Origin: an uncultured Verrucomicrobiota bacterium
GTDB taxonomy: Bacteria; Verrucomicrobiota; Kiritimatiellia; Kiritimatiellales; Tichowtungiaceae
Direction of reading: 5' to 3'
DNA length: 64,000 nt
Assembly: GCA_903831085.1 (NCBI GenBank)
Contig: CAIKWE010000032.1
Span: 1 to 64,000, forward strand
Position numbers and translations under genes: made by a program. The notes under the pieces are model-generated. The model saw only the letters and a list, made by a program, of their open reading frames with translations, made no database searches and had not been told where the DNA came from. Every line of letters begins with the position of its first letter. Within the stretch, counting starts at the first letter, position 1. Shown here one piece after another: positions 1-64,000 of this stretch.

Positions 1-137
1 GAACGGATGAGTTGCTTTCCTGCAACCTGAACCTCATATCGATCCTGTTTGGGAAGATCGGAGTACAGTTTGACAATGGCGATTGCGAACGCTGTTGTGC
101 GTTCTCTCAAATCACATCTGTCAAATTCACTTCCCAT
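1..137 (-). CDS. Four-helix-bundle protein (S23/IVS family), 5' part only
   Basis: An ATG at 135-137 on the minus strand opens a stop-free frame that runs off the window edge (45 codons). The peptide contains RERTTAFAIAIVKLYSDLPK and then a stretch ending GKQLIRS, which I recognise as the N-terminal helix pair of the four-helix-bundle family first known from 23S rRNA intervening sequences and related to the Avd accessory protein of diversity-generating retroelements. No function is proven for stand-alone members. The gene lies downstream of guaA on the same strand, with a heptamer array filling the gap and touching its start codon. The rest of the gene is outside the window. Confidence 0.72.
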   Translation of the reverse strand, partial: MGSEFDRCDLRERTTAFAIAIVKLYSDLPKQDRYEVQVAGKQLIR

Positions 138-178
138 TTCAAGTTTCCGGTTTCAGGTTTCAAGTTTCATCTTTCCAT
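137..178. repeat. Degenerate heptamer array (6 units)
   Basis: Six consecutive 7-mers with consensus TTTCARG fill the whole gap between the guaA stop and the next minus-strand start codon: TTTCAAG, TTTCCGG, TTTCAGG, TTTCAAG, TTTCATC, TTTCCAT. On the minus strand it reads GAAAC-rich. The phase is strict although units vary. It resembles the period-8, 9 and 10 arrays elsewhere in the window. Confidence 0.85.
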
Positions 179-180
179 CC

Positions 181-1725
181 CTACTCCCATTCGATGGTGG
201 AAGGCGGTTTGGACGAAATGTCGTAGACGACGCGGTTGACGCCTTTGACTTCGTTGATAATGCGGTTGGAAATGCTGTCGAGCACTTCGTACGGCAGTTT
301 GAACCAGTCGGCCGTCATGCCGTCGAGGCTCTGCACGGCGCGCACGGCGACGACGTTTTCGTAGGTACGGTCGTCGCCCATGACGCCGACGGTCTGGATC
401 GGCAGCAGCACAGCGAAGTACTGCCAGACGTCGAGGTGGTTTGGCATTTTCAAAATTTCTTCGCGGACGCGCAGGTCAGCGAGCTGGAGCAGATCGACGC
501 GCTCGCGGGTGATGTCGCCGAGAATGCGCACGGCAAGACCGGGGCCGGGGAAGGGCTGGCGGTCAACGACGTAGCTCGGCAGGCCGAGTTCGCGGCCGAC
601 GGCGCGCACTTCATCTTTGAAGAGTTCGCGGAGTGGTTCAATGAGATCGAACTTCAGATCGGCGGGCAGTCCGCCGACGTTGTGGTGGCTCTTAATGGTG
701 GCTGACGGTCCGCCGATCGGCGAAACGCTTTCGATGACGTCGGGATAGAGTGTGCCCTGTGCGAGATATTTGACCTTGCCGACTTCGCGCGCTTTTTCGG
801 CGAAGACATCAATAAAGGTTTTGCCGATGATTTTGCGCTTCTTCTCGGGGTCGGTGACGCCAGCCAGCGCGTCGAGGAAAATGTCCTGAGAGTGTGCGGT
901 ATGCAAGTCGATGCCGAAGGCGTTGCCGAAGAGTTCTTCAACTTCGCGCGCTTCGTTGTAACGGAGCAGGCCGTTGTCGACGAAAACACAGTGGAGCTGC
1001 GGGCCGATCGCCTTATGGAGCAGGGCGGCCACGACAGAGGAGTCCACGCCGCCGCTCAGTCCGAGCAGAACGTGGTCGCTGCCGACTTTGGCGCGGATGG
1101 CGTTGATGTTGTCTTCGATAAATTTGCTCATCTTCCAGTCGCCGGAACAGCCGCAAACTTTGTAGGCAAAGTTGCCGAGCATCTGTGCGCCCTGCGGCGT
1201 ATGGACGACTTCGGGGTGGAACTGCACGCCGTAGATTTTCTTTGCGGTGTTCTGCATGGCGGCGAAAGGACAGTTGTCGGATTCGGCGACGGCTTCAAAC
1301 CCTTTCGGCATGGCTTCGACTTTGTCGCCATGGCTCATCCAGACCTGAAGATTTTTTTCCAAGCCTTGGAAAAGTGGACACTCTTTGGTGACCTGCATCA
1401 TCGCTTTGCCGTATTCGCGTTTGAGGCCGCGATGCACCTTGCCGCCGAGCGTCTGGGCGGTCATCTGCATGCCGTAGCAGATTCCAAGGATCGGAATGCC
1501 GAGTTCAAAAATCGCGGGATCGCACAGCGGCGAGCCTTGATCGGTTACGCTGGCGGGACCGCCGGAAAGGATGATGCCTTTCGGGGCGCGCTTGGCGAGG
1601 TCGGCGGCTTTGGTGTCAAAGCGGATGATTTCGCAATACACTTTCTGCTCGCGGATGCGGCGGGCGATCAGTTGTGTCACCTGCGAGCCGTAATCTAAAA
1701 TGGCGATCCATTCACTGTGTTTCAT
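181..1725 (-). CDS. guaA: GMP synthase (glutamine-hydrolysing)
   Basis: 514 residues, the usual length. Converts XMP, glutamine and ATP to GMP in purine synthesis in the cytoplasm. The N-terminal class I glutamine amidotransferase domain has nucleophile Cys83 in GICYGMQ and the His170/Glu172 pair in FHPE. The ATP-pyrophosphatase domain has the P-loop SGGVDSS at 224-230, and the C-terminal dimerisation domain ends with the typical KPPSTIEWE. Its ATG overlaps the carA stop by four bases (ATGA), so the two are translationally coupled. Both enzymes use glutamine amide nitrogen for nucleotide synthesis. An exact TTCCAA-N3-TTGGAA palindrome is embedded at codons for FQGLEK. Confidence 0.98.
1357..1371. 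repeat. TTCCAA-N3-TTGGAA palindrome
   Basis: Exact copy, spacer GCC, inside guaA, where it is read as Phe-Gln-Gly-Leu-Glu. A near copy (one change) is at 1482-1496 in the same gene. Confidence 0.9.
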
Positions 1726-2825
1726 GATTTCTTCCCTTTTTCCATCAGCGCAATGAACTCCTCAAAAAGGTAGTAGGGGTCATGCGGGCCGGGGCAGGCT
1801 TCCGGATGGTACTGCACACAGAACACCGGCAGCGTTTTGTGCCGCAGGCCGGCGACGGTGTTGTCGTTGAGATTGATGTGGCTGACTTCGGCGATTTCCG
1901 GATCGACGGTGGCCGGGTCAACGCAGAACCCGTGGTTGTGAGAGGCGATTTCGACTTTACCGGTGCGCAGATCCTGAATCGGCTGGTTGGCACCGCGGTG
2001 GCCGAACTTCAGTTTATAGGTTTTTGCGCCGAATGCCTGACCGAGCATCTGGTGGCCGAAGCAGATTCCAAAGGTTGGAAGTTTGGATTCGATCAGCTCT
2101 TTGACGGTCGCGACAATCTGCGGAACGCCGGCCGGATCGCCGGGGCCGTTAGAAAGGAAAAGGCCGTCGGGCTTGCAGGATAGAATTTCTTTGGCCGAGG
2201 CGGTGTTGGGAAACACCCGGCATTCGCAGCCGAGCTGGTCGAAAATACGAAGCTGGTTGGTTTTAATGCCGCAGTCGATCACCGCAACGCAGAAGCGGGC
2301 GTTTTTCTTGCCGCCTTCCGGAAAAACATACGGTTTCTGCGCGCTGACTTCCGTGGAAAGGTCGCGTCCGACGAGCCCGGCGGAGTTCTTCGCCTTTTTG
2401 ACGAGGCTCTTGCAGTCGAGGTCTTCGGTCGAGATGACGCATTTCATGGCACCTTTGTCACGGATATGGATGGTGACGGCGCGCGTATCGATCTGATCCA
2501 CACCGACCACGCCGGCTTTTTCAAGGTATTCGGGCAGGCTCATGGTGGAGCGCCAGTTGCTAGCGATGCGGCTGCACTCGCTCACCACCAGCCCTTTGGC
2601 GAAAATAGCACGCGACTCGACGTCTTCGGGATTCACGCCGTAGTTGCCGATGAGCGGGTAGGTCATGGTGACGATCTGTCCATTATAGGAAGGATCGGTC
2701 AGGATTTCCTGATAACCGGTCATGGAAGTGTTAAACACCAGCTCGCCGTAGAACTCGCCGGAACCGGCGAAGGCCCGTCCGGTGAAACAGGTGCCGTCTT
2801 CGAGTGCGATGATTGCTTTTTTCAT
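1722..2825 (-). CDS. carA: Carbamoyl-phosphate synthase small chain
   Basis: 367 residues, full length. Glutaminase subunit that feeds ammonia to the large subunit CarB for carbamoyl phosphate used in pyrimidine and arginine synthesis. The N-terminal CPSase domain is present ([10 protein letters not shown] near 31-40). The C-terminal amidotransferase has Cys255 in GICFGHQ and the HPE triad motif near 341-343. carB is not in the window, so the large subunit must be encoded elsewhere. First gene of the carA-guaA operon; a candidate promoter lies about 50 bases upstream. Confidence 0.97.
2066..2080. repeat. TTCCAA-N3-TTGGAA palindrome
   Basis: Exact copy, spacer AGG, inside carA, overlapping codons for the conserved LPTFGI segment just before the catalytic cysteine. 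Confidence 0.9.
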
Positions 2826-2871
2826 TTATATGTCCGCTGAAAAGTCCTGTTTTTCCGCCAAAATTCCGGTC

Positions 2872-2900
2872 ATAATCACAATCCAAACCGAGGCTTGCAA
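2872..2900 (-). promoter_or_regulatory. Candidate sigma70 promoter of carA-guaA
   Basis: On the minus strand TTGCAA (2895-2900) and GATTAT (2872-2877) are separated by 17 bases, about 50 bases upstream of the carA ATG. The match is moderate and rests on spacing and position only. Confidence 0.45.
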
Positions 2901-2939
2901 CCCTTTTCCTGCGCCGCAGGGAGGATATTTTTCGGGGGC

Positions 2940-2968
2940 TTGACTGCGCCAGCCCCGCCGCATACACT
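2940..2968 (+). promoter_or_regulatory. Candidate sigma70 promoter for the HAD-like gene
   Basis: TTGACT (2940-2945), a 17-base spacer and TACACT (2963-2968) lie about 50 bases upstream of the ATG at 3017, with a CGGAGCG ribosome-binding site between. It is divergent from the carA promoter. Confidence 0.65.
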
Positions 2969-3016
2969 GCCCCCCTGTTTTTATAGAAAAATGTGCAATT
3001 AACCGGAGCGAATTGA

Positions 3017-3730
3017 ATGAGCAAAGCCAAAACCGAAACCACCCCGGCAACTGAAAAAATCAAAGCGCGGGAAGTCCTTTTCTTCGAACTCGAATATGTC
3101 GCCGTCAACGGACGCCAGCTGATGTTTGATGTTCTCAAGCAGGTGATGAAGAGCAAAGATATCGAAGTGACCCCGGCGCTGTTTGCCCGTTACGGGCTCA
3201 CGCCCCGGCCCGGCAAAGCGATCCGGTCGATCATCGAGGCATCCGGACGCAACCTGACGACCGGCGATCAGCTCACCGAACAGGCTGAGAATCTGATAGC
3301 CAAAGCTTTTGCGGACAAGGCCGTGCTGGTCAAAGAACTTCCGGCGCTCATCAAAGCGGCCAAGGAGCGGAACATTCAGGTGGTGGCTCTTTCGGCCTGG
3401 CCGGAAGCTGTTGCCAAAGAACTGATGAAGAAGACCGAACTCGATGAAATGGGTGTTGATCTGGTTGCGATGGACAGCGTGGATCCAATCTTCCCGCGCG
3501 CAGACCACTGGCTGCGCGTCCTGAAACAGCGCGGACAGGAAACAATTCCTGCGATCGCCATCGTCGCTTCCCGTGCCGCCTGCAAAGGCGCGCTGACCGC
3601 CGGCGCTACCTGTATTGCGCTGCCGGATGCCTACACCGCGTTCGAAGATTTTACTGGTGCCAAAGTGGTGCTCAATACGCTCGGCGACCTGTCGGCCAAA
3701 GAACTGTTTGAACTGGTCAGCCGCCGGTAA
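3017..3730 (+). CDS. HAD-like protein lacking the catalytic DxD
   Basis: 237 residues, cytoplasmic. The layout resembles HAD-superfamily phosphatases: a cap-like helical segment after residue 30, an alternating alpha/beta core (IQVVALSAW near 113; IPAIAIVASRAACKGALTAGA near 175-195, like HAD motif IV), and a C-terminal helix. Where the nucleophile motif should be, the sequence is FELEYVAVNG, with no DxD, so phosphatase activity is doubtful and a binding or structural role is more likely (inference). It is monocistronic, with its own promoter and a strong terminator. The assignment rests on overall pattern only. Confidence 0.6.
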   Translation: MSKAKTETTPATEKIKAREVLFFELEYVAVNGRQLMFDVLKQVMKSKDIEVTPALFARYGLTPRPGKAIRSIIEASGRNLTTGDQLTEQAENLIAKAFADKAVLVKELPALIKAAKERNIQVVALSAWPEAVAKELMKKTELDEMGVDLVAMDSVDPIFPRADHWLRVLKQRGQETIPAIAIVASRAACKGALTAGATCIALPDAYTAFEDFTGAKVVLNTLGDLSAKELFELVSRR

Positions 3731-3752
3731 CGCGGACTTCCGGAGTCTGAAG

Positions 3753-3786
3753 AAAAGGCTGAACCGCGGTTCAGCCTTTTTGTTTT
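3753..3786 (+). terminator. Rho-independent terminator
   Basis: Long perfect inverted repeat AAAAGGCTGAACC / GGTTCAGCCTTTT (3753-3780) followed by TGTTTT, right after the HAD-like gene. The stem is symmetric, but only the plus strand has a downstream T run. Confidence 0.9.
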
Positions 3787-3796
3787 AAGGAGTGGT

Positions 3797-4588
3797 ATGA
3801 AAGAAACATCGACGGATCGCCTGCTTGGAATTATGCGCAAACTGCGCGGCCCGGACGGCTGCCCGTGGGACCGCGAACAGACGCTCGATTCGCTCAAATC
3901 CAATCTCATTGAAGAAACCTACGAAGTCATTGACGCGATCGAAAGCGGCGACCGCGCCGAACTGCGCGGCGAGCTGGGAGATCTGCTGCTTCAGGTGGTC
4001 TTTCAGGCGCAGATTTGCGAGGAGGTCGGCGAATTTAATTTTGATGATGTCGTCAATGGAATCGCCGACAAGCTTGTCCGGCGTCATCCGCACGTTTTCG
4101 GTGATGTACAGGCTGACACCTCCGGCGAGGTGCTGCGCAATTGGGAAAAAATCAAAAAGACCGAGAAGGACGCAGAAACGCCGCGCTCGCTGGTGGAAGG
4201 CATTCCGCGTCATCTGCCGGCGCTGGCCAAGGCGAATCTGGTGCAGAAGCGTGTCGCGCGCGCTGGCTTTGAGTGGGACGAAATCGGCGGGGTGGTGGAC
4301 AAGCTCGATGAGGAGCTGGCCGAAGTCAAAGAAGCCATGGCGCAGAAAGACGCCGCCGCCATCCGCGAAGAGCTGGGCGACCTGATGTTCTCGGTGGTTA
4401 ACCTGAGCCGTTATCTCGGGCACGAGCCGGAAGAGCTGCTCAATGAGAATATCGCCAAATTCATGCGCCGCTTCCAATGTTTGGAGAACCGCCTGCACGC
4501 CGAAGGGCTTGAACTGGAAGCCTGTTCACTTGAAGAGCTTGAGGCGGTTTGGAATGCGGTTAAAACTGCGGAACGAAAAAAGCCCTAA
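3797..4588 (+). CDS. mazG: Nucleoside triphosphate pyrophosphohydrolase MazG
   Basis: 263 residues, the typical two-domain MazG. It hydrolyses (d)NTPs to NMP and pyrophosphate, helping to clear aberrant nucleotides and, in E. coli, modulating ppGpp. Domain 1 has GPDGCPWDREQT near 15-26 and the metal-binding EE...E and ELGDLL helices near 38-60; domain 2 repeats this with LDEELAEVKEA and EELGDLMFSV near 175-205. AAGGAG lies seven bases before the ATG. A one-off copy of the window palindrome is at 4472-4486. A small hairpin overlaps the stop codon. Confidence 0.95.
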   Translation: MKETSTDRLLGIMRKLRGPDGCPWDREQTLDSLKSNLIEETYEVIDAIESGDRAELRGELGDLLLQVVFQAQICEEVGEFNFDDVVNGIADKLVRRHPHVFGDVQADTSGEVLRNWEKIKKTEKDAETPRSLVEGIPRHLPALAKANLVQKRVARAGFEWDEIGGVVDKLDEELAEVKEAMAQKDAAAIREELGDLMFSVVNLSRYLGHEPEELLNENIAKFMRRFQCLENRLHAEGLELEACSLEELEAVWNAVKTAERKKP

Positions 4589-4598
4589 AACGGGCTTT
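4579..4598 (+). terminator. Terminator-like hairpin over the mazG stop
   Basis: AAAGCCC (4579-4585) pairs with GGGCTTT (4592-4598) across the mazG stop codon. The following sequence is GTAATC, not a T run, so it is at best a weak terminator or attenuator before the response-regulator gene. Confidence 0.4.
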
Positions 4599-4622
4599 GT
4601 AATCGGCGTTAACTTTGGCAGT

Positions 4623-5300
4623 ATGCGCCGCATGAGCGATATAACCCCGCAAGACCAGAAGAAAAGAATCCTGCTTGTCGACGATCACGCGTTCGTCCGT
4701 CAGGGATTGCGCGACTTCATCGAACGCGAACCAGATCTTTGCGTTTGCGGAGAAACGTCCACTCGGGCAGAGGCGCTCCAGCTTTGCGTAAAAACAAATC
4801 CTCATCTTGTCGTGATCGACCTGTCACTGGGAGAAGATTCGGGGCTCGATCTGGTTAAAGACATCACGGTGCAGTTTTCCGGAATAAAAATGCTAGTGCT
4901 CTCTATGCAGGACGAAATGCTCTATGCCGAGCGTGTTCTGCGAGCCGGAGCTTCCGGTTTTGTCAGCAAAAACACACCTCCGGGCAGTCTGATTGAAGCC
5001 ATATCCTGCGTGCTGGGCGGCGGTGTTCATGCCAGTGAAGCCGTCAAACAGAAAATCATGCAGACCGTGCGGAACCCCGAACCGGAAGGCGACCCGATCC
5101 TACGGCTCAGCGATCGCGAACTGGCCGTTTTCGAACAGATCGGCAAAGGAAAGAGCACGGCGGATATTGCCGCTGCCTTGCACGTGAGCGTCAAAACGGT
5201 CGAAACCTATCGCGCGCGCATTAAGGCTAAGCTTGGCGTGCACGGCTCCGCCGAACTGGTCCAACGGTCAGTTCAATGGACTTTGGACAAAAACGGATAA
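4623..5300 (+). CDS. NarL/LuxR-family response regulator
   Basis: 225 residues from the ATG at 4623; a second in-frame ATG at 4632 is equally possible and neither has a clear ribosome-binding site. The receiver domain has the acidic pair Asp20/Asp21, phosphoacceptor Asp66 in VVIDLSLG, Ser/Thr region at 94 and Lys116. The C-terminal GerE-type helix-turn-helix (about 164-210, SDRELAVFEQIGKGKSTADI) binds DNA. No histidine kinase is adjacent, so the partner is unknown. Output is presumably transcription control by phosphorylation-driven dimerisation. Confidence 0.92.
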   Translation: MRRMSDITPQDQKKRILLVDDHAFVRQGLRDFIEREPDLCVCGETSTRAEALQLCVKTNPHLVVIDLSLGEDSGLDLVKDITVQFSGIKMLVLSMQDEMLYAERVLRAGASGFVSKNTPPGSLIEAISCVLGGGVHASEAVKQKIMQTVRNPEPEGDPILRLSDRELAVFEQIGKGKSTADIAAALHVSVKTVETYRARIKAKLGVHGSAELVQRSVQWTLDKNG

Positions 5301-5424
5301 TTTCTGTTTTGTTGGAATCCTGTAATACAATTCCCGTCAACAATTTCGGGCGATGCCCCGACGTGCAGTATTCCTGAAAAGCAGTAAGCTTCTCCCTTTG
5401 AGGGGCGTTCCAATTGGGAAGAAA

Positions 5425-6411
5425 ATGATGAAAGCCGTTTGGTTCTGGATAACGACATTTACAATCGCACTGGCCATCTTTGCCGGGTTGTGCTGGCTCG
5501 ACATGCGTCCAGGCCCAACGCTTCACGAGGCCGCGTCGGCCGGAAGTATTAAGCTTATCAAAAAACAACTGGCTGACGGATCTGATATTAATGCGCTGGA
5601 TAAAGAAGACCTTACTCCGCTGATGCGCGCCGTGCTGGCCGGACAGCTGGCCGGTATGGATCTGCTGCTGGCTTCGGGAGCGGACGTTAACCGCGCGGGG
5701 CAGAAAGGCAACACCGCGCTGCACTTCGCCGCGATGCGGAAAGATTCGTCTGCGGCCGAACGGTTGATCGCCGCCGGGGCTGATTTCCAACTGCGAAACA
5801 TCGAAAAAGCCGCACCGCTTTGTCTCGCCGTACGGGCCGATAGTCCGGTGGTCGAACGGCTGCTTGCCGCCGGTGCGCTCACAGAGGATCTTTCCTGCGC
5901 CGATGAAAATTATCTTTTCTGCGCCGCTCTCGCCGGCAACATCACCATGCTCGAAGCCCTGATCAAGCGCGGACAGGATTTGAACCTTCGTTCAAAAACA
6001 GGCGCCAGCGCATTGCACTATGCCGTCACCCATAGGCAAGAAGAAATGGTTCGTCTTCTGCTCGACCGGGGTGTGGACGTCAATCTTCAGGACCGGTACG
6101 GCTTAACACCGCTGCTCTACGCCGTGCGCGGCAACCGGCTTGAGATGGTCAAACTGCTTCTCGAGCACGGAGCGAATACGGAGCTTCGCGACAATCAGGA
6201 CCGCACCCCGCTGCTGGCGGCCGCGCAGCTTGGCTTCGTGGAAATCTTTGAATTGCTGGTGCGCAGCGGCGCGAATATCGACGCCAAGCTTTCTTCGGGT
6301 GAAACATCCCTTGAACTTGCCAGAGACAATCACCACGACGGGATTGTGGCCTTTCTAACCGATTACCGCCGCGAACTTAAAGAGCGCCGTCCGAATTCCG
6401 CCGTACACTAA
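5425..6411 (+). CDS. Membrane-anchored ankyrin-repeat protein
   Basis: 328 residues from ATG 5425, chosen for the GGGAAG site upstream. Longer reading to 5353 would put hydrophilic sequence before a clear N-terminal membrane segment (WFWITTFTIALAIFAGLCWL, residues 5-24), so the short start is preferred. The rest is about eight ankyrin repeats (each with G-xTxLHxAxxxGxxxxVxxLLxxGAD-type spacing) and should lie on the periplasmic side. A protein-binding role is inferred from the family; no partner is evident from neighbours. Confidence 0.88.
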   Translation: MMKAVWFWITTFTIALAIFAGLCWLDMRPGPTLHEAASAGSIKLIKKQLADGSDINALDKEDLTPLMRAVLAGQLAGMDLLLASGADVNRAGQKGNTALHFAAMRKDSSAAERLIAAGADFQLRNIEKAAPLCLAVRADSPVVERLLAAGALTEDLSCADENYLFCAALAGNITMLEALIKRGQDLNLRSKTGASALHYAVTHRQEEMVRLLLDRGVDVNLQDRYGLTPLLYAVRGNRLEMVKLLLEHGANTELRDNQDRTPLLAAAQLGFVEIFELLVRSGANIDAKLSSGETSLELARDNHHDGIVAFLTDYRRELKERRPNSAVH

Positions 6412-6439
6412 TTGAACAGATGTCGCGGATGAAATGCGT

Positions 6440-6468
6440 TTGACCTCGCATTTGAAACCCCGCACAAT
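6440..6468 (+). promoter_or_regulatory. Candidate promoter of pyrK-pyrD
   Basis: TTGACC (6440-6445), a 17-base spacer and CACAAT (6463-6468). The expected start point would fall within about three bases of the pyrK ATG (6478), implying a very short or absent leader, and no ribosome-binding site is seen. A hairpin AAATGCG/CGCATTT (6432-6453) overlaps the -35 region. Confidence 0.45.
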
Positions 6469-6477
6469 CTCCGCCCG

Positions 6478-7278
6478 ATGATACAGGAAAACACCACCGT
6501 AGCCGAACATCACGTTTTTCAGGGCGACTATCGCCTGCTCAGACTTTCCTCTCCGGCCATTGGTCCGCTCGTGCGGCCGGGGCAATTTGTCCATCTGCGT
6601 GTGCCGCGCCTCGCCGATGCCATTTTGCGGCGGCCTTTCAGCGTTTTTAAAGCCGATGCCGAAGGCCTCTCCATTCTCTACAAATCCGTCGGTAAAGGCA
6701 CCGCCGCGCTGTGTTCCGTGCGCGAAGGCGAAGCAGTTAATCTGATCGGCCCGCTGGGCAACGGGTTCCCTCCGATCACAGAGAAGGCCAAAAGCGGCGA
6801 AATGAAACCTGTACTCGTCGCGGGCGGATACGGCATCGCCGCACTCTATCTGCAGGCGGCCAAACTGCCGGTCAAAGGCGTTGCGTTCTTCGGCGGGCGC
6901 AGTGCGGCCGACATTCTCTGTGTTGATGAATTTAAAGCGCTTGGCTGGGATGTGCGCATCACTACCGATGACGGCTCGCTTGGACAGAAGGGGCTCGTCA
7001 CCGTTGCGCTCGATTCGTGGCTGGCGGAACAGAAGGGAAAATTTCAGACATTGGAAATTTTCGCCTGCGGTCCCAACGCCATGCTCAAAGCGGTCGGTGA
7101 TCGTGCCGTTCAGAATGGAATAACCGCCTGGCTCTCCATGGACCGCAACATGGCCTGCGGCGTTGGCGCCTGCCTCGCCTGCGTCATCAAACGCAAAACC
7201 GCCGACGGCTGGGAGTGGGTGCGCTGCTGCAAGACCGGGCCGGTTTTTAAAGCGCGGGAGATTTTCTGGGATGAATAA
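6478..7278 (+). CDS. pyrK: Dihydroorotate dehydrogenase electron-transfer subunit
   Basis: 266 residues. Iron-sulfur flavoprotein that passes electrons from class 1B dihydroorotate dehydrogenase to NAD+. The N-terminal FAD-binding barrel has RRPFSV at 51-56 and GPLGNGF at 91-97; the nucleotide-binding domain follows. A C-terminal cysteine cluster (ACGPN, then MACGVGACLAC and CCKTGPVF, about 195-255) binds the [2Fe-2S] centre. It overlaps pyrD by eight bases, as expected for the heterotetrameric PyrD2K2 enzyme. Confidence 0.96.
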   Translation: MIQENTTVAEHHVFQGDYRLLRLSSPAIGPLVRPGQFVHLRVPRLADAILRRPFSVFKADAEGLSILYKSVGKGTAALCSVREGEAVNLIGPLGNGFPPITEKAKSGEMKPVLVAGGYGIAALYLQAAKLPVKGVAFFGGRSAADILCVDEFKALGWDVRITTDDGSLGQKGLVTVALDSWLAEQKGKFQTLEIFACGPNAMLKAVGDRAVQNGITAWLSMDRNMACGVGACLACVIKRKTADGWEWVRCCKTGPVFKAREIFWDE

Positions 7279-8191
7279 ACAAACCGACATGCGTGTAAAG
7301 ATAGGTTCGTTGATCATGCAGAATCCGGTGACGGTCGCCTCCGGCACGTTCGGCTACGGGCCGGAATACGCCGACCTTGTTGATCTCGACCGCCTTGGCG
7401 CGATTACCGTCAAAGGCATCAGCGCCGAGCCGCACACCGGCAATTCGATGCCGCGCACATTCGAGACATTCGCCGGCATGCTCAACGCCATCGGTCTGCC
7501 CGGTCCCGGGGCGCAGAAGTTCATTAAAAAATATCTGCCGTTCTTTGAAGACTACCGCGTGCCGCTCATCGTCAACATCTGGGGAAAGACCGTCGAAGAC
7601 TACAGCCGCGTCGCGGAGATTTTCAACGATCAGTCGCGGATCAACGCGCTCGAAGTTAATGTCTCCTGTCCGAACGTCAAAGAGGGCGGGGCGCTCTACG
7701 GAACCGATGTGAATCTGTTTCGCTCGGTCGTGGATGCGGTTCGCGCCAAGACGAAAAAGCCGCTGATTATCAAACTCGCGCCGAATGTGGCGGACATCAA
7801 ACTGTTCGCACTCGCCGCCGAAGAATGCGGTGCCGATGCCGTCTCCATCATGAATTCCTATCCGGCCATGGCGATCAATATTGAAACGCGCAAGCCGCAG
7901 CTGGCCAACCGTACCGGCGGACTCTCCGGCCCGGCCATCAAACCGATCGCCATCAAACTGGTGTGGGAAGCCGCCAAGGCCGTTAAAATTCCAATCATTG
8001 GAATGGGCGGCATAAGCAGTCCCGAGGACGCGCTCGAATTTATCATCGCCGGCGCTTCGGCTGTCGCGGTCGGCACCGCCAACTTCTCCGATCCTTCCAC
8101 CGCGGTGCGCGTGATTGAGGGAATGGAGAAATGGATGGCGGCCAAAGGCATCGGTTCGATTGCTGACCTCAAGGGAACGGTGAAGGCATGA
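7271..8191 (+). CDS. pyrD: Dihydroorotate dehydrogenase, class 1B catalytic subunit
   Basis: 306 residues from ATG 7271, matching the class 1B length; MRVKIG at 7289 is an alternative start. Oxidises dihydroorotate to orotate with FMN in pyrimidine synthesis. The class 1 active-site cysteine is in NVSCPNVKEGG (near 130), and the phosphate-binding C-terminal loops are IIGMGGI and IAGASAVAVGTA. Pairing with PyrK fixes the NAD-dependent subtype. It overlaps the next gene (ATGATG). Confidence 0.96.
   Translation: MNKQTDMRVKIGSLIMQNPVTVASGTFGYGPEYADLVDLDRLGAITVKGISAEPHTGNSMPRTFETFAGMLNAIGLPGPGAQKFIKKYLPFFEDYRVPLIVNIWGKTVEDYSRVAEIFNDQSRINALEVNVSCPNVKEGGALYGTDVNLFRSVVDAVRAKTKKPLIIKLAPNVADIKLFALAAEECGADAVSIMNSYPAMAINIETRKPQLANRTGGLSGPAIKPIAIKLVWEAAKAVKIPIIGMGGISSPEDALEFIIAGASAVAVGTANFSDPSTAVRVIEGMEKWMAAKGIGSIADLKGTVKA
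7989..8003. repeat. TTCCAA-N3-TTGGAA palindrome
   Basis: Exact copy, spacer TCA, inside pyrD at codons for the conserved IPIIGMGG loop. Here the motif may simply coincide with conserved protein sequence. Confidence 0.8.
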
Positions 8192-8754
8192 TGCGCCGCT
8201 GGACGGTTGGCGCGCTCGTTGCATGGCTTGTCCTTTCTGTGATCGGCTGGATTTTTTACATGCCGCCGTCGGCGGTGCGGACGCTCAAGCCGGTTCCTTC
8301 CCATGCGCAGATTGTTTACCACAGCAATACGCCCGGCTGGTTCTTGTCCTTTTTTCCGAACCTTGGAAAAGAAGAAGGCCGGTTTTCCAAACGGTGGAAG
8401 AAAAGTTTCCAAACCTTGGAAAAAAGTCCGTTGACGGTGGCCTCGGTTTCGCTGGGCGGGCGCGACCGGCGCGACAGCTGGGTCGCGGTCAGCGCCCTCG
8501 GCCCGCAGGCCGTTCTTTTGCGCTGGCAGTTAAAGCTTTTTCCACCCGCAGGAATCAAACCGTCCCGCTCTTACGGTGCGTGGCCGGTCTGGGAATACAG
8601 CGATCCGGCGCTTCCGGTGTGGATGCGCATCCGTTTTTCGATTTCCGAAGGATTGCTGATTTGTTCGATTTCCGATGACAGTCATGATATCTATTACCTG
8701 CTTGACACGCTCGACGGGCGCCGCCCTTCGGCGGAACGAAAGGAAAGCCGATGA
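8188..8754 (+). CDS. Hypothetical membrane-anchored protein with repeat-encoded segment
   Basis: 188 residues, no family recognised. One N-terminal membrane helix (VGALVAWLVLSVIGWIFYM, 7-25), then a soluble part presumably in the periplasm. Residues about 53-80 (FFPNLGKEEG through SFQTLEKSP) are encoded by three successive copies of the window palindrome, so this segment looks inserted rather than ancestral. Downstream are beta-rich stretches (VTVASVSLGG, AVLLRWQLKLFP). It overlaps pyrD upstream and the next lipoprotein gene downstream by four bases, suggesting cotranscription with pyrKD without showing a shared function. Confidence 0.75.
   Translation: MMRRWTVGALVAWLVLSVIGWIFYMPPSAVRTLKPVPSHAQIVYHSNTPGWFLSFFPNLGKEEGRFSKRWKKSFQTLEKSPLTVASVSLGGRDRRDSWVAVSALGPQAVLLRWQLKLFPPAGIKPSRSYGAWPVWEYSDPALPVWMRIRFSISEGLLICSISDDSHDIYYLLDTLDGRRPSAERKESR
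8354..8421. repeat. Cluster of three palindrome copies
   Basis: Copies at 8354-8368 (one change), 8385-8399 (one change) and 8407-8421 (exact, spacer ACC) lie within 68 bases of one coding region, the densest cluster in the window. Confidence 0.85.
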
Positions 8755-9698
8755 AAACAACCGCGCTGATTTTATTCACATCCGCAGTTCTGCTGACGAC
8801 TGCTTGCAAGACGACGGAGACCAAACCGGTTACGTGGAAGGAGCAGTCGGTCTATATGGCGAAAGCGTGCGACCCGCAGATTTACGGTTTCGGCATTTAC
8901 CAGACGCCCGGCGGAATTGAATACCGCGGCGGCACCCGGCTGCATCCCAATCAGGCGGTTGAGCTTCCAATGAAAGCCGAAAACCCGCTTCGTCCGGCAG
9001 TGATGTTGCGCGGGAAGTTCGGGCTCGAATCGCCGCTGCTTTTCGATTTCGCCTCTTCTTCCAGCTGGCTGGAATTTGATACGGCGCAGTCGATTGGGGC
9101 CGTGCCGGTTGGCGAGCGCGGCGCAGAGCTGGTTAAACAGCCGGGAGAGGAAATACCCGGCTGTCTTTCGCTGGTGCCTTCGATGCGCTTCGACCAGCTT
9201 TATGTTGAACGTCCGCTGGTTTATGTGCGCATGGCGAACGGGCCGCTTGGAACGGTGGCGCGCGGCATTGAAAAGCCGGAGCTCAAAGGCGTACTGGGAT
9301 GGGATATGCTCAAAAAGTTCGGGCGGATTCAGCTGGATTACCCCGGGAAGCGGATGGTTCTTTCGACCACGGAAGCGGGTTATGTGCCGAACCCAGCCCT
9401 CCTCATTGCAAAGATTCCGCTCGTGAAATATGCCGGAGCCTGCGTGGTGCGCGGCTCCGTTGACGGCAAGGCGGGGCTCATCCTGATTGACCCGGCGGGC
9501 GACTTTGAAGTGGCGACAGACGGCGCGGCGGCGGTCTCTTCCGTTCAGCTGGATGCTGGTTTGATTTTTTCCGCACCCGCGGTTTCGAGTTCGCCCGGCG
9601 GCACACGGATCGGCGCGCGCCTGTTGCAGAATTATACCGTGACGGTCTGTCCTCAGGCGGGAACGGTTTATTTTGAAAAACCGGACAAAAACAAATAG
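8751..9698 (+). CDS. Lipoprotein with degenerate retropepsin-like fold
   Basis: 315 residues. Lipoprotein signal ending LLTTAC (Cys19). Two parts resemble aspartyl-protease-like repeats: LLFDFASSSSWLEF (near 95-110) stands where a catalytic DTG should be, and GVLGWDMLKKFGRIQLDYPG (182-201) matches the family's GxLGxDxLxxF...DY region. The catalytic DTG is absent, so it is probably a non-catalytic member (inference). The start overlaps the preceding gene by four bases. The fold call is by pattern only. Confidence 0.6.
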   Translation: MKTTALILFTSAVLLTTACKTTETKPVTWKEQSVYMAKACDPQIYGFGIYQTPGGIEYRGGTRLHPNQAVELPMKAENPLRPAVMLRGKFGLESPLLFDFASSSSWLEFDTAQSIGAVPVGERGAELVKQPGEEIPGCLSLVPSMRFDQLYVERPLVYVRMANGPLGTVARGIEKPELKGVLGWDMLKKFGRIQLDYPGKRMVLSTTEAGYVPNPALLIAKIPLVKYAGACVVRGSVDGKAGLILIDPAGDFEVATDGAAAVSSVQLDAGLIFSAPAVSSSPGGTRIGARLLQNYTVTVCPQAGTVYFEKPDKNK

Positions 9699-9704
9699 CC
9701 GGGG

Positions 9705-10088
9705 TTATTTGTTTTCTGCGGATTCGCCGAGCAGTTCCTGAACGGCTTGGAGCAAGGCGGACAGCTCGACCGGTTTTATAAACACGCGTTGAGCGCCGAA
9801 TTTTTTTGCCTGCGGGAGGAAGTTGGCCGGTTGTGTTTTCATGCCGCCGGAAATGGCGATGACCGGGACATCCAGATGCTGTTTTCTGATGTTCATCAGC
9901 AGTTCCAGTCCGTCCATTTCAGGCATCATAATGTCCGTGATGATGAGATCCGGTTTTTGCTGTTTCATCAGACGCAATCCTTCCCGGCCGTCCGAAGCGA
10001 GCGCGACGGAGTATCCTGCGCTCTCCAGAAGCTGTCCGAAAAGAGACCGTACGGGGGTCTCATCATCTATCACTAGAATGTGTGCCAT
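9705..10088 (-). CDS. Single-domain response regulator (CheY-like)
   Basis: 127 residues, a receiver domain only. Acidic pair Asp8/Asp9, phosphoacceptor Asp in IITDIMMPEMDG (about 52), and Lys of FIKPVE (about 106). AAAGGAGC precedes the ATG. It lies 13 bases after the stop of the hybrid kinase on the same strand, so it is likely a shuttle or output for that kinase. There is no DNA-binding domain, so output must be by protein contact. Confidence 0.95.
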   Translation of the reverse strand: MAHILVIDDETPVRSLFGQLLESAGYSVALASDGREGLRLMKQQKPDLIITDIMMPEMDGLELLMNIRKQHLDVPVIAISGGMKTQPANFLPQAKKFGAQRVFIKPVELSALLQAVQELLGESAENK

Positions 10089-10101
10089 AAACGCAGCTCC
10101 T

Positions 10102-13100
10102 TTATAGGATTACTTCTGACAACGCACTATACACAGCGGTCAGCAGGCCGTCGACAGAATCTGGTTTTTTCAGGAAGTGATATCCCTTGGATCCAAGAAG
10201 AACCCACCGTTCATGCTGATCCTGATAGCCGCTGTACAGCAATACCGGCAGGCCGGGCTTTTTCTCCCGGAGTGCGTCCGCCAGTTCGATGCCGTCCTTC
10301 CCGGGCATGACGATATCGCTGAAGAGCAGATTGAAGTCACCTTTTTGCTGTTCGAACAGTTCAAGAGCTTCTTTCGCGCTCGCGGCGGCGACGGGCTCAT
10401 AGCCTGCTGATTCCAGAATCTGAATGAGCATATTGCGCATTCCCGCATCATCTTCAACCAGCAGAATCCGTTTGTTGCGTGTCCGGTCTGTTGGGTTGCT
10501 TGTCGCGGAAGTTCCGCAGATCGGCAGGTATATCTTCAGGTTGGCACCCCGTCCTTCTTCGCTGTGCACATCAATCCAGCCCTTATTCTGTTTGACGATG
10601 CCGTACACCACCGCCAGTCCGAGGCCGGTTCCCTGGCCGACCGGCTTGGTCGTGAAAAACGGTTCGAACAGGTGGTCTTTTGTCTCGCGGCTCATGCCGC
10701 ACCCGGTATCGGTAAACGACAGGCAGACGAAAGCACCCGGTTCCGCTTCAGGTTTCCCGGCGATGTCCTGCGGCGCGAAGGTGATATTTTCTGTTGTGAC
10801 CGTCAGGTGGCCTCCAGCCGGCATGGCGTCGCGGGCGTTGATGGCCAGATTCATGATGATCTGTGTGAGCTGGCCGTGATCGGCATATATTTCATGCAGG
10901 GCGGGATTCGGCTCAAAGATTAATTTAATCTGATCTCCCAGCAGCAGCTGCAGCAGCACCTCGGTGTCCCGGATTGCCGCGTTGAGATTCGTCCGTTTCC
11001 TGTCCACAGGCTGTTTACGGCTGAAGGCCAGCAGTTGCCGGGTCATTTCCTCCGCGCGCTGGGCGGCTTTCTGAACCTCAAGGGCATTCTGGTGTTCCAG
11101 ACTGTCTTTTTTCAGCTGTTTGAGAAGGAGTTCGCTGAACCCGAGGATGGCCTGAAGGATGTTGTTAAAATCATGCGCGATGCCGCCGGAGAGCTGACCG
11201 ATCGCTTCCATCTTCTGGCTCTGCCGGAATTTTTCCTCCTGGATCAGTTCTTCGGTGATATCCCGCTTCACGGCGACATACCCGGTGATGGCTCCGGACG
11301 GATCCCGAACCGGAGAAATTGAGGCCTCCTCCGTGTAGAGATCGCCGTTCTTCCGTTTGTTGATGAAACGACCTTCCCAGGTTTTTCCGGAGGTGACGGT
11401 TTTCCAAAGATTGGAATAAAAGGGCTTATCGTGGTGTCCGCTCTTAAGAAACTTCGGATTTTTTCCCAGCGCTTCTTCGCGCGAATAGCCGGTGATGACT
11501 TCAAAGGCCGGGTTGACATATTGAAGGATTCCATCGGACCCGGCGATCATGACAGCCTCCGGAGACTGCTCAATCGCGGTGGAAAGGCGCAACATCTCGG
11601 CTTGGTTCTTTTTCTCCTCGGCAATGAAGCGGGCCTGCTGAATATTCTGGTAGGCGGAGGTCGAGAGCTGATTGGCCAAAGTGAAGAGCGCCCGAGCGAT
11701 CTGTTCAAAGTGTTTACGCGGCATGGCGGGCACTTTTCGGAAAGCCTCGATGAAGGCTTCCTCATCCGCACCGATTTCGTGAGCATAGGCCCGCATTTTC
11801 TCTTCGGTCTGTGTTTTATCGCGCACTTGACCGATCAGCCAGTTGGCGATGTGCCGGTCGCCGACCGTGATGCTGACGCCTGCATCCCACAGTCCGCCGC
11901 TCAGGCAGGTCTCAACAATCGGCCCTTCCGGATGGTGGCGCCCGAGTGTCGCGTCGGATTTAAAACAGTTGGAGCATCCTTTTTCCGTTTTGCGGATGAT
12001 GTCTCTGCAAAGGTGGGTGAAGTTGCTTGGCCGGGTGATTGGAGTCCCGTCGGGCCAGGTGACGATGGAGGCCACGCCGGTCGCGGCGGCGAACTCATCC
12101 TGGACGCGCTGAATTTCTTCGAGATCGAATAAATCGCTGAACGTGATACCGCCGGGCTCATTCAGCGGACGGGTGAGGGCGATAATCCGTTTTTCGATCG
12201 CCTCCTGCATCCGTTTGCGCTCGGTGATGTCCATGGTGTAACCCGCCAGTAAGGTTCTGTCGCCCTGAACAATCGGGAACTTGATCGTTTCATAGTTGCG
12301 GCCATTCAACTCCTCATTTATTTTCAGCACTTCACCCTTGCTCCCCACCGCCCAGTCGTCAGCCATGATCTTCAGGGCCAGTTCCGGTGGAAACAATTCG
12401 GTCATGGTCTTACCCACCATCTCTGAATCCGGGATGCCGGTCATCTGTTGAAAATTATCGCTGGCTTGCAGTACGCGGCTTTCGGTGGGCGTTACCTCCT
12501 TGATGTAGGTGTGAACGGGCGAGTGCCGCATGAACAGCCTGAACAGCTCTTGGGCATCCCTCAACTCCACTTCTTTCCTCTTGCGTTCGGTGATATCTTC
12601 GTAGGTTCCGATCACTCCGATGATTTCGCCATGGACATTTTTCAGCGGGACTTTGTTGGTCTTCAGCCAATGGAGGGATCCATCCGGCTGGGTCTGAGGC
12701 TCTTCAAAATCAAGTTTCGATGTGCCGGACTCAATCACGGCAAGGTCGTCATTGCGGAACGCTTCGCATTGTTCTTTCGTCGCGATCAGATCAAAATCGG
12801 TTTTCCCGATCACTTCTTCCGGGCTGGCAAGACCGACGTCATGAGCAAGCGGCAGGTTGCATCCGAGGAAGGTCGCGTTGCGGTCTTTCCAGAAAACACG
12901 GGTCGGGATGCTGTCGATAACGGTGCGCAGGAACTGCCGCGACTCTTCAAGCTTTTGCTGGGCCATTACGCGGTCGGTGATGTCCCATGAAATTCCGAAT
13001 GTTCCCGCGATGTTCCCGTTTTCATCATAGCGGGGAGCTTTAGTAGTCATGTGCCAGACATCGCCCGACTGCTCTTCGATCTGAATCGGCGACCGGGTAT

Positions 13101-16035
13101 TCATCACCCGCTGTTCGTCTTCGAATTTTTTCCGGGCCTGATTTTCCGGGAATAAGTCGAAATCAGTTTTCCCGATCAGGTCTTCTTTTTTCATTCCGGT
13201 GGTGTCCGCTGCGAACTGATTCACGTAAACGAACCGGCCATTGGTGTCTTTGAAATAAACGTTAGCCGGCAGGGCTTCCATGAAGGAAAGAAAGAGGCTC
13301 CGTTCAAACCGGAGGTGCTTTTCCGCTTCCTTGCGGGACGTGATGTCATGAGCGAAGGTGAAGATATGTTCCTTATCTCCGTATTTTACATAACTTATGT
13401 GAAGTTCGACCGGAAAGACCCGTCCATCTTTGGTCTTATGGTGAGATTCCAATCGCAACGATTTCTTTTTCTTTATCTGCGGCCAGTGCGACAGCCAGCG
13501 TTCTCGCGGCATATCCGGATCAATGTCGGGAACAGACAGCCGGAGCAGCTCCTCTTGGTCATAACCCAGATTGCGGCAGGCCGCCTCGTTGGCATAAACA
13601 AGCCGTCCGGTTGAATCAGCCCAGAAGGCGGAATCACCGGAGTGGTCGAGCGCGAATTGAGTCAGCTCCAGCCGCTCCTTGGCGAGCACCGCGTCTTCCA
13701 TCAGATTCAACGCGGCCTGACGGGACTCTTTCAGGGACTGGTTGGCGACCTCAAACTCGACGGTGCGTTTCTTCACCTGCTGTCTCAGGGTGAAAATGAT
13801 CAGGCCGATGACGACCGTCAGCAGAGTGACCGCCGCAAACACGGCCAGAAGAATCTTTATGATCGTCTGTCGGTTAAACCCGGTCTCCAGCACGCCCAGC
13901 CAATGGTTGTAAAGCTTCCGATATTCGCCGCTTCCTTTGACCTGCTCGAGACCGTCGTTGAGCAGATCGAGCAGTGCTGTGTCTCCCTTCCGAACCACAT
14001 AGCAGTAATCACTTTTCTGAAGGCGCGGGTCGACGGCGTACAGATTTCCCCATCCGTTCTTATGAATCCAGTAACGTCCCGGCAGGAGACGGCACAGCGC
14101 GAAATCAGCCTGTCTTTTTTCCAGCAGATCCAGCGCCCCCTCCAGCGTTTCGGCGGGCGTCGGCACTCCGCCAAGCTGTTTTGCAGATGCCGCCAACGCG
14201 CCACCGACCTGAGCGGAGATCCGGCGGCCTTTCAGATCCGCCGGGGTTTTATAGGGCGGCGAGTCGCGCCGGGCAAAAACGGCCCGGTACGAAATCGAGT
14301 GCGGAACTGAAAAGTCAACCCAGGCCTCTTTTTCCGGATTCGGGTAATGCATGCAGGAGATGTCGGCGTCGCCACTCTGCATTTCCCCCAGAACTTCGCC
14401 CCACGGGACGAGTTTGAAGGAAATGGTCAGCCCGACCTTTCTGGCGACCGCACGGAGCAACTCAACATTAAAGCCGGTCGGCCGGCCGTTTTCATCGAGA
14501 AACGAATAGGGCGGGGAGGCAAAATCGTCGCTGAAAACAAGGACTCTCTTACGGATGACGTCCTCTTTGTTCAGGGAGGAGGCTCCTTTATGCTCCAGCA
14601 CACCCAGCCATTTGTCATAAATCTTCCGGTATTCGCCGCTTTCTCTGAGCTGCATCAGGCCGTCGTTGAGCTGATCAAGCAGCGCCGTGTCGTCCTTCTG
14701 AACCACATAGCAGTATTCAGTCTTCTGTAAGTGGGGATCGACGGCGTGCAGTTTTGTCCATCCGTTTTTATAAACCCAGTAAAGTCCCGGCGAAAGATAG
14801 CCCAATGCGAAATCAACCTGTCCTTTTTCTAGCAGAGCCAGTGCATCTTCCAGCGTTTCAGTGGTCGTCAGCGACTCTCCAAGCCCCTGCTGCAACGCAT
14901 ACTCATACGATGAGTCGCCTTTCTGAACAGCGATCCGGCGGCCTTTCAGATCTGCCGGAGTCTTGTAAGGCGGCGAACCGTTCCGGGCGAAGACCGCCCG
15001 GTATGAAACCGAGTGCGGAGTTGAAAAATCAACCCAGGATTCTCTTTCCGGATTCGGGTAGAACATGCAGGTGATGTCAATCGCGCCAGCCTGCATTCTG
15101 TCTCTAACTTCATTCCACGGGGCGAGGTTGAAGGAAACAGTCATCCCGGTCTGCCGGGCGACAGCACGGAGCAGCTCGACGTTAAAGCCGGTCGGTCGGC
15201 CCTTTTCGTCGAGGAACGAATAGGGAGGGAAGGCGTAGTCGTCGCTGAAAACAAGTGTACGATTCCGAACGACATCCTCGGCAGGATAGAGCCATTTGTG
15301 CTCAAGCTGGCGGAGCGTTCCTTTGGTTATGACGATGGAGAGCCCTTCGTTCAGCGCGGCCAGCAGTCTCGCATTGCCTTTTTTCACCGCAAAGCAGAAA
15401 TCCTGTTTAAACTTCTCAGTCGATTTGCCCGTCACCTGAATGTTGGAAAGACCCATTTGTTTGAGCAGGGAGACACCCATCAGCTTCTGGGCAATCACAG
15501 CATCGGCGCGGCCGTCCGACAACATTTGAAAGGCCTCGGAAAAGGTTTGGGTGGGAATGATGACTTCAGACAGCCGGGCGCTCCGCACATATTCCTCGGC
15601 GTTATCGCCCTTCATGACGGCAATCCGCTGCCCCTGCAAGTCCCCCAGACCCTTGATTTTGGTGTTGTCGTTCCGCACAAAAATCGCGCCGTGCATCGTC
15701 AGATAGGGAACGGTGAAGTCGAACAGCGCCTTCCGTTCCGGTGTGCGGCCGACCAGCGGCAGCACATCCAGTTGGCCTTCCGCCAGCCCGGTTTTGATTT
15801 CCGACCAGAGTCCGGTTTGAAACGAGACCTCCATACCCATTTCAGCCAGAGCCGCCCGCAGGAGTTCCACCGAAAACCCGTCAGCTTTTCCGTCGGAACT
15901 GACGACCGAAAGCGGCGGATAGTCCGGTTCCGCGGCGGAACGGACAGGAGCGGCAAAACTTTGCGTCATCAAGACGCAAAGAAGCCATCCGGCCGCCGCA
16001 ATCTGTTTATTTTTAAGCCGCATGGGGTTTGTCAT
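10102..16035 (-). CDS. Giant hybrid histidine kinase: 3 solute-binding + PAS + PocR + HK + REC
   Basis: 1977 residues from ATG 16035 (ATG 16023 and TTG 16041 are alternatives). Order: signal peptide (about 10-30); three family-3 solute-binding domains (about 40-255, 265-490, 505-735); one membrane helix (about 740-765); four PAS domains (about 800-1300); a PocR-type domain with clustered cysteines (KGCSNC, about 1320-1470); a fifth PAS; HisKA with His near 1621 in GGIAHDFNN; HATPase (NLAINARDAM, DTGCGM, GTGLGL); and a C-terminal receiver with Asp near 1907. It should sense small polar ligands such as amino acids in the periplasm. It overlaps the upstream PAS gene and precedes a CheY-like gene. 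Domains SBP2 and SBP3 are close paralogues. Confidence 0.93.
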   Translation of the reverse strand: MTNPMRLKNKQIAAAGWLLCVLMTQSFAAPVRSAAEPDYPPLSVVSSDGKADGFSVELLRAALAEMGMEVSFQTGLWSEIKTGLAEGQLDVLPLVGRTPERKALFDFTVPYLTMHGAIFVRNDNTKIKGLGDLQGQRIAVMKGDNAEEYVRSARLSEVIIPTQTFSEAFQMLSDGRADAVIAQKLMGVSLLKQMGLSNIQVTGKSTEKFKQDFCFAVKKGNARLLAALNEGLSIVITKGTLRQLEHKWLYPAEDVVRNRTLVFSDDYAFPPYSFLDEKGRPTGFNVELLRAVARQTGMTVSFNLAPWNEVRDRMQAGAIDITCMFYPNPERESWVDFSTPHSVSYRAVFARNGSPPYKTPADLKGRRIAVQKGDSSYEYALQQGLGESLTTTETLEDALALLEKGQVDFALGYLSPGLYWVYKNGWTKLHAVDPHLQKTEYCYVVQKDDTALLDQLNDGLMQLRESGEYRKIYDKWLGVLEHKGASSLNKEDVIRKRVLVFSDDFASPPYSFLDENGRPTGFNVELLRAVARKVGLTISFKLVPWGEVLGEMQSGDADISCMHYPNPEKEAWVDFSVPHSISYRAVFARRDSPPYKTPADLKGRRISAQVGGALAASAKQLGGVPTPAETLEGALDLLEKRQADFALCRLLPGRYWIHKNGWGNLYAVDPRLQKSDYCYVVRKGDTALLDLLNDGLEQVKGSGEYRKLYNHWLGVLETGFNRQTIIKILLAVFAAVTLLTVVIGLIIFTLRQQVKKRTVEFEVANQSLKESRQAALNLMEDAVLAKERLELTQFALDHSGDSAFWADSTGRLVYANEAACRNLGYDQEELLRLSVPDIDPDMPRERWLSHWPQIKKKKSLRLESHHKTKDGRVFPVELHISYVKYGDKEHIFTFAHDITSRKEAEKHLRFERSLFLSFMEALPANVYFKDTNGRFVYVNQFAADTTGMKKEDLIGKTDFDLFPENQARKKFEDEQRVMNTRSPIQIEEQSGDVWHMTTKAPRYDENGNIAGTFGISWDITDRVMAQQKLEESRQFLRTVIDSIPTRVFWKDRNATFLGCNLPLAHDVGLASPEEVIGKTDFDLIATKEQCEAFRNDDLAVIESGTSKLDFEEPQTQPDGSLHWLKTNKVPLKNVHGEIIGVIGTYEDITERKRKEVELRDAQELFRLFMRHSPVHTYIKEVTPTESRVLQASDNFQQMTGIPDSEMVGKTMTELFPPELALKIMADDWAVGSKGEVLKINEELNGRNYETIKFPIVQGDRTLLAGYTMDITERKRMQEAIEKRIIALTRPLNEPGGITFSDLFDLEEIQRVQDEFAAATGVASIVTWPDGTPITRPSNFTHLCRDIIRKTEKGCSNCFKSDATLGRHHPEGPIVETCLSGGLWDAGVSITVGDRHIANWLIGQVRDKTQTEEKMRAYAHEIGADEEAFIEAFRKVPAMPRKHFEQIARALFTLANQLSTSAYQNIQQARFIAEEKKNQAEMLRLSTAIEQSPEAVMIAGSDGILQYVNPAFEVITGYSREEALGKNPKFLKSGHHDKPFYSNLWKTVTSGKTWEGRFINKRKNGDLYTEEASISPVRDPSGAITGYVAVKRDITEELIQEEKFRQSQKMEAIGQLSGGIAHDFNNILQAILGFSELLLKQLKKDSLEHQNALEVQKAAQRAEEMTRQLLAFSRKQPVDRKRTNLNAAIRDTEVLLQLLLGDQIKLIFEPNPALHEIYADHGQLTQIIMNLAINARDAMPAGGHLTVTTENITFAPQDIAGKPEAEPGAFVCLSFTDTGCGMSRETKDHLFEPFFTTKPVGQGTGLGLAVVYGIVKQNKGWIDVHSEEGRGANLKIYLPICGTSATSNPTDRTRNKRILLVEDDAGMRNMLIQILESAGYEPVAAASAKEALELFEQQKGDFNLLFSDIVMPGKDGIELADALREKKPGLPVLLYSGYQDQHERWVLLGSKGYHFLKKPDSVDGLLTAVYSALSEVIL
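11402..11416. repeat. TTCCAA-N3-TTGGAA palindrome
   Basis: Exact copy, spacer AGA, inside the fifth PAS domain of the hybrid kinase, read in the third frame as Ser-Asn-Leu-Trp. Confidence 0.85.
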
Positions 16036-16888
16036 TTCCAAACAGTTTTTTCAGGAACGCTTTGAAGCCGGAGCCGGGACTGGAAGTGTCCTGCGTCACA
16101 TCGGCAACAACATAGGGAACGGCCTGTCCCAGCTGGCGGTGCAGATTGTTGATTTCGGTTTTAAGTTCGATCATTCGCAGTTCGCGGTCGATTGCCGCGC
16201 GGTTAAACCGTTCAAGCTCTTCGTTACGGGTTCGCAGGGTTTCCTCGAGCTGTTTGCCCGCAGTGATGTCATAATTGATGCCGGTCATCCGCACGGGTTT
16301 TCCGGCTTTATCGCGGATCACCCTGCCGAAGGCCCGGATGTGCCGCACTTCACCATCAGGGCGCACGATGCGGAACTCTGTATCAAAATCTTTTTCACCG
16401 CGTTCCGCCTGTTTAACGTCTTGTTCCGCGCGGTTCCGGTCGTCGGGGTGGATGCATTGTTTCCAGGCTTCGTACGCGCCGCCGAATTCTTTAGACCGAA
16501 TGCCGTAAAGCTGAATCATCCGGTCATCCCAGACCAACCGGTTATTCACAATATCGCGGTCCCATACGCCGATGTTGGCGGCGGATGTGGCGATTTCATA
16601 ATGTTCTTTGCTTTCAAGCGCATGCTGCTGGGTCAGCCGGATTCTTGAAAGGAAGTGGTTCAGGGTAAGAAAAAGCAGCGCCCCCGTGGAATAAACAAGA
16701 AGCAGGCCTCTGGAGGTTGAGAGAATGCACCAGTGCTCTCCTGTTTTCGCCAGTTGCTTGATCACCAAGTCTGCAAAGTAAATCCAGAATTCCCCAATCA
16801 GCAGGTAGAATAAAGTGATGCCGGACACAAACGGCATTCCTAGAAACCGGGGGGAATGCTTTGGACTGGGGTTTTCACGCAGGCTCAT
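16013..16888 (-). CDS. Membrane PAS-domain sensor without kinase domain
   Basis: 291 residues from ATG 16888, preceded by GGGAGAG; the frame is open further upstream to 16978 but without support. Two membrane helices (about 22-42 and 57-78), then a PAS_3-type fold (about 95-215, with WDRDIV, GEVRHIRAFGRVIRD and a PAC motif), then a coiled-coil-like tail containing RELRMIELKTEINNLHRQLG. There is no HisKA or ATPase domain, so it cannot signal alone. Its end overlaps the start of the hybrid kinase, which suggests the two act together. Confidence 0.85.
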   Translation of the reverse strand: MSLRENPSPKHSPRFLGMPFVSGITLFYLLIGEFWIYFADLVIKQLAKTGEHWCILSTSRGLLLVYSTGALLFLTLNHFLSRIRLTQQHALESKEHYEIATSAANIGVWDRDIVNNRLVWDDRMIQLYGIRSKEFGGAYEAWKQCIHPDDRNRAEQDVKQAERGEKDFDTEFRIVRPDGEVRHIRAFGRVIRDKAGKPVRMTGINYDITAGKQLEETLRTRNEELERFNRAAIDRELRMIELKTEINNLHRQLGQAVPYVVADVTQDTSSPGSGFKAFLKKLFGNDKPHAA

Positions 16889-17061
16889 GGTTTCTCTCCC
16901 GTTGCCGGTATAAGCCGGCATAAACTGCGGCGAGGATAGCTGACCCGCCGGTCGATAATCAAGAACACTCCTTCGCATGCTTCATCGAGGGAAAGGCTTG
17001 GCGAAGCCCGCCTCCGCACGTTATCTTCCTTTCCACATTCGTCAAATCAGGGGAAGCGGTA

Positions 17062-18039
17062 ATGAAAGTTTTAGTCGCCGGTGGCGCCGGATATATCGGT
17101 AGCGTGACAACCGAGATGCTTTGCGACGCGGGACATGACGTGACCGTATTCGACAACCTCGAGCGCGGACACCGCGCCGCGGTCGATCCGCGTGCCCAGT
17201 TCATTCAGGGGGATCTCCGCAAGCCGGAAACCATCGAAGCGGCGTTAAAAAAGGTGAAGCCCGAGGCCGTTATCCATTTCGCCGCCTACATCGAAGTCGG
17301 CGAGTCGATGGTCGATCCGCTCCCGTTCTTCGAAAACAACGTCTGCGGCTCGCTTAATCTGATGAAGGCGATGGTCGCTACGGATTGTAAGAAGCTGATT
17401 TTTTCCTCCACCTGCGCCACCTACGGCACACCCGAGCGGGTGCCGATGGACGAATCTCTGCCGCAGAAGCCCGAAAGCGTTTATGGCGAATCGAAACTGA
17501 TCTGTGAAAAAATCTTTTCGTGGGCGCAACAGATTCACGGCGTCGAGTGCGTTTTCCTGCGCTACTTCAACGCTTGCGGCGCCACCGCTAAATACGGCGA
17601 AGATCACAGACCCGAATCGCACCTTATTCCTCTCGTTCTGCAGGTGCCGCTCGGCAAGCGGCAGAAAATCTACATCTTCGGCGACGACTACGACACGCCC
17701 GACGGAACCTGCATCCGCGACTACATCCATATCCGCGATCTGGCTCAGGCCCACATCCTCGCGCTCAAGCCCGGCATCACCGGTGCTTTCAATCTGGGCA
17801 ACGGCGACGGCTACTCCGTCAAAGAAGTCATTGATGTCGCCCGCGAAGTCACCGGCCATCCGATTCCCGCCGAACTTCAGCCGCGCCGCGCCGGCGACTG
17901 CACCCGCCTGATTTCCAACTCCGCCAAAGCCAAAACGGTTCTCGGCTGGAAACCGGAATACGCTGACCTGCGCTCCATCGTCCAAAGCGCATGGGACTGG
18001 CATAAAGCTCATCCGAACGGCTATGAAGACCGACCTTGA
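17062..18039 (+). CDS. galE: UDP-glucose 4-epimerase
   Basis: 325 residues. Interconverts UDP-glucose and UDP-galactose with bound NAD. Short-chain dehydrogenase fold: GGAGYIG at 7-13 binds NAD, and the catalytic pair Tyr141/Lys145 is in VYGESK with SST near 115-117. Ribosome-binding site GGGGAAGCGG. Divergent from the sensor operon; the 16979-17061 gap holds a small hairpin GGCTT-GGCG-AAGCC (16995-17008). It overlaps the cinA-like gene by 17 bases. Confidence 0.95.
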   Translation: MKVLVAGGAGYIGSVTTEMLCDAGHDVTVFDNLERGHRAAVDPRAQFIQGDLRKPETIEAALKKVKPEAVIHFAAYIEVGESMVDPLPFFENNVCGSLNLMKAMVATDCKKLIFSSTCATYGTPERVPMDESLPQKPESVYGESKLICEKIFSWAQQIHGVECVFLRYFNACGATAKYGEDHRPESHLIPLVLQVPLGKRQKIYIFGDDYDTPDGTCIRDYIHIRDLAQAHILALKPGITGAFNLGNGDGYSVKEVIDVAREVTGHPIPAELQPRRAGDCTRLISNSAKAKTVLGWKPEYADLRSIVQSAWDWHKAHPNGYEDRP

Positions 18040-18784
18040 GCTGGTTTCCATCGGCAGCGAGCTGTTAAGCGGCCGCACGCTCAACAGCCATGCCCAGACG
18101 CTGGGCGCGGCACTGACCGCTATCGGTCTGCGCCTTTCGCGCGACACGACGGTTCCCGACGAAATCGAAACCATTCAGTCCGCCGTGCGCGAAGCGTTTG
18201 AGCGCACCGATATCGTTGCCGTCAGCGGCGGACTCGGCCCGACCTCCGACGACATTACCCGTGACGCGCTCGCCGGACTCTTTGGTTGTAGGATCGTCGT
18301 GTCGCCTTCCGCGCTGGCGGCTCTTCATAAACGGTTCAATGAGCGCGGACGCATTATCAATTCCGCCGCCGAACGTCAGGCTCTCATTCTCGAAGGAGCC
18401 GAAACGCTCATCAACTCCGCTGGCGCCGCTCCGGGCGAACGGTTTTTTCCAATGGCTGGAAAGGTTTTGTTTATCATTCCCGGCCCGCCGAATGAATTTG
18501 CCGCCGTGCTAAACGACCACATGGTTCCGTGGCTGAAAAAAGAGTTCAAAGACGCTGTTCCTCTCGAACTTCGTGTTTTAACCACCGAAGACATCGGCGA
18601 GTCCGATATTGTCACCCGTCTTGAAGCGGCGAACTTCCAATGTTTGGAAACGTCGATCGGATTTTATCCAGGGTCTGGAAAAGTCGAAATCCGCCTGACC
18701 GCGCCGCGCGAACAGCTCGCCGCGCTGGAAGCCGTCGAGCGCGATTTGCGCTCAATTCTGCGCGACAAGCTCATTGGGAAATAA
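18023..18784 (+). CDS. CinA-like protein (molybdopterin-binding-fold domain only)
   Basis: 253 residues. Corresponds to the N-terminal MoCF domain of CinA, with SGGLGPTSDDITRD at 69-82 and a PGPPNEF loop near 154-160. The C-terminal nicotinamide-nucleotide amidohydrolase (PncC) domain found in full CinA (about 400 residues) is missing. In the family this domain can hydrolyse ADP-ribose, so a nucleotide housekeeping role is likely. Two palindrome copies lie in the gene (18447-18461 with one change; 18635-18649 exact). Start overlaps galE. Confidence 0.88.
   Translation: MKTDLELVSIGSELLSGRTLNSHAQTLGAALTAIGLRLSRDTTVPDEIETIQSAVREAFERTDIVAVSGGLGPTSDDITRDALAGLFGCRIVVSPSALAALHKRFNERGRIINSAAERQALILEGAETLINSAGAAPGERFFPMAGKVLFIIPGPPNEFAAVLNDHMVPWLKKEFKDAVPLELRVLTTEDIGESDIVTRLEAANFQCLETSIGFYPGSGKVEIRLTAPREQLAALEAVERDLRSILRDKLIGK
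18635..18649. repeat. TTCCAA-N3-TTGGAA palindrome
   Basis: Exact copy, spacer TGT, in the cinA-like gene, read as Phe-Gln-Cys-Leu-Glu. Confidence 0.9.
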
Positions 18785-18843
18785 GCTTGGCTGCGCCGGA
18801 CAACCAGTTAGACTGACTCAGGACAGGAAATGATTGGAGCAGG

Positions 18844-19257
18844 ATGCGTATGATGGGAAGCTGGGAAAAGATGCCGAAATATATCAAAGGTCTTCTGGGT
18901 ACCCTGCTGGTGGTGATGGTTGTGCAGTATGCGCTGATAACGGGTCTGGTTCGCCCGGTTGGTGCGGTTTTTCTGATCCTGCAGATTTTCTGTTATCTGC
19001 TTCTGATGGCGGCGTTGTTCCGCGGTCTTATTGAGCGTTCCCGGCTGGCCTGGCTGATCACTCAGATCATGCTTTGCGCGCTGTTTGATTTTTCTCTGCT
19101 TTTCGCCGCCGTCAGCGCGATGTTTTCTCTGAAAACAGAAAGTCTCTGGATTATGGTTGGTTCCGCTGTGGTGACCGCTGTTTTGAATGGACTGTTGATG
19201 ATTTTCTTGTTCGCGATCCCGATCCGCAACTATCTTCGCCCCGCGGGTGAGGATTAA
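18844..19257 (+). CDS. Small four-helix integral membrane protein
   Basis: 137 residues, family not recognised. Four hydrophobic segments (about 15-35, 37-60, 68-92, 102-125) with a short charged N-terminus and tail. TTGGAGCAGG precedes the ATG by a few bases, supporting this start and favouring it over a longer antisense frame in the same interval. It lies between the cinA-like gene and the nucleoside phosphorylase on the same strand. Confidence 0.7.
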   Translation: MRMMGSWEKMPKYIKGLLGTLLVVMVVQYALITGLVRPVGAVFLILQIFCYLLLMAALFRGLIERSRLAWLITQIMLCALFDFSLLFAAVSAMFSLKTESLWIMVGSAVVTAVLNGLLMIFLFAIPIRNYLRPAGED

Positions 19258-19333
19258 TAGGGCGATCGCTTCACGCATAAATGCCTCGTTCACGGGCTTG
19301 ATGCCGCGCCTCAATCTCTTTACTATCAAGCCC

Positions 19334-20152
19334 ATGCAAGCGATCAGTCAGGCACTCCTCAATGAAGCGGTTTCGGCGGTGAAAAAGGCGTGGCCGCAGG
19401 CGAATCCGCGGCTCGGTATCGTTCTCGGCTCGGGCTGGGGCGAAACCGTTGAAGATTTTTCCGTCAGGGCAACGCTTCCTTACGAGAAAATTCCAAACCT
19501 TGGAAAAACCGGTGCGCCGGGCCATGCCGGAAAGTTGCTTCATGCTGAACTTGGCGGAACGGAACTTTTTATTTTTCAGGGCCGCCGCCATGTTTATGAG
19601 GGCGAGGGCTGGGCACCGGTCGTTCTGCCGGTCTGGTTGCTGAAACAGTTTGGCGCGCAGACCGTGCTGCTCACCAACGCCTCCGGCGGCATTCGCGAGG
19701 ATCTGCATCCCGGCACACTGATGGCGATTGAAGATCACATCAATATGCTCGGCGGCAGTCCGCTCACCGGTTCACACAATCCGGCGTTCGGTGAACGCTT
19801 TCCCGATCAGACGGCCGTCTACGACCACGATCTGCGCCAGGCGCTGATCGCCGCCGGCGCGGACGTCTCCGGCGTTTATCTCGCGACCACCGGACCGACC
19901 TTTGAAACGCCGGCCGAAATCCGCGCCTTCCGTGCGCTCGGCGCCGATGCGGTCGGTATGTCCACCGTGCCGGAAGCGATTTTTGCCAACGCGTTGGGTC
20001 TGCGGGTCGCAGGACTTTCCTGCATCTGCAACTGGGCGTCAGGACTTGGAGATGACAAGCTGTCAGCCGAAGATGTTTTGTGTACAGCGAAGGAAGCCAT
20101 GCCGCGGATGCGGGCCGTCATAAGGAGCTTTGTTGAAAAATGCATGTGTTAA
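19334..20152 (+). CDS. punA: Purine nucleoside phosphorylase (trimeric type)
   Basis: 272 residues from ATG 19334; an upstream GTG frame would add 29 unlikely residues. Splits purine nucleosides with phosphate to free base and ribose 1-phosphate. Family hallmarks: VLGSGWG near 27-33, RRHVYEGEGW near 80-89, LLTNASGGI near 112-120, and the base-binding GPTFETPAEIRAF and NWASG stretches. Encodes one exact window palindrome as IPNLGK. Its end overlaps the carbonic anhydrase gene by 13 bases. Confidence 0.93.
   Translation: MQAISQALLNEAVSAVKKAWPQANPRLGIVLGSGWGETVEDFSVRATLPYEKIPNLGKTGAPGHAGKLLHAELGGTELFIFQGRRHVYEGEGWAPVVLPVWLLKQFGAQTVLLTNASGGIREDLHPGTLMAIEDHINMLGGSPLTGSHNPAFGERFPDQTAVYDHDLRQALIAAGADVSGVYLATTGPTFETPAEIRAFRALGADAVGMSTVPEAIFANALGLRVAGLSCICNWASGLGDDKLSAEDVLCTAKEAMPRMRAVIRSFVEKCMC
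19491..19505. repeat. TTCCAA-N3-TTGGAA palindrome
   Basis: Exact copy, spacer ACC, in the phosphorylase gene, read as Ile-Pro-Asn-Leu-Gly. Confidence 0.9.
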
Positions 20153-20796
20153 ATCAACTGTTTGAAAACAACCGGAACTGGGCGAAAAACATTGTCGAAA
20201 AAGATCCGGAGTTTTTTAAAAAGCTCTTGAACCAGCAGTCTCCGCAATATCTCTGGATCGGCTGCTCGGACAGCCGCGTGCCCGCCAACGAGATTATAGG
20301 TTTGGCTCCCGGCGAAGTGTTCGTCCATCGCAACATCGCCAACATGGTGATCCATACGGATATGAACTGCCTTTCCGTCATCCAGTACGCGGTCGATTTC
20401 CTAAAGGTGAAACACATCATTGTTTGCGGACACTACGGCTGCGGCGGCGTCGAGGGTGCGATGGATAACCGTCCGCAGGGGCTGGTGGACAACTGGCTGC
20501 GGCACATCCGCGATGTTTATCAGAAATATGAAATTACACTGAATCGTGTTACCGACCTGAAACGTCGCAGCAATAAACTTTGCGAACTCAACGTCATTGA
20601 GCAGGTTTCCAATGTTTGTCACACCACGATCGTCCAGGAAGCCTGGAAGCGCGGTCAGGAGCTGGCGGTACACGGCTGGGTTTACGGACTCCAGAACGGA
20701 CTGCTGCGTGACCTGCACGTCTGTGTGCGCAAGGCGGATGAGCTTTCAGCGATTTACCGCATGGCGGTTGACGAGGAGCTTGAAGAAAAAGAATGA
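20140..20796 (+). CDS. can: Beta-class carbonic anhydrase
   Basis: 218 residues. Hydrates CO2 to bicarbonate, supplying carboxylases and carbamoyl-phosphate synthase. Zinc ligands Cys42, His98 and Cys101 with the Asp44/Arg46 dyad (GCSDSRVPANE; GHYGCGGV). AAGGAG lies about 13 bases upstream of the ATG, and the start overlaps the nucleoside phosphorylase gene. Convergent with dapB across a double-hairpin element. Confidence 0.96.
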   Translation: MHVLNQLFENNRNWAKNIVEKDPEFFKKLLNQQSPQYLWIGCSDSRVPANEIIGLAPGEVFVHRNIANMVIHTDMNCLSVIQYAVDFLKVKHIIVCGHYGCGGVEGAMDNRPQGLVDNWLRHIRDVYQKYEITLNRVTDLKRRSNKLCELNVIEQVSNVCHTTIVQEAWKRGQELAVHGWVYGLQNGLLRDLHVCVRKADELSAIYRMAVDEELEEKE

Positions 20797-20801
20797 AGTC
20801 G

Positions 20802-20855
20802 GGTAGGGACGGCTCGCCGAGCCGTCCGCGGCGCTTTCGGCGAAAGCGCCCTACC
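20802..20855. repeat. REP-like double hairpin between convergent genes
   Basis: Two perfect GC-rich palindromes in tandem, 20807-20827 (GGACGGCTC/GAGCCGTCC) and 20830-20850 (GGCGCTTTC/GAAAGCGCC), enclosed by an outer pair GGTAGG/CCTACC. No T runs follow, so it is more like a REP/BIME element than a standard terminator, though it could end transcription from either side. Confidence 0.75.
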
Positions 20856-20856
20856 T

Positions 20857-21669
20857 TTAAAGTCCCAGCACATCCTGCATGCTGTAAAGCCCGGGCTTTT
20901 GCTGAGCCACCCACGCGGCGGCGTTAAGCGCGCCCATGGCGAAGGTTTCGCGGCTGGTCGCCCGGTGCGAAAGTTCAATCATTTCGCCGGTTCCGGCCAT
21001 CAGCACCGTGTGGTCGCCGACAATGTCACCGCCGCGCACCGCGTGGAATCCGATTTCGTCTTTAGTCCGCGCGCCGGGCATACCGGTGCGTCCGTCCACC
21101 TGTGACTTGTTCAGATCGAGGCCCGCGCCGTCGGCGGCGGCCTTGCCAAGCATCAGCGCCGTGCCGCTCGGTGCGTCCTTCTTCTGGTTGTGGTGACGTT
21201 CGATCACTTCAATGTCATAGCCTTTGGCGTGCAGCGCCTTCGCCGCTTCTTTGACGAGATTGCAGAGCAGGTTGATGCCGAGGCTCATATTGCCCGCCAT
21301 CACCACCGGAACTTTTTTCGCGGCTTTATTCACTTCCGCCAGTTCCGCATCGGAAAGACCGGTCGTGCCGATCACCCAGGCGGTTTTCCATTCGGCAATC
21401 CGTTCGGCGTTGCCGGCGGTTCCGAAATGGGAAGTGAAATCAATAATCACATCCGCGCCCGGCGCAACGGCGGCGAGGTCGGTCGTAAGCTTAACACCGG
21501 CTTCTTTGGTACCGGCGGCCAGTCCGGCATCTTTTCCAATGTCCGGAACATCCCAGAGGTCAATCGCCCCGGCCAGTTCAAGTCCGGCGACTTTCTGTTC
21601 CTGAATGCAGCGGATCAGCATTTTGCCCATGCGGCCCGCCGCGCCCTGAATAACAACTTTTGTGCTCAT
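20857..21669 (-). CDS. dapB: 4-hydroxy-tetrahydrodipicolinate reductase
   Basis: 270 residues from ATG 21669, with GGAGAAACACT just before it. NAD(P)H-dependent step of lysine and diaminopimelate synthesis. The Rossmann motif is GAAGRMG near 8-14; the catalytic region ERHHNQKKDAPSGTA (about 155-169) and the GTRTKDEIGFHAVRGGDIVG-type stretch near 195-215 are typical. Single gene on the minus strand. A near-copy palindrome is at 21534-21548 and an exact one upstream at 21762. Confidence 0.96.
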   Translation of the reverse strand: MSTKVVIQGAAGRMGKMLIRCIQEQKVAGLELAGAIDLWDVPDIGKDAGLAAGTKEAGVKLTTDLAAVAPGADVIIDFTSHFGTAGNAERIAEWKTAWVIGTTGLSDAELAEVNKAAKKVPVVMAGNMSLGINLLCNLVKEAAKALHAKGYDIEVIERHHNQKKDAPSGTALMLGKAAADGAGLDLNKSQVDGRTGMPGARTKDEIGFHAVRGGDIVGDHTVLMAGTGEMIELSHRATSRETFAMGALNAAAWVAQQKPGLYSMQDVLGL

Positions 21670-21761
21670 AGTGTTTCTCCGTAGGCAGTTTTTACAGAAG
21701 CCCGCCCCGGAAAGCAACAGCGTTGCATCACGGCGCTTCGCAACACAGAAATAAAGAGATT

Positions 21762-21776
21762 TTCCAATGTTTGGAA
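21762..21776. repeat. TTCCAA-N3-TTGGAA palindrome, intergenic
   Basis: Exact copy, spacer TGT, in the divergent gap between dapB and the ydbH-like gene. An operator role is possible, but copies inside genes argue against a pure operator. Confidence 0.9.
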
Positions 21777-21798
21777 ACCGGATAGAGTGCGACTTGAT

Positions 21799-22806
21799 AT
21801 GAAAGCCCTGCGAAATGTCATTATCGGCCTGCTGTTATTCGTGCTGACGGTGTTCGGTTTGCTGGCGGTGGTGGCGACGAATGTCCGTGCGATGGAGTTT
21901 GTTGTCCGGCAGGTTTTACAGCGCACCGCCAAGGATGTGCAGTCGTTCAGTCTTGGTTCGCTGACTTATACGTTCCCATCCAGCTGGGCGCTAGGCAATG
22001 TGCGCGCCACGGTGCTGTCGAAAGGCAAGCCGGCGCTAATTTATGCCGGTCGGGTTGAGCTGAAGGATGTGTTTCATCTGCTGACGGATGGCGAACACGC
22101 TCAGGTGAATTTTTCCGGCGGCTCTGCGTCTTATGACCAGCTCAAGGTGCGCGGAGCTTCGTGTTCCGTGGATTTGAGCAGGTTGACGAATGGAATTTTG
22201 TATCGGGGAAATATTTTACTGGCGCAGGTTTCGCAGGAACCGTTCAGCGTGTCGGATGTAAAGACAGAGTTTTTCGGCGACCAGCGGTCGGTGACGCTGA
22301 GTAATCTGACGGCGGCGGTTTATGGCGGACGGCTGTCCGGCGCGGCGGTTTTTATTGTTCCAACGAGTTATGATGTGGAGCTGGCTCTGAAAGAAGTCGA
22401 TTCGGGAGAGCTGGAACGCGCCATGGGCGGGGTGTTTCGCGAACTGGGCGGTAAATTGTCCGGACGGTTGCATGTGGCGGGATCCGGCCAGCGCATAGAC
22501 CTGTTCGACACTTCATGGAACATGCCGTCGGGCGGGGCGGTCAGCGCCGAGCTTTTATCTTCGATCACGCGCTACATCCCCGATTCAGTTCAAAAGAAGC
22601 GGATCGATTTTTTAATCCGTTCCGGAGGAAAGCTTGCGGTAGAATCCTTTTTGTTTACACTAAAGAACGATTCGCCAGATCAGTTGAGCGGGGAGATTGG
22701 CATCAAGAGCCGCGAGGCGAATCTGGAACTGAATGTGACTCATGAAATACGGGTGGATGCGCGGATTGATTCGCTGTTGCAGGCCTGGCAGGCAGTGTTT
22801 AAGTGA
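21799..22806 (+). CDS. AsmA/YdbH-like envelope protein (short form)
   Basis: 335 residues from ATG 21799 (a GTG at 21787 is in frame). One N-terminal membrane helix (about 5-28), then a beta-rich repeat-like body with alternating hydrophobic strands, as in AsmA-like lipid-transfer proteins. The call rests mainly on the next two genes, which resemble YnbE and YdbL; in E. coli YdbH and YnbE form a bridge between inner and outer membrane that moves phospholipid, and YdbL modulates it. E. coli YdbH is far longer (about 880 residues), so this one is unusually short. Confidence 0.62.
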   Translation: MKALRNVIIGLLLFVLTVFGLLAVVATNVRAMEFVVRQVLQRTAKDVQSFSLGSLTYTFPSSWALGNVRATVLSKGKPALIYAGRVELKDVFHLLTDGEHAQVNFSGGSASYDQLKVRGASCSVDLSRLTNGILYRGNILLAQVSQEPFSVSDVKTEFFGDQRSVTLSNLTAAVYGGRLSGAAVFIVPTSYDVELALKEVDSGELERAMGGVFRELGGKLSGRLHVAGSGQRIDLFDTSWNMPSGGAVSAELLSSITRYIPDSVQKKRIDFLIRSGGKLAVESFLFTLKNDSPDQLSGEIGIKSREANLELNVTHEIRVDARIDSLLQAWQAVFK

Positions 22807-22825
22807 CAAGGCGGAAGGAGATCGA

Positions 22826-22996
22826 ATGAAATATCTTTTGTTGGCGGCCGTGCTGATGTGCTGCGCCGGATGCACGGTGAAGGCGGTGGGTGATCCCAAC
22901 CGTCCGATCACGATTAATGCGCATGTCACCATTGATATCAAAGGGCTGGAGAAGACGGCTTCCGGCATTGAAGATTATGTCAGCAGTGGAAAATAA
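22826..22996 (+). CDS. ynbE: YnbE-like small lipoprotein
   Basis: 56 residues from ATG 22826, with GGAAGGAG just upstream. Lipobox ends at Cys16 (CCAGC). The mature part contains PITINAHVTIDIKGLE, matching the PITINxNVxIxHE signature of YnbE, an outer-membrane lipoprotein that pairs with YdbH by beta-strand addition. It sits between the ydbH-like and ydbL-like genes, as in E. coli. Confidence 0.8.
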   Translation: MKYLLLAAVLMCCAGCTVKAVGDPNRPITINAHVTIDIKGLEKTASGIEDYVSSGK

Positions 22997-23008
22997 AGGA
23001 GGAACCTT

Positions 23009-23407
23009 ATGAAAAAGCTGTTTATGGTTTGTTTATTGATTTGCGCGGCGGCGACGACGGCTCCGGCGCAGGCGACGTATGACATCAAGGAAATGACCCC
23101 GGCGGTGAAATCGGCTCTCGACGGACGCAAAGCGCGTTTCGCTGAGCTGAAGGCGCTGAAAACGCAACGGGTTGTCGGTGAGAATAATCACGGCTATATT
23201 CAGGCGCTGGCGGGCTGCGGAAAATCGGCGGATTCGCTGATTGCCGCTGAGAATAAAGATCGCAAGCTGGTTTATGAGGCGATTGTCGATCAGAACAAAC
23301 TCGAGCCGGGATCTCTGGCGACGGTTGAGGCCGTCTTTGCCCGCGTTCAACGCGATAAGGCCGAGCCCGGCGATAAAGTTCAGGACGCATCCGGACGTTG
23401 GAACTGA
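23009..23407 (+). CDS. ydbL: YdbL family protein (DUF1318)
   Basis: 132 residues with a signal peptide ending near APAQA (21). The body has the family features: an internal ALDGRKARFAELKALK helix, GENNHGYIQAL, AENKDRKLVYEAI and a C-terminal PGDKVQDASGRW. AAAGGAGGAACC precedes the ATG. YdbL is a periplasmic modulator of the YdbH-YnbE lipid bridge, and gene order here supports that role. Confidence 0.85.
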   Translation: MKKLFMVCLLICAAATTAPAQATYDIKEMTPAVKSALDGRKARFAELKALKTQRVVGENNHGYIQALAGCGKSADSLIAAENKDRKLVYEAIVDQNKLEPGSLATVEAVFARVQRDKAEPGDKVQDASGRWN

Positions 23408-23414
23408 GTCGTCG

Positions 23415-23882
23415 TTAAGCCAACAGCTCGACGGCGACTTTGATGACGACCTTCTTGACCGGTTGTGGCGAGCTTCCGGTCATCAGGCAGGGCATGTGGG
23501 CGTCTTCCGGAAAGAAAACCAGAAACTGTCCGGGACGCAAGGTGGTCTTCACGGGGGCATTTTCCGGAGCGCGGTAAAACTCGGCATCCTTGTCCGGACT
23601 GTACGGCTCGCTGACAGTCAGCTCCTGCTTCGGAAAAATTTCGATGACTTCCTCGCCGCTCAGCAGCACTTGAATATCCACGTATTTGCGGTGAGTTTCG
23701 AGTTTGGCGGCGGCGCGGGATTTTGTTTCGTAGCAGTCCACGCCAGCGAACAGGCGGTCATCCTGAATCAGCCGTTTTCCTGCTTCCGTTTCGGGCGTGA
23801 GCGTTTTCAGAAATTCAAACGCGGCTTTCCATGCCGGGCCGAAGGGATAGAGCGAATGATTTTTTATAGAATCTGCAATCAT
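23415..23882 (-). CDS. YhcH/YjgK/YiaL (TabA) family cupin
   Basis: 155 residues, a single beta-sandwich cupin-like domain. Family members (NanQ, TabA) act on sugars or affect biofilm and sialic-acid use, probably as anomerases. Visible motifs: HRKYVDIQVLLSGEE near 64-78 with the metal-binding His and Glu, and PGQFLVFFPEDAHMPC near 118-133. It follows the NapH-like gene with a two-base gap, so they are likely cotranscribed. The substrate cannot be told. Confidence 0.88.
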   Translation of the reverse strand: MIADSIKNHSLYPFGPAWKAAFEFLKTLTPETEAGKRLIQDDRLFAGVDCYETKSRAAAKLETHRKYVDIQVLLSGEEVIEIFPKQELTVSEPYSPDKDAEFYRAPENAPVKTTLRPGQFLVFFPEDAHMPCLMTGSSPQPVKKVVIKVAVELLA

Positions 23883-23884
23883 GG

Positions 23885-25021
23885 CTATTCCTCTTCGATG
23901 ATCTGCTGGGGATTCACAGGGTGAACAAAAATAGCTTTTCCGTTGCGGACGGCGGGACAGTTATTCTCGCAGCCCCCGCAGCCGCGGCATTTTTCCGGGA
24001 TGACGATCGGGCAGGCGATGTCGCCGTTCATTCGAGTCTCGAATGCCTGATAAGGGCAGAACTCGTCGCAAACCATGCAGTATTCATTGTCAGCCCATGC
24101 CAGACATTTACCCTTTTCGACCCTGGCTGTTCCGATTTTTATCTGCCGCTTCGTTTTTTCGGTCAGTTTGCGGATGGCACCGGTTGGGCAGACCTCTGTG
24201 CATCGAACGCAAAACTCGTCGCAAACTCCTTTGTTAAAGGAAAGTTCGGGCATGAACAGTTCAGTCAGTCCGCCGCCAGCTTTGACGCGGATGATTTTTG
24301 CAGGGCAGGCGCTGACACAGGCGTAGCAGCGTGTGCAGGTGTCGGCAAATGCTTTGGTCGCGCCGGGCGGCAGAATCGAGGGCTTCACTTTCCCTTTAAA
24401 AATTTTCGGCAACAGAAGCGCCGCCGGAATGCCGATGCCGAGTCCGGCGATGAACTGCCGCCGGTCGCGATTAAAAACCCGTTTGGTATTTTTCACATTC
24501 GCAAGGTCAAAACAGTAGCCGAGCGGGCAGAGGTGCGTACACCACACCTGCGGCTGGAAAAAGCTGAGCAGCAGAAAGAGCGGAACCAGCAGTCCGGGAA
24601 TCCACGCAGACCACGCGCCGATGCGACTGAAGGTGGAGAGCGGGTCGAGAAAGAGCAGGGCGGGCAGACCGAGCGCGGAGGCAGAAATGACAATCCAGAA
24701 AATCAGCGCGTTCAGACGGACAGGCAGAATTTTTTTCTTGAGACTGATTTTCTGCGGCAGGGCGTAGAGTGTGCCGAGAGGACAGAGCCACTGACAGAAA
24801 AAACGGCCTTTCCAGACCGCCAGCGCCAGCACCGACAGCGGAGGAACCGCCCAGAAGAGTCCGGCGTACCACGAGCGCTGCGCGATGGACTCGGCAACCA
24901 ATGTCAGCGGGCTCAACGCCGGAACAGTCCGTCCCATCCAGACCGGAAGCGGTCCGCCGATGGCGAAAAACAAAGCGGCCGCCAGCAGAAGCAGGCGGAC
25001 AATCCAACGGGCTGTTTTCAT
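23885..25021 (-). CDS. NapH-like polyferredoxin with fused ferredoxin domain
   Basis: 378 residues. The N-terminal half has about five membrane helices with two cysteine motifs (CQWLCPLG near 75; CTHLCPLGYC near 160) as in NapH/NosR-type quinol-oxidising proteins. Residues about 186-205 read RRQFIAGLGIGIPAALLL, which looks like a Tat signal in mid-protein. The C-terminal half has four 4Fe-4S motifs (CTRCYACVSACP, CDEFCVRCTEVCP, CMVCDEFCP, CRGCGGCENNCP), as in NapG. It probably passes electrons from quinol to an unidentified periplasmic partner. Confidence 0.85.
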   Translation of the reverse strand: MKTARWIVRLLLLAAALFFAIGGPLPVWMGRTVPALSPLTLVAESIAQRSWYAGLFWAVPPLSVLALAVWKGRFFCQWLCPLGTLYALPQKISLKKKILPVRLNALIFWIVISASALGLPALLFLDPLSTFSRIGAWSAWIPGLLVPLFLLLSFFQPQVWCTHLCPLGYCFDLANVKNTKRVFNRDRRQFIAGLGIGIPAALLLPKIFKGKVKPSILPPGATKAFADTCTRCYACVSACPAKIIRVKAGGGLTELFMPELSFNKGVCDEFCVRCTEVCPTGAIRKLTEKTKRQIKIGTARVEKGKCLAWADNEYCMVCDEFCPYQAFETRMNGDIACPIVIPEKCRGCGGCENNCPAVRNGKAIFVHPVNPQQIIEEE

Positions 25022-25075
25022 GAGAAATCCTTTTGTTCTGAATTTGGCGCGCAGTATAGCGGAGTTTTTCCGGAG

Positions 25076-25265
25076 GCTGAACAGGAAATAATTTTTTTAA
25101 AGTAAACGGATACCCTCTTTTATCTAAGTCGGCAGATTACGGAACCGTAATGGATTTTTCGTGGTCTATCCGGCGGCCCGGGCGTTACCCTTTCGCTGAA
25201 CGGGAAATAATTTTTCTTTTTCTAAAATAAACGGGTAGGCTTCCCCGTTATCTACCAGTCGTGCT
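25076..25265 (+). repeat. Tandemly duplicated leader upstream of gspD
   Basis: Two imperfect copies, offset 119 bases, of a block starting GCTGAACRGGAAATAATTTTT and continuing TAAANTAAACGGNTA...TTATCTA. Copy 1 is about 25076-25135, copy 2 about 25195-25265. Each can form local hairpins (for example ATTACGG/CCGTAAT at 25136-25151; GGTAG/CTACC in copy 2). They fill most of the 284-base gap before the T2SS operon and may be cis-regulatory RNA or duplicated promoter DNA. No known riboswitch was recognised. Confidence 0.6.
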
Positions 25266-25305
25266 GGGGTCTGCCGGAAGTCGCTTAAAAGAGGTGGGGT
25301 GAATT

Positions 25306-27600
25306 ATGTATCGAAGCCGAATCGTGGTTCTGTTGATGGTTTGTTCTTTTTCCCATTCATTCGCTCAGGACGGGTCTGGACATCCGGCGTTGAGCGATGA
25401 AGAACGTGCGGCGCGGCGGGCGCAGTTTGCTCAAAGGTTGCTGCAGGAGGGCGTCTCAGGCGGTGCCAATGGTCCCACCAGCGCCGCTGTACGCGATCAG
25501 GCGGTATCCACGCAGCGTCCGGCCGAAGGCGGTCAGCTGGAAACCACCCGTCAGGCGGCCCAGACCGGTTCCGAAGTGACGGTGAACTGGGAAAACATCA
25601 CGCTGAAGGACAGTATTGAAGTCCTCTGCCGCGACCTCGGAATGGAATTCGTCATCTCTCCTTCGGTGAATGTTTCGCAAGAAGTGAGCGTACGGGCCGG
25701 CGATGTGACCCGCTGGACGGCGCAGGACAAGCAGGAGCTTTTTGACGCGATTCTTGAAACCGCCGGAGTGCAGAAAGTTCAGCGCGGCCGGGTCTGGGTT
25801 TTTTCGCCCTCCGACATCCGTCCGGTCGTTGAGGCGTTTAAGGACGCGAAATACGGCGACGGCAAACCGGTGATCGGGGTGATCAAACTGAAGAGTATTG
25901 ACGCGTCGCAGGCGGAGCAGTTTCTCAACACGGTCGGCGGCAAGCCGCCGCGTGTTTTCGCCATGAAGGGCTCCCGTATGATTCTGGTGCTGGGTACACA
26001 GCAGTTTCTGTCGCAGATGGAAGAGCTCGTTAAGCTGATCGATTTCCCAGCGGGCGTTTTGAGACCCTACACGCTCGAAAATGCCTCTTCCGACGATATG
26101 GTCAAAGAGCTGGCGGCCATTTTCTACGGACGGACCGGCGGCGACGGGGAGGCGATCCGCTTTACATCCGTGGCGCGTTTGAATGTAGTGGTTGCGCTTA
26201 ACGTCCCCGAAGGAATGACCGATGACGTAACCAAATGGGTCAAGCTGCTGGATCGTTCCGACGATGCCAATGAACGCGCCACCCGCGTTTACCGGTTGCA
26301 GGTCATTGACGCTGAAACGATCGGTAAAACGCTCGGCTCACTCTACTCGACCCTTTACAAACAGACGCAGTCCGCCAAGTCGGCGGCGGCAAAGCAGACG
26401 GCGGCGGAGGCCAAGAACAGCGCGAAGGTGCAGAAGAGCGGCGACTCAACTCCGGCAAAGACGACCGGTTCTGCGCCTGCGCCGAAAGCGGATGCTCCGG
26501 CGGCCAAGTCGGCGGACGCCTCGTCGCAATCCTCACCCAGTATGGAGGAGGAAGCGGTGATTTTGACGGACAAAGACACCAACACGCTGATTGTCAATGC
26601 GACGCCGGATCAGCATCGTGACATTGAGCGGACTATCAGAGAGCTGGATCGTCCGCGCCGTCAGGTGCTGATTGAAACCGTTCTGGTCGAGATGACGCTG
26701 AGTGAGGGTATGGATTTAGGCGTGGAATGGGCGGCGGCTAAAGGTATTTCTTCTGCTGGTCTTCAGTCCGGACTCAATAGCAGTATAACCCCCTTGAGCA
26801 GTATAAACCCCTTAACCCCCTTGACCCCTGCAAACCCCTTGTTTAGTACTTTTAACCCCTTGATAGACAGTACTCCGGTCAATAACGGACTGTCCTATCT
26901 GCTCAAAACCAGCGCCGAAAAATGGGCGTTCATCCAGGCTGCTGAGAACGATAACCGTTTGCAGGTGCTGGCCTCGCCAACCGTGCTGACCCGCGATGGA
27001 ATGGCCGCGACCGTTTCCTTCGGGAATGAAGTGCCGGTTCAGGCGCAAAGTCAGACGGATGCAGGGAAATCAAATTATTCCTATGACTACCATGATGCGA
27101 AAATGATCCTCACGGTTACGCCGACAATTGACGACAATAAAAACGTCACGCTGGCTCTCTCGCAGGTTCAGCGGCAGGTGAATACGGATACGACAAAGCC
27201 GCCAGGGGTAACCAGTAGTGCGCCAACCTTCACGACGCGCGAAATCAGCTCCAGCCTGCAGGTGGCGAGCGGACAGACCCTGATTCTCGGCGGGTTGATT
27301 GCACGGAACGATCAGGTCATCAAAACCGGTATTCCGCTGCTCTGCCGTATTCCATATATCGGATGGATTTTCGGACGAAACAAGACGATTAAAGTCAGTA
27401 CTGAAATTCTGATGATTCTCACGCCGCATGTGGTGGATACCCGCGACGAAACCGATTCGCTGACCAAAGAGTTCCGCACGAAAATCATGGGGGCGATGGC
27501 GGTGAAGGATGTCCGCAAACTCTACAATCTGGAAGAACCGAAAGCCTCGACGAACGCACTGACGGATACAGCTTCTGCGGAAATGAAAAAAGGGAACTGA
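25306..27600 (+). CDS. gspD: Type II secretion outer-membrane secretin GspD
   Basis: 764 residues. Signal peptide to about residue 20. N0 domain about 92-170, N1 about 190-255, N2 about 258-330, N3 about 330-450 interrupted by an Ala/Lys/Pro-rich disordered insert (about 345-415), then the secretin barrel (about 450-720; VEMTLSEGMDLG, VTPTIDDNKNVTL, GQTLILGGLI). Forms the oligomeric outer-membrane channel. A short-repeat block at about 492-523 encodes recurring NPL units. GAGGTGGGGTGA precedes the ATG. First gene of an eleven-gene operon. Confidence 0.96.
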   Translation: MYRSRIVVLLMVCSFSHSFAQDGSGHPALSDEERAARRAQFAQRLLQEGVSGGANGPTSAAVRDQAVSTQRPAEGGQLETTRQAAQTGSEVTVNWENITLKDSIEVLCRDLGMEFVISPSVNVSQEVSVRAGDVTRWTAQDKQELFDAILETAGVQKVQRGRVWVFSPSDIRPVVEAFKDAKYGDGKPVIGVIKLKSIDASQAEQFLNTVGGKPPRVFAMKGSRMILVLGTQQFLSQMEELVKLIDFPAGVLRPYTLENASSDDMVKELAAIFYGRTGGDGEAIRFTSVARLNVVVALNVPEGMTDDVTKWVKLLDRSDDANERATRVYRLQVIDAETIGKTLGSLYSTLYKQTQSAKSAAAKQTAAEAKNSAKVQKSGDSTPAKTTGSAPAPKADAPAAKSADASSQSSPSMEEEAVILTDKDTNTLIVNATPDQHRDIERTIRELDRPRRQVLIETVLVEMTLSEGMDLGVEWAAAKGISSAGLQSGLNSSITPLSSINPLTPLTPANPLFSTFNPLIDSTPVNNGLSYLLKTSAEKWAFIQAAENDNRLQVLASPTVLTRDGMAATVSFGNEVPVQAQSQTDAGKSNYSYDYHDAKMILTVTPTIDDNKNVTLALSQVQRQVNTDTTKPPGVTSSAPTFTTREISSSLQVASGQTLILGGLIARNDQVIKTGIPLLCRIPYIGWIFGRNKTIKVSTEILMILTPHVVDTRDETDSLTKEFRTKIMGAMAVKDVRKLYNLEEPKASTNALTDTASAEMKKGN
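26781..26872 (+). repeat. 18-bp minisatellite-like repeat within gspD
   Basis: Units such as CAGTATAACCCCCTTGAG and CAGTATAAACCCCTTAAC recur with CCCCTTG cores, encoding SSITPL, SSINPL, TPLTPA, NPLFST, FNPLID. Codon use here differs sharply from the surrounding secretin sequence. Units of 18 bp keep frame, so copy number could vary without loss of the gene. Confidence 0.8.
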
Positions 27601-27601
27601 T

Positions 27602-29290
27602 ATGGCGTACCGGCAGCTGGGTGATATTCTGGTAGCGCAGGGAGCCGTCGGACGAGACGATATTCAGGCAGCGTTGCGCACACAGCAGGCGGAAGGCGGT
27701 AAAACCCGCCTCGGTGAACTGTTGATTGAAGCCGGCAGGATTACTTCAGCAAATCTGGCGGCGGCACTGGCGGCACAGTTCGACCTGCCGCTTTGCACCT
27801 GCGAAAAACCGGCGGAGCATCTGCTGATTGATGAAGGGCTGCCGTTCGCCTTTCTGATCGAGCACCGCATCCTGCTTCTGACCGGCGAGAACGGTCAGAC
27901 CTGTTCTGTGATCACCGACGATCCGTCCGACTGGTCTGCGTTCGAAGCCATCCGGTTGCAGTTCGGTAAAGAACTGCCGCTACAGGTGGTTTCATCTGAA
28001 CAGATGGGTGATGCGCTGGATAGAATCCGCGGCTTTGCCGACAGCAACCTCAACACCCTGATGAAAGATGCGGAGGTTGTTGAGAAGGGTGACTGGAGCG
28101 ATGAGGAAGAGCATTTGCGTGACCTCGCGCTGGAAGTTCCGATTGTCCGCATGGTGAACCTGATCATCACTCAAGCGGTGGATCGGCGTGCATCCGACAT
28201 CCATGTCGAAATCGGTGAGCACCGCCTGCGCATCCGTTACCGCGTGGACGGCGTTTTATACGAAGCGGAGCAGATTGATAAAAAACATCATGCCGCCGTG
28301 GTTTCACGGTTGAAACTGCTGGCCCGTCTGGACATTGCGGAGCACCGCGTTCCGCAGGACGGCCGCATCAAAATGATGATTCAGGGCCACGACCTCGATA
28401 TGCGCGTGGCGACCACGCCGACGATTTACGGCGAGAACGTCGTGATCCGCCTGCTGAATCAGCAGCAGGTCGAACTTTCTTTTAACAGTCTGGGCATGCC
28501 GCTTCGCGAGCAGCAGGGCTTCAAGAAGATGATCGAAGATCCTCAGGGATTCATTCTGGTGACCGGCCCGACCGGTAGCGGAAAGACCACCACGCTGCAT
28601 ACTGCCTTAACCCACCTGAACAGCGAAAAGGTCAAAATCATCACGATTGAAGATCCGGTTGAAATCCGCCTGCCGTCCATCAATCAGATTCAGATGAATC
28701 CAAAGATCGGAATGACCTTTGCCAACGGCTTGCGGTCCATCGTTCGTCAGGACCCCGACATCATCATGGTCGGGGAAATCCGCGACAGCGAGACGGCCGA
28801 CGTGGCGATTCAGGCTTCGCTGACCGGTCACATGGTTTTGAGCACTTTGCACACCAACGACGCGGCCGGCAGTGTCGCACGACTGGCCGAAATGGGCGTT
28901 AAGAGCTACCTGATCGCCTCGGCGCTGAGCGGTGTGCTGGCGCAACGGCTTTGCCGCCGGATCTGTCCGCACTGTTCGGAAGCCTACACGGTCGCCGGTT
29001 CGCATCTGGCGGACTTCCCCGAAGCGACAGCGGCGGAATACACCCTTCATCGCGGACGGGGCTGCGAGCACTGCGACGGCACCGGCTTCTACGGCCGGAT
29101 GGGGCTGTATGAACTGCTGATCGCGGACGACGAAATGCGTTCGCTTATCCAGCGCACCGCCGAGGCCGGGCCGATTCGCGAACTGGCCCGCGCCAAAGGG
29201 ATGCGGCTTCTGCGGGAGTCCGGCTGGGACGCGGTGATGTCCGGCGCCAGCACGGTTGAAGAAGTGCGGCGCGTAACCCGGTGGGGATAA
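27602..29290 (+). CDS. gspE: Type II secretion ATPase GspE
   Basis: 562 residues. Cytoplasmic ATPase that powers pseudopilus assembly. N-terminal GspE_N domain (residues 1-150), Walker A GPTGSGKTT near 320-328, aspartate box (ITIEDPVEI), Walker B and His box (DPDIIMVGEIRD; GHMVLSTLHTNDA), and a zinc-binding tetracysteine (CRRICPHC...GCEHC near 458-498). Starts two bases after gspD. A tandem-array pair separates it from gspF. Confidence 0.97.
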   Translation: MAYRQLGDILVAQGAVGRDDIQAALRTQQAEGGKTRLGELLIEAGRITSANLAAALAAQFDLPLCTCEKPAEHLLIDEGLPFAFLIEHRILLLTGENGQTCSVITDDPSDWSAFEAIRLQFGKELPLQVVSSEQMGDALDRIRGFADSNLNTLMKDAEVVEKGDWSDEEEHLRDLALEVPIVRMVNLIITQAVDRRASDIHVEIGEHRLRIRYRVDGVLYEAEQIDKKHHAAVVSRLKLLARLDIAEHRVPQDGRIKMMIQGHDLDMRVATTPTIYGENVVIRLLNQQQVELSFNSLGMPLREQQGFKKMIEDPQGFILVTGPTGSGKTTTLHTALTHLNSEKVKIITIEDPVEIRLPSINQIQMNPKIGMTFANGLRSIVRQDPDIIMVGEIRDSETADVAIQASLTGHMVLSTLHTNDAAGSVARLAEMGVKSYLIASALSGVLAQRLCRRICPHCSEAYTVAGSHLADFPEATAAEYTLHRGRGCEHCDGTGFYGRMGLYELLIADDEMRSLIQRTAEAGPIRELARAKGMRLLRESGWDAVMSGASTVEEVRRVTRWG

Positions 29291-29303
29291 GGGGGAGCGG
29301 ATG

Positions 29304-29432
29304 ATTGGAAGAATGGAAGAATGGATGATTGGAAGAAGGAGTGCTCAAAAGGCCTTCTCTTGTCTCTCTATTCTCTCATTCATCCATTCATCCATTTTTC
29401 TAAATTCCCAACCTTCCAACCTTCCAATCTTC
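29304..29432. repeat. Inverted pair of octamer arrays between gspE and gspF
   Basis: Left arm 29304-29343: ATTGGAAG, AATGGAAG, AATGGATG, ATTGGAAG, AAGGAGTG. Right arm 29377-29432 in reverse orientation: CATTCATC twice, CATTTTTC, one odd unit, CAACCTTC twice, CAATCTTC. All units are 8 bp and in phase within each arm, and the arms could pair into a long imperfect hairpin in mRNA. The right arm ends at the gspF start codon. Confidence 0.88.
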
Positions 29433-29434
29433 CA

Positions 29435-30649
29435 ATGAATAAGTTTTTCTACAGAGCGATCACGGCGGACGGAACTCCCCGTAACGGTTCGCTGGAGGCT
29501 CCCGGCAAAGCGCAGGCGGCTCTGTCGCTTCAGAAAAGCGGATTAATTGTGCTCAGCCTGTCGGCTGCCGGCGAACAGGGCTCTTCCGGGTCGGCATCCT
29601 TCGCGCTGACCGGCCGCATCAATGCGCAGCATCTGGTGGACTTCGCCATCGAAACATCGGCGCTGCTCGACGCGAAGGTTCCGCTGGAACAGGTGCTCAA
29701 GACACAAACCGACCTTTGTACACATAAACGGTTCAAAGAAATGCTGACCTCAATCTGGCAGGATGTGAACGGCGGGGCTTCTTTTGCCGACGCACTGGCG
29801 CGGCACCCGAAAACATTCGAACGCTTTTTTGTGAATATGGTGCGCGGCGGCGAGGCGTCCGGCTCGCTGGAGCTGATCATGCGTCGTATTGCGGAGTTGC
29901 TGGAACGCCGCATGAAACTGCGCACGAAAGTGGTCGGCGCGCTGATTTATCCGTCGCTGCTCGTGGTTATGGGTGTCGTGGTGATCAGTGTCATGATGAT
30001 TTTTGTGGTTCCTAAAATGACGGCGCTGTTCGGGGATTCCGGGCGGTTGCTGCCGGCGTCCACGCGGGCGGTGATCGCGATGAGTAATTTTACCCGTTCC
30101 AGTTGGTGGCTTTTTCCGCTGGCGTGCGCCGGCCTGTTTACCGTTTATAAAATGAAGACCCGCTCCGAAGAAGGACAGGCTGCGTTCGGACGCGCCATTT
30201 TGAAAATTCCACTGCTTGGAAACCTGATCGCGCAGGCGGAGACCAGCCGCTTCTGCCGTATGATGAGTTCGCTGCTCGACGGACAGGTCCCGATCCTTTC
30301 CGCTCTCTCGATCACCGGCGGCACGCTGGGCAACGCGGCGCTGCGTAAGCTGATGAAGGAAGTCTATTCCCGTGTGCAGGGCGGCCAGCCAATGGGGCCG
30401 CTTCTTCAGGCCAGTCCGGAATTTCCGGAGCTGGCTTCGCGCATGATCACCATGGGCGAAGAGTCCGGCGAATTACAGACCATGCTCAACAAAGTGGCGG
30501 ATCGCTACGAAGAAAAAGTGGCCGCCACCACCGAACGGCTGGTCGGCGTGATCGAGCCGGTTTTTATCATCTTAATGGGGATCGTCGTCGGGTTCATTGT
30601 CATCAGCATGATGCAGGGCATTATGGCGATGAGCACATCCGCCGGATAA
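29435..30649 (+). CDS. gspF: Type II secretion inner-membrane platform GspF
   Basis: 404 residues from ATG 29435. The in-frame upstream extension to 29321 is made only of repeat sequence and is rejected. Two homologous GspF domains (about 70-190 and 275-395), each followed by membrane helices (about 168-190, 220-245, 370-395). The family's Gly/Glu-rich GEESGEL motif is near 340. There is no clear ribosome-binding site because the octamer array abuts the start. Holds the platform on which GspE acts. Confidence 0.95.
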   Translation: MNKFFYRAITADGTPRNGSLEAPGKAQAALSLQKSGLIVLSLSAAGEQGSSGSASFALTGRINAQHLVDFAIETSALLDAKVPLEQVLKTQTDLCTHKRFKEMLTSIWQDVNGGASFADALARHPKTFERFFVNMVRGGEASGSLELIMRRIAELLERRMKLRTKVVGALIYPSLLVVMGVVVISVMMIFVVPKMTALFGDSGRLLPASTRAVIAMSNFTRSSWWLFPLACAGLFTVYKMKTRSEEGQAAFGRAILKIPLLGNLIAQAETSRFCRMMSSLLDGQVPILSALSITGGTLGNAALRKLMKEVYSRVQGGQPMGPLLQASPEFPELASRMITMGEESGELQTMLNKVADRYEEKVAATTERLVGVIEPVFIILMGIVVGFIVISMMQGIMAMSTSAG

Positions 30650-30666
30650 CAGAAGGAGAGGAAGTC

Positions 30667-31110
30667 ATGAAAAAAGAAAACAAACGTAATGCTCGCAAGA
30701 CCGGCTTCACACTGGTTGAGCTGCTGGTGGTGCTGGTGATCCTAATGGTGATCGGCACAATTGCCGTGCAGAACTTCGGCGGTGAAGAAGACAAGGCCAA
30801 GGTGAAAGCCACGAAAGCGTCCTTTACGTCGCTCGAAAATGCGCTCGAACGCTTCAAGCTGGACGTCGGCCGTTATCCGACGGCGGAAGAAGGTCTGGCG
30901 GCGCTGTACGATGCGCCCGAAGGAGTTGAAGGCTGGGCCGGGAAATATTTGTCGAAGCGCCGGGCGCTGAAAGACGCATGGGAAAACGATTATATTTACG
31001 TGATTCCCGGGCCGGACAACGAACCGTTTGAAATCAGATCCTTAGGCGCGGACAAGGTGGAAGGCGGCGAAAAATTCAACGCCGATCTTTCCAACCTTGA
31101 CGAAAAGTAA
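30667..31110 (+). CDS. gspG: Major pseudopilin GspG
   Basis: 147 residues. Prepilin leader cleaved after Gly13 before Phe14 (KTGFTLVE, Glu18 at position +5), a hydrophobic helix to about 40, then the GspG globular domain with GRYPTAEEGLAALYDAP and DAWENDYIYVIPG, which hold calcium-site residues. Builds the pseudopilus shaft. Strong GAAGGAGAGGAAGTC site before the ATG. Confidence 0.97.
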   Translation: MKKENKRNARKTGFTLVELLVVLVILMVIGTIAVQNFGGEEDKAKVKATKASFTSLENALERFKLDVGRYPTAEEGLAALYDAPEGVEGWAGKYLSKRRALKDAWENDYIYVIPGPDNEPFEIRSLGADKVEGGEKFNADLSNLDEK

Positions 31111-31126
31111 AGAGAGCGGAGAGGCA

Positions 31127-31753
31127 ATGTGCCGGAACCGGAACAGAGGTTTTACATTGGTCGAATTGCTGGTGGTATTGGCAATTATCTCGATCATGGT
31201 CGGCGTGGCAGTCGCCACGCTCTCCGGAGCCGGTACGCCGAAGCAGCAGCTGCGCCGTGAAGCCCGCGACTTAACCAAACTGCTTAAGGAGGCGCGGCAG
31301 GCCGCGATGGAACGTAAACTGAAAGTGGATGTTTATGTCGAGCCGTCTGTCCGCACGGTTTGCGCGGTTGAATCCGGGTATGCACGCAAGCTGCTGGCGG
31401 ACAACGCGGAGTTCTTTACGGATGAAACCAGTCTGAAGGAACTGGTGCCGGAAACAAACCGGTTCTTCCGGGTGACAACCTTTCCGGAAGAGATCGCCGT
31501 GGAAGCCTTTGCGCTAAGTGATATCGAGCCGGAAAAAACCGGCGAGGAGCCGCTGTTTGAAACGGTGCCGAAAGAAGTTCCAATGACTGGAACCGAAACG
31601 TCCGAAGTCAGCCGGGCGGTTTTTAGTTTTACACATCTGGGCGGCGCCTCTGGCGGCGGAGTCAGTGTGGTGCGCGGCGGACTGCGTATTGATATCGCCT
31701 GCGATCTGCTCACCGGATTGCCCGAAATTGTTCGGCGGAAGGCGGCGCAATGA
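31127..31753 (+). CDS. gspH: Minor pseudopilin GspH
   Basis: 208 residues from ATG 31127, preceded by GGAGAG; a TTG-initiated extension overlapping gspG is less likely. Class III leader RGFTLVELL cleaved after Gly8, Glu13 at +5, hydrophobic helix, then a beta-rich GspH body. Part of the pseudopilus tip. The stop overlaps the gspI ATG by four bases. A near-copy palindrome sits at 31578-31592. Confidence 0.9.
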   Translation: MCRNRNRGFTLVELLVVLAIISIMVGVAVATLSGAGTPKQQLRREARDLTKLLKEARQAAMERKLKVDVYVEPSVRTVCAVESGYARKLLADNAEFFTDETSLKELVPETNRFFRVTTFPEEIAVEAFALSDIEPEKTGEEPLFETVPKEVPMTGTETSEVSRAVFSFTHLGGASGGGVSVVRGGLRIDIACDLLTGLPEIVRRKAAQ

Positions 31754-32241
31754 GGAAAAATTGGAAGGCTGGAAGATTGGAAGGTTGGAGAAATAGAAAG
31801 AGGGATGTTGAACATTCCTCCTTCCAATCTTCCAAACTTCCATCCCTCCAGCCTTTCTCCCGCAAAGCGGGCTTCTCCCTGCTGGAGGTTCTGGTGGCGC
31901 TGGCGATTTTTGCGATTGCCGCCGGCGGGGTTCTCGTGGCGCTGGGACATCATTTTAAAAATGTGTCGTTTCTGCAGGACCACTCGCGGGCCGTACGGAT
32001 TGCATCCCGCCAAATGAATGCAATGCGACGGATGCCTACCGTTCTGGAAGAGGTAGCGGAAGGTTCCGAAGATCGCTTTTCCTGGATGTCTTTGGCTAGC
32101 ACCGACGGACTGGATGAGTGGCCAGGGCTGACTTCGTCGACGGGAACGCCCGTGCGGCTGTCGGTGACGGTTCAGTGGAGTGATAGTGTCGGCGGGCCGG
32201 CGGCAGGAAAGGTTCGTCTGGACGGATTTGGGGTTTTTTGA
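31750..32241 (+). CDS. gspI: Minor pseudopilin GspI with repeat-derived leader
   Basis: 163 residues. The pseudopilin motif is AGFSLLEVLVALAIF with cleavage after Gly41 and Glu46 at +5, so the leader is about 41 residues where 6-15 is usual. Codons 5-37 fall inside an inverted octamer array, and no closer ATG exists in frame; the ATG at 31750 overlaps the gspH stop (ATGA). The mature part fits GspI (SVTVQWSD near the end). The leader looks lengthened by repeat insertion. It is uncertain whether the peptidase tolerates it or a cryptic start is used. Confidence 0.85.
   Translation: MRKNWKAGRLEGWRNRKRDVEHSSFQSSKLPSLQPFSRKAGFSLLEVLVALAIFAIAAGGVLVALGHHFKNVSFLQDHSRAVRIASRQMNAMRRMPTVLEEVAEGSEDRFSWMSLASTDGLDEWPGLTSSTGTPVRLSVTVQWSDSVGGPAAGKVRLDGFGVF
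31761..31859. repeat. Inverted pair of octamer arrays inside the gspI 5' end
   Basis: Left arm 31761-31792: TTGGAAGG, CTGGAAGA, TTGGAAGG, TTGGAGAA. Right arm 31820-31859: CCTTCCAA, TCTTCCAA, ACTTCCAT, CCCTCCAG, CCTTTCTC. Same 8-bp period and near-identical units as the pair at 29304-29432 in the same operon. Confidence 0.88.
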
Positions 32242-32252
32242 ACGGTAAATTA

Positions 32253-33005
32253 ATGCAGTGGTATTTAACATCAACTGGATGTCGACGTGGCGGCTTTACC
32301 TTGATTGAGCTGCTGGTCGCACTTGCGTTGCTGGGAATTCTCGGCGCTTCGCTGGCCGGAGTTTTGCGTAACTCGACGGACTCGGTGGATCAGGCTCAGG
32401 CGTCGTTGGGTCACCTGACCCGCTTGCGTTCGCTGGATCTGGTTCTGGGCGGCGCTTTGCGTGATGCGGTCACGCTGACGCTGTCGACCACAGAGCAGAA
32501 GATGCTGGCCGATCAGGTTTCTTTCGATGCGGCAGCCGGGACGATGCGGTTCCACGGCGAAGAGCAGTCGCTCGGATTCTGTCTGCAACGGCCGTTTCTG
32601 TCTGCCGAGCGCGACGGATATACGCACTGGATTTCGCTGGATATCCGGCAGGATGAAAAGACAGAGCGCCGTTCGCTTTGGCTCCGCGATGTTTCGTTTA
32701 TTTCCGGCGTCGACAATCCGGTTGGCGATGACTGGGGCGGGCTGGATGGCGAAGTGGGTGAGCGTCTTCCGGTGCAGGAGGTTTGTCTGGTTCGTGATGC
32801 GGCGACGTTGGGTTTTCATTTCTGGACCCTTCCGGAAGACGGCGTCAGCGATCCCGAGGAAATGGAGCCGGATGCTATTGCCGGGGACTATGCGCTGGAT
32901 ACTCCCGATTATATCGAGATGGAAATAAAAATGCCGAAGGGCGCGGCGGAAGTGCTGACATTCGATTACAGCCTGAGGGAGAAACTGCCTTTATGGGCAC
33001 AGTAA
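32253..33005 (+). CDS. gspJ: Minor pseudopilin GspJ
   Basis: 250 residues from ATG 32253. A TTG at 32238 would overlap the gspI stop by four bases and is a real alternative, since neither start has a good ribosome-binding site. Leader RRGGFTLIELL cleaved after Gly14, Glu19 at +5. The body is a beta-rich GspJ domain. Forms the pseudopilus tip complex with GspI, GspH and GspK. Overlaps gspK by 13 bases. Confidence 0.9.
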   Translation: MQWYLTSTGCRRGGFTLIELLVALALLGILGASLAGVLRNSTDSVDQAQASLGHLTRLRSLDLVLGGALRDAVTLTLSTTEQKMLADQVSFDAAAGTMRFHGEEQSLGFCLQRPFLSAERDGYTHWISLDIRQDEKTERRSLWLRDVSFISGVDNPVGDDWGGLDGEVGERLPVQEVCLVRDAATLGFHFWTLPEDGVSDPEEMEPDAIAGDYALDTPDYIEMEIKMPKGAAEVLTFDYSLREKLPLWAQ

Positions 33006-34066
33006 CCTCCAGAAATTCGAAATCCGGATCGGCGCTCCTGATTGTATTGGGAGTGATGGCGATTCTTTCGCTGCTGGTGGCTGAGTTCGGTCGCGGACTG
33101 CGGGCGGATTTGCGCGCCTCCGGCGGCTTTTATGAAGAGGCTCAGAATGATCAGTTGGCCCGCAGCGCGCTGGCCGCGGCGCAAATTGAGCTTTTGGCGG
33201 CAGGCGCTTCGATGTACGCCGATCCGACCGGGAATGTTTATTTTGTGACGAGTGACGAAACGGCCGAATCCGAGATCGCCGCTCTGGCGCAGTACCGGCA
33301 GGGTCAGCCGCTGGGGCGCGGATCGTTTTCATACCGCTTCCTGACGAAACCTTATGCGCTGGATATTAACGAACTGAGCGCCGACGCATTGGGGCGGCTG
33401 TTTGAAGTGGCCTGCGGTCTTGAGGATGGCGACGAACGTTCGACTCTGGTTGACTCGATTCTTGATTGGACGGATTCCGATAATGTTGCGCGCGCTTACG
33501 GTGCGGAAGAAGATTTTTATCAGGCGCTTGTTCCGCCGCGTCATTGCCGCAACGCTCCGTTCGAAACGGTTGAAGAGCTGTTACTGGTTAACGGAATGAC
33601 GCCGGATATGCTGTTCGGATACGGTCTTCCGGCACACATCGAGGATGGTATACTGATGGGCGGTGGGCTCTACCGTTTTCTGATTGGAGATAACTGCCCG
33701 GAGGCGCAGGCTTCCGTTCAGTATATCCTGCGGGGGATTTTTCCTTCGGACGACCAGAGCAAAAAAAAGGATGTTGAAGTGGTCAGCGGGTTTCAAAAAG
33801 TAGCCGAGCTTCCGTCAGTGCTTTATCTCGTGGCCGAGGGTTTTGTTCCTCCGGCGACGGAAGATAAGGAAAGCCCTGTTCCGGTAACGGAAGAATCTGC
33901 TCCGGCTGATGCAGCTTCCCGGCATATCATTCTGGTAAAACTGGCTGTGTCTAAAAGCACCCAGAACGCGGGGTATACGATTGATGATTTTCAGGAAAAT
34001 GCTGCCGGCGAACTGCTGGAGCAGGTGCTGGTGTATGGAGTCCCGGAGGAAACGAATGAGCTTTAA
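32993..34066 (+). CDS. gspK: Type II secretion minor pseudopilin GspK
   Basis: 357 residues. Short N-terminus then SGSALLIVLGVMAILSLL, the GspK-type leader lacking Glu at +5, as usual for this tip subunit. A large helical domain follows with LDINELSADALGRLF (SAM-like) and LVDSILDWTDSD near 157-168, a typical GspK signature. Caps the pseudopilus. Overlaps the next gene by 11 bases. Confidence 0.94.
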   Translation: MGTVTSRNSKSGSALLIVLGVMAILSLLVAEFGRGLRADLRASGGFYEEAQNDQLARSALAAAQIELLAAGASMYADPTGNVYFVTSDETAESEIAALAQYRQGQPLGRGSFSYRFLTKPYALDINELSADALGRLFEVACGLEDGDERSTLVDSILDWTDSDNVARAYGAEEDFYQALVPPRHCRNAPFETVEELLLVNGMTPDMLFGYGLPAHIEDGILMGGGLYRFLIGDNCPEAQASVQYILRGIFPSDDQSKKKDVEVVSGFQKVAELPSVLYLVAEGFVPPATEDKESPVPVTEESAPADAASRHIILVKLAVSKSTQNAGYTIDDFQENAAGELLEQVLVYGVPEETNEL

Positions 34067-35453
34067 AAATATGCCGGAAGTCAAGTGGATGGCCGGAAGA
34101 TCGAGTCTGATTCTGATTTTCCGGGATACCGCGGTGGATGTCGTCTGGCTGGAGCAGAGTCTGCTCGGCCCCGCAATCCGCCTGATGGAACGCGTTCCGC
34201 GCGATGAACAGATGCCGGAATTGCTGGCGCAGCAGGTTCGTGCGGCGGAGAAAACGCCGGCACGCGTGCTGGTCTGTTTGCCGCGGGCGATGGTTATGCA
34301 GCGGACTCTTTTCTACCCGGCGGCGGTTCAGAACGACCTTGCTCAGATGCTTCAGTTTGAGGTGTCGCGGCATGTGCCGCTTCCGGAAGCGGACCGGCGT
34401 GTTGCCTTTGCATCCATGCCGCTGCCCGACGGAAAACAGATCGGTGTGAATCTGCTGGCCGCCCGCGGCACTGAAATTTCAGCGTTTCTGGAGCCGTTGA
34501 CTGCGGCCGGAATTCCCGTGGATGAGGTAACCTCATTGAGTTCGCTGCTGGTTCCAGATGCGGACAGTGCGCCGACTTTGCTGGTTCTTACGGATGATAC
34601 GCAGGTTGAGCTGGTTCTTTTTGCCAATGGGCTCTTGTACGACAGTCTGCTGGTGGGCCGACAGTCCGCCGGTTTCTGTAAAGAAATGCTGGTGGATGCG
34701 GCGCGGCGCATGGCTGTCCGGCACCGCGAGCTGCTCGGCGCAGAAGGAATCGGGCGGATCATCTGTGCCGGTGCAGCCGAGCTTCCTGAAGAGTTCCGCA
34801 ACAGTCTTGAAACGTCCTTCGGTCTGCATATCCATCCATTGGAAATTCCGGAAGCCCTGCGGCCGGCGGCTTCATCGTTTTCCGATGGGCCGGTTTTGGC
34901 CGAAGCGCTGTGCACTGCGGTTGCTGTGCCGCCGCCCACACTGAATCTGATTGAGCGGCCCAGACGTACGGTGTCTTTGAGCCGGAGGACTCTGATCATC
35001 GCCGGGCTGTGTATTTTGCTGACAGCGGAACTACTCGCCGGATGGCTGATCCGGACAGTTGCCCCGGACGTAGCGCTGAAGGCCGTTAAACACGAAATGG
35101 TGGATTTGAAGCGCAGTGCGGCTCCAATACAGTCAGTGAAAAACCAGAACCGCGATCTGCGCAGCGAAATTGAGCAGCTTGACGCGCTTGGGAAAACCCG
35201 TGTGAGTGTCATGAGCATGCTGAAAGTTCTATCAGACACCCTTCCGGAGGATACGTATTTGCAAGGGATCACGTATACGCGCGGGGATAATATCCAGATC
35301 AAGGGACGTTCTAAAACGCCGGATCGCATTCCCCAGCTGGTTCAGAGCATTCCTTTCGTAAAGACCATCGAGGAGTCGGATATCGGCAAAAAAGATGATC
35401 AGTATTTTAGATTCAGCCTTTCAGCAGCCTTGAGGAGTACGCGCAATGAATAA
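34056..35453 (+). CDS. gspL: GspL-like inner-membrane protein (PilM/PilN-type)
   Basis: 465 residues from ATG 34056, supported by GGAGGAAACG; longer reading frames start inside gspK. The N-terminal half is an actin-like (PilM/GspL) cytoplasmic domain (LVCLPRAMVMQRTLFYPAA near 70-90), then one membrane helix (about 315-335), and a C-terminal PilN-like periplasmic part with a coiled coil (about 345-385) and a ferredoxin-like fold. Links the GspE ATPase to the membrane platform. Confidence 0.85.
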   Translation: MSFKNMPEVKWMAGRSSLILIFRDTAVDVVWLEQSLLGPAIRLMERVPRDEQMPELLAQQVRAAEKTPARVLVCLPRAMVMQRTLFYPAAVQNDLAQMLQFEVSRHVPLPEADRRVAFASMPLPDGKQIGVNLLAARGTEISAFLEPLTAAGIPVDEVTSLSSLLVPDADSAPTLLVLTDDTQVELVLFANGLLYDSLLVGRQSAGFCKEMLVDAARRMAVRHRELLGAEGIGRIICAGAAELPEEFRNSLETSFGLHIHPLEIPEALRPAASSFSDGPVLAEALCTAVAVPPPTLNLIERPRRTVSLSRRTLIIAGLCILLTAELLAGWLIRTVAPDVALKAVKHEMVDLKRSAAPIQSVKNQNRDLRSEIEQLDALGKTRVSVMSMLKVLSDTLPEDTYLQGITYTRGDNIQIKGRSKTPDRIPQLVQSIPFVKTIEESDIGKKDDQYFRFSLSAALRSTRNE

Positions 35454-36108
35454 CTTTTTAACCAAACTGTCGCGGCGCGAACGGCTCTATGTGCTGGTCG
35501 CCGCCGCCGCTCTGCTCGGCGGAGGCATTTTCTACCCCGTCTTTCGGACGACCGAAAAATATCGCCAGAGCAAACTTGAGGAGCTGGAGGACGCCCGGTC
35601 GCTTCGCGCAAGTTATCAGACGATGATTCTTTCCGCCGACCAGATCCGGTCGGAAAACAGCGAGCTGAAAAAAGTGTTGAGTCAGGCAGACGGACTGCTG
35701 TTCGACCGAACCGGCAATGACGTGATGATGGAGGCTTCGATCACCAAAATGCTCAATCAGATGGCTCCGGATCTTAATCTGGACGTTTCCATGGCGCGTT
35801 CTTCGCTGCGTGGCGTGCCGGGACAGATGAACTTCACCGTTAGTGGAACGGGGCGGTATCCGGAAATTCTGAACTTCTTTTATCAGCTTGAAACACATCG
35901 TCCTCTGATGATCGTGGATCAATTCAGCATGTCGGTGCAAGGCAGCAAAGGTCCGTCCAGTCAAGGTAGCAAAAATCCGTCTGATCAGAAGAAGAAGCCG
36001 TCTTCAAAGCCTAAGTCGCAGCGCCCGGACGAACTGACTGAGCCCCGGATGAAACTGCAAATGAAGATTCACATCAACTGCCGGACAGTTGTGGAGGGCG
36101 GAAAATGA
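35446..36108 (+). CDS. gspM: GspM-like inner-membrane protein
   Basis: 220 residues. Short cytoplasmic start, one membrane helix (about 15-34), coiled coil (about 38-80), and a periplasmic ferredoxin-like domain, the GspM/PilO layout. The tail holds a Ser/Lys/Gln-rich stretch with repeated QGSK-(G/N)PS units (about 165-190). Overlaps both neighbours, consistent with a GspL-GspM pair made in balance. Identified mostly by position and architecture. Confidence 0.78.
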   Translation: MNNFLTKLSRRERLYVLVAAAALLGGGIFYPVFRTTEKYRQSKLEELEDARSLRASYQTMILSADQIRSENSELKKVLSQADGLLFDRTGNDVMMEASITKMLNQMAPDLNLDVSMARSSLRGVPGQMNFTVSGTGRYPEILNFFYQLETHRPLMIVDQFSMSVQGSKGPSSQGSKNPSDQKKKPSSKPKSQRPDELTEPRMKLQMKIHINCRTVVEGGK

Positions 36109-36947
36109 AAATTTCAATTCACCGTCTGATCATTCCCGGTCTCGTGGTTCTCTGCGGTATTGCCGCGGTGGCGTTGATTCCGGCTGTGCACCTGTCCCGG
36201 ACAGACGCCGGTGCACGCAAAGAGAATCCGCGAGCAGTTCCGGCTCTTGGTCTGAATGCCCTAAACGAAGCTCCTCCCACCATGCCGGAAGTTGCCGAGA
36301 AGCATTTGTTTGTTGCCCAGCGCAAAGCAACGGGGCAGAACGCATTTCCCGACCTGATTGTTAAGGGGGTTTTTCTGGGGACGGAGAACAGCGCGGTTTT
36401 TTCGCTGAAATCCGCACCGCAGGCGAATCTCCGGGTCTGGGCCGGCCAGACGGATAGAGCCTTGGCTCAGATCACCGATCCGCGCGATCCCCGCCAGCCG
36501 ATCGCCGCGTTTCTTCGTGAGTGGAACATTAAGGAAATCAGTTCCAGCGGAATAACGATGGAGCATTCTATTACCGGCGAGAAACAAACGTATGCGGTGA
36601 ACTATACGCCTGTGGCAAAGGTGAAGGATGATGCCTCCCGCGGCTATGGACAGGGTATTATCCCGCAGGGCGGCGACGCGGTGGCGGGAACCGGCGCACG
36701 AACCGCTACCGGGAATAATCCGTCGGGAAGAGGCGGCCAATTTTCGTCCGATGCTCCGCCGCCGGTGAACGTTCTGGCTGATCGTGTTTCCGCAATAATG
36801 CAACGAATGAGTCCGGATCAACAGAAGAGTTTTCTAAAACAGATCGGACAGGACAGCTCCGGGGCGAATCAGAAGACCGGCACATCAGGGCAGTCCTCTT
36901 CGCAAAACAAATCTAAGACCACCACCAAGACGAAGTCAGCCCAATAA
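36105..36947 (+). CDS. GspC-like inner-membrane protein with HR domain
   Basis: 280 residues. One N-terminal membrane helix (about 8-28), a linker, and a beta-rich domain (about 70-165; LIVKGVFLGTENSAVFSL...LREWNIKEISSSGITMEH) like the homology region of GspC that contacts secretin N0. The tail from about 185 is Gly/Ser/Lys/Gln-rich and disordered. Sits at the end of the operon rather than the front where gspC usually lies. The prepilin peptidase gspO is not in the window. Alternative: PilP-like. Confidence 0.65.
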   Translation: MKISIHRLIIPGLVVLCGIAAVALIPAVHLSRTDAGARKENPRAVPALGLNALNEAPPTMPEVAEKHLFVAQRKATGQNAFPDLIVKGVFLGTENSAVFSLKSAPQANLRVWAGQTDRALAQITDPRDPRQPIAAFLREWNIKEISSSGITMEHSITGEKQTYAVNYTPVAKVKDDASRGYGQGIIPQGGDAVAGTGARTATGNNPSGRGGQFSSDAPPPVNVLADRVSAIMQRMSPDQQKSFLKQIGQDSSGANQKTGTSGQSSSQNKSKTTTKTKSAQ

Positions 36948-36970
36948 GAAGAAATGAACCGGATCGGTGC

Positions 36971-37888
36971 TTAGCAATCAATCCGGTGAATATTCATGTT
37001 GGCGACATCGGTTTCACCGATATCCATGTCTCTGGCGAGGGCGAGATATTTCACCGCGCTGAACGGATTATCGTGAAAGAGTTGCGCGGTGACGACGTCG
37101 GCGGCGACCTGATCCTTGGACAGAATGATCTGTTGCGGATAAATCATATCCGCTGCCGGGCCGCCGCGCGGACCATCGCTGGTCATGCAGCGCGTGGCGT
37201 CAATAATCGTCCAGGTCGGTTTCATGAAGAGGCAGAAGTCGGCGATACACTGGGGAAGGTCATTGCTGTGCCACCACTTCGGGGCTTTGATGACGCCCAT
37301 CCAGTTTTTCATCGCCATGCTCAGTTTGGCCCCGCTGTGGTGCTTGGCGACCGGCATGTTAACGACGGCGTCGGCCTCCAGCAGTTCGGCGCAGACCTCG
37401 ACAGTCTTCAGGCTTTTGGCCTTTTCAATGGTGATGGTTTTGAAGGCCGTGTTGGCCGCCTTGGTTGAAATAAATTTAACATCATACTTGCGGGCTAACG
37501 GTCCGATTCCATTGCGTTCGGACAGCTTAGCGGAGGTTGCGTTGCCGCAATATTCCGGGAGGATGATATCTTTAATACCTCTATCAACAACGGCCTTCAG
37601 AAAACCTTCCACCACGTCGGGGTGAGTTGAGGCCGCTATTTCCGGCGGACTGTCGATGAAAGCGTTCGGTTTCAACGCCAGCTTTTTGACGTTTGGCCCG
37701 AATCCGCCGTTGGCGAAGAGGGTTTCCATGCATTTTTTCATTAGCGCCTGGTTGTCCGGACCTTTGAATACCCAGACGTCAACTTTCGGTTTGATTTCCT
37801 GAGCGAGCAGGGTGGACGGGTTGGTGGCCAGCGCGGCGGAACTGAGGGCGCCAATTTTTACGAACTCACGGCGGGATAACTTCATCAT
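36971..37888 (-). CDS. DUF362 protein with Tat signal
   Basis: 305 residues (ATG 37888 or 37885), with AAAGGAGGTCTAC before the start. Twin-arginine signal SRREFVKIGALSSAALA at 5-21, so exported folded, probably with a cofactor. The mature part matches DUF362 (VVNMPVAKHHSGAKLSMAMKN near 178-198; DATRCMTSDGPRGG near 233-246). Members are often linked to iron-sulfur proteins, but no cysteine cluster is obvious here. Function unknown. Convergent with the T2SS operon. Confidence 0.87.
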   Translation of the reverse strand: MMKLSRREFVKIGALSSAALATNPSTLLAQEIKPKVDVWVFKGPDNQALMKKCMETLFANGGFGPNVKKLALKPNAFIDSPPEIAASTHPDVVEGFLKAVVDRGIKDIILPEYCGNATSAKLSERNGIGPLARKYDVKFISTKAANTAFKTITIEKAKSLKTVEVCAELLEADAVVNMPVAKHHSGAKLSMAMKNWMGVIKAPKWWHSNDLPQCIADFCLFMKPTWTIIDATRCMTSDGPRGGPAADMIYPQQIILSKDQVAADVVTAQLFHDNPFSAVKYLALARDMDIGETDVANMNIHRIDC

Positions 37889-37926
37889 AGTAGACCTCCT
37901 TTAAAACTCACCGACTGTAACTGATT

Positions 37927-37941
37927 TTCCAATATTTGGAA
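37927..37941. repeat. TTCCAA-N3-TTGGAA palindrome, intergenic
   Basis: Exact copy, spacer TAT, in the divergent gap between the DUF362 gene and thrC. Confidence 0.9.
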
Positions 37942-38056
37942 ACTTCCCTTGCAGTAATTTTTTCGTGCCGGCCAAGCCGACGTGTCAACAAAGGCTGGTA
38001 TTCACCGGATTCTCTAGTCTATCCTCTGCCATTCAATTTTGAGTTACGGATTACGC

Positions 38057-39451
38057 ATGAAATATATCAGTACCAGAGGGCGGATGGAGCCGGTGGGCTT
38101 TCTTGATGCCGTGATGACCGGGCTGGCGCCCGACGGCGGCCTGCTTCTGCCCGAAAGCCTTCCCTCCTTCGCCAAGGCTTCGGCGGGCAGGCCGAACAGC
38201 GGTAAAACCCTTGACGATCTGAGGGGGCTTTCCTATCAGGAGCTGGCGTTCGAGGTGATGAGCCTCTTTATTGACGACATACCCGCCGAAGATCTCAAAG
38301 CGCTGATCGAAAAGAGCTATTCCACTTTTCGCACTCCGGATGTTACTCCGGTCATCTCGGTTAACGGTTTCCATGTATTGGAACTTTGGCACGGCCCGAC
38401 GCTGGCCTTTAAAGACGTGGCGCTCCAGTTTCTCGGCAATCTGTTCGAATACGTTCTCGAAAAGCGCGGTGGCGAGCTGAACATCCTCGGCGCGACCAGC
38501 GGTGACACCGGCTCAGCTGCCATCTATGGCGTGCACGGCAAAAAGAATATCCGCATTTTCATCATGCACCCGAAAGGGCGCACCAGCCCCGTACAGGAAA
38601 AGCAGATGACCAGCGTGCTCGACGATAACGTCTTCAACCTCGCGGTAGAAGGTACATTCGACGACTGCCAGCACCTGATGAAATCCATTTTCTCCGACGT
38701 GGCGTTCAAGACGGAACACTCGCTCGGCTCGGTCAACTCCGTCAACTGGGCGCGTGTGCTGGCTCAGATCGTCTACTATTTCTATGCCGCCTTCCGCGTG
38801 CAGGAAAACACCGGCGCATTGAAAGTCCAGTTTTCGGTGCCGACCGGCAACTTCGGCGATATTATGGCCGGATACATTGCCGCGCAGATGGGTCTGCCGG
38901 TCAAAAAGCTGATTCTGGCCACCAACGAGAACAACATTCTTTCGCGCTTCTTCAACACCGGCGTCTACAGCATGGGCGAAGTCGTACCGACGATCAGCCC
39001 TTCGATGGACATTCAGGTCGCCAGCAACTTCGAGCGCTATCTCTATTACCGGGTCGGTCAGGACGCCGTCAAACTGTGCGAACAGATGGACAGCTTCGCC
39101 AAAAACAAAACGCTAACGGTTAACGGCACGGATGATCTGTTCGCCGCAGGCGAAGCCAACACGGTGCAGACGCTGGTGATGATTAAAAAATGTTACGAAA
39201 CAGAAAGCTACATTCTCGATCCGCACACCGCTGTCGGTGTCGCTGTCGCCGAGCGTTTTCAGAGTTCGGAAGCTCCGACCATCTGTCTCGCCACGGCGCA
39301 CCCGGCCAAATTTAACGAAGCCATTCAGCAGGCGATCGGCACCGCCGCGCACCATCCGGCGCTCGATAAACTTGCCAATGCCGAAACCCGCTGCGACACC
39401 ATCGCCAACGATGAGGCCACCGTGCGCGAGTATCTGATTGCAAAAACGTAG
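38057..39451 (+). CDS. thrC: Threonine synthase
   Basis: 464 residues from ATG 38057. PLP-dependent conversion of phosphohomoserine to threonine. PLP lysine Lys119 in HGPTLAFKD; phosphate loop ATSGDTGSAA near 150-159; the N-terminal YISTRG and APDGGLLLPE are family hallmarks. Residues about 35-48 (LPSFAKASAGRPNSG) interrupt the conserved N-terminus and are encoded by a repeat-like segment. A hairpin right after the stop may terminate transcription. Confidence 0.95.
   Translation: MKYISTRGRMEPVGFLDAVMTGLAPDGGLLLPESLPSFAKASAGRPNSGKTLDDLRGLSYQELAFEVMSLFIDDIPAEDLKALIEKSYSTFRTPDVTPVISVNGFHVLELWHGPTLAFKDVALQFLGNLFEYVLEKRGGELNILGATSGDTGSAAIYGVHGKKNIRIFIMHPKGRTSPVQEKQMTSVLDDNVFNLAVEGTFDDCQHLMKSIFSDVAFKTEHSLGSVNSVNWARVLAQIVYYFYAAFRVQENTGALKVQFSVPTGNFGDIMAGYIAAQMGLPVKKLILATNENNILSRFFNTGVYSMGEVVPTISPSMDIQVASNFERYLYYRVGQDAVKLCEQMDSFAKNKTLTVNGTDDLFAAGEANTVQTLVMIKKCYETESYILDPHTAVGVAVAERFQSSEAPTICLATAHPAKFNEAIQQAIGTAAHHPALDKLANAETRCDTIANDEATVREYLIAKT
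38160..38196 (+). repeat. In-frame repeat insertion in thrC
   Basis: The segment around CCTTCGCCAAGGCTTCGG encodes SFAKASAGRP within a conserved region of threonine synthase. I recall the same FAKAS-type peptide in unrelated proteins of uncultured bacteria. A related string (AAAGGCTTGGCGAAGCCCGCC) lies at 16992-17012 between the PAS gene and galE. Confidence 0.6.
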
Positions 39452-39470
39452 AACAGGCTTCCAGCCTGTT
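39452..39470 (+). terminator. Hairpin after thrC
   Basis: AACAGGCT-TCC-AGCCTGTT begins right at the thrC stop and is followed by TTGG. Plausible weak terminator; it may also be a dispersed repeat. Confidence 0.5.
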
Positions 39471-39484
39471 TTGGCAGAGGATTG

Positions 39485-39517
39485 GCCGCGAAAAGGCGCA
39501 AAAAACGCAAAAGAAGG
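39485..39517 (+). repeat. Left arm of an inverted repeat around two genes
   Basis: GCCGCGAAAAGGCGCAAAAA and the following CGCAAAAGAAGG match, in reverse complement and with about 80% identity by eye, the segment at 41194-41228. The two arms bracket the HNH-like and Sel1-protease genes. Confidence 0.6.
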
Positions 39518-39521
39518 AAAC

Positions 39522-39923
39522 ATGATGTCAGAGACGTGTGCTATTTGCGGTTGCGATCTTCATCGAGATGGGGAGTATGCAAAACCGACCGTTAAGGGGC
39601 GGTCGCATGCAACCAGACATCATTTTGTTGCCGAAAGATTCTTTGGGCGCTCCGCCAATCGCCGTGGAACACAGAGGCCGCCGATTTTTGAAAAGTGTCC
39701 TTGGGGCGTTGAGAAACAGTCCGCTGTTTTCTGTTATGAATGTCATGAGGAACTAATCCACAATCCGGTGTTTCTTCCGCAGGATGTCGAAAAGTTCGCG
39801 GCGTTGGTCAAAGCGCGCGGATTCGGTGAACAGCAGAAACTGAATAGTAGAGAAAAGATTGCCGGTAGAATTCAACTGTTTCGCGAAGTGATTCAAGCGG
39901 GCATTGACAAACTCAGTGGCTGA
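39522..39923 (+). CDS. Small HNH-like zinc protein, function unknown
   Basis: 133 residues from ATG 39522 (39525 also possible), with AGAAGGAAAC before it. Cysteines and histidines are arranged as CAICGC (6-11), RHHF (32-35), then CYECHEELIHN (71-81), resembling an HNH nuclease or zinc-finger fold. No catalytic residue can be proven. Located within the inverted-repeat-bracketed segment upstream of the protease gene. Confidence 0.6.
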   Translation: MMSETCAICGCDLHRDGEYAKPTVKGRSHATRHHFVAERFFGRSANRRGTQRPPIFEKCPWGVEKQSAVFCYECHEELIHNPVFLPQDVEKFAALVKARGFGEQQKLNSREKIAGRIQLFREVIQAGIDKLSG

Positions 39924-39978
39924 TCCAATGTCACGACTAGAGCTGAGTCTGGTGTCAAAAAGGAGCAAGGGGGCCGTC

Positions 39979-41181
39979 ATGAAATATAAGTGGTTGATTG
40001 TTGGATTGGTCTGCTTGTCTGTTTCGGTCTATGGACAGGATAATGTTTCAGTTTTACGGGAAAAAGCAGAACAGGGAGATGTGGAGGTACAAGTTGAACT
40101 CGGGAATTGCTATTTAAAAGGTGACAGGGTTTCGCAGGATTACAAAGAGGCCGCCAAGTGGTATCGCCTAGCGGCAGAACAGGAATGTGCAGAGGCTCAG
40201 GCTAGGTTGGGTGGGTTATACTACTTTGGCTTTGGGGTCGTGGAAGATTACAAAGAAGCTGTGAAATGGTATCGCCTGGCGGCAGAGCAAGGAAACTCAT
40301 TGGGGCAGGTAGGGCTTTCAGGTTGTTATGAATCCGGCAAAGGGGTGCTTCAAGATTTTGTTGAAGCTTATGCATGGACCTTGGTTGCGGCCCAGAATTC
40401 GGGTCAATCTATAACAGCGGTCATTGATTGGCTGCGGAGCCAAATGACCAGCGCCCAGATTGCTGTGGCTCAACAGCGTGCAAAAGAACTGATGGCAATC
40501 ATTGAGCGGAAGAAGCAGGTTTCAAAATTACCTGCTGGTCAGGTGCCTGCGGCAGATATTACTCCTTCCGGATACGGCAGCGGCTTGCTGGTTAAAGGCG
40601 GATATGTTGTGACCTGCTGGCATGTGGTTGATAAGGCTCAAAAAATATCCATCAACTGTCAGGGGAAGGATCTTGTTGCTAGTGTAGTTCAGAAGGACGT
40701 CGGCAATGACTTGGCCATTTTGCGTGTCGATGGTGCCGATGCCGGAGCATCGCTGAGTTTTGCGGATAGTGTGAAGTTAGGCGCACAGGTATTTACAATG
40801 GGATTCCCGCATCCCGGTTTACAGGGTTCGGATGTGAAGTTTACGACCGGATCAATCAGTGGGATGACTGGCCCTGGAAATACCCCCGTTTACTTTCAAA
40901 TCAGCGCACCGCTACAGTCCGGCAACTCGGGCGGGCCGCTGTTCGATGAATATGGCAATCTGGTCGGGGTCGTCGCCGCCAAACTAGACTCTCTAAAGAT
41001 GTTGGCCGCTACCGGCGATCTTCCTCAAAATGTGAACTATGCCATTAAGTCGGACTATCTCGTTCCTCTCCTGAAAACGGTGGATGGAATCAAGATTCAG
41101 CCTTCCCAGACCAAGCCGGTCAATCTGCTGTCTCTGGTCGAGGAGCTGAAAAAGTCGATTGTGATGATCAAGGTGTATTAG
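39979..41181 (+). CDS. Exported Sel1-repeat trypsin-like serine protease
   Basis: 400 residues from ATG 39979. Signal peptide to about residue 19 (VSVYGQ). Three Sel1-like repeats (about 36-140; AAKWYRLAAEQ and AVKWYRLAAEQG), a helical linker, then an S1C/trypsin-like domain with catalytic triad His215 (TCWHVVD), Asp244 (NDLAIL) and Ser317 (SGNSGGP). Should act in the periplasm or outside, perhaps as a scaffolded protease. Base composition looks more AT-rich than the neighbours, in keeping with a mobile or acquired segment. No PDZ domain follows. Confidence 0.9.
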   Translation: MKYKWLIVGLVCLSVSVYGQDNVSVLREKAEQGDVEVQVELGNCYLKGDRVSQDYKEAAKWYRLAAEQECAEAQARLGGLYYFGFGVVEDYKEAVKWYRLAAEQGNSLGQVGLSGCYESGKGVLQDFVEAYAWTLVAAQNSGQSITAVIDWLRSQMTSAQIAVAQQRAKELMAIIERKKQVSKLPAGQVPAADITPSGYGSGLLVKGGYVVTCWHVVDKAQKISINCQGKDLVASVVQKDVGNDLAILRVDGADAGASLSFADSVKLGAQVFTMGFPHPGLQGSDVKFTTGSISGMTGPGNTPVYFQISAPLQSGNSGGPLFDEYGNLVGVVAAKLDSLKMLAATGDLPQNVNYAIKSDYLVPLLKTVDGIKIQPSQTKPVNLLSLVEELKKSIVMIKVY

Positions 41182-41193
41182 TCGTGAATCCGG

Positions 41194-41228
41194 CTCTTTT
41201 TTTGTGTTTTTTGCGCTCTTTTGCGGCT
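41194..41228 (-). repeat. Right arm of the inverted repeat
   Basis: TTTTTTGCGCTCTTTTGCGG and flanks are the reverse complement counterpart of 39485-39517. Located 12 bases after the protease stop codon. Confidence 0.6.
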
Positions 41229-41246
41229 AGATTCTCTTCCCTCAGA

Positions 41247-41284
41247 TTTAAATCCGCGTTTATTCGTGTCCATTCGCGGTTAAA
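41247..41284 (-). repeat. Degenerate decamer array
   Basis: On the minus strand it reads CCGCGAATGG, ACACGAATAA, ACGCGGATTT, a 10-bp period. Same family as 48404-48440 in the opposite orientation. Confidence 0.7.
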
Positions 41285-41299
41285 GCAGGAGTTGGTTTT

Positions 41300-42262
41300 A
41301 TGAGAATACTTTCAGGCATACAGCCTTCGGGCAAACTGCATATCGGCAACTATTTCGGGATGATGAAGCCCGCGATCGAACTGCAGAAGCAGGGCGAGGC
41401 GTTTCTGTTCATCGCCGATTACCACGCGCTGACGACGGTGAACGATGCCGCTGCGCTGCGCACGATGGTGAAAGATGTCGCACTCGACTTTCTGGCCGCC
41501 GGACTTGATCCGGCCAGGACCGCGTTTTACCGCCAAAGCGATGTGCCGGAAGTGCAGGAGCTGGCGTGGCTTCTTTCGGTGGTTACGCCGATGGGCCTGC
41601 TGGAGCGCTGTCATTCCTACAAAGACAAAATCGCCAAAGGTATTGCCGCCACGCACAGCCTGTTTGCTTATCCGGTGCTGATGGCCGCCGACATTCTTTC
41701 GGTGCAGTCCACCGTGGTGCCGGTCGGGCGCGACCAGAAACAGCACGTCGAAGTGACGCGCGACATTGCCATCAAATTCAACAACCAGTTCGGCGAAGTG
41801 TTCACGATTCCGGAACCGTCGATCCGTGACTCGGTCGCGGTGGTGCCCGGCATTGACGGGCAGAAGATGTCTAAGTCCTACGACAACACACTGGAAATTT
41901 TCGGCGATCCCGGCGCGTTGAAAAAACGGGTGATGCAGATTGTCACCGACAGCACGCCGCTGGAAGATCCGAAAAATCCCGACACTTGCAACGCGTTCGC
42001 ACTCTATAAACTGTTTGCCACGGACGGCGAAGCCGCCGACCTCGCCGCGCGCTACCGTGCGGGCGGATTCGGCTACGGCACCGCCAAAAAAGAACTGCTC
42101 GCCAAAATCAACGAACACTTTGCGCCGATGCGCGAAAAGCGCGCCGCGCTCGAAAAAGATCCCGACTTCGTGAGCGACGTCTTGAAGAAGGGTGCGGAAA
42201 AAGCCCGCGCCGAAACCCGTAAAACTCTGCAAGCCGCCCGCAAGGCCGTTGGACTGGAATAA
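41300..42262 (+). CDS. trpS: Tryptophanyl-tRNA synthetase
   Basis: 320 residues. Class I synthetase charging tRNA-Trp. Signature PSGKLHIGN at 9-17 (HIGH motif) and KMSKS at 189-193, with GRDQKQHVE near 143-151 typical of the bacterial enzyme. GCAGGAGTTGG precedes the ATG. First gene of trpS-scpA-scpB-pheA. Confidence 0.97.
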   Translation: MRILSGIQPSGKLHIGNYFGMMKPAIELQKQGEAFLFIADYHALTTVNDAAALRTMVKDVALDFLAAGLDPARTAFYRQSDVPEVQELAWLLSVVTPMGLLERCHSYKDKIAKGIAATHSLFAYPVLMAADILSVQSTVVPVGRDQKQHVEVTRDIAIKFNNQFGEVFTIPEPSIRDSVAVVPGIDGQKMSKSYDNTLEIFGDPGALKKRVMQIVTDSTPLEDPKNPDTCNAFALYKLFATDGEAADLAARYRAGGFGYGTAKKELLAKINEHFAPMREKRAALEKDPDFVSDVLKKGAEKARAETRKTLQAARKAVGLE

Positions 42263-43048
42263 ATGCATATGGCCGATCTGCTTCCGAACGAAGAATACAA
42301 AGTGAATCTCGAGGTCTTTGAAGGCCCGCTGGATCTACTCCTTTACCTCATCAAAAAAGACGAGGTGGATATCTACGACATTCCGATCGGGCGGATCACC
42401 ACCCAGTACATGGAATATCTCGATTTGATGAAAATCCTCAACCTCGAGATCGCCGGCGACTTTATCGTGATGGCTGCGACGCTGATGGTGATTAAAAGCC
42501 GCCTGCTGCTGCCCGACGAAGATCGCGGTCCGGTGGAAGAGGACGACGAGGACGATCCGCGCTGGGATTTGGTGCGCCAGCTGGTTGAATATAAAAAGTT
42601 CAAGGATGCCGCCGGATTTCTCGGACAGCTCGAAGAGATTCAGGAAAATGTTTTTTCCCGCGAGGGCGAGCATGTTGAGCTCGGTATGCGGCCCGACGTC
42701 GGCATGTCGGACGTCAGTATTTTCGACCTGATCAGCGCGCTGAACCAGGCTCTTGACCGCGCACCGAAAGAGGAACTGAACGAAATTTTCGCCGAGCAGT
42801 TCACGGTCAGCGAAAAAGTGGACTATCTGCTGGAGGCCACGAAGAACGGCAAGCCGCTGACGCTGGGCCGGCTGTTCCGCGGTATGCGCTCCCGGCAGGA
42901 AATCGTCTGCACGTTTCTCGCTGTGCTGGAGCTGATGAAGCTCAACCGCCTTGTCGCGCGGCAGGATAACCATTTTGATGAAATCGTCATTGAGCAGATC
43001 GAGAACGGCGAGCCCGAACCCGTTTTACAGAAGGATGAACAGTTATGA
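42263..43048 (+). CDS. scpA: Segregation and condensation protein A
   Basis: 261 residues. Kleisin subunit that bridges SMC heads and binds ScpB in chromosome condensation. N-terminal FEGPLDLLLYLIKKDEVDIYDIPI (18-41) is the diagnostic kleisin helix; an acidic linker (EEDDEDD near 93) and a C-terminal winged helix follow. Starts one base after the trpS stop; a second ATG at 42269 is possible. Overlaps scpB by four bases. Confidence 0.96.
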   Translation: MHMADLLPNEEYKVNLEVFEGPLDLLLYLIKKDEVDIYDIPIGRITTQYMEYLDLMKILNLEIAGDFIVMAATLMVIKSRLLLPDEDRGPVEEDDEDDPRWDLVRQLVEYKKFKDAAGFLGQLEEIQENVFSREGEHVELGMRPDVGMSDVSIFDLISALNQALDRAPKEELNEIFAEQFTVSEKVDYLLEATKNGKPLTLGRLFRGMRSRQEIVCTFLAVLELMKLNRLVARQDNHFDEIVIEQIENGEPEPVLQKDEQL

Positions 43049-43737
43049 GCAGTATCGAAGTGCTTCCCGAACTCAAACAGATTATCGGCTCCCTGCTGTT
43101 CGCGGCCAAAAAACCGCTGACCGCCAAAGAAATCCGCAAAGTGCTGACCGATGCCGGTGCCGGCTACGGCGGCCCTTACGTCCAGTTCGCCGAGATCAAA
43201 GAGGACGAAATCGTCGCCGCGGTCACGGAGTTGACCGAGGAGCTGGCGCGGAGCAGTACCGGCCTATGCATTGCCGAAGTGGCCCACGGCTACCGGCTGC
43301 AGAACGAAATCAATTGCGGTCCGTGGGTGCGCACACTGCTCGACAAGGATCACAACGCCCGGCTTTCCAAACCCGCGCTCGAGACACTCGCCATTATCGC
43401 CTACCGCCAGCCGATTCTGCGCTCGGAGATCGAGTCCGTCCGCGGGGTCGCGGTCGATCAGGTGCTTCGTAATCTGGTTGAGATGCAGCTGGTTAAAGTG
43501 GTCGCCCGCAGCGACCTGCCGGGCCGCCCGTGGCTGTTCGGCACCACCCAGCGCTTCCTCGAACACTTCGGCCTGCGGGCGCTCGACGAGATGCCTGGCA
43601 TGGAAGAACTCAAACGCATGGAAAAACCCGAGCGGACAAAAACTTTCCCTGCGATGGAAAAAGAGTTAGAACTGCGGGCGCAAGAGGCGCTAACGGAGGA
43701 CGACGATGAGTCTGGAGAAATTGAGGAAACAAATTGA
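43045..43737 (+). CDS. scpB: Segregation and condensation protein B
   Basis: 230 residues. Winged-helix partner of ScpA. Motifs LPELKQIIGSLLFAAKKPLT near 7-26 and SKPALETLAIIAYRQPILRSEIE near 108-130 are characteristic; the C-terminus is acidic. ATGA coupling to scpA. Its end overlaps pheA by 32 bases in another frame, an unusually long but plausible overlap because PheA begins with a clear chorismate-mutase sequence. Confidence 0.96.
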   Translation: MSSIEVLPELKQIIGSLLFAAKKPLTAKEIRKVLTDAGAGYGGPYVQFAEIKEDEIVAAVTELTEELARSSTGLCIAEVAHGYRLQNEINCGPWVRTLLDKDHNARLSKPALETLAIIAYRQPILRSEIESVRGVAVDQVLRNLVEMQLVKVVARSDLPGRPWLFGTTQRFLEHFGLRALDEMPGMEELKRMEKPERTKTFPAMEKELELRAQEALTEDDDESGEIEETN

Positions 43738-44770
43738 CGGTCTTGACGCGGAACTGATCAAGCTCCTCAACGAGCGGATCAAGGTCGCGCTCGAAATCGG
43801 CAAAACCAAAAAAGAGCAGGGCGGCGAAATCTATGTGCCGTCGCGCGAAAAGGCTGTCTTTGACCGGATCGCCGCGCTCAACGAAGGTCCGCTTCCTGAA
43901 CAGTCGGCGCGCGCCATCTACCGCGAAATCATGTCGGCGGCGCTTGCGCTGGAGAGCAATCTGAAGATCGCCTATCTCGGCCCGCCCGCCACCTTCACCC
44001 ATCAGGCGGCGCACGCCAAGTTCGGCGCCAGCGTCGATTACCATCCCGTCGGCACCATCACCGAGGTGTTCAACGCGGTAGAGCACGGCACCGCCGATTA
44101 CGGCGTTGTGCCGATCGAAAACTCCATCGAAGGGGCCGTGACGCACACCTTCGATCAGTTCACCGGCACGTCGCTTAAAATCTGCGCGGAAATCTACCTG
44201 CCGGTTTCGCTCTATCTGCTCGCCTCGGTGCCGAAAGAAAAAATCACGCGGGTTTGCAGCAAGCAGGAAGCCATCGGCCAGTGCCGCCGCTGGCTCAGCG
44301 AAAACCTTTCCGGCGTTGAGCTCGACGCGGTCAACAGCACCGCGCTGGCCGCCGAAATGGCCGCGACCGGCGACTGCGCCGCCATCGCCAGTCTGCTGGC
44401 CGCCGAGCTGTACGGTCTGGATGTGATTGCGGAAAACATTCAGGACTCCAGCGGCAACACCACCCGCTTCCTCGTCATCGGCAAAAAATACGGCGAGCCG
44501 ACCGGTGAAGATAAAACCTCGATCTACTTCGGGATCAAAGACGAAGTCGGCGCGCTGCACGATGCTCTCGACGCGCTCAAGACCAATCAAATCAACATGA
44601 CCAAGATCGAGTCGCGCCCCAGCAAAAACAAAGCGTGGGAATACTACTTCTTCGTCGACTTTGAAGGTCATGCAGACGATCCGCACGTCAAAGACGCTCT
44701 CAAAGCGCTTGCGAAACACTGCGCCATCCTCAACGTGCTCGGTTCCTACCCGAAAGCCAGCGGGGTTTGA
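43706..44770 (+). CDS. pheA: Bifunctional chorismate mutase / prephenate dehydratase
   Basis: 354 residues. Makes phenylpyruvate from chorismate in phenylalanine synthesis. Chorismate mutase domain 1-85 (LRKQIDGLDAELIKLLNER), dehydratase domain about 90-265 (YLGPPATFTHQAA, VVPIENSIEG, NTTRFLVIG), and ACT regulatory domain about 272-354 with ESRPSKNKAWEYYFFVD, the phenylalanine feedback site. CGGAGGACGACG before the ATG lies within scpB. Confidence 0.97.
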   Translation: MSLEKLRKQIDGLDAELIKLLNERIKVALEIGKTKKEQGGEIYVPSREKAVFDRIAALNEGPLPEQSARAIYREIMSAALALESNLKIAYLGPPATFTHQAAHAKFGASVDYHPVGTITEVFNAVEHGTADYGVVPIENSIEGAVTHTFDQFTGTSLKICAEIYLPVSLYLLASVPKEKITRVCSKQEAIGQCRRWLSENLSGVELDAVNSTALAAEMAATGDCAAIASLLAAELYGLDVIAENIQDSSGNTTRFLVIGKKYGEPTGEDKTSIYFGIKDEVGALHDALDALKTNQINMTKIESRPSKNKAWEYYFFVDFEGHADDPHVKDALKALAKHCAILNVLGSYPKASGV

Positions 44771-44772
44771 TT

Positions 44773-44787
44773 TTCCAACGATTGGAA
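44773..44787. repeat. TTCCAA-N3-TTGGAA palindrome, intergenic
   Basis: Exact copy, spacer CGA, two bases after the pheA stop codon. Confidence 0.9.
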
Positions 44788-44819
44788 AGACGCCCAAAAC
44801 AAAGAGAATTTTTGGTTTT

Positions 44820-44917
44820 AACAGAAGGAAACGAAGGAAAACAAAGCAGAATGGGCAGGGAAGTTGCATTTAAGAAAAGTTAATCAACACCCTTCGTTCT
44901 CCTTTGTTACCTTCTGT
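44820..44917. repeat. Inverted pair of nonamer arrays
   Basis: Left arm AACAGAAGG, AAACGAAGG, AAAACAAAG (44820-44846). Right arm CCTTCGTTC, TCCTTTGTT, ACCTTCTGT (44891-44917), the reverse complement family. Period 9. The pair fills most of the pheA-hisC gap and could fold into a long hairpin. Confidence 0.8.
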
Positions 44918-44963
44918 AAAAATACGATTTATAACTGCTCATCCTGTCTGAAAAACATTCACT

Positions 44964-46058
44964 ATGAAAACGAACGAATGGATTTCCAGTGTGCCGGTCT
45001 ACGAGCCGGGCAAACCGATTGAAGAAGTGGCGCGCGAACTGGGCTTCGACGACATCGCCGAAATCATTAAAGTCGCTTCCAACGAAAACGAACTTGGCCC
45101 ATCGCCGAAAGCGATGAAAGCCATGGCTGCCGCCGCGGCGGAAATGCACCGCTATCCCGACGGCGGCTGTTTTTATTTGAAGGACAAACTGGCCGGACAG
45201 CTCGGCGTGAAGCCGCAGAACCTGTTGTTCGGTAACGGCAGTAACGAACTGATCGAATTCCTCGGCCACGTTTATCTCGGCCCCGGCACCAATCTGGTCA
45301 TGAGCGAATGCGCCTTTGTCGTCTACCGCCTCGTCGCCATGCTCTTCAACGCAAAGGTGATCGCGGTGCCGATGAAGAAGTTCGCGCACGACCTCGACGG
45401 GATGCTCGCGGCCATTACGCCGGAAACCCGCATGGTGATCATCTGCAATCCGAACAACCCGACCGGCACCATCGTTACGCCTGCGAAAATTAAAGCATTC
45501 CTTAAAAAACTTCCCGCGAACGTGCTGGCGGTCTTTGACGAAGCCTATTTTGAATTTATGCCCGATGATCAAAAACCCGACCTGATCAAAGAAATTCAGA
45601 AGGGTAGAGAGAACGTTGTTGTCCTGCGCACTTTCTCCAAGGCTTACGGACTGGCCGGCCTGCGCATCGGCTACGCCGTTGGGCATGAAAAACTGATCGG
45701 CCTGCTCAACCGTGTTCGCCAGCCGTTTAACGTCAACTCCATGGCGCTGGCCGCAGCCTTCGCCGCGCTCGACGACGACAAGCATCTCGAAAAAACCCGT
45801 AAGACGAATTTCCAAGGATTGGAACTTTTCGCCAAAGAATTGCCCAAGATTGCGGGCGGACTTGAAATGGTTCCGTCGTTCGCCAACTTCTTTTTGGTGA
45901 AAACCGGCAACGGACGGAAAGTTTTCGGCGAACTGCAGAAACGGAAAGTCATCGTCCGACCCATGGACGGCTACGGCCTGCCGGAATGGATTCGCATCAC
46001 CGTCGGCACGCCCGCCCAGAACCGCGCCGTCCTCAAAGCCCTCAAAGAAGTTTTATAA
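44964..46058 (+). CDS. hisC: Histidinol-phosphate aminotransferase
   Basis: 364 residues. PLP enzyme of histidine synthesis. PLP lysine Lys226 in RTFSKAYGLAGLRIGY; ASNENELGPSPKA near 38-50; NPNNPTGT near 162-169; C-terminal RPMDGYGLPEWIRITVGT is typical of HisC. The isolated location, away from other his genes, and similarity to other fold-type I enzymes leave some doubt on substrate. A fragment matching its C-terminal codons lies 900 bases downstream. Confidence 0.93.
   Translation: MKTNEWISSVPVYEPGKPIEEVARELGFDDIAEIIKVASNENELGPSPKAMKAMAAAAAEMHRYPDGGCFYLKDKLAGQLGVKPQNLLFGNGSNELIEFLGHVYLGPGTNLVMSECAFVVYRLVAMLFNAKVIAVPMKKFAHDLDGMLAAITPETRMVIICNPNNPTGTIVTPAKIKAFLKKLPANVLAVFDEAYFEFMPDDQKPDLIKEIQKGRENVVVLRTFSKAYGLAGLRIGYAVGHEKLIGLLNRVRQPFNVNSMALAAAFAALDDDKHLEKTRKTNFQGLELFAKELPKIAGGLEMVPSFANFFLVKTGNGRKVFGELQKRKVIVRPMDGYGLPEWIRITVGTPAQNRAVLKALKEVL
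45810..45824. repeat. TTCCAA-N3-TTGGAA palindrome
   Basis: Exact copy, spacer GGA, inside hisC, read as Phe-Gln-Gly-Leu-Glu. Confidence 0.9.
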
Positions 46059-46169
46059 GAGGAGTTTTTACTACCCAGCCTTGGCGGGCGCGGGAAAAAA
46101 CTGGTAAGGACACGGGTGTTTCATGCGCCGGTGTTCGAGCGGAGGTAAATCTTAAATTAGGAGTTGGTT

Positions 46170-46823
46170 ATGATGTCGTTTCGCAAGGTTCTGTTCTGCA
46201 CGCTGATCTATACCGCTTCGCTGGCTTACACCGCCGAGAAGGCTTCAGTTGTTATTCCCGACAAACCCATCAAGCTGTTCGACGGCAAGAGCCTGGACGG
46301 CTGGACGGCCTTTGCCAAAGACGGTGCGACGATGGAACAGATTTGGTCTGTGCGGGACGGCGTGATTTACTGTGTCGGCGCTCCGAAAGGTTATTTACGG
46401 ACGGTTGCGCATTATGCGAATTATCTGCTGACGGTGGAATGGCGCTTCATCAAGGCCGGTAATACCGGCGTGATCGTTCACGCCAACGGCGAAGAAAAGG
46501 TCTGGCCGGACGGCGTTGAATGCCAAGGCGCCCACGAACGGCAGGGTGACTTCTATGTGCGGGGCGGTTTGGTTTGCGATCAGCCTTTCACCCAGGGAAA
46601 GACCGGAATCCCGGCGGCCGTGCCTGGCGTTGAAAACTCGGTCGGCGAATGGAACCAGTATCAGGTTCGTTGCGACGGCGGCACGATTACAGTCAGCGTT
46701 AACGGAAAAGAAATCAACCGCATTACCGGGTGTTCATCCACGTCCGGCTGGATTGGACTGCAGAGCGAAGGCGCTGAAATGGAAGTCCGCGAGGTGACAC
46801 TGCAACCGCTGCCGCAAAGCTGA
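46170..46823 (+). CDS. Exported DUF1080 (3-keto-disaccharide hydrolase family) protein
   Basis: 217 residues from ATG 46170, with TTAGGAGTTGG before it. Signal peptide to about residue 20 (SLAYTAEK). One LamG-like jelly-roll domain: FDGKSLDGWTAF near 38-49, GVIVHANGEEKVWPDGVECQ (split over 92-111), and the closing SGWIGLQSEGAEMEVREV near 194-211. Families of this type bind or hydrolyse modified glycans; some members cleave 3-keto-glucosides. Substrate here is unknown. PVC genomes carry many such genes. Confidence 0.9.
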   Translation: MMSFRKVLFCTLIYTASLAYTAEKASVVIPDKPIKLFDGKSLDGWTAFAKDGATMEQIWSVRDGVIYCVGAPKGYLRTVAHYANYLLTVEWRFIKAGNTGVIVHANGEEKVWPDGVECQGAHERQGDFYVRGGLVCDQPFTQGKTGIPAAVPGVENSVGEWNQYQVRCDGGTITVSVNGKEINRITGCSSTSGWIGLQSEGAEMEVREVTLQPLPQS

Positions 46824-46832
46824 TGCGAGTCG

Positions 46833-46865
46833 CAGAAACGTAAAATCATCGTCCGCCCAATCTAA
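46833..46865 (+). pseudogene. hisC-like C-terminal fragment
   Basis: Eleven codons, QKRKIIVRPI then stop, match hisC QKRKVIVRPM (45937-45966) at DNA level with only two differences in the first 24 bases. It lies just after the DUF1080 gene and just before the alkD fragment. A remnant of a second hisC copy or of a rearrangement; too short to be a gene. Confidence 0.6.
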
Positions 46866-46887
46866 CAGTTGCTCTGCGCGGAATATC

Positions 46888-46944
46888 CTATAATCGGCCT
46901 TTGAGACAAGAGAGGCGTTTGGGTTCGGGGAAGCGCTCGATGGC
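46888..46944 (-). pseudogene. alkD C-terminal fragment (second copy of the alkD 3' end)
   Basis: Minus-strand AIERFPEPKRLSCLKGRL and stop match the last 18 residues of AlkD (AIERFPEPKRLAYLHGRL). The 55-bp DNA blocks at 46890-46944 and 47696-47750 are about 84% identical (9 differences counted). Homology stops abruptly beyond 46944, so only the 3' end was kept. The two copies flank the toxin-antitoxin pair. Confidence 0.85.
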
Positions 46945-46989
46945 TCTTGAGACTTGCGAATAAGCGGGGCTGAGAGTAAACATACAGCC

Positions 46990-47229
46990 ATGCAGATTAC
47001 TTTGTCAGATGAGCTGGTCAAGGGGCTGGATCTTACGCCGGAGCGTGCGCGGAGGGATTTGGCGCTCGGACTTTACGCGGAGCAGCGCATTACGCTAGGC
47101 CGGGCCGCCAAACTGGCCGGGATGATTCAATCAGAATTCCTGCGTCTGCTCGGCGAGTTGCGGATCCCCATGCACTACGATCTGCCTGAGCTGGAAGCCG
47201 ATCTGCAGATGGTGAGGGAGTCTGAGTGA
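46990..47229 (+). CDS. UPF0175 family antitoxin
   Basis: 79 residues from ATG 46990; a TTG at 46954 in frame is less likely. Sequence begins MQITLSDELVKGLDLTPERA and contains RITLGRAAKLAGM (helix-turn-helix) and FLRLLGELRIPMHY, the UPF0175 signature. Overlaps the downstream PIN-like toxin gene by four bases (GTGA). Predicted antitoxin that also binds the promoter. Confidence 0.88.
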   Translation: MQITLSDELVKGLDLTPERARRDLALGLYAEQRITLGRAAKLAGMIQSEFLRLLGELRIPMHYDLPELEADLQMVRESE

Positions 47230-47687
47230 TTGTCGTGAGCGACACGTCACCGATCACCGCACTGCTTACGGTTGGACAGATTGATCTCCTTCACCGCCTG
47301 TACGGCGATGTGAAAATTCCCCCAGCAGTTAATGATGAACTGCGCGCGCATCACATTGAATTGCCGGATTTTATACAGACGGTTCCTGTCGAATACGTTC
47401 CGCTGCTTGATCAGTTGCAGGCGACACTGGATCGTGGCGAAGCAGAAGCCATTGTTTTGGCAAAAGCGCTCAAGGCAGATTTACTTCTGATGGACGAGGC
47501 GATGGGCCGTCAGGCCGCTCGGCTCGAACATATGCCGGTAATCGGATTGATGGGCGTGCTCCTGATTGCAAAGAAGAAAGGGCTGCTGGCATCTGTTCGC
47601 GATTTGGTTGAACGGCTTGAAACCGAGGCTGGGTTCTATCTTTCACGGGCAGTCAAAGCTCAAGTGATCGCCGCCGCCGGGGAGTGA
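47226..47687 (+). CDS. DUF3368 PIN-domain toxin
   Basis: 153 residues from a GTG start overlapping the antitoxin stop. The PIN-like acidic residues are Asp6 (VVSDTSPI), the Glu pair in DRGEAEAIVLA near 78, and Asp near 98 in LLLMDEAMGRQ. DUF3368 proteins pair with UPF0175 antitoxins and are predicted RNases. Bracketed by the alkD 3'-end duplication. Confidence 0.9.
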   Translation: MIVVSDTSPITALLTVGQIDLLHRLYGDVKIPPAVNDELRAHHIELPDFIQTVPVEYVPLLDQLQATLDRGEAEAIVLAKALKADLLLMDEAMGRQAARLEHMPVIGLMGVLLIAKKKGLLASVRDLVERLETEAGFYLSRAVKAQVIAAAGE

Positions 47688-47693
47688 TCCTTC

Positions 47694-48395
47694 TTATAAC
47701 CGGCCATGGAGATAGGCGAGGCGTTTGGGTTCCGGAAAGCGCTCGATAGCGTAGCGGAGCAGGGTGCGCGGTATTTGTTTATAGCGCGGGATCAAAAACC
47801 CTTCTTCAACTTTCAAATCGCGCTTGCCGACTTCGCGGAGCATCCAGCCGACGGCTTTGTGCATCAGGTCTTCCTTGTCGTTCAGCAACAGGACGGCGAT
47901 GGCGAGCGTGTCGGCGAACTGATTCCGGCGGATGAAATAAAAGGTGGCGACGATGGCAATGCGCCGCTCCCAGAGGCTTTTTGATTTCGCCAGCTTGTAG
48001 AGTGGCTTACGGTCGCGCTCGAACAAATGCGCGCCGACAATATCCGCAGCGGAGCCGTCCACCAGATCCCAGTTATTGACCCGGTGTGTGTTGTCGAGAT
48101 AGGCGCGGTAGATGGATGTCTGATTGTTTCCGTGTTTGTACTGCAAAACCATAATCAGCAGGGCCATCATCCGTACTTCATGCAACGGCGAGTGGAGCAG
48201 TTCGATAAGATCATCCAGCGTGATGTCGCAGTGTTCTTTGGCGAGCTGGCGTAGAACGGGGACTTTGATTCCGAGGAATAGATCGCCTTCGCCATATTGT
48301 CCGGGGCCGATCTTGAAAAACCGTTTCGCGTGTTCGGCGGCGGTTTTATTTCCCAGCGCCTTCAGTTGCTTTGTGATTTTTTCTGCCGTGGTCAT
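47694..48395 (-). CDS. alkD: DNA alkylation repair protein, AlkD family
   Basis: 233 residues, made of HEAT-like repeats. AlkD excises N3- and N7-alkylpurines. Motif NNWDLVDGSAADIVG near 107-121 holds the conserved Trp and Asp; VGWMLREVGKRD near 183-194 holds the second conserved Trp. The 3' end is duplicated beyond the adjacent toxin-antitoxin pair, and the intact copy keeps the complete reading frame. Confidence 0.95.
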   Translation of the reverse strand: MTTAEKITKQLKALGNKTAAEHAKRFFKIGPGQYGEGDLFLGIKVPVLRQLAKEHCDITLDDLIELLHSPLHEVRMMALLIMVLQYKHGNNQTSIYRAYLDNTHRVNNWDLVDGSAADIVGAHLFERDRKPLYKLAKSKSLWERRIAIVATFYFIRRNQFADTLAIAVLLLNDKEDLMHKAVGWMLREVGKRDLKVEEGFLIPRYKQIPRTLLRYAIERFPEPKRLAYLHGRL

Positions 48396-48403
48396 GGGGA
48401 GAA

Positions 48404-48440
48404 TTTAACCGCGAATGAACGCAAATGAACGCGAATTTTC
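48404..48440 (+). repeat. Degenerate decamer array
   Basis: GCGAATGAAC, GCAAATGAAC, GCGAATTTTC: three 10-bp units upstream of alkD. Inverted relative of 41247-41284. It runs directly into an exact window palindrome. Confidence 0.75.
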
Positions 48441-48452
48441 CAATGTTTGGAA
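48438..48452. repeat. TTCCAA-N3-TTGGAA palindrome, intergenic
   Basis: Exact copy, spacer TGT, between alkD and argS, joined to the decamer array and followed by CTGAAGC/CTGAGGT-type short repeats up to about 48490. Confidence 0.9.
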
Positions 48453-48492
48453 ATTCCTGAAGCCTGAGGTCTGCAGCCTCAAGCCTTCTTCC

Positions 48493-50226
48493 TCATATTC
48501 GTTCCGGCGTTTCGATGCCGAGAAGAGCGAGGCCATTCTTCAGGATGGCGGCGGTGAGGGCGCAGAGGCGGATACGACTTTCACGCGGGCCTTCATCGGC
48601 CTTGAGGAACGGGACGTTCTGATAGAACGAACTGTAGGTCTGCGAGAGGTCGAAGAGGTAGTCGGCCATGACGCTGGGCCGGTCGAGGCTGGCGGCGGAA
48701 ACGACAGCCGCCGGAAAACGCGTGAGTTTGAGCGCAAGGCGTCGTTCGATTTCTTCGGTGAGGATGATCGGGAAATCGTCGGGATTTTTATCGGGGAACT
48801 GCGCGGCGTATTTGTCGCGGACGCTGGCGATACGGGCGTAAGCGTACTGGAGATACGGCGCGGAGTTACCGTCCATGGCGAGCGCTTTTTCCCACGTAAA
48901 GGTGACGAGACTCTGCGGGTTCTGGCTGAGGTCGGTGTATTTGATGGCGCCGATGCCGACGGCGCGGGCGATTTCGCGCTGCTGCGCTTCGTCCATGCCG
49001 GGGCTGGAGGTTTTGACGACTTCAAGCGCGCGGGCTTCCGCTTCATTGAGCAGAGCTTCGAGTTTGATGACGTTGCCTTCGCGGGTGGAGAAGGTGGCTT
49101 CGGGCAGGCGCATGAGGCCGAACCAGACGTGAGTCAGTTTGGTCGGCACACCGATTTTTTTGCAGATGTGGAAGAACTGCTTAAAGTGGAGCTGCTGGCG
49201 TTCGTCGGTAACGTAGATGATTTCCGAAGGTTGGAACTCTGCGGTGCGCGAAATGACGGTGGCGATGTCAGTAGTGGTGTAGTTGTAACCGCCGTCGCTT
49301 TTGCGGACGATGGCGACGTTGAGTCCGTCGGCCTCGAGATCACAGACGAGTGCGCCGTCGCTTACACTGGCGAGGCCTTCTTTTTTCAGTCGCGCAACCG
49401 TTCCGGCAAGCTGATCGTTGTAAAAACTTTCGCCGCGGTAGAAGTCGAAGGAGACGCCGAGCCGTTTGTAGATGCGGTTAAATTCGCTGAGGGTCAGTTC
49501 AACAAATTTTTCCCAGAGCGCGCGGTTTTCCTTGTCGCCCTGCTGGAGTTTGACGAGTTCAGCCTTGGCGCGGTCGCGCCAGGTTTCGTCCTCTTTGGAC
49601 ATGTTGTAGCTCTTGACGTAAATGCGTTCGAGCTCTTCGACCGGCGCGGTCTTGAGCGCTTCGGCGTCGGCGAATTCGCGGTAGCCGAGAATGATCAGGC
49701 CGAACTGCGTGCCCCAGTCACCGAGATGGTTGTCGGCGATGACGTTGTAGCCGAGAGCGCGGTAGAGACGGTCGAGAGCGTTGCCGATGACGGTGGAGCG
49801 GATGTGGCCGATATGCATCGGCTTGGCCACGTTGGGGCTGGAGTAGTCGATGATGACCGTTTGGTTTTTTCCGAGATTTGGAAGTCCGAGTTTTTTGTCA
49901 GACTGCATGGCCGTCAACTGATCGGCGAGCGCGGCGGTTTTTAGATAGATGTTGATGAAGCCCGGCCCGGCGATTTCGATCTTTTCGACGAAGGCCGGCA
50001 GAACCGCTTTTTCTTTAAACTGCTGGGCGACGGCGCGCGGATTAGTTTTCAGTTCCTTGGCGAGCTTCATTGCGGCTTCGCACTGGCAGTCGCCGAATTC
50101 TTCGTTTCGGGACGGAATAACGGCGAGCGGAATGGTGCTCAAATCCACGCCGGGGAAGCAGGCGGCGAAGGTCTCCGCGCACCATGCGGAGAGCTGTGTT
50201 TCCAAGGAGATGGATTCTTTTTTCAT
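48493..50226 (-). CDS. argS: Arginyl-tRNA synthetase
   Basis: 577 residues. Class I synthetase. N-terminal Add-1 domain (about 1-110), PNVAKPMHIGHIRST with the HIGH motif near 130-145, and a C-terminal DALR anticodon domain. The canonical KMSK loop is replaced by FSTREGNVIKL near 375, as in many ArgRS. A near-copy palindrome lies at 49869-49883. A long antisense frame (48415-49944) is a shadow. Confidence 0.97.
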   Translation of the reverse strand: MKKESISLETQLSAWCAETFAACFPGVDLSTIPLAVIPSRNEEFGDCQCEAAMKLAKELKTNPRAVAQQFKEKAVLPAFVEKIEIAGPGFINIYLKTAALADQLTAMQSDKKLGLPNLGKNQTVIIDYSSPNVAKPMHIGHIRSTVIGNALDRLYRALGYNVIADNHLGDWGTQFGLIILGYREFADAEALKTAPVEELERIYVKSYNMSKEDETWRDRAKAELVKLQQGDKENRALWEKFVELTLSEFNRIYKRLGVSFDFYRGESFYNDQLAGTVARLKKEGLASVSDGALVCDLEADGLNVAIVRKSDGGYNYTTTDIATVISRTAEFQPSEIIYVTDERQQLHFKQFFHICKKIGVPTKLTHVWFGLMRLPEATFSTREGNVIKLEALLNEAEARALEVVKTSSPGMDEAQQREIARAVGIGAIKYTDLSQNPQSLVTFTWEKALAMDGNSAPYLQYAYARIASVRDKYAAQFPDKNPDDFPIILTEEIERRLALKLTRFPAAVVSAASLDRPSVMADYLFDLSQTYSSFYQNVPFLKADEGPRESRIRLCALTAAILKNGLALLGIETPERI

Positions 50227-50285
50227 TCTATTTTTTCGAGCTGAAGCAGGGCGGATAAGACCATATTTTAGAATTCAGTTAAAGC

Positions 50286-50297
50286 GCCTAATTAGGC
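50286..50297. promoter_or_regulatory. Perfect 12-bp palindrome upstream of the DUF2934 gene
   Basis: GCCTAATTAGGC in the divergent gap between argS and the DUF2934 gene. It could be an operator; no evidence beyond symmetry and position. Confidence 0.3.
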
Positions 50298-50378
50298 TTG
50301 TATTTGGGGTGTAGAAAACTAGAGTTCCGACCGCCGCGAAAAAGAATGCGGATAGGAATTATTAAAAGGGGGGATCAA

Positions 50379-50651
50379 ATGGCTATTGAAAAGAAAACGA
50401 CGAAGAAGACGGCGACGAAAGCGGTGGTTAAAAAAGCCGCTGTTGCTAAACCTGCCGCGCCGAAGGCTGCGGCTAAGAAAGTTCCGGCCAAAGTGGCCGC
50501 GAAAAAAACGGTTGTTGCTCCGGAGCGGTTCTACGCGATGGTCAGCGAAGCGGCCTATTTTTCAGCTCAGAACGACGGCAACCGTAAGGGCGCCGCGGAA
50601 TACTGGGTTGAGGCCGAAGCGGCTGTGCGTGCCAAATTCAACGTGGCGTAA
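50379..50651 (+). CDS. Histone H1-like Lys/Ala-rich protein with DUF2934 domain
   Basis: 90 residues from ATG 50379, with AAGGGGGGATCA just before. Residues 1-48 are almost only Lys, Ala, Pro, Thr and Val in KKxA/PKAAAKK patterns like bacterial H1-type proteins, so DNA or nucleic-acid binding is likely. Residues about 50-88 (RFYAMVSEAAYFSAQNDGNR and WVEAEAAVRA) match DUF2934. Monocistronic with a strong terminator, suggesting high expression. Confidence 0.88.
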   Translation: MAIEKKTTKKTATKAVVKKAAVAKPAAPKAAAKKVPAKVAAKKTVVAPERFYAMVSEAAYFSAQNDGNRKGAAEYWVEAEAAVRAKFNVA

Positions 50652-50669
50652 AGCGTCTGTCGTTGAATC

Positions 50670-50706
50670 AAAAACCCCGCTCTGTAAAGGGCGGGGTTTT
50701 TGTTTG
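50670..50706 (+). terminator. Rho-independent terminator
   Basis: AAAAACCCCGC, a loop, GCGGGGTTTTT, then GTTT, directly after the DUF2934 gene. The A-rich 5' side also gives a T run on the minus strand, so it may stop tRNA-Val/obgE transcripts from the other side. Confidence 0.95.
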
Positions 50707-50719
50707 AGGCATTTGTAAA

Positions 50720-50796
50720 TGGTGGGCGTTACAGGACTCGAACCTGTGACTTCTACCGTGTGAAGGTAGCGCTCTAACCAACTGAGCTAAACGCCC
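50720..50796 (-). tRNA. tRNA-Val (anticodon CAC), CCA encoded
   Basis: On the minus strand: acceptor GGGCGTT pairs with AACGCCC, D-arm with TAGCTCAGTTGGTTAGA, anticodon stem CTACC/GGTAG enclosing TTCACAC (anticodon CAC), and T-arm with GGTTCGAGTCC. The 3' CCA is encoded at 50720-50722. It sits 22 bases after the obgE stop on the same strand and may share its transcript. Confidence 0.96.
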
Positions 50797-50817
50797 TCAA
50801 AAAAAGAGGCATATCTT

Positions 50818-51819
50818 TTACTTACCAAAGAACTGTTCGTAAAGGATTTCTTTGATCTGTTCGAGGCCTTCGCCGAGGCCGGCGGAGATCGCGAGCGGTT
50901 TCAGCCGGGTTTTTCGACGGAAAATTTTCAGATTTTCGGCCGCGACCGGCATGTCCATTTTGTTAGCCAGTACGAGAGATGGCCGTTTGGCCAGCTCTGG
51001 ATTGTAGGCTTTCAGTTCGCGGCGCAGGCTGCGGTAGTCTTCGACGGGATCGCGCCCGTCTTCGGCGGCCATGTCGATGATGAAGATTAAAAAGCGTGAA
51101 CGCTCGATGTGCCGCAGGAAGTAGTGGCCAAGACCGATTCCTTCGCTGGCGCCGTCGATGAGGCCCGGGATGTCGGCGATCCGGATCTGGTTAAAGTTTT
51201 CGAAGATGAGGGTGCCGAGGATGGGGTTGACCGTGGTGAAGGGATAGGAGGCGACTTTGGGATGAGCGTCGGTGAGTTCGGTGAGAAGGGTGGACTTGCC
51301 GGCATTGGGATAGCCGACCAGACCGACGTCGGCCATCAGTTTAAGTTCAAGACGGTAGGCTCGTTCTTCGCCGGGTGTTCCGGGTGTGCATTTGGTCGGC
51401 GCCTGACTGACGGAAGATTTGAAGTGAGGGTTGCCGAGCCCGCCGCGTCCGCCCCGCGCAATGATCAACTCCTGTCCGTGTTCGATAATTTCGCCAACGA
51501 ATTCCTCGGTGTCGGGATCAAGGACGACGGTTCCGCAAGGCACAATGAGAATGTTGTCCTCTCCGCAGCGGCCGGTGCAGTCGCTGCCTCTTCCGTGGCC
51601 GCCGGGTTCGGCGTTTTGATGAGGGTGATAGTAAAGCGCGTTCAGTGAATCCAGATTGATATCACCGCGCAGGATGACACTGCCGCCGTGGCCGCCGTCT
51701 CCGCCGTTGGGGCCGCCGAACTGCGCAAACTTTTCGCGGCGGAAAGAGGAAATCCCGTTGCCGCCGTTGCCGGCTTTCACGAAGATTTTCACGCGGTCTC
51801 TGAATATAATGGGTTTCAC
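50818..51819 (-). CDS. obgE: GTPase Obg
   Basis: 333 residues. Essential GTPase of late 50S ribosome assembly. Glycine-rich Obg fold 1-158 (KAGNGGNGISSFRREKF near 16-32; GGRGGLGN near 118), G domain with GYPNAGKST near 166-174, DIPG and NKMD motifs. Lacks the long C-terminal extension seen in some phyla. Follows rpmA and rplU on the same strand, the classical rplU-rpmA-obgE order. Confidence 0.97.
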   Translation of the reverse strand: MKPIIFRDRVKIFVKAGNGGNGISSFRREKFAQFGGPNGGDGGHGGSVILRGDINLDSLNALYYHPHQNAEPGGHGRGSDCTGRCGEDNILIVPCGTVVLDPDTEEFVGEIIEHGQELIIARGGRGGLGNPHFKSSVSQAPTKCTPGTPGEERAYRLELKLMADVGLVGYPNAGKSTLLTELTDAHPKVASYPFTTVNPILGTLIFENFNQIRIADIPGLIDGASEGIGLGHYFLRHIERSRFLIFIIDMAAEDGRDPVEDYRSLRRELKAYNPELAKRPSLVLANKMDMPVAAENLKIFRRKTRLKPLAISAGLGEGLEQIKEILYEQFFGK

Positions 51820-51841
51820 GGCGGATACCTTAAATGAAGCA

Positions 51842-51862
51842 GGCGAGCTCTGAAAGCTCGCC
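51842..51862 (-). other. Hairpin between rpmA and obgE
   Basis: GGCGAGCT and AGCTCGCC form a stem at 51842-51862. Read in the operon direction it has no T run, so it is more likely an attenuator or processing site than a terminator. A palindrome copy is directly adjacent. Confidence 0.45.
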
Positions 51863-51869
51863 TTTGCTT

Positions 51870-51884
51870 TTCCAATGATTGGAA
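51870..51884. repeat. TTCCAA-N3-TTGGAA palindrome, intergenic
   Basis: Exact copy, spacer TGA, between rpmA and obgE and just before the rpmA stop codon. Confidence 0.9.
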
Positions 51885-51889
51885 AACGG

Positions 51890-52144
51890 TTATGCGGTCT
51901 GCATTTCGCGGATGTTGACGCGGCGACCGGCTTTGTCGAACTCGACGATGCCGTGTTTGAGCGCGAAGAGTGTGAAATCGCGGCCCTGACCGACGTTGGA
52001 GCCGGGAACGAATTTGCTGCCGACCTGACGAACGATGATGCTGCCGGCGGTTACGGTTTCTCCAGCGTAGCGTTTAACGCCGCGGCGTTTCGGCTGACTG
52101 TCGCGACCGTTAGTGGATGAACCCTGTCCTTTTTTATGTGCCAT
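51890..52144 (-). CDS. rpmA: 50S ribosomal protein L27
   Basis: 84 residues. [16 protein letters not shown] at the N-terminus, and [17 protein letters not shown] near 26-42, are diagnostic. The N-terminus reaches toward the peptidyl transferase centre. Second gene of rplU-rpmA-obgE; GGAGCAG upstream of the ATG. Confidence 0.98.
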
Positions 52145-52163
52145 GACTCTGCTCCTTCAAAAA

Positions 52164-52484
52164 TTAAGCTTTGATCGATTCAATTTTGATCTTGGTCAGT
52201 TCCTGCCGATGACCGATTTTTTTGCGGTAACCCTGACGGCGTTTCTTTTTGAACGCCACCACTTTGTCGCCGCGATAGTTTTCGACCACGGTGGCGGTCA
52301 CTTTGGCTCCGGCCACAACGGGGGCGCCGATGGTGAGTTCGCTGCCGTTGGAAACGGCCAGAACCTGATCAAATTCAATGACTTTACCGGCTTCCGAGTC
52401 TTCCAGCAGTTCGATGCTGAGAACGGTATCCTTCTCCACGCGGTACTGTTTGCCGCCGGTTTCAATTACTGCATACGCTTCCAT
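52164..52484 (-). CDS. rplU: 50S ribosomal protein L21
   Basis: 106 residues. MEAYAVIETGGKQYRVEKD and the FKKKRRQGYRKKIGHRQ basic stretch (about 78-94) identify L21, which binds 23S rRNA. First gene of the ribosomal operon, with AAAAGGAATTTC before the ATG. Confidence 0.98.
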   Translation of the reverse strand: MEAYAVIETGGKQYRVEKDTVLSIELLEDSEAGKVIEFDQVLAVSNGSELTIGAPVVAGAKVTATVVENYRGDKVVAFKKKRRQGYRKKIGHRQELTKIKIESIKA

Positions 52485-52591
52485 AAGAAATTCCTTTTTG
52501 GGTCAAAGACGGGAAAAAGTAGGCTAGAAGGCGTGGGCTGTCAACTCTTATGGCCATCTTTTCTTCCCGCAGGGCGCTCTCCACCTCGGAG

Positions 52592-52996
52592 TCACGCGTT
52601 CTCTGTGCGCCGTTCGATCCGGTTGACGCGGAGCGGGTAACGGATTTTCAGGTCGCCATCGAGCAGAACTTCCACCCAGTAGGTTCCCTCCGTCGGAAAG
52701 TTGATATTGATGAACAGTTCGATGCTGGTGGCGGCGGCCTCCGGGCAAGGCAGCTGCACCTGAACGTCTTTGCTTTCGGCAAGCACGGTTTTCTGGTCGG
52801 GGTGCAGAATTCGCGAACGTTGCGTAAAGGTTCCTTCGCCGCTGCACCAGCGGGTGACAATGCACATTTTGGCGAAAGCGACCGGCAGGCGCTCGGCATG
52901 GATGGCGTCAAAAAGGCCGATCAGCATGAACTTGCCGTTACGTTCCTGGCGGACGTCGTCGCAAATCAGACTGGACTGGAGATCGGGAAGCATCAT
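52592..52996 (-). CDS. DUF6941 family protein
   Basis: 134 residues. LICDDVRQERNGKFMLIGLFDAI near 10-32 matches the opening of this small conserved family; the rest is a single beta-sandwich-like domain ending with EGTYWVEVLLDG. Function unknown. The start overlaps the acetolactate decarboxylase stop by four bases, and it is the last gene of a three-gene minus-strand operon. Confidence 0.72.
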   Translation of the reverse strand: MMLPDLQSSLICDDVRQERNGKFMLIGLFDAIHAERLPVAFAKMCIVTRWCSGEGTFTQRSRILHPDQKTVLAESKDVQVQLPCPEAAATSIELFININFPTEGTYWVEVLLDGDLKIRYPLRVNRIERRTENA

Positions 52997-53751
52997 TTTT
53001 CCACCTTTTCGAGTTCTTTGGAGCGGTCTTGTGAGAGGTCGAGCGTACTGAACTTCTGTTGCTCGGGCAGAATCATATAGAAACGGTTGCAGGTGTCGAG
53101 CTGGAGTATGCCGCCGGCGGTGGTGAAGTCGAGGATGTGCCCGCCGGTTTTCCGATCCTTGGAAATAAAATGCAGATGCCAGCCCGGCACATTGACACCC
53201 TTGACGAAAGCCGGACAGCGGAAGCCCAGCACAGTTCCAGTCACATTGGTGTATTCAAACACCGCCTGGTGCTGAACCGCTTCAGCCAGCGGCGGATAAG
53301 GTTTTGCCTGTTTCGGCACGGAACGCACTTTCATTGATGGAAAAGTGCCATCGAGCCGCACGGCGAGGAAAAGATTCTGATTGAGCGCAAGTTTATCAGC
53401 AGAGGTCTGGAACGTTTTTTCAGTGAGCGCGCCTTTCAAGCAAGTTGTCATATCGGCCTTAAAATTCACCACGCTGGCAAACGGCGTGGCGGTATCGCCG
53501 GATATCAGGCGAACGGTGCCGTCGGCGCGCGCTTGATAAACATGATGATCGATCATAATCATTTCCCCTTCGAGCGCGTCAAAGGTGCCGATGCCCAGAT
53601 CGCCGTGCGTCAGCAGTTCGCCGACCGTCATCTGTCCGTCATAGGCGCCCGCCAGCAGGGCGTCGATGGTCGAAACCTGTGTCACCGTATTTTTCGGCGC
53701 GGTCGCGCAGCCGGTCAGCAGGAGCAGAATCAGAGCGAGCCATTTTTTCAA
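52993..53751 (-). CDS. budA: Acetolactate decarboxylase, predicted lipoprotein
   Basis: 252 residues. Converts 2-acetolactate to acetoin. Zinc ligands His192, His194 and His205 (GWHLHF; TGGHILDF) and the Glu near 61-63 match the family. The N-terminus MKKWLALILLLLTGCATA is a lipoprotein signal with Cys15, so the enzyme is predicted to be membrane-anchored outside the cytoplasm, unlike most BudA. Couples by ATGA overlap to the aminotransferase upstream and DUF6941 downstream. Confidence 0.93.
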   Translation of the reverse strand: MKKWLALILLLLTGCATAPKNTVTQVSTIDALLAGAYDGQMTVGELLTHGDLGIGTFDALEGEMIMIDHHVYQARADGTVRLISGDTATPFASVVNFKADMTTCLKGALTEKTFQTSADKLALNQNLFLAVRLDGTFPSMKVRSVPKQAKPYPPLAEAVQHQAVFEYTNVTGTVLGFRCPAFVKGVNVPGWHLHFISKDRKTGGHILDFTTAGGILQLDTCNRFYMILPEQQKFSTLDLSQDRSKELEKVEK

Positions 53752-54743
53752 TTGAACACCTCGATCAAGGCTTCGCTTTCAGGGGTCATATCGGTCTTAA
53801 GCAGGGTAAGCAGTTTTTCCGCCACCGGGCCGGGTTTGCCGTTGCCGACCGGAAGTCCTTCCCACTCAATAACCGGTGTGACATCGGTGGTTGTGCCGAA
53901 GATAAAAATCTCTTTGGCCTGCGCCGCCTGTGCCGGGGAGATGTTGCGGTATTCGGCGGCCTTGAGTGTACCGTCGGCCACCAGCGCTCCGGCCAGTTCC
54001 AGAGCGCGGCGCGCGGTGGTGCCGGAAAGTACCTGTTCGGGGGTCGGCATCAGCAGTTCATTGTCCGGTGTCAGGATGCCGATATTTTCCGTGGCGCCTT
54101 CGCCGAGATTGCCGTTTGTGTCCACAGAGATAACGAAATCGAGACCGCGCTGATTCGCCTCAAGCTTCATCAGCACGTTGGACAGATAGTTGCAGGTCTT
54201 GATCGTGGCGAGATGCGGCGGCTTGATCGGCACGGCGCTCAGCGCGACGCGCGCCGGTTTGAGCTTTCCGTTCTCAATGCGCGCCGTATAGCGGTAAACG
54301 ACGATGTAAATCACCGGACCCTTGCAGAGCGCGGGATCAATGCCCATGTTTTCGGTGCCACGCGAAACCAGTACGCGGATCAGACAGTCACGCTTTCCTC
54401 CGGCGCGGATGGTGTCACAGACGATTTCAAGCAGAGCGGCGCGCGGGCAGGGCAGCTTCATGCCGATGCCTTCGCAGGAAACTTCGAGCCGCGCGAGGTG
54501 CGCGTTTGCGTTGTAGAGCTGACCGTTGAGGCATTTGAGCGATTCAAAAACGCCGTCGCCGCGCTGCGGCAGGTGATCGTCCGCCGGAATCATCATCAGC
54601 GCCGGATCGGTCGTGATGCCGCCGGTCAGACCGGAGTACATCGCGTAAAGGGTGTTCGAAAGACCGCCGCGCGCTTCACTGAGCCGCGCGAGCCATTCCG
54701 TATTTTTCAGAGATTGGATTTTTTCAGACATTGGAAAAACCAT
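53748..54743 (-). CDS. Class IV aminotransferase (IlvE/DAAT/ADCL type)
   Basis: 331 residues (ATG 54743; ATG 54731 is an alternative). PLP enzyme. Catalytic Lys lies in LATIKTCNYLSNVL near 181-194; GDGVFESLKC near 62-71 and the PLP-phosphate loop ATENIGILT near 217-225 are typical. Whether it acts on branched-chain amino acids, D-alanine or aminodeoxychorismate cannot be decided. The partner budA makes a link to branched-chain metabolism plausible. First gene of a three-gene operon. Confidence 0.9.
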   Translation of the reverse strand: MVFPMSEKIQSLKNTEWLARLSEARGGLSNTLYAMYSGLTGGITTDPALMMIPADDHLPQRGDGVFESLKCLNGQLYNANAHLARLEVSCEGIGMKLPCPRAALLEIVCDTIRAGGKRDCLIRVLVSRGTENMGIDPALCKGPVIYIVVYRYTARIENGKLKPARVALSAVPIKPPHLATIKTCNYLSNVLMKLEANQRGLDFVISVDTNGNLGEGATENIGILTPDNELLMPTPEQVLSGTTARRALELAGALVADGTLKAAEYRNISPAQAAQAKEIFIFGTTTDVTPVIEWEGLPVGNGKPGPVAEKLLTLLKTDMTPESEALIEVFN

Positions 54744-54790
54744 ACGCTAAAGTTTCCAAGGTATGGAAGTTTATGTTATAAGGAAAAGCC

Positions 54791-55165
54791 ATGAAAGCGG
54801 TTGAAATTGTCTGCACATGCTGCGGCGCGGAGTCGTTTCTGCACCGCGAGCCGGTTTATGAAGGACTGAAAAAAACCGGTGAGGAGCTGAGCTGCTCCGC
54901 CTGCGGATTCGTCTTTAAGTCCGAAGCGGCGATTCCATTCAAGGAACAGACCTCCGCTCCGGAATTTTTCACCGATGCTGACCGGTCGAAAAAGGTGGAG
55001 GTTTTTACCGAGGGCGAAAACAAACGGATCTGCCGCTACTGCGCGGACTATGTGGTGAATCCGTTCATGCAGTTCTGCTCGCGCCACAAAAAAGAAGTGC
55101 AGTCGACGGACAGCTGTCCGCAGTTTTCGCCCGTTTCGGATAAGCCAGCCAAGCCGCTGATTTAG
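54791..55165 (+). CDS. Zinc-ribbon protein of unknown function
   Basis: 124 residues. Cysteine pairs CTCCG (9-12), CSACG (35-38), CRYC (81-84) and a final C..H near 96-99 suggest two zinc-binding knuckles. AAGGAAAAGCC lies before the ATG. Its stop overlaps the convergent prenyl synthase stop by four bases. No family name recognised with confidence. Confidence 0.8.
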   Translation: MKAVEIVCTCCGAESFLHREPVYEGLKKTGEELSCSACGFVFKSEAAIPFKEQTSAPEFFTDADRSKKVEVFTEGENKRICRYCADYVVNPFMQFCSRHKKEVQSTDSCPQFSPVSDKPAKPLI

Positions 55166-56031
55166 GAAGTTCGGCGGACAATGAATCCGGCCAACTGCTC
55201 AAGACGAGCAGGATCCTTCAGACCTTTCAGCGCGGCGACAGCTCTCGATTCCATCTGTTTTGCGTCGGCGACTGTTTTTTCTATTCCGTGAACGGCTGGC
55301 CAGGTCATTTTCCCGCGGGCCTTGTCCGAGCCGATGTCTTTGCCCAGCTTTTCGACAGTCGAGCTTTCGTCGAGCAGGTCGTCGGCCAGCTGGAACGCCA
55401 GTCCGGCGTTTTCGCCGTACCGGGCCAGTTTTTCCAAGGTCTGGCCATCCGCTTCGGCGCAAATGCCGCCCATCACACACGACGTGTGGATCAGCGCGGC
55501 GGTTTTGTTGCGGTGGATATATTCCACCAGATTGACATCGGGCGTCTTGCCCTCGGCATCAATGTCTTCCATCTGTCCGCCGATCACACCGCGGCTACCC
55601 GTCGCGCGGGCAAGCTCCAGCGCGAGGGAACTTCCGATGTTTGGAATATCGGCCAGCACTTCAAAGGCGAGGGTGAGCAACGCATCGCCCGCCAGAATGG
55701 CGGTGGCTTCGTCAAAAGCAATGTGACAAGTGGGGCGTCCTCGCCGCAGGGTATCGTCGTCCATCGCGGGCAGGTCGTCATGAATCAGCGTATAAGTATG
55801 GAGCAGTTCCAGCGCGCAGGCGGCCCGCAGGGCTTGCTCTACCGTGCCGCCGCACGCCTCGCAGGAGGCGATGCAGAGGATCGGGCGCAACCGCTTTCCG
55901 CCGGCGAAGACGCTGTAACGCATGGCTTCGTGAAGCCTGACCGGACGTTCATTCGCCGCCGGGAGCAGAGCTTCGAGAGCCCGATTAACGTCATCCGCCT
56001 GCCGTTTCAGATAGGTTTGAAGATTGTTCAT
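55162..56031 (-). CDS. Polyprenyl diphosphate synthase (FPP/GGPP type)
   Basis: 289 residues. Condenses isoprenyl units to farnesyl or geranylgeranyl diphosphate for quinone and lipid carriers. First Asp-rich motif LIHDDLPAMDDD near 83-94, with two residues between Asp pairs and no large aromatic residue at the chain-limiting site; second motif FQLADDLLDE near 223-232. Resembles IspA. A near-copy palindrome is at 55632-55646. Confidence 0.92.
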   Translation of the reverse strand: MNNLQTYLKRQADDVNRALEALLPAANERPVRLHEAMRYSVFAGGKRLRPILCIASCEACGGTVEQALRAACALELLHTYTLIHDDLPAMDDDTLRRGRPTCHIAFDEATAILAGDALLTLAFEVLADIPNIGSSLALELARATGSRGVIGGQMEDIDAEGKTPDVNLVEYIHRNKTAALIHTSCVMGGICAEADGQTLEKLARYGENAGLAFQLADDLLDESSTVEKLGKDIGSDKARGKMTWPAVHGIEKTVADAKQMESRAVAALKGLKDPARLEQLAGFIVRRTS

Positions 56032-56172
56032 ACGGCGGATGATAGCCCAACGCCTTTATTAGTAAAGTAATAGCAGGGTAGAATGGTTTGACAGCGGAGG
56101 GGGGGCGATTCTACTATCCCCGCTCATTTTGCAGATGGAGATTGTTAACCACCAGAACGGGGGAGCTTCGCT

Positions 56173-57894
56173 ATGAAAGACAGAAAAGAATTTTACAACC
56201 TGCTCACCGAAATCGACGGAAAGCCTTTCGCGGAATATGAACGGCTGCTCGGCGATTTCGACTTTGCCCGTTATGTCATTAAGTGCATGAAAATTGACGC
56301 CGCCCATGACGCCGAAAACCCGGTATTCAACATCCGCATTCCGCAGTCCATCGCCGAACTGCCCGGCCATCTCTATGATTCACCGGTGCGCCGCACCGCG
56401 CTGGAAGATTATCTCACCCGCAACCTTTGCGCCGTCGCCGGACGCATTGCCCGCTTTAACGAGAGCGGCTGGGCTCGTCGAAACATCATTGTCGCCGAAC
56501 CCGGTCAGAAAATTCTGCCGCGCACATCGGTGATCGTCACCAAAGAATATATCGACGCCCGTGTCCGCATCGCATTGCCCTACAAGGTCTATGTGAGCGG
56601 CGAACGCCTCGTCGACGCGGAAATGGCCCGCAAGGTGTTTTTCGAAGATATGCCCGAGATCGTCAGCTCCAGCATTTTCTGCTGTAACCTTGACCTCGCC
56701 GAAGTCGAAGATTTTGTCAACGGCATGGAAGATGCCGACCGCGTCCGCCAGACACTGGCCACTCTTGGGCTCGTCAGCTTCGTCGGTGAAGGCTCGTTGC
56801 TTGAACGCGAACAGGACAGTGACCGGCCCGACTACGATCATATCGCCCCCTTCGAAGTCTCTGAAGCCGCGCAGACTGAAATTGATGTGCCGAATGCCGG
56901 CAAAGTTGTCGGTCTTGGCATTCCTGTCGGCCTCACCGTCATCCTCGGCGATGCGGCTAACGGACGTAAAGATTTCATGTCCGCCATTGCCGCCGGCGTG
57001 TTCAATCATATTCCCGGTGATGGACGCGAAATGGTTGTTACGGTTTCCGACGCCGTGCAGGTTGCCACGGAGCGCGGCCGCAGCGTGCAGGAAGTCAACA
57101 TCACGCCGTTCCTTTCCGAGTCTGAAATCGGCAACCCGGCTTCCTTCAGCACCCGTTCCGCCGACTCTTTCGTTTCTCAGGCCGCCGCCACCATCGAAGC
57201 CCTCGAAGTCGGCGCGCGCGTTCTGATCGTCGACGAAAACAGCTCATCGCCCGCATTCCTCACCACCGATGCACGCGTCGCCGGCCTGCTTGGCTCCACA
57301 CCGCGCGCCTCACTGGCGCAACGCGCCCGTCAGATGGTGGACGAACTGGGTATTTCGATCATCATCGGGGGTGAAAACCTCGTCGCAGAATATATTCCGG
57401 TCGCCGACACCGTCCTGAAAGTCGAAGACTTCCAGGTCACCAACATCACGGAGGAGGCGAAAGCGCTTAATCTGGCTGTTCCGCCGGAAGCACCTGCCGT
57501 CAACCTCGGCCCGATGCTTGGCCGCTCGCGCTGGATTATGCCGAGCAGCATCGACGCCGCCGTCGGAAGCAAAGATGTTGTCATTGAAGCGATTGACCTC
57601 AACGCCATCCAGTTCGGCCGCTCGGTCATCGAACTCGACAGCGTTCCGCAGATTGCCGACGAGAGCCAGACGCTCACTTTGGGTCTGCTTCTCTACTACG
57701 CCAAACTGCGTTACATGCAGGAAGGCTACCCGCTGCGTGAAATGCTCGATATGATCGACCGCGACCTCAGCAGTGAAGGACTCGGCACGATTTCCCGCGA
57801 GCTGCGCGGCGATCTGGCCCGTCCGCGCCGCTACGAACTGGCCGCCGCGCTCAATCGCCTACCCACCTTCCGCGTGTCGCACGCCACCGAGTAA
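56173..57894 (+). CDS. ABC-class ATPase homologue (COG3044) with degenerate P-loop
   Basis: 573 residues. Matches the predicted ABC-class ATPase family: [48 protein letters not shown] and [12 protein letters not shown] (Walker B-like) occur in the right order near 270-360. The expected P-loop near 258-266 reads GDAANGRKD instead of the usual GxxGKST type, so ATP binding is in doubt. Function of the family is unknown. A purine-rich leader CGGGGGAGC precedes the ATG. Followed four bases later by dtd. Confidence 0.8.
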
Positions 57895-57898
57895 GCCC

Positions 57899-58351
57899 AT
57901 GCGGCTGGTTGTCCAGCGCGTCAAGGCCGCATCCGTGAAAGTCGATGGAAAAACCGTTGGCGAAATCGGTAGCGGCCTTCTCGTTTTAGTCGGCGTGTCG
58001 CACGCCGACACCGGCGCGGATGTCACCTTCCTCGCGAAGAAAACCGTCAACCTGCGGATTTTTGATGATGCCGACGGCATCATGAACCGCTCTGTTCTCG
58101 ATACCGGCGGCGCCATTCTGGCGGTCAGCCAGTTCACGCTCTACGGCGATTGTAAAAAAGGCAATCGCCCCAGCTACATTGACGCCGCTCCGCCGGAGAA
58201 AGGCTTGAAGCTCTATGAGGAATATGTCAAACAGCTCCGCGAACTCGGCCCGCGCGTTGAGACCGGAATTTTTCAGGCGGAAATGGAAGTCAGCCTCATC
58301 AACGACGGCCCGGTGACGTTGATTTTAGAAAGCACAGGAAGGGAATCATGA
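57899..58351 (+). CDS. dtd: D-aminoacyl-tRNA deacylase
   Basis: 150 residues from ATG 57899. Removes D-amino acids and glycine from mischarged tRNAs. The [17 protein letters not shown] motif (about 79-95) contains the active-site SQxT, and [11 protein letters not shown] near the end carries the Gly-Pro pair. Starts four bases after the ATPase stop and overlaps the alginate-lyase-like gene by four bases (ATGA). Confidence 0.97.
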
Positions 58352-59511
58352 AGAGCAAGACGATGGTAATCAATTTCGATGTACTTCAGCGCATAAAGGA
58401 ACGATATCAGCAGGGTGTTCCGGATACGGTGAATGCGGTCAACCGTCTGATCCGCGAAGCGGATGAACAGCTCACCAAAGGCCCGTTTTCGGTGATGCAG
58501 AAAAAAACCACGCCGCCGAGCGGGGATCATCATGATTTCATGAGTCTGCGCCTGTATTACTGGCCGAATCCGAATACGCCGGACGGGTTGCCCTATATTC
58601 AACGCGACGGCCATCGCAATCTGGATTACAAAAAGTTCGACCGCGTGCCGCTTGGTGACATGTGCGGGGCGGTCAAAGTTCTCGGCTTGGCCTATTTCCT
58701 GACCGGAACCGCGGCCTACGCGGCGCACGCCAGTCGTCTAATCAAGGTCTGGTTTCTTGATGAAGCCACACGGATGAATCCGAACCTCAATTTTTCGAGC
58801 TACGCTCCGGGACTCGAGATTCACAAGGACGGCAACGGAATTATCGGCACGATCAATTTCACGCGTCTGCTGGACGCCGTCGGATTTCTCGACGGGCATC
58901 CGGACTGGACGCCGGATCATAAGCGGCAATTGCAGGCATGGTTCAAAGATTACCGCGACTGGATGCTGACCAGCGACCCCGGTAAAACGGAAGGGGCGAC
59001 GAAGAACAATCATGGGGTTTGGTATGACGTTCAGGTTCTCGTCTACTCCCTTTTCATCGGCGATGATTCGTTCGTGAAACAGTATGCGGAGACGACTGCC
59101 CGTCCGAGGATTGATCTACAGATTGACCCCAGCGGGCAGATGCCGCACGAAACCGCCCGCCCGACCGGACTGCACTACACCGAATACCTGCTGAACGCCT
59201 TCCTTGATCTGGCGACCCTTTCGCGGCACGTGGGGATCGATCTGTTCAATTATCAGACCTCCGATGGACGTGGAATCCGCAAGGCGCTCGACTGGGCGAT
59301 TCCCTATTTCCTCAAGCCGCTGACCTGGCCGTATCAGCAGATCGACGAATTCCAGCCGGGCAAATGCGTGCCGCATCTTTACCGGTTTGCCCGGGCGTAC
59401 TGCGACCCATCATTGATCGCGACAGCCAAACAGCTTCAGGGCTGGGAAAAAATTTCGGCGCATACAATCGTCGCTCATTGCCAGGGAGAAGAGGTCTGTT
59501 CGATAAAATAA
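58348..59511 (+). CDS. Alginate-lyase-family protein without signal peptide
   Basis: 387 residues. Alpha-helical barrel typical of the alginate lyase fold: [19 protein letters not shown] near 65-83, the catalytic [10 protein letters not shown] near 219-228 with Asn/His/Tyr residues, and [19 protein letters not shown] near 271-289. Most relatives are exported, but the N-terminus ([16 protein letters not shown]) has no signal sequence. Substrate is presumably a uronate-rich polysaccharide or oligosaccharide. ATGA overlap with dtd. Confidence 0.82.
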
Positions 59512-59527
59512 AGGATGGGGTTTCCGA

Positions 59528-60466
59528 ATGAACACCGCAAAAGTCCTCACAGCGCTTTACGTCACCTTGATCGCGCAATTCCTCTGTGCGGCGCCGCTCC
59601 CGGCGAACGGGACTCCGTTAGGCGCAGTGACGAATGAAGAACAGACGCTGGAGATCAAGCCTGTCGGGCTGGCGCATGTCGCCCTGTGGACGACGGACAT
59701 TGAGAACTATGTCGCCTTTTATCGGGATTTTCTGGGCTTCCCGGAAAAACAGCGCGGCAACAAGGTTTCCGGCGCCCCGAACGTCTATTATTTGCGGGAT
59801 GGCACACCGGAGTCTCTGGCCAAGGAGAAACAGGGAAGCTTGTTCATGGTTAAACTTAAGATCGGCGATGACGGACAGTCGATTGAACTTTTCCCCGCCA
59901 GAGCCCCGATCATCGACGGAAAGAGCATGTATCATTTCGCCGTCGGCTTCGAGGATCAGGAGCCTGTGCGCCGCGCTCTGCTCGCGATCAACGCCAAGGC
60001 GCCGGCGGAACCGGCCACCAAAGGATTCTTCACTTACGATAAAAACAAAACCTGCACCGAGATCCTGAAGTCGAACCCTCGCGATCCGATGAAAACAAAC
60101 TCCAGCCCGAAGAGCAGTGTATCCGGCCGCCTGCTCTTTGTGGAAATTTCCGGCGAGAACCCGGCGGACATGAAGACATTCTATGTGGACACGTTGAATT
60201 TCCGTGAAGCCGCTCCTGCGGCCGTGCGTCTGGATGTCGGGCCGTATGGAGACTATGTCATACTCAACTCCACGAAAGTACAGACTCCTCGCGTCGGCTA
60301 TGAAGTCCAGAGCCTGGAAGAAGCCCGCGTTTTTCTGGAAAAAAGCCCTTGGCGGACGAACTACAAGAAACCCATTGAAATCGTGACGACGGACGGAAAG
60401 CGGCATATCGTCCTCGAAGATCCCGAAGGTGTCCGCGTCGAGCTTTGGGAGTGCCCGTTAAAATGA
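59528..60466 (+). CDS. Exported VOC (glyoxalase-fold) protein
   Basis: 312 residues. Signal peptide to about residue 21 (IAQFLCAAP). Two VOC modules: GLAHVALWTTDIENYVAFYR near 48-67, and a second from about 199 (RLLFVEISGENPADMKTFY). Metal ligands are only partly kept (His in AHVAL; Glu in VELWE at the end). Function unknown. Downstream of the alginate-lyase-like gene, same strand. Confidence 0.82.
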   Translation: MNTAKVLTALYVTLIAQFLCAAPLPANGTPLGAVTNEEQTLEIKPVGLAHVALWTTDIENYVAFYRDFLGFPEKQRGNKVSGAPNVYYLRDGTPESLAKEKQGSLFMVKLKIGDDGQSIELFPARAPIIDGKSMYHFAVGFEDQEPVRRALLAINAKAPAEPATKGFFTYDKNKTCTEILKSNPRDPMKTNSSPKSSVSGRLLFVEISGENPADMKTFYVDTLNFREAAPAAVRLDVGPYGDYVILNSTKVQTPRVGYEVQSLEEARVFLEKSPWRTNYKKPIEIVTTDGKRHIVLEDPEGVRVELWECPLK

Positions 60467-60475
60467 TGTTTTAGT

Positions 60476-60490
60476 TTCCAAGGATTGGAA
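60476..60490. repeat. TTCCAA-N3-TTGGAA palindrome, intergenic
   Basis: Exact copy, spacer GGA, ten bases after the VOC gene stop; a near copy (one change) at 61421-61435 lies after the next gene in the same relative position. Confidence 0.9.
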
Positions 60491-60538
60491 AAACAAAGCA
60501 GTTCAACCTGAAAGCATTACCCGCTCATGGAGCAAAAG

Positions 60539-61411
60539 ATGAAGAAGTACTTGTGGGCTGCGGGAGCGTGTGTTGGCGTTTTCGGTCTAGGAGTGATTTT
60601 AGAGCTTATTCTCGGATATAATTCTTCCACCCAAACTTCTTTTGGCTGGATGTTTCGTCAGCTATGTTTTTTTTCAGTAGCGATATTTGTTTGGCGAGCG
60701 ATTGTAAAAAAACCGAGAGGTGGCGTTCAAATGGATAAGAACAATCCCGGTGCGGATCGCGCAGAAACGGGCAATTCATCGGCCAAGGAGACATTAACCA
60801 CCGTGAACGATGATGTATTCTACGATGAGGTCGCCAAAGAGATGGAGACCAACAATCTGCTTCCTGGCGTTTGGACTCGCGCCTTTGCCGAAGCGGATGG
60901 CGACGAAAATCGCGCCAAGGCCATCTACATAAAGCGACGGGTTGCTCAGTTGGCAGAGAACAGCAGGCAACGACAGCTCGAAGAGGCGAGACAGAGAATG
61001 CCGATAGGCGGTGACGTGAGGGCAGTTTCGTGGGAAGTGGTGAATGACCGTTGGGTGCTGAATACCTATGCGAACGGCGACGTCACCATGAGTGATAAAG
61101 ATACCGGTAGAATGTGGTTTTTCAACGCGAACCCGTGCGGGAAAAAGAAGTGGGCTGATGCCGCGGCGTATTGCGACAATCTGACTTATGCCGGATATTC
61201 TGACTGGCGGTTGCCTGACAAAGACGCATTGAACGACCAGTTTTGTCAAAAAAATATTTTTCCCCATGTGCAGAACGGCGGCTACTGGTCGGGTACGTCC
61301 AGCGCAGACGTTACAGCCAGCGCGTGGTACATGAATATGTACAATGGCAATGTGGACTACAGCTATAAGATCGACAAGGCCTGCGTGTGGCCGGTGCGCG
61401 GCGGACAATAA
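60539..61411 (+). CDS. Membrane-anchored DUF1566 (Lcl C-terminal-like) protein
   Basis: 290 residues from ATG 60539, chosen because GGAGCAAAAG lies just upstream; ATG 60527 is in frame. Two membrane helices (about 3-25 and 34-55), a charged helical region (about 85-155), then DUF1566 with AAAYCDNLTYAGYSDWRLPD near 213-232, GGYWSGTSS and WPVRGG at the end. The domain resembles C-type-lectin-like adhesive folds. Function unknown. Confidence 0.8.
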   Translation: MKKYLWAAGACVGVFGLGVILELILGYNSSTQTSFGWMFRQLCFFSVAIFVWRAIVKKPRGGVQMDKNNPGADRAETGNSSAKETLTTVNDDVFYDEVAKEMETNNLLPGVWTRAFAEADGDENRAKAIYIKRRVAQLAENSRQRQLEEARQRMPIGGDVRAVSWEVVNDRWVLNTYANGDVTMSDKDTGRMWFFNANPCGKKKWADAAAYCDNLTYAGYSDWRLPDKDALNDQFCQKNIFPHVQNGGYWSGTSSADVTASAWYMNMYNGNVDYSYKIDKACVWPVRGGQ

Positions 61412-61480
61412 GGTTTTAGTTTCCAATGTTCGGAAAATTCTTTGCGTCTTGGCGGTCAAAAATCCAATATCGGGAAAATC

Positions 61481-62641
61481 ATGAAGGGCCGGAAAAAAGA
61501 AATTGAAAAAGTACCGGATGCGTTGTTTGAGCGCGTGGTTTCGATTCTGGAACAGGCGCGGAACAATGTGGTTCGCGCGGTCAACTCCAATATGGTGCTG
61601 GCCTATTGGCTGATCGGTCGAGAAATCGTGCAGGAAATTCAGGGCGGCGCAGAGCGTGCGGAATACGGGAAGCAGATTGTCGCCAATCTTTCCGCTCAAC
61701 TGACAGAAAAATACGGCAGGGGTTTTTCTGCGCCAACTCTATGGAATTTCAGGCTGTTTTATCAGGTGTATTCATCTCGCATCGGAATTCTCTCCCCGCC
61801 GGGTAGAGAATTGCCGGAGGACAACAAACTCTCCCTGTCGGGTAGAGAATCGACCTCCGTAAAAACTCAGTACCCGCCGGGTGACAAATTGGGCTTTTCC
61901 CCGCAGCTGTCTTGGTCACATTATCGGGCTCTGATGCGGGTAGAGGATGAACCCGCCCGGATATTTTATGAGAAGGAAGCTGCCGAGTGCGGCTGGAGCA
62001 AAGCGCAGCTTGAACGGCAGATTCATTCTTCTTATTACCAGCGGATTGTCGCAAATCACGGGACTGCCGGACTGATTGCCGGCGGGCGGGATCAGTTGCC
62101 GGGCGAACCGGTTTCTGCTGAACAAATCCTGAAATCCCCTTATGTGCTGGAATTTCTTGGACTGCCGGATTCCCCTGCGCTTCACGAGACCGATTTTGAA
62201 CAGGCGATTATTGATAATCTCCAGTCGTTTCTGCTGGAATTGGGCAAGGGATTCTCATTCGTTGCCCGGCAGAAGCATATCCAGTTTGACGGCGAGGATT
62301 TTTTTATCGATCTGGTCTTTTACAACTTCATATTGAAGTGTTTCCTGTTGATTGATTTGAAAATCGGCAAGCTGACCCATCGGGATGTCGGCCAGATGGA
62401 CGGTTATGTCCGTTTTTTTGAGGATCGCTTTAAGGTGCAGGGGGATAATCCGACGATTGGGTTGATTCTTTGTTCCGATAAAAGCGAGGCCGTGGCAAAG
62501 TACTCGGTGTTGAGCGAGGGACGCCAGATCTTCGCTTCAAAGTACCTGCAATTTTTGCCCAGTGAGCAAGAGTTAAGTCTGGAGATTGAAAAAGAACGTA
62601 AGTTGATTGAAGCCGCTATGGCTGAGAAAGAGGATTTATGA
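61481..62641 (+). CDS. DUF1016 / YhcG-type PD-(D/E)XK nuclease family protein
   Basis: 386 residues from ATG 61481. N-terminal DUF1016_N helical domain (about 10-170; AYWLIGREIVQEIQ, RGFSAPTLWNFRLFYQ) and C-terminal PD-(D/E)XK nuclease-like domain (about 220-370) with FIDLVFYNFILKCFLLIDLK, giving the Asp...Asp-x-Lys core. Members are linked to DNA repair and to mobile or defence loci. Residues about 103-138 are an in-frame palindromic repeat insertion. Its stop overlaps the argH ATG by four bases. Confidence 0.9.
   Translation: MKGRKKEIEKVPDALFERVVSILEQARNNVVRAVNSNMVLAYWLIGREIVQEIQGGAERAEYGKQIVANLSAQLTEKYGRGFSAPTLWNFRLFYQVYSSRIGILSPPGRELPEDNKLSLSGRESTSVKTQYPPGDKLGFSPQLSWSHYRALMRVEDEPARIFYEKEAAECGWSKAQLERQIHSSYYQRIVANHGTAGLIAGGRDQLPGEPVSAEQILKSPYVLEFLGLPDSPALHETDFEQAIIDNLQSFLLELGKGFSFVARQKHIQFDGEDFFIDLVFYNFILKCFLLIDLKIGKLTHRDVGQMDGYVRFFEDRFKVQGDNPTIGLILCSDKSEAVAKYSVLSEGRQIFASKYLQFLPSEQELSLEIEKERKLIEAAMAEKEDL
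61786..61890 (+). repeat. In-frame palindromic repeats in the DUF1016 gene
   Basis: AATTCTCTCCCC...GGGTAGAGAATT (61786-61812) is an inverted repeat; a similar CTCTCCCTGTCGGGTAGAGA lies at about 61829-61849 and a third CCCGCCGGG core at about 61873-61881. Encodes PPGRELPEDNK, LSLSGREST and PPGDKLG. Confidence 0.75.
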
Positions 62642-63996
62642 AAACACAGAAAACAACAGTTGGTTCGATTAACGCCGATGTGCTGGCGTTCACGGCGGGG
62701 CGCGATGTCGAACTCGACGTCAACCTGATCGCCGCCGACTGCGTCGGAACCGCGGCGCATGTGACGATGCTTTCAAAAATGAAAGTGAAGCCCGCCATCA
62801 TCACCGAAGCCGAGCGCAAGAAGGTGATCAAGGAGCTGAAGGCGATCATTGCACTGGCCGCTGAAGGAAATTTTAAAATCCGCCTCGCCGATCAGGATGT
62901 TCATCTGGCGGTGGAGCGGACGCTGACCGAAAAGCTGGGCGACCTCGGCAAGAAGGTTCATACGTGCCGCAGCCGCAACGATCAGGTCGCGGTCGATTTG
63001 CGCCTTTATGCCCGCGAAGAAATTCTTGGCACGCTCGACGAGGCCGCCGCGCTGATTTCCGCGTTGCTGGCCTTCGCCAGGAAAAATGAAAAAGTTCCAA
63101 TGGTTGGAAGAACCCACATGCAGCCGGGCATGCCGTCGTCGGTCGGCCTGTGGGCCGCCGCGCACGCCGAAAGCCTGCTCGACGACTGCGCGCTGCTGGT
63201 CAACGCCTATGAGCTGAACGATCAGTGTCCGCTCGGCTCGGCCGCCAGCTACGGCGTACCGCTTCCGATCGACCGCGAACTGACCGCCGATCTGCTCGGT
63301 TTTAGCCGTCCGTCGCACACGGTGCTCTACGCCAACAACGGGCGCGGCAAGCTGGAATCGATCGTGCTCGGCGCGATGAGCCAGGTGATGCTTTCGCTTT
63401 CACGCATGGCGCAGGATTTGATGCTGTTCACCATGCCGGAGTTCGGCTACTTCACACTACCCGATGAACTTTGCACCGGAAGCAGCATTATGCCGCAGAA
63501 GAAAAATCCGGACGTGATCGAACTGGTCCGCGCCCGCGCCAGCCGCGTCAAAGCCTGCGAACTGGCGGTGTACGACCTGATCAAAGGTTCGCCCGGCGGC
63601 TACAACCGCGACCTGCAGGACGCCAAGGAACCTTTCATGGAAGGAATCGCTATGACCCGCGCCTGTCTACGGGTTCTGGCTCCGTTCGTTCAGGCGATCC
63701 AGGTGAACAAGAAAGCTTTGCTGGCCGGTTTCACGCCGGATGTTTTCGCCACTGATCGCGCTTTGGAACTGGTCGGGCAGGGCATGCCGTTCCGCGACGC
63801 TTATCATTACGTCAAAGAAACCCTCGGCGAGCTGGCGAACATGGATCCGGTCAAAGCGATTATGCAGAAGACGCACCTCGGCGCGCCGCTCGGCATCGAC
63901 TGGGAACTGCTCAAAGACCGCGTAATCGCCGTCACCGAAACGGTACGCGAAGAACGCCGTGTGATTGATACCGCCGTCAAAAAACTATTGAAATGA
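62638..63996 (+). CDS. argH: Argininosuccinate lyase
   Basis: 452 residues, complete just before the window edge. Splits argininosuccinate to arginine and fumarate. Catalytic loop GSSIMPQKKNPD near 281-292 with Ser282/Ser283; VGRTHMQPG near 157-165 with His160; the SRNDQVAVD motif near 112-120. ATGA overlap with the DUF1016 gene. An exact palindrome copy falls at codons for KVPMVGRT. Confidence 0.97.
   Translation: MKTQKTTVGSINADVLAFTAGRDVELDVNLIAADCVGTAAHVTMLSKMKVKPAIITEAERKKVIKELKAIIALAAEGNFKIRLADQDVHLAVERTLTEKLGDLGKKVHTCRSRNDQVAVDLRLYAREEILGTLDEAAALISALLAFARKNEKVPMVGRTHMQPGMPSSVGLWAAAHAESLLDDCALLVNAYELNDQCPLGSAASYGVPLPIDRELTADLLGFSRPSHTVLYANNGRGKLESIVLGAMSQVMLSLSRMAQDLMLFTMPEFGYFTLPDELCTGSSIMPQKKNPDVIELVRARASRVKACELAVYDLIKGSPGGYNRDLQDAKEPFMEGIAMTRACLRVLAPFVQAIQVNKKALLAGFTPDVFATDRALELVGQGMPFRDAYHYVKETLGELANMDPVKAIMQKTHLGAPLGIDWELLKDRVIAVTETVREERRVIDTAVKKLLK
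63095..63109. repeat. TTCCAA-N3-TTGGAA palindrome
   Basis: Exact copy, spacer TGG, inside argH, read as Val-Pro-Met-Val-Gly. Confidence 0.85.
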
Positions 63997-64000
63997 AAAC

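Follow-up and report, generated by a model that had tools for sequence, protein, structure and literature searches.

The window, i.e. the whole stretch of 64,000 nucleotides that was analysed, belongs to a draft genome of 2.14 Mb in 60 contigs (G000) and carries a type II secretion operon with gspD, E, F, G, H, I, J, and K, gspD being assigned from its ORF translation by eye. The gspI gene (Table 1) scores 44.7 bits with the NCBIfam model TIGR01707, just above the cut-off of 44.35, and is thus a member of the GspI family; it also scores 34.5 bits with Pfam N_methyl (PF07963), i.e. with the class III signal peptide. The gspH stop codon, TGA at 31751-31753, overlaps the start codon of gspI (ATGA). 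The leader, MRKNWKAGRLEGWRNRKRDVEHSSFQSSKLPSLQPFSRKAG, is directly followed by FSLLEV, the junction being Gly|Phe, and cleavage by prepilin peptidase is predicted from the motif RKAG|FSLLE with its Gly at position -1. With 11 Arg/Lys versus 3 Asp/Glu residues (counted by eye) the leader is hydrophilic and carries a net positive charge.

Table 1. Features of the gspI region and of the gspE-gspF junction (window positions)
Feature	Position	Strand	Remarks
Second octamer-array inverted pair	29299-29436	+	between gspE and gspF
gspH, minor pseudopilin	31127-31753	+	8-residue leader; TIGR01708 48.1 bits, under the cut-off of 80
RNA hairpin	31740-31880	+	predicted fold -59.9 kcal/mol, z -3.95 (dinucleotide shuffles)
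gspI, minor pseudopilin	31750-32241	+	between gspH and gspJ
gspI leader	31750-31872	+	41 codons from ATG, last residue Gly at -1
First arm, octamer array TTGGAAGG	31761-31789	+	period 8, 3.6 copies (TRF)
TTG, alternative in-frame start	31777-31779	+	leader of 32 residues if used
Second arm, inverted octamer array CCTTCCAA	31820-31855	+	
Mature GspI coding region	31873-32241	+	

Within the leader a short loop separates the TTGGAAGG-like array from the inverted array, for which TRF reports positions 31821-31842 (period 8, 2.8 copies). The two halves are 91% complementary over 31762-31784/31820-31842 and 78% complementary over the longer inverted repeat 31765-31809/31811-31855. The original prediction that nearly all of the leader is array sequence holds insofar as the arms plus the loop cover most of it, but the scored arms alone comprise only 61 of its 123 nt. 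A chance origin of the arrays was rejected by shuffling: the period-8 score of the leader was reached by none of 5000 and its inverted-repeat score by none of 300 dinucleotide shuffles, and the window contains four period-8 arrays of this strength versus 0.0 on average in 20 shuffles of the window. The octamer pattern has 16 matches in G000 versus 5 control matches, and further array sites are found in the sampled stretches; crude gene calls placed the arms in gspI in a longer antisense ORF, so that they were scored as "body". By its build the element falls into the class of hepta-/octamer arrays, i.e. 7- or 8-nt units repeated in tandem, dispersed over the genome and mostly intergenic.

An intergenic pair of the same type is located at the gspE-gspF junction, which has a spacer. 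The canonical gspF ATG (MNKFFYRA) is found at the downstream edge of this pair and has no obvious ribosome-binding site; starting instead from the in-frame ATG 29321 would lengthen GspF by 38 residues, through the array pair.

Two other identities for the element in the gspI leader were rejected. The best matches in Rfam are microRNA hairpins that score far under the gathering scores, and a GTAG-type REP can be dismissed as the element has no GTAG tag and a REP query from genome G020 finds 0 matches in G000. For Y1 transposases G000 has one match only, which is partial.

The nearest orthologue is gspI of a sister species (G009), the mature part of which is 71% identical. Its leader, VKKKQTLGTGRTG|FSLLEV, has 13 residues, starts with GTG, and contains no array. 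Over the 45 nt upstream of the start the two genomes align without gaps, and the start codons, ATG and GTG, both lie on the gspH stop codon. This comparison of gspI 5' ends with a sister species, which had been proposed as a check, thus yielded a short, repeat-free leader at an equivalent start position, and suggests that the 41-residue leader is probably not ancestral. As no two strains were found that differ in the presence of the element, the argument for an insertion is drawn from this 71%-identical orthologue, the nearest comparison available.

Among 345 genomes of the class, 12 contributed the 13 GspI loci of our set, with leaders of 41, 13, 41, 5, 6, 20, 23, 17, 31, 32, 4, 4, and 8 residues. 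In all 12 of the 13 loci for which the distance was determined, the gspI start is at most 11 nt away from the gspH stop. All five leaders of at least 23 residues bear repeats, namely the octamer pair in G000, a palindrome in G031, heptamers in G019, and GTAG-type REP pairs in G020 and G018, the latter diverged from the former, so that an equally long leader free of repeats, a finding that would have spoken against a role of the repeat, does not occur among the 13 loci. The REP pairs of G020 and G018 probably go back to one event, and relatives of this element are present in 9 of the 12 genomes. The 20-residue leader of G032 has a weak inverted repeat only (z -1.33), and the heptamer leader of G019 folds no better than shuffled sequences.

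Repeats are also found in the leaders of other pseudopilins. In G031 one palindrome, which has 30 matches in this genome and 11 in G025, occupies the leaders of gspI and gspJ in the identical frame. In G018 two kinds of repeat lie side by side, with the REP pair in the gspI leader and octamer arrays in the neighbouring gspJ and gspK leaders. TTTCAGG-like heptamers are located in the leaders of G024 gspH, G024 gspJ, and G033 gspJ, AAACCGG heptamers in that of G023 gspJ, and an octamer pair in that of G025 gspJ. The gspG leaders have 9-13 residues by the nearest ATG (12 operons; the G031 contig is too short to include gspG). A second pseudopilin cluster of G000 (L203, G000:C25:8026-10582), whose first gene matches the GspG model below the cut-off, has four leaders of 17-38 residues that consist mostly of heptamer or octamer repeats. 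The mature parts of its four genes share 63-74% identity with those of the sister species, whose leaders are mostly repeats as well, while in three of the four orthologous pairs the leaders show no relation in sequence (by eye). The remaining pair shares similar heptamers, i.e. not all leader repeats are recent. Thus, the long, repeat-filled leader is a recurrent pattern and not a one-off.

For a broader survey we collected 178 prepilins of the order that passed a motif filter, 177 of them with a usable start, from the fetched loci of the 12 genomes, a subset given that the PF07963 matches counted per genome sum to 215, part of which were listed. Arrays of period 7 or 8 are present in 17 of the 177 leaders (12 with period 7, 5 with period 8) versus none of the 177 mature windows (Fisher p 1e-5); as two of the 17 are gspH paralogues of G025, at most 16 are independent. 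Other periods are rare (period 5, n = 1; period 6, n = 2; periods 10 and 11, n = 0), and only ~10% of the leaders pass the array threshold. Of the eight leaders with at least 30 residues by the nearest start, five exceed the threshold and two fall short of it, the remaining one being the G018 REP pair. The other orders of the class are represented by 62 prepilins from 15 genomes (30 loci among the matches listed), with period-7 arrays in 5 of 62 leaders and in no mature window. A control from other phyla (L043-L120, mostly Proteobacteria) gave five period-7/8 array matches (3 and 2) in the leaders of 290 prepilins with a start and one in the mature windows. As a control for N-termini in general we used sulfatases (30 loci with 36 motif matches, 35 having a signal-like stretch). 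Arrays between start and motif are found in 0 of 35, which does not differ significantly from the prepilin leaders (p 0.08), so that a specificity of the arrays for prepilins, as opposed to any N-terminus, is tentative; one array is located in the 240 nt upstream. Fold z values are based on mononucleotide shuffles in the leader survey and on dinucleotide shuffles for the window and the 13 loci.

Based on these findings we propose, with a probability of roughly 80%, that a dispersed octamer-pair repeat arrived in gspI, or expanded there, in the stretch from the conserved start to the cleavage site, has stayed in frame, and is tolerated in the cleaved leader. A repeat that is normally intergenic would have inserted or expanded at this position without introducing stop codons, the reading frame would have stayed open, and prepilin peptidase would remove the repeat-filled leader after Gly-1, leaving mature GspI unaltered. 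That the repeat is neutral, that translation begins at ATG 31750, that GspI is processed normally, and that the repeat inserted or expanded here are inferences. The gspH and gspI genes overlap and have no intergenic DNA between them, and thus a repeat at this junction can leave both of them intact only as coding sequence, which the protein is able to absorb in its leader. According to reviews, prepilin leaders are hydrophilic, cytoplasmic, variable in length (6-26 residues), and cut after a critical Gly (PMC4471445, PMC10191384). As the gspI leader is hydrophilic and net positive and has kept Gly-1, an in-frame, stop-free repeat may be carried at little cost, and its tolerance would result from the leader being cut off by prepilin peptidase. 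A similar repeat in the mature protein would presumably be harmful.

The length of the leader depends on where translation starts. The claim that the sole in-frame ATG gives a leader of about 41 residues is borne out by the in-frame codon list, in which ATG 31750 and TTG 31777 are the only start codons ahead of the cleavage site, GTG, CTG, ATT, ATC, and ATA being absent in frame from this part of gspI. A start further downstream that would yield a leader of normal length was therefore rejected, nothing being nearer to the cleavage site than TTG 31777, and the shortest possible leader has 32 residues. The original prediction had left the choice between a tolerated insertion of the repeat into the leader and a non-ATG start inside the array. 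The latter narrows to TTG 31777, within the first arm, and would still give a leader that is mostly hairpin-derived. Being the sole alternative start and having GGAAGG, an SD-like sequence supplied by the array, ~8 nt on its 5' side, this codon might use the array as ribosome-binding site; we nevertheless consider this unlikely, as the ATG corresponds in position to the GTG of the sister and is coupled with the stop codon of gspH, and as the TTG is buried in the predicted stem. The tolerated repeat is better supported by the start position shared with a sister whose leader lacks the array. Even less probable is a selected role of the hairpin as RNA, by which it would adjust translation or the processing of the mRNA between gspH and gspI, e.g. 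to produce less of the minor pseudopilin, the long leader being a side effect. The strongly folding hairpin right after the coupled start and the second pair between gspE and gspF would fit such a role, but the hairpin is not conserved, being absent from the sister and most relatives, and other long leaders are built of unrelated repeats, of which that of G019 does not even fold better than shuffles.

How the repeat arose is a question of its own. Arrays might have grown in place by replication slippage rather than by arrival of a mobile element, as the repeat units differ from genome to genome, as if each had its own, and as the leaders of G024 gspH and gspJ contain plain heptamer runs without an inverted partner. 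We deem this a serious candidate, albeit the less probable one, because an inverted pair is hard to produce by slippage alone and because dispersed palindromes occupy other leaders. An assembly artefact at the palindrome would be conceivable in a draft genome of 60 contigs, but it is most improbable given that the reading frame is open throughout the repeat and that the pattern recurs in independent genomes, some of which consist of few contigs (G023, 1; G024, 5; G025, 6). We thus retain a repeat tolerated in the cleaved leader as the preferred reading. Relatives carry different repeats in like places, which makes cleaved leaders look like safe landing spots. Slightly favoured over its negation is the wider view that hepta-/octamer arrays and palindromes land generally and repeatedly in cleaved prepilin leaders, in Kiritimatiellota and probably in other phyla; orthologous leaders would be refilled with different repeats and the mature proteins conserved.

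Dispersed tandem 7-mers that are mostly intergenic are also known from cyanobacteria (STRR). Similar heptamer arrays are described for Beggiatoaceae (TAACTGA) and, as G-rich units, for Xanthomonas and Nostoc (PMC4692102, PMC4679880), again mostly intergenic. For Beggiatoaceae it is remarked there that insertions into coding regions are successful mostly at the periphery or ends of proteins (PMC4679880), which is in line with the leader position of the gspI arrays. However, bacterial heptamer arrays are mostly direct repeats of one unit, whereas here we find inverted pairs, several units per genome, octamers in addition to heptamers, and a location in prepilin leaders. Rickettsia palindromic elements (RPE), short palindromic repeats that are mainly intergenic, are in some cases tolerated in frame in conserved protein genes (PMC2229807), and the repeat in the gspI leader may work like RPE or like bacterial MITEs fused in frame to genes, a likeness in function only. 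RPE are a family of about 105-146 bp, whereas the gspI-leader arms are period-8 arrays without conserved family sequence, and, unlike RPE, the repeat in gspI occupies a portion of the protein that is later removed. REPs inside genes and an enrichment of REPs in O. terrae (Verrucomicrobia) are likewise reported (PMC3733652). The G020 gspI leader resembles GTAG-tagged REP/BIME in containing an inverted pair that is headed by GTAG and occurs dispersed across several genomes (that of G018 being diverged), unlike the element in the window, which lacks the tag. Type IVb prepilins have leaders of about 15-30 residues according to a review (PMC4471445); different from these, the leader described here has 41 residues in a GspI, is made of a repeat, and has orthologues without it.

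In the open-licence literature, searched by title, no report of such repeats was found, neither for prepilin leaders nor for Kiritimatiellales. As far as this literature shows, the novelty is the recurrent use of pseudopilin leaders by repeats, the broad class of 7-/8-mer arrays being already known. Bacterial genomes often contain hepta- and octamer arrays, for which there is little explanation. Cleaved leaders provide a natural test bed: they reveal the kind, orientation, and frame of the repeats that arrive, and the length of N-terminal sequence that prepilin peptidase tolerates. If the wider view is correct, the turnover of repeats in a genome is recorded in its leaders. As the starts of pseudopilins are prone to misplacement and residues derived from repeats may be mistaken for protein, caution is advisable in annotation.

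Some further repeats were noticed. In the window, a TTTCAGG heptamer array lies in the left-end spacer (137-175), the same unit filling the G024 gspH and gspJ leaders; a 22-nt direct repeat, TTTCCAAACCGTGGAAGAAAAG, is present in two copies at 8384-8427; and an imperfect tandem repeat with periods 18 and 27 in the gspD ORF (26779-26840) encodes a Pro/Leu-rich stretch. In a different prepilin family (L149, L160, L192, and L205) the leader start is located directly 5' of TTGGAA/TTCCA palindromes; these leaders are kept in several species and have fold z values of -3.1 to -4.7 (mononucleotide shuffles). Outside Kiritimatiellota, a Lysobacterales MAG (L063) contains four prepilins with long possible leaders, some of them heptameric by eye.
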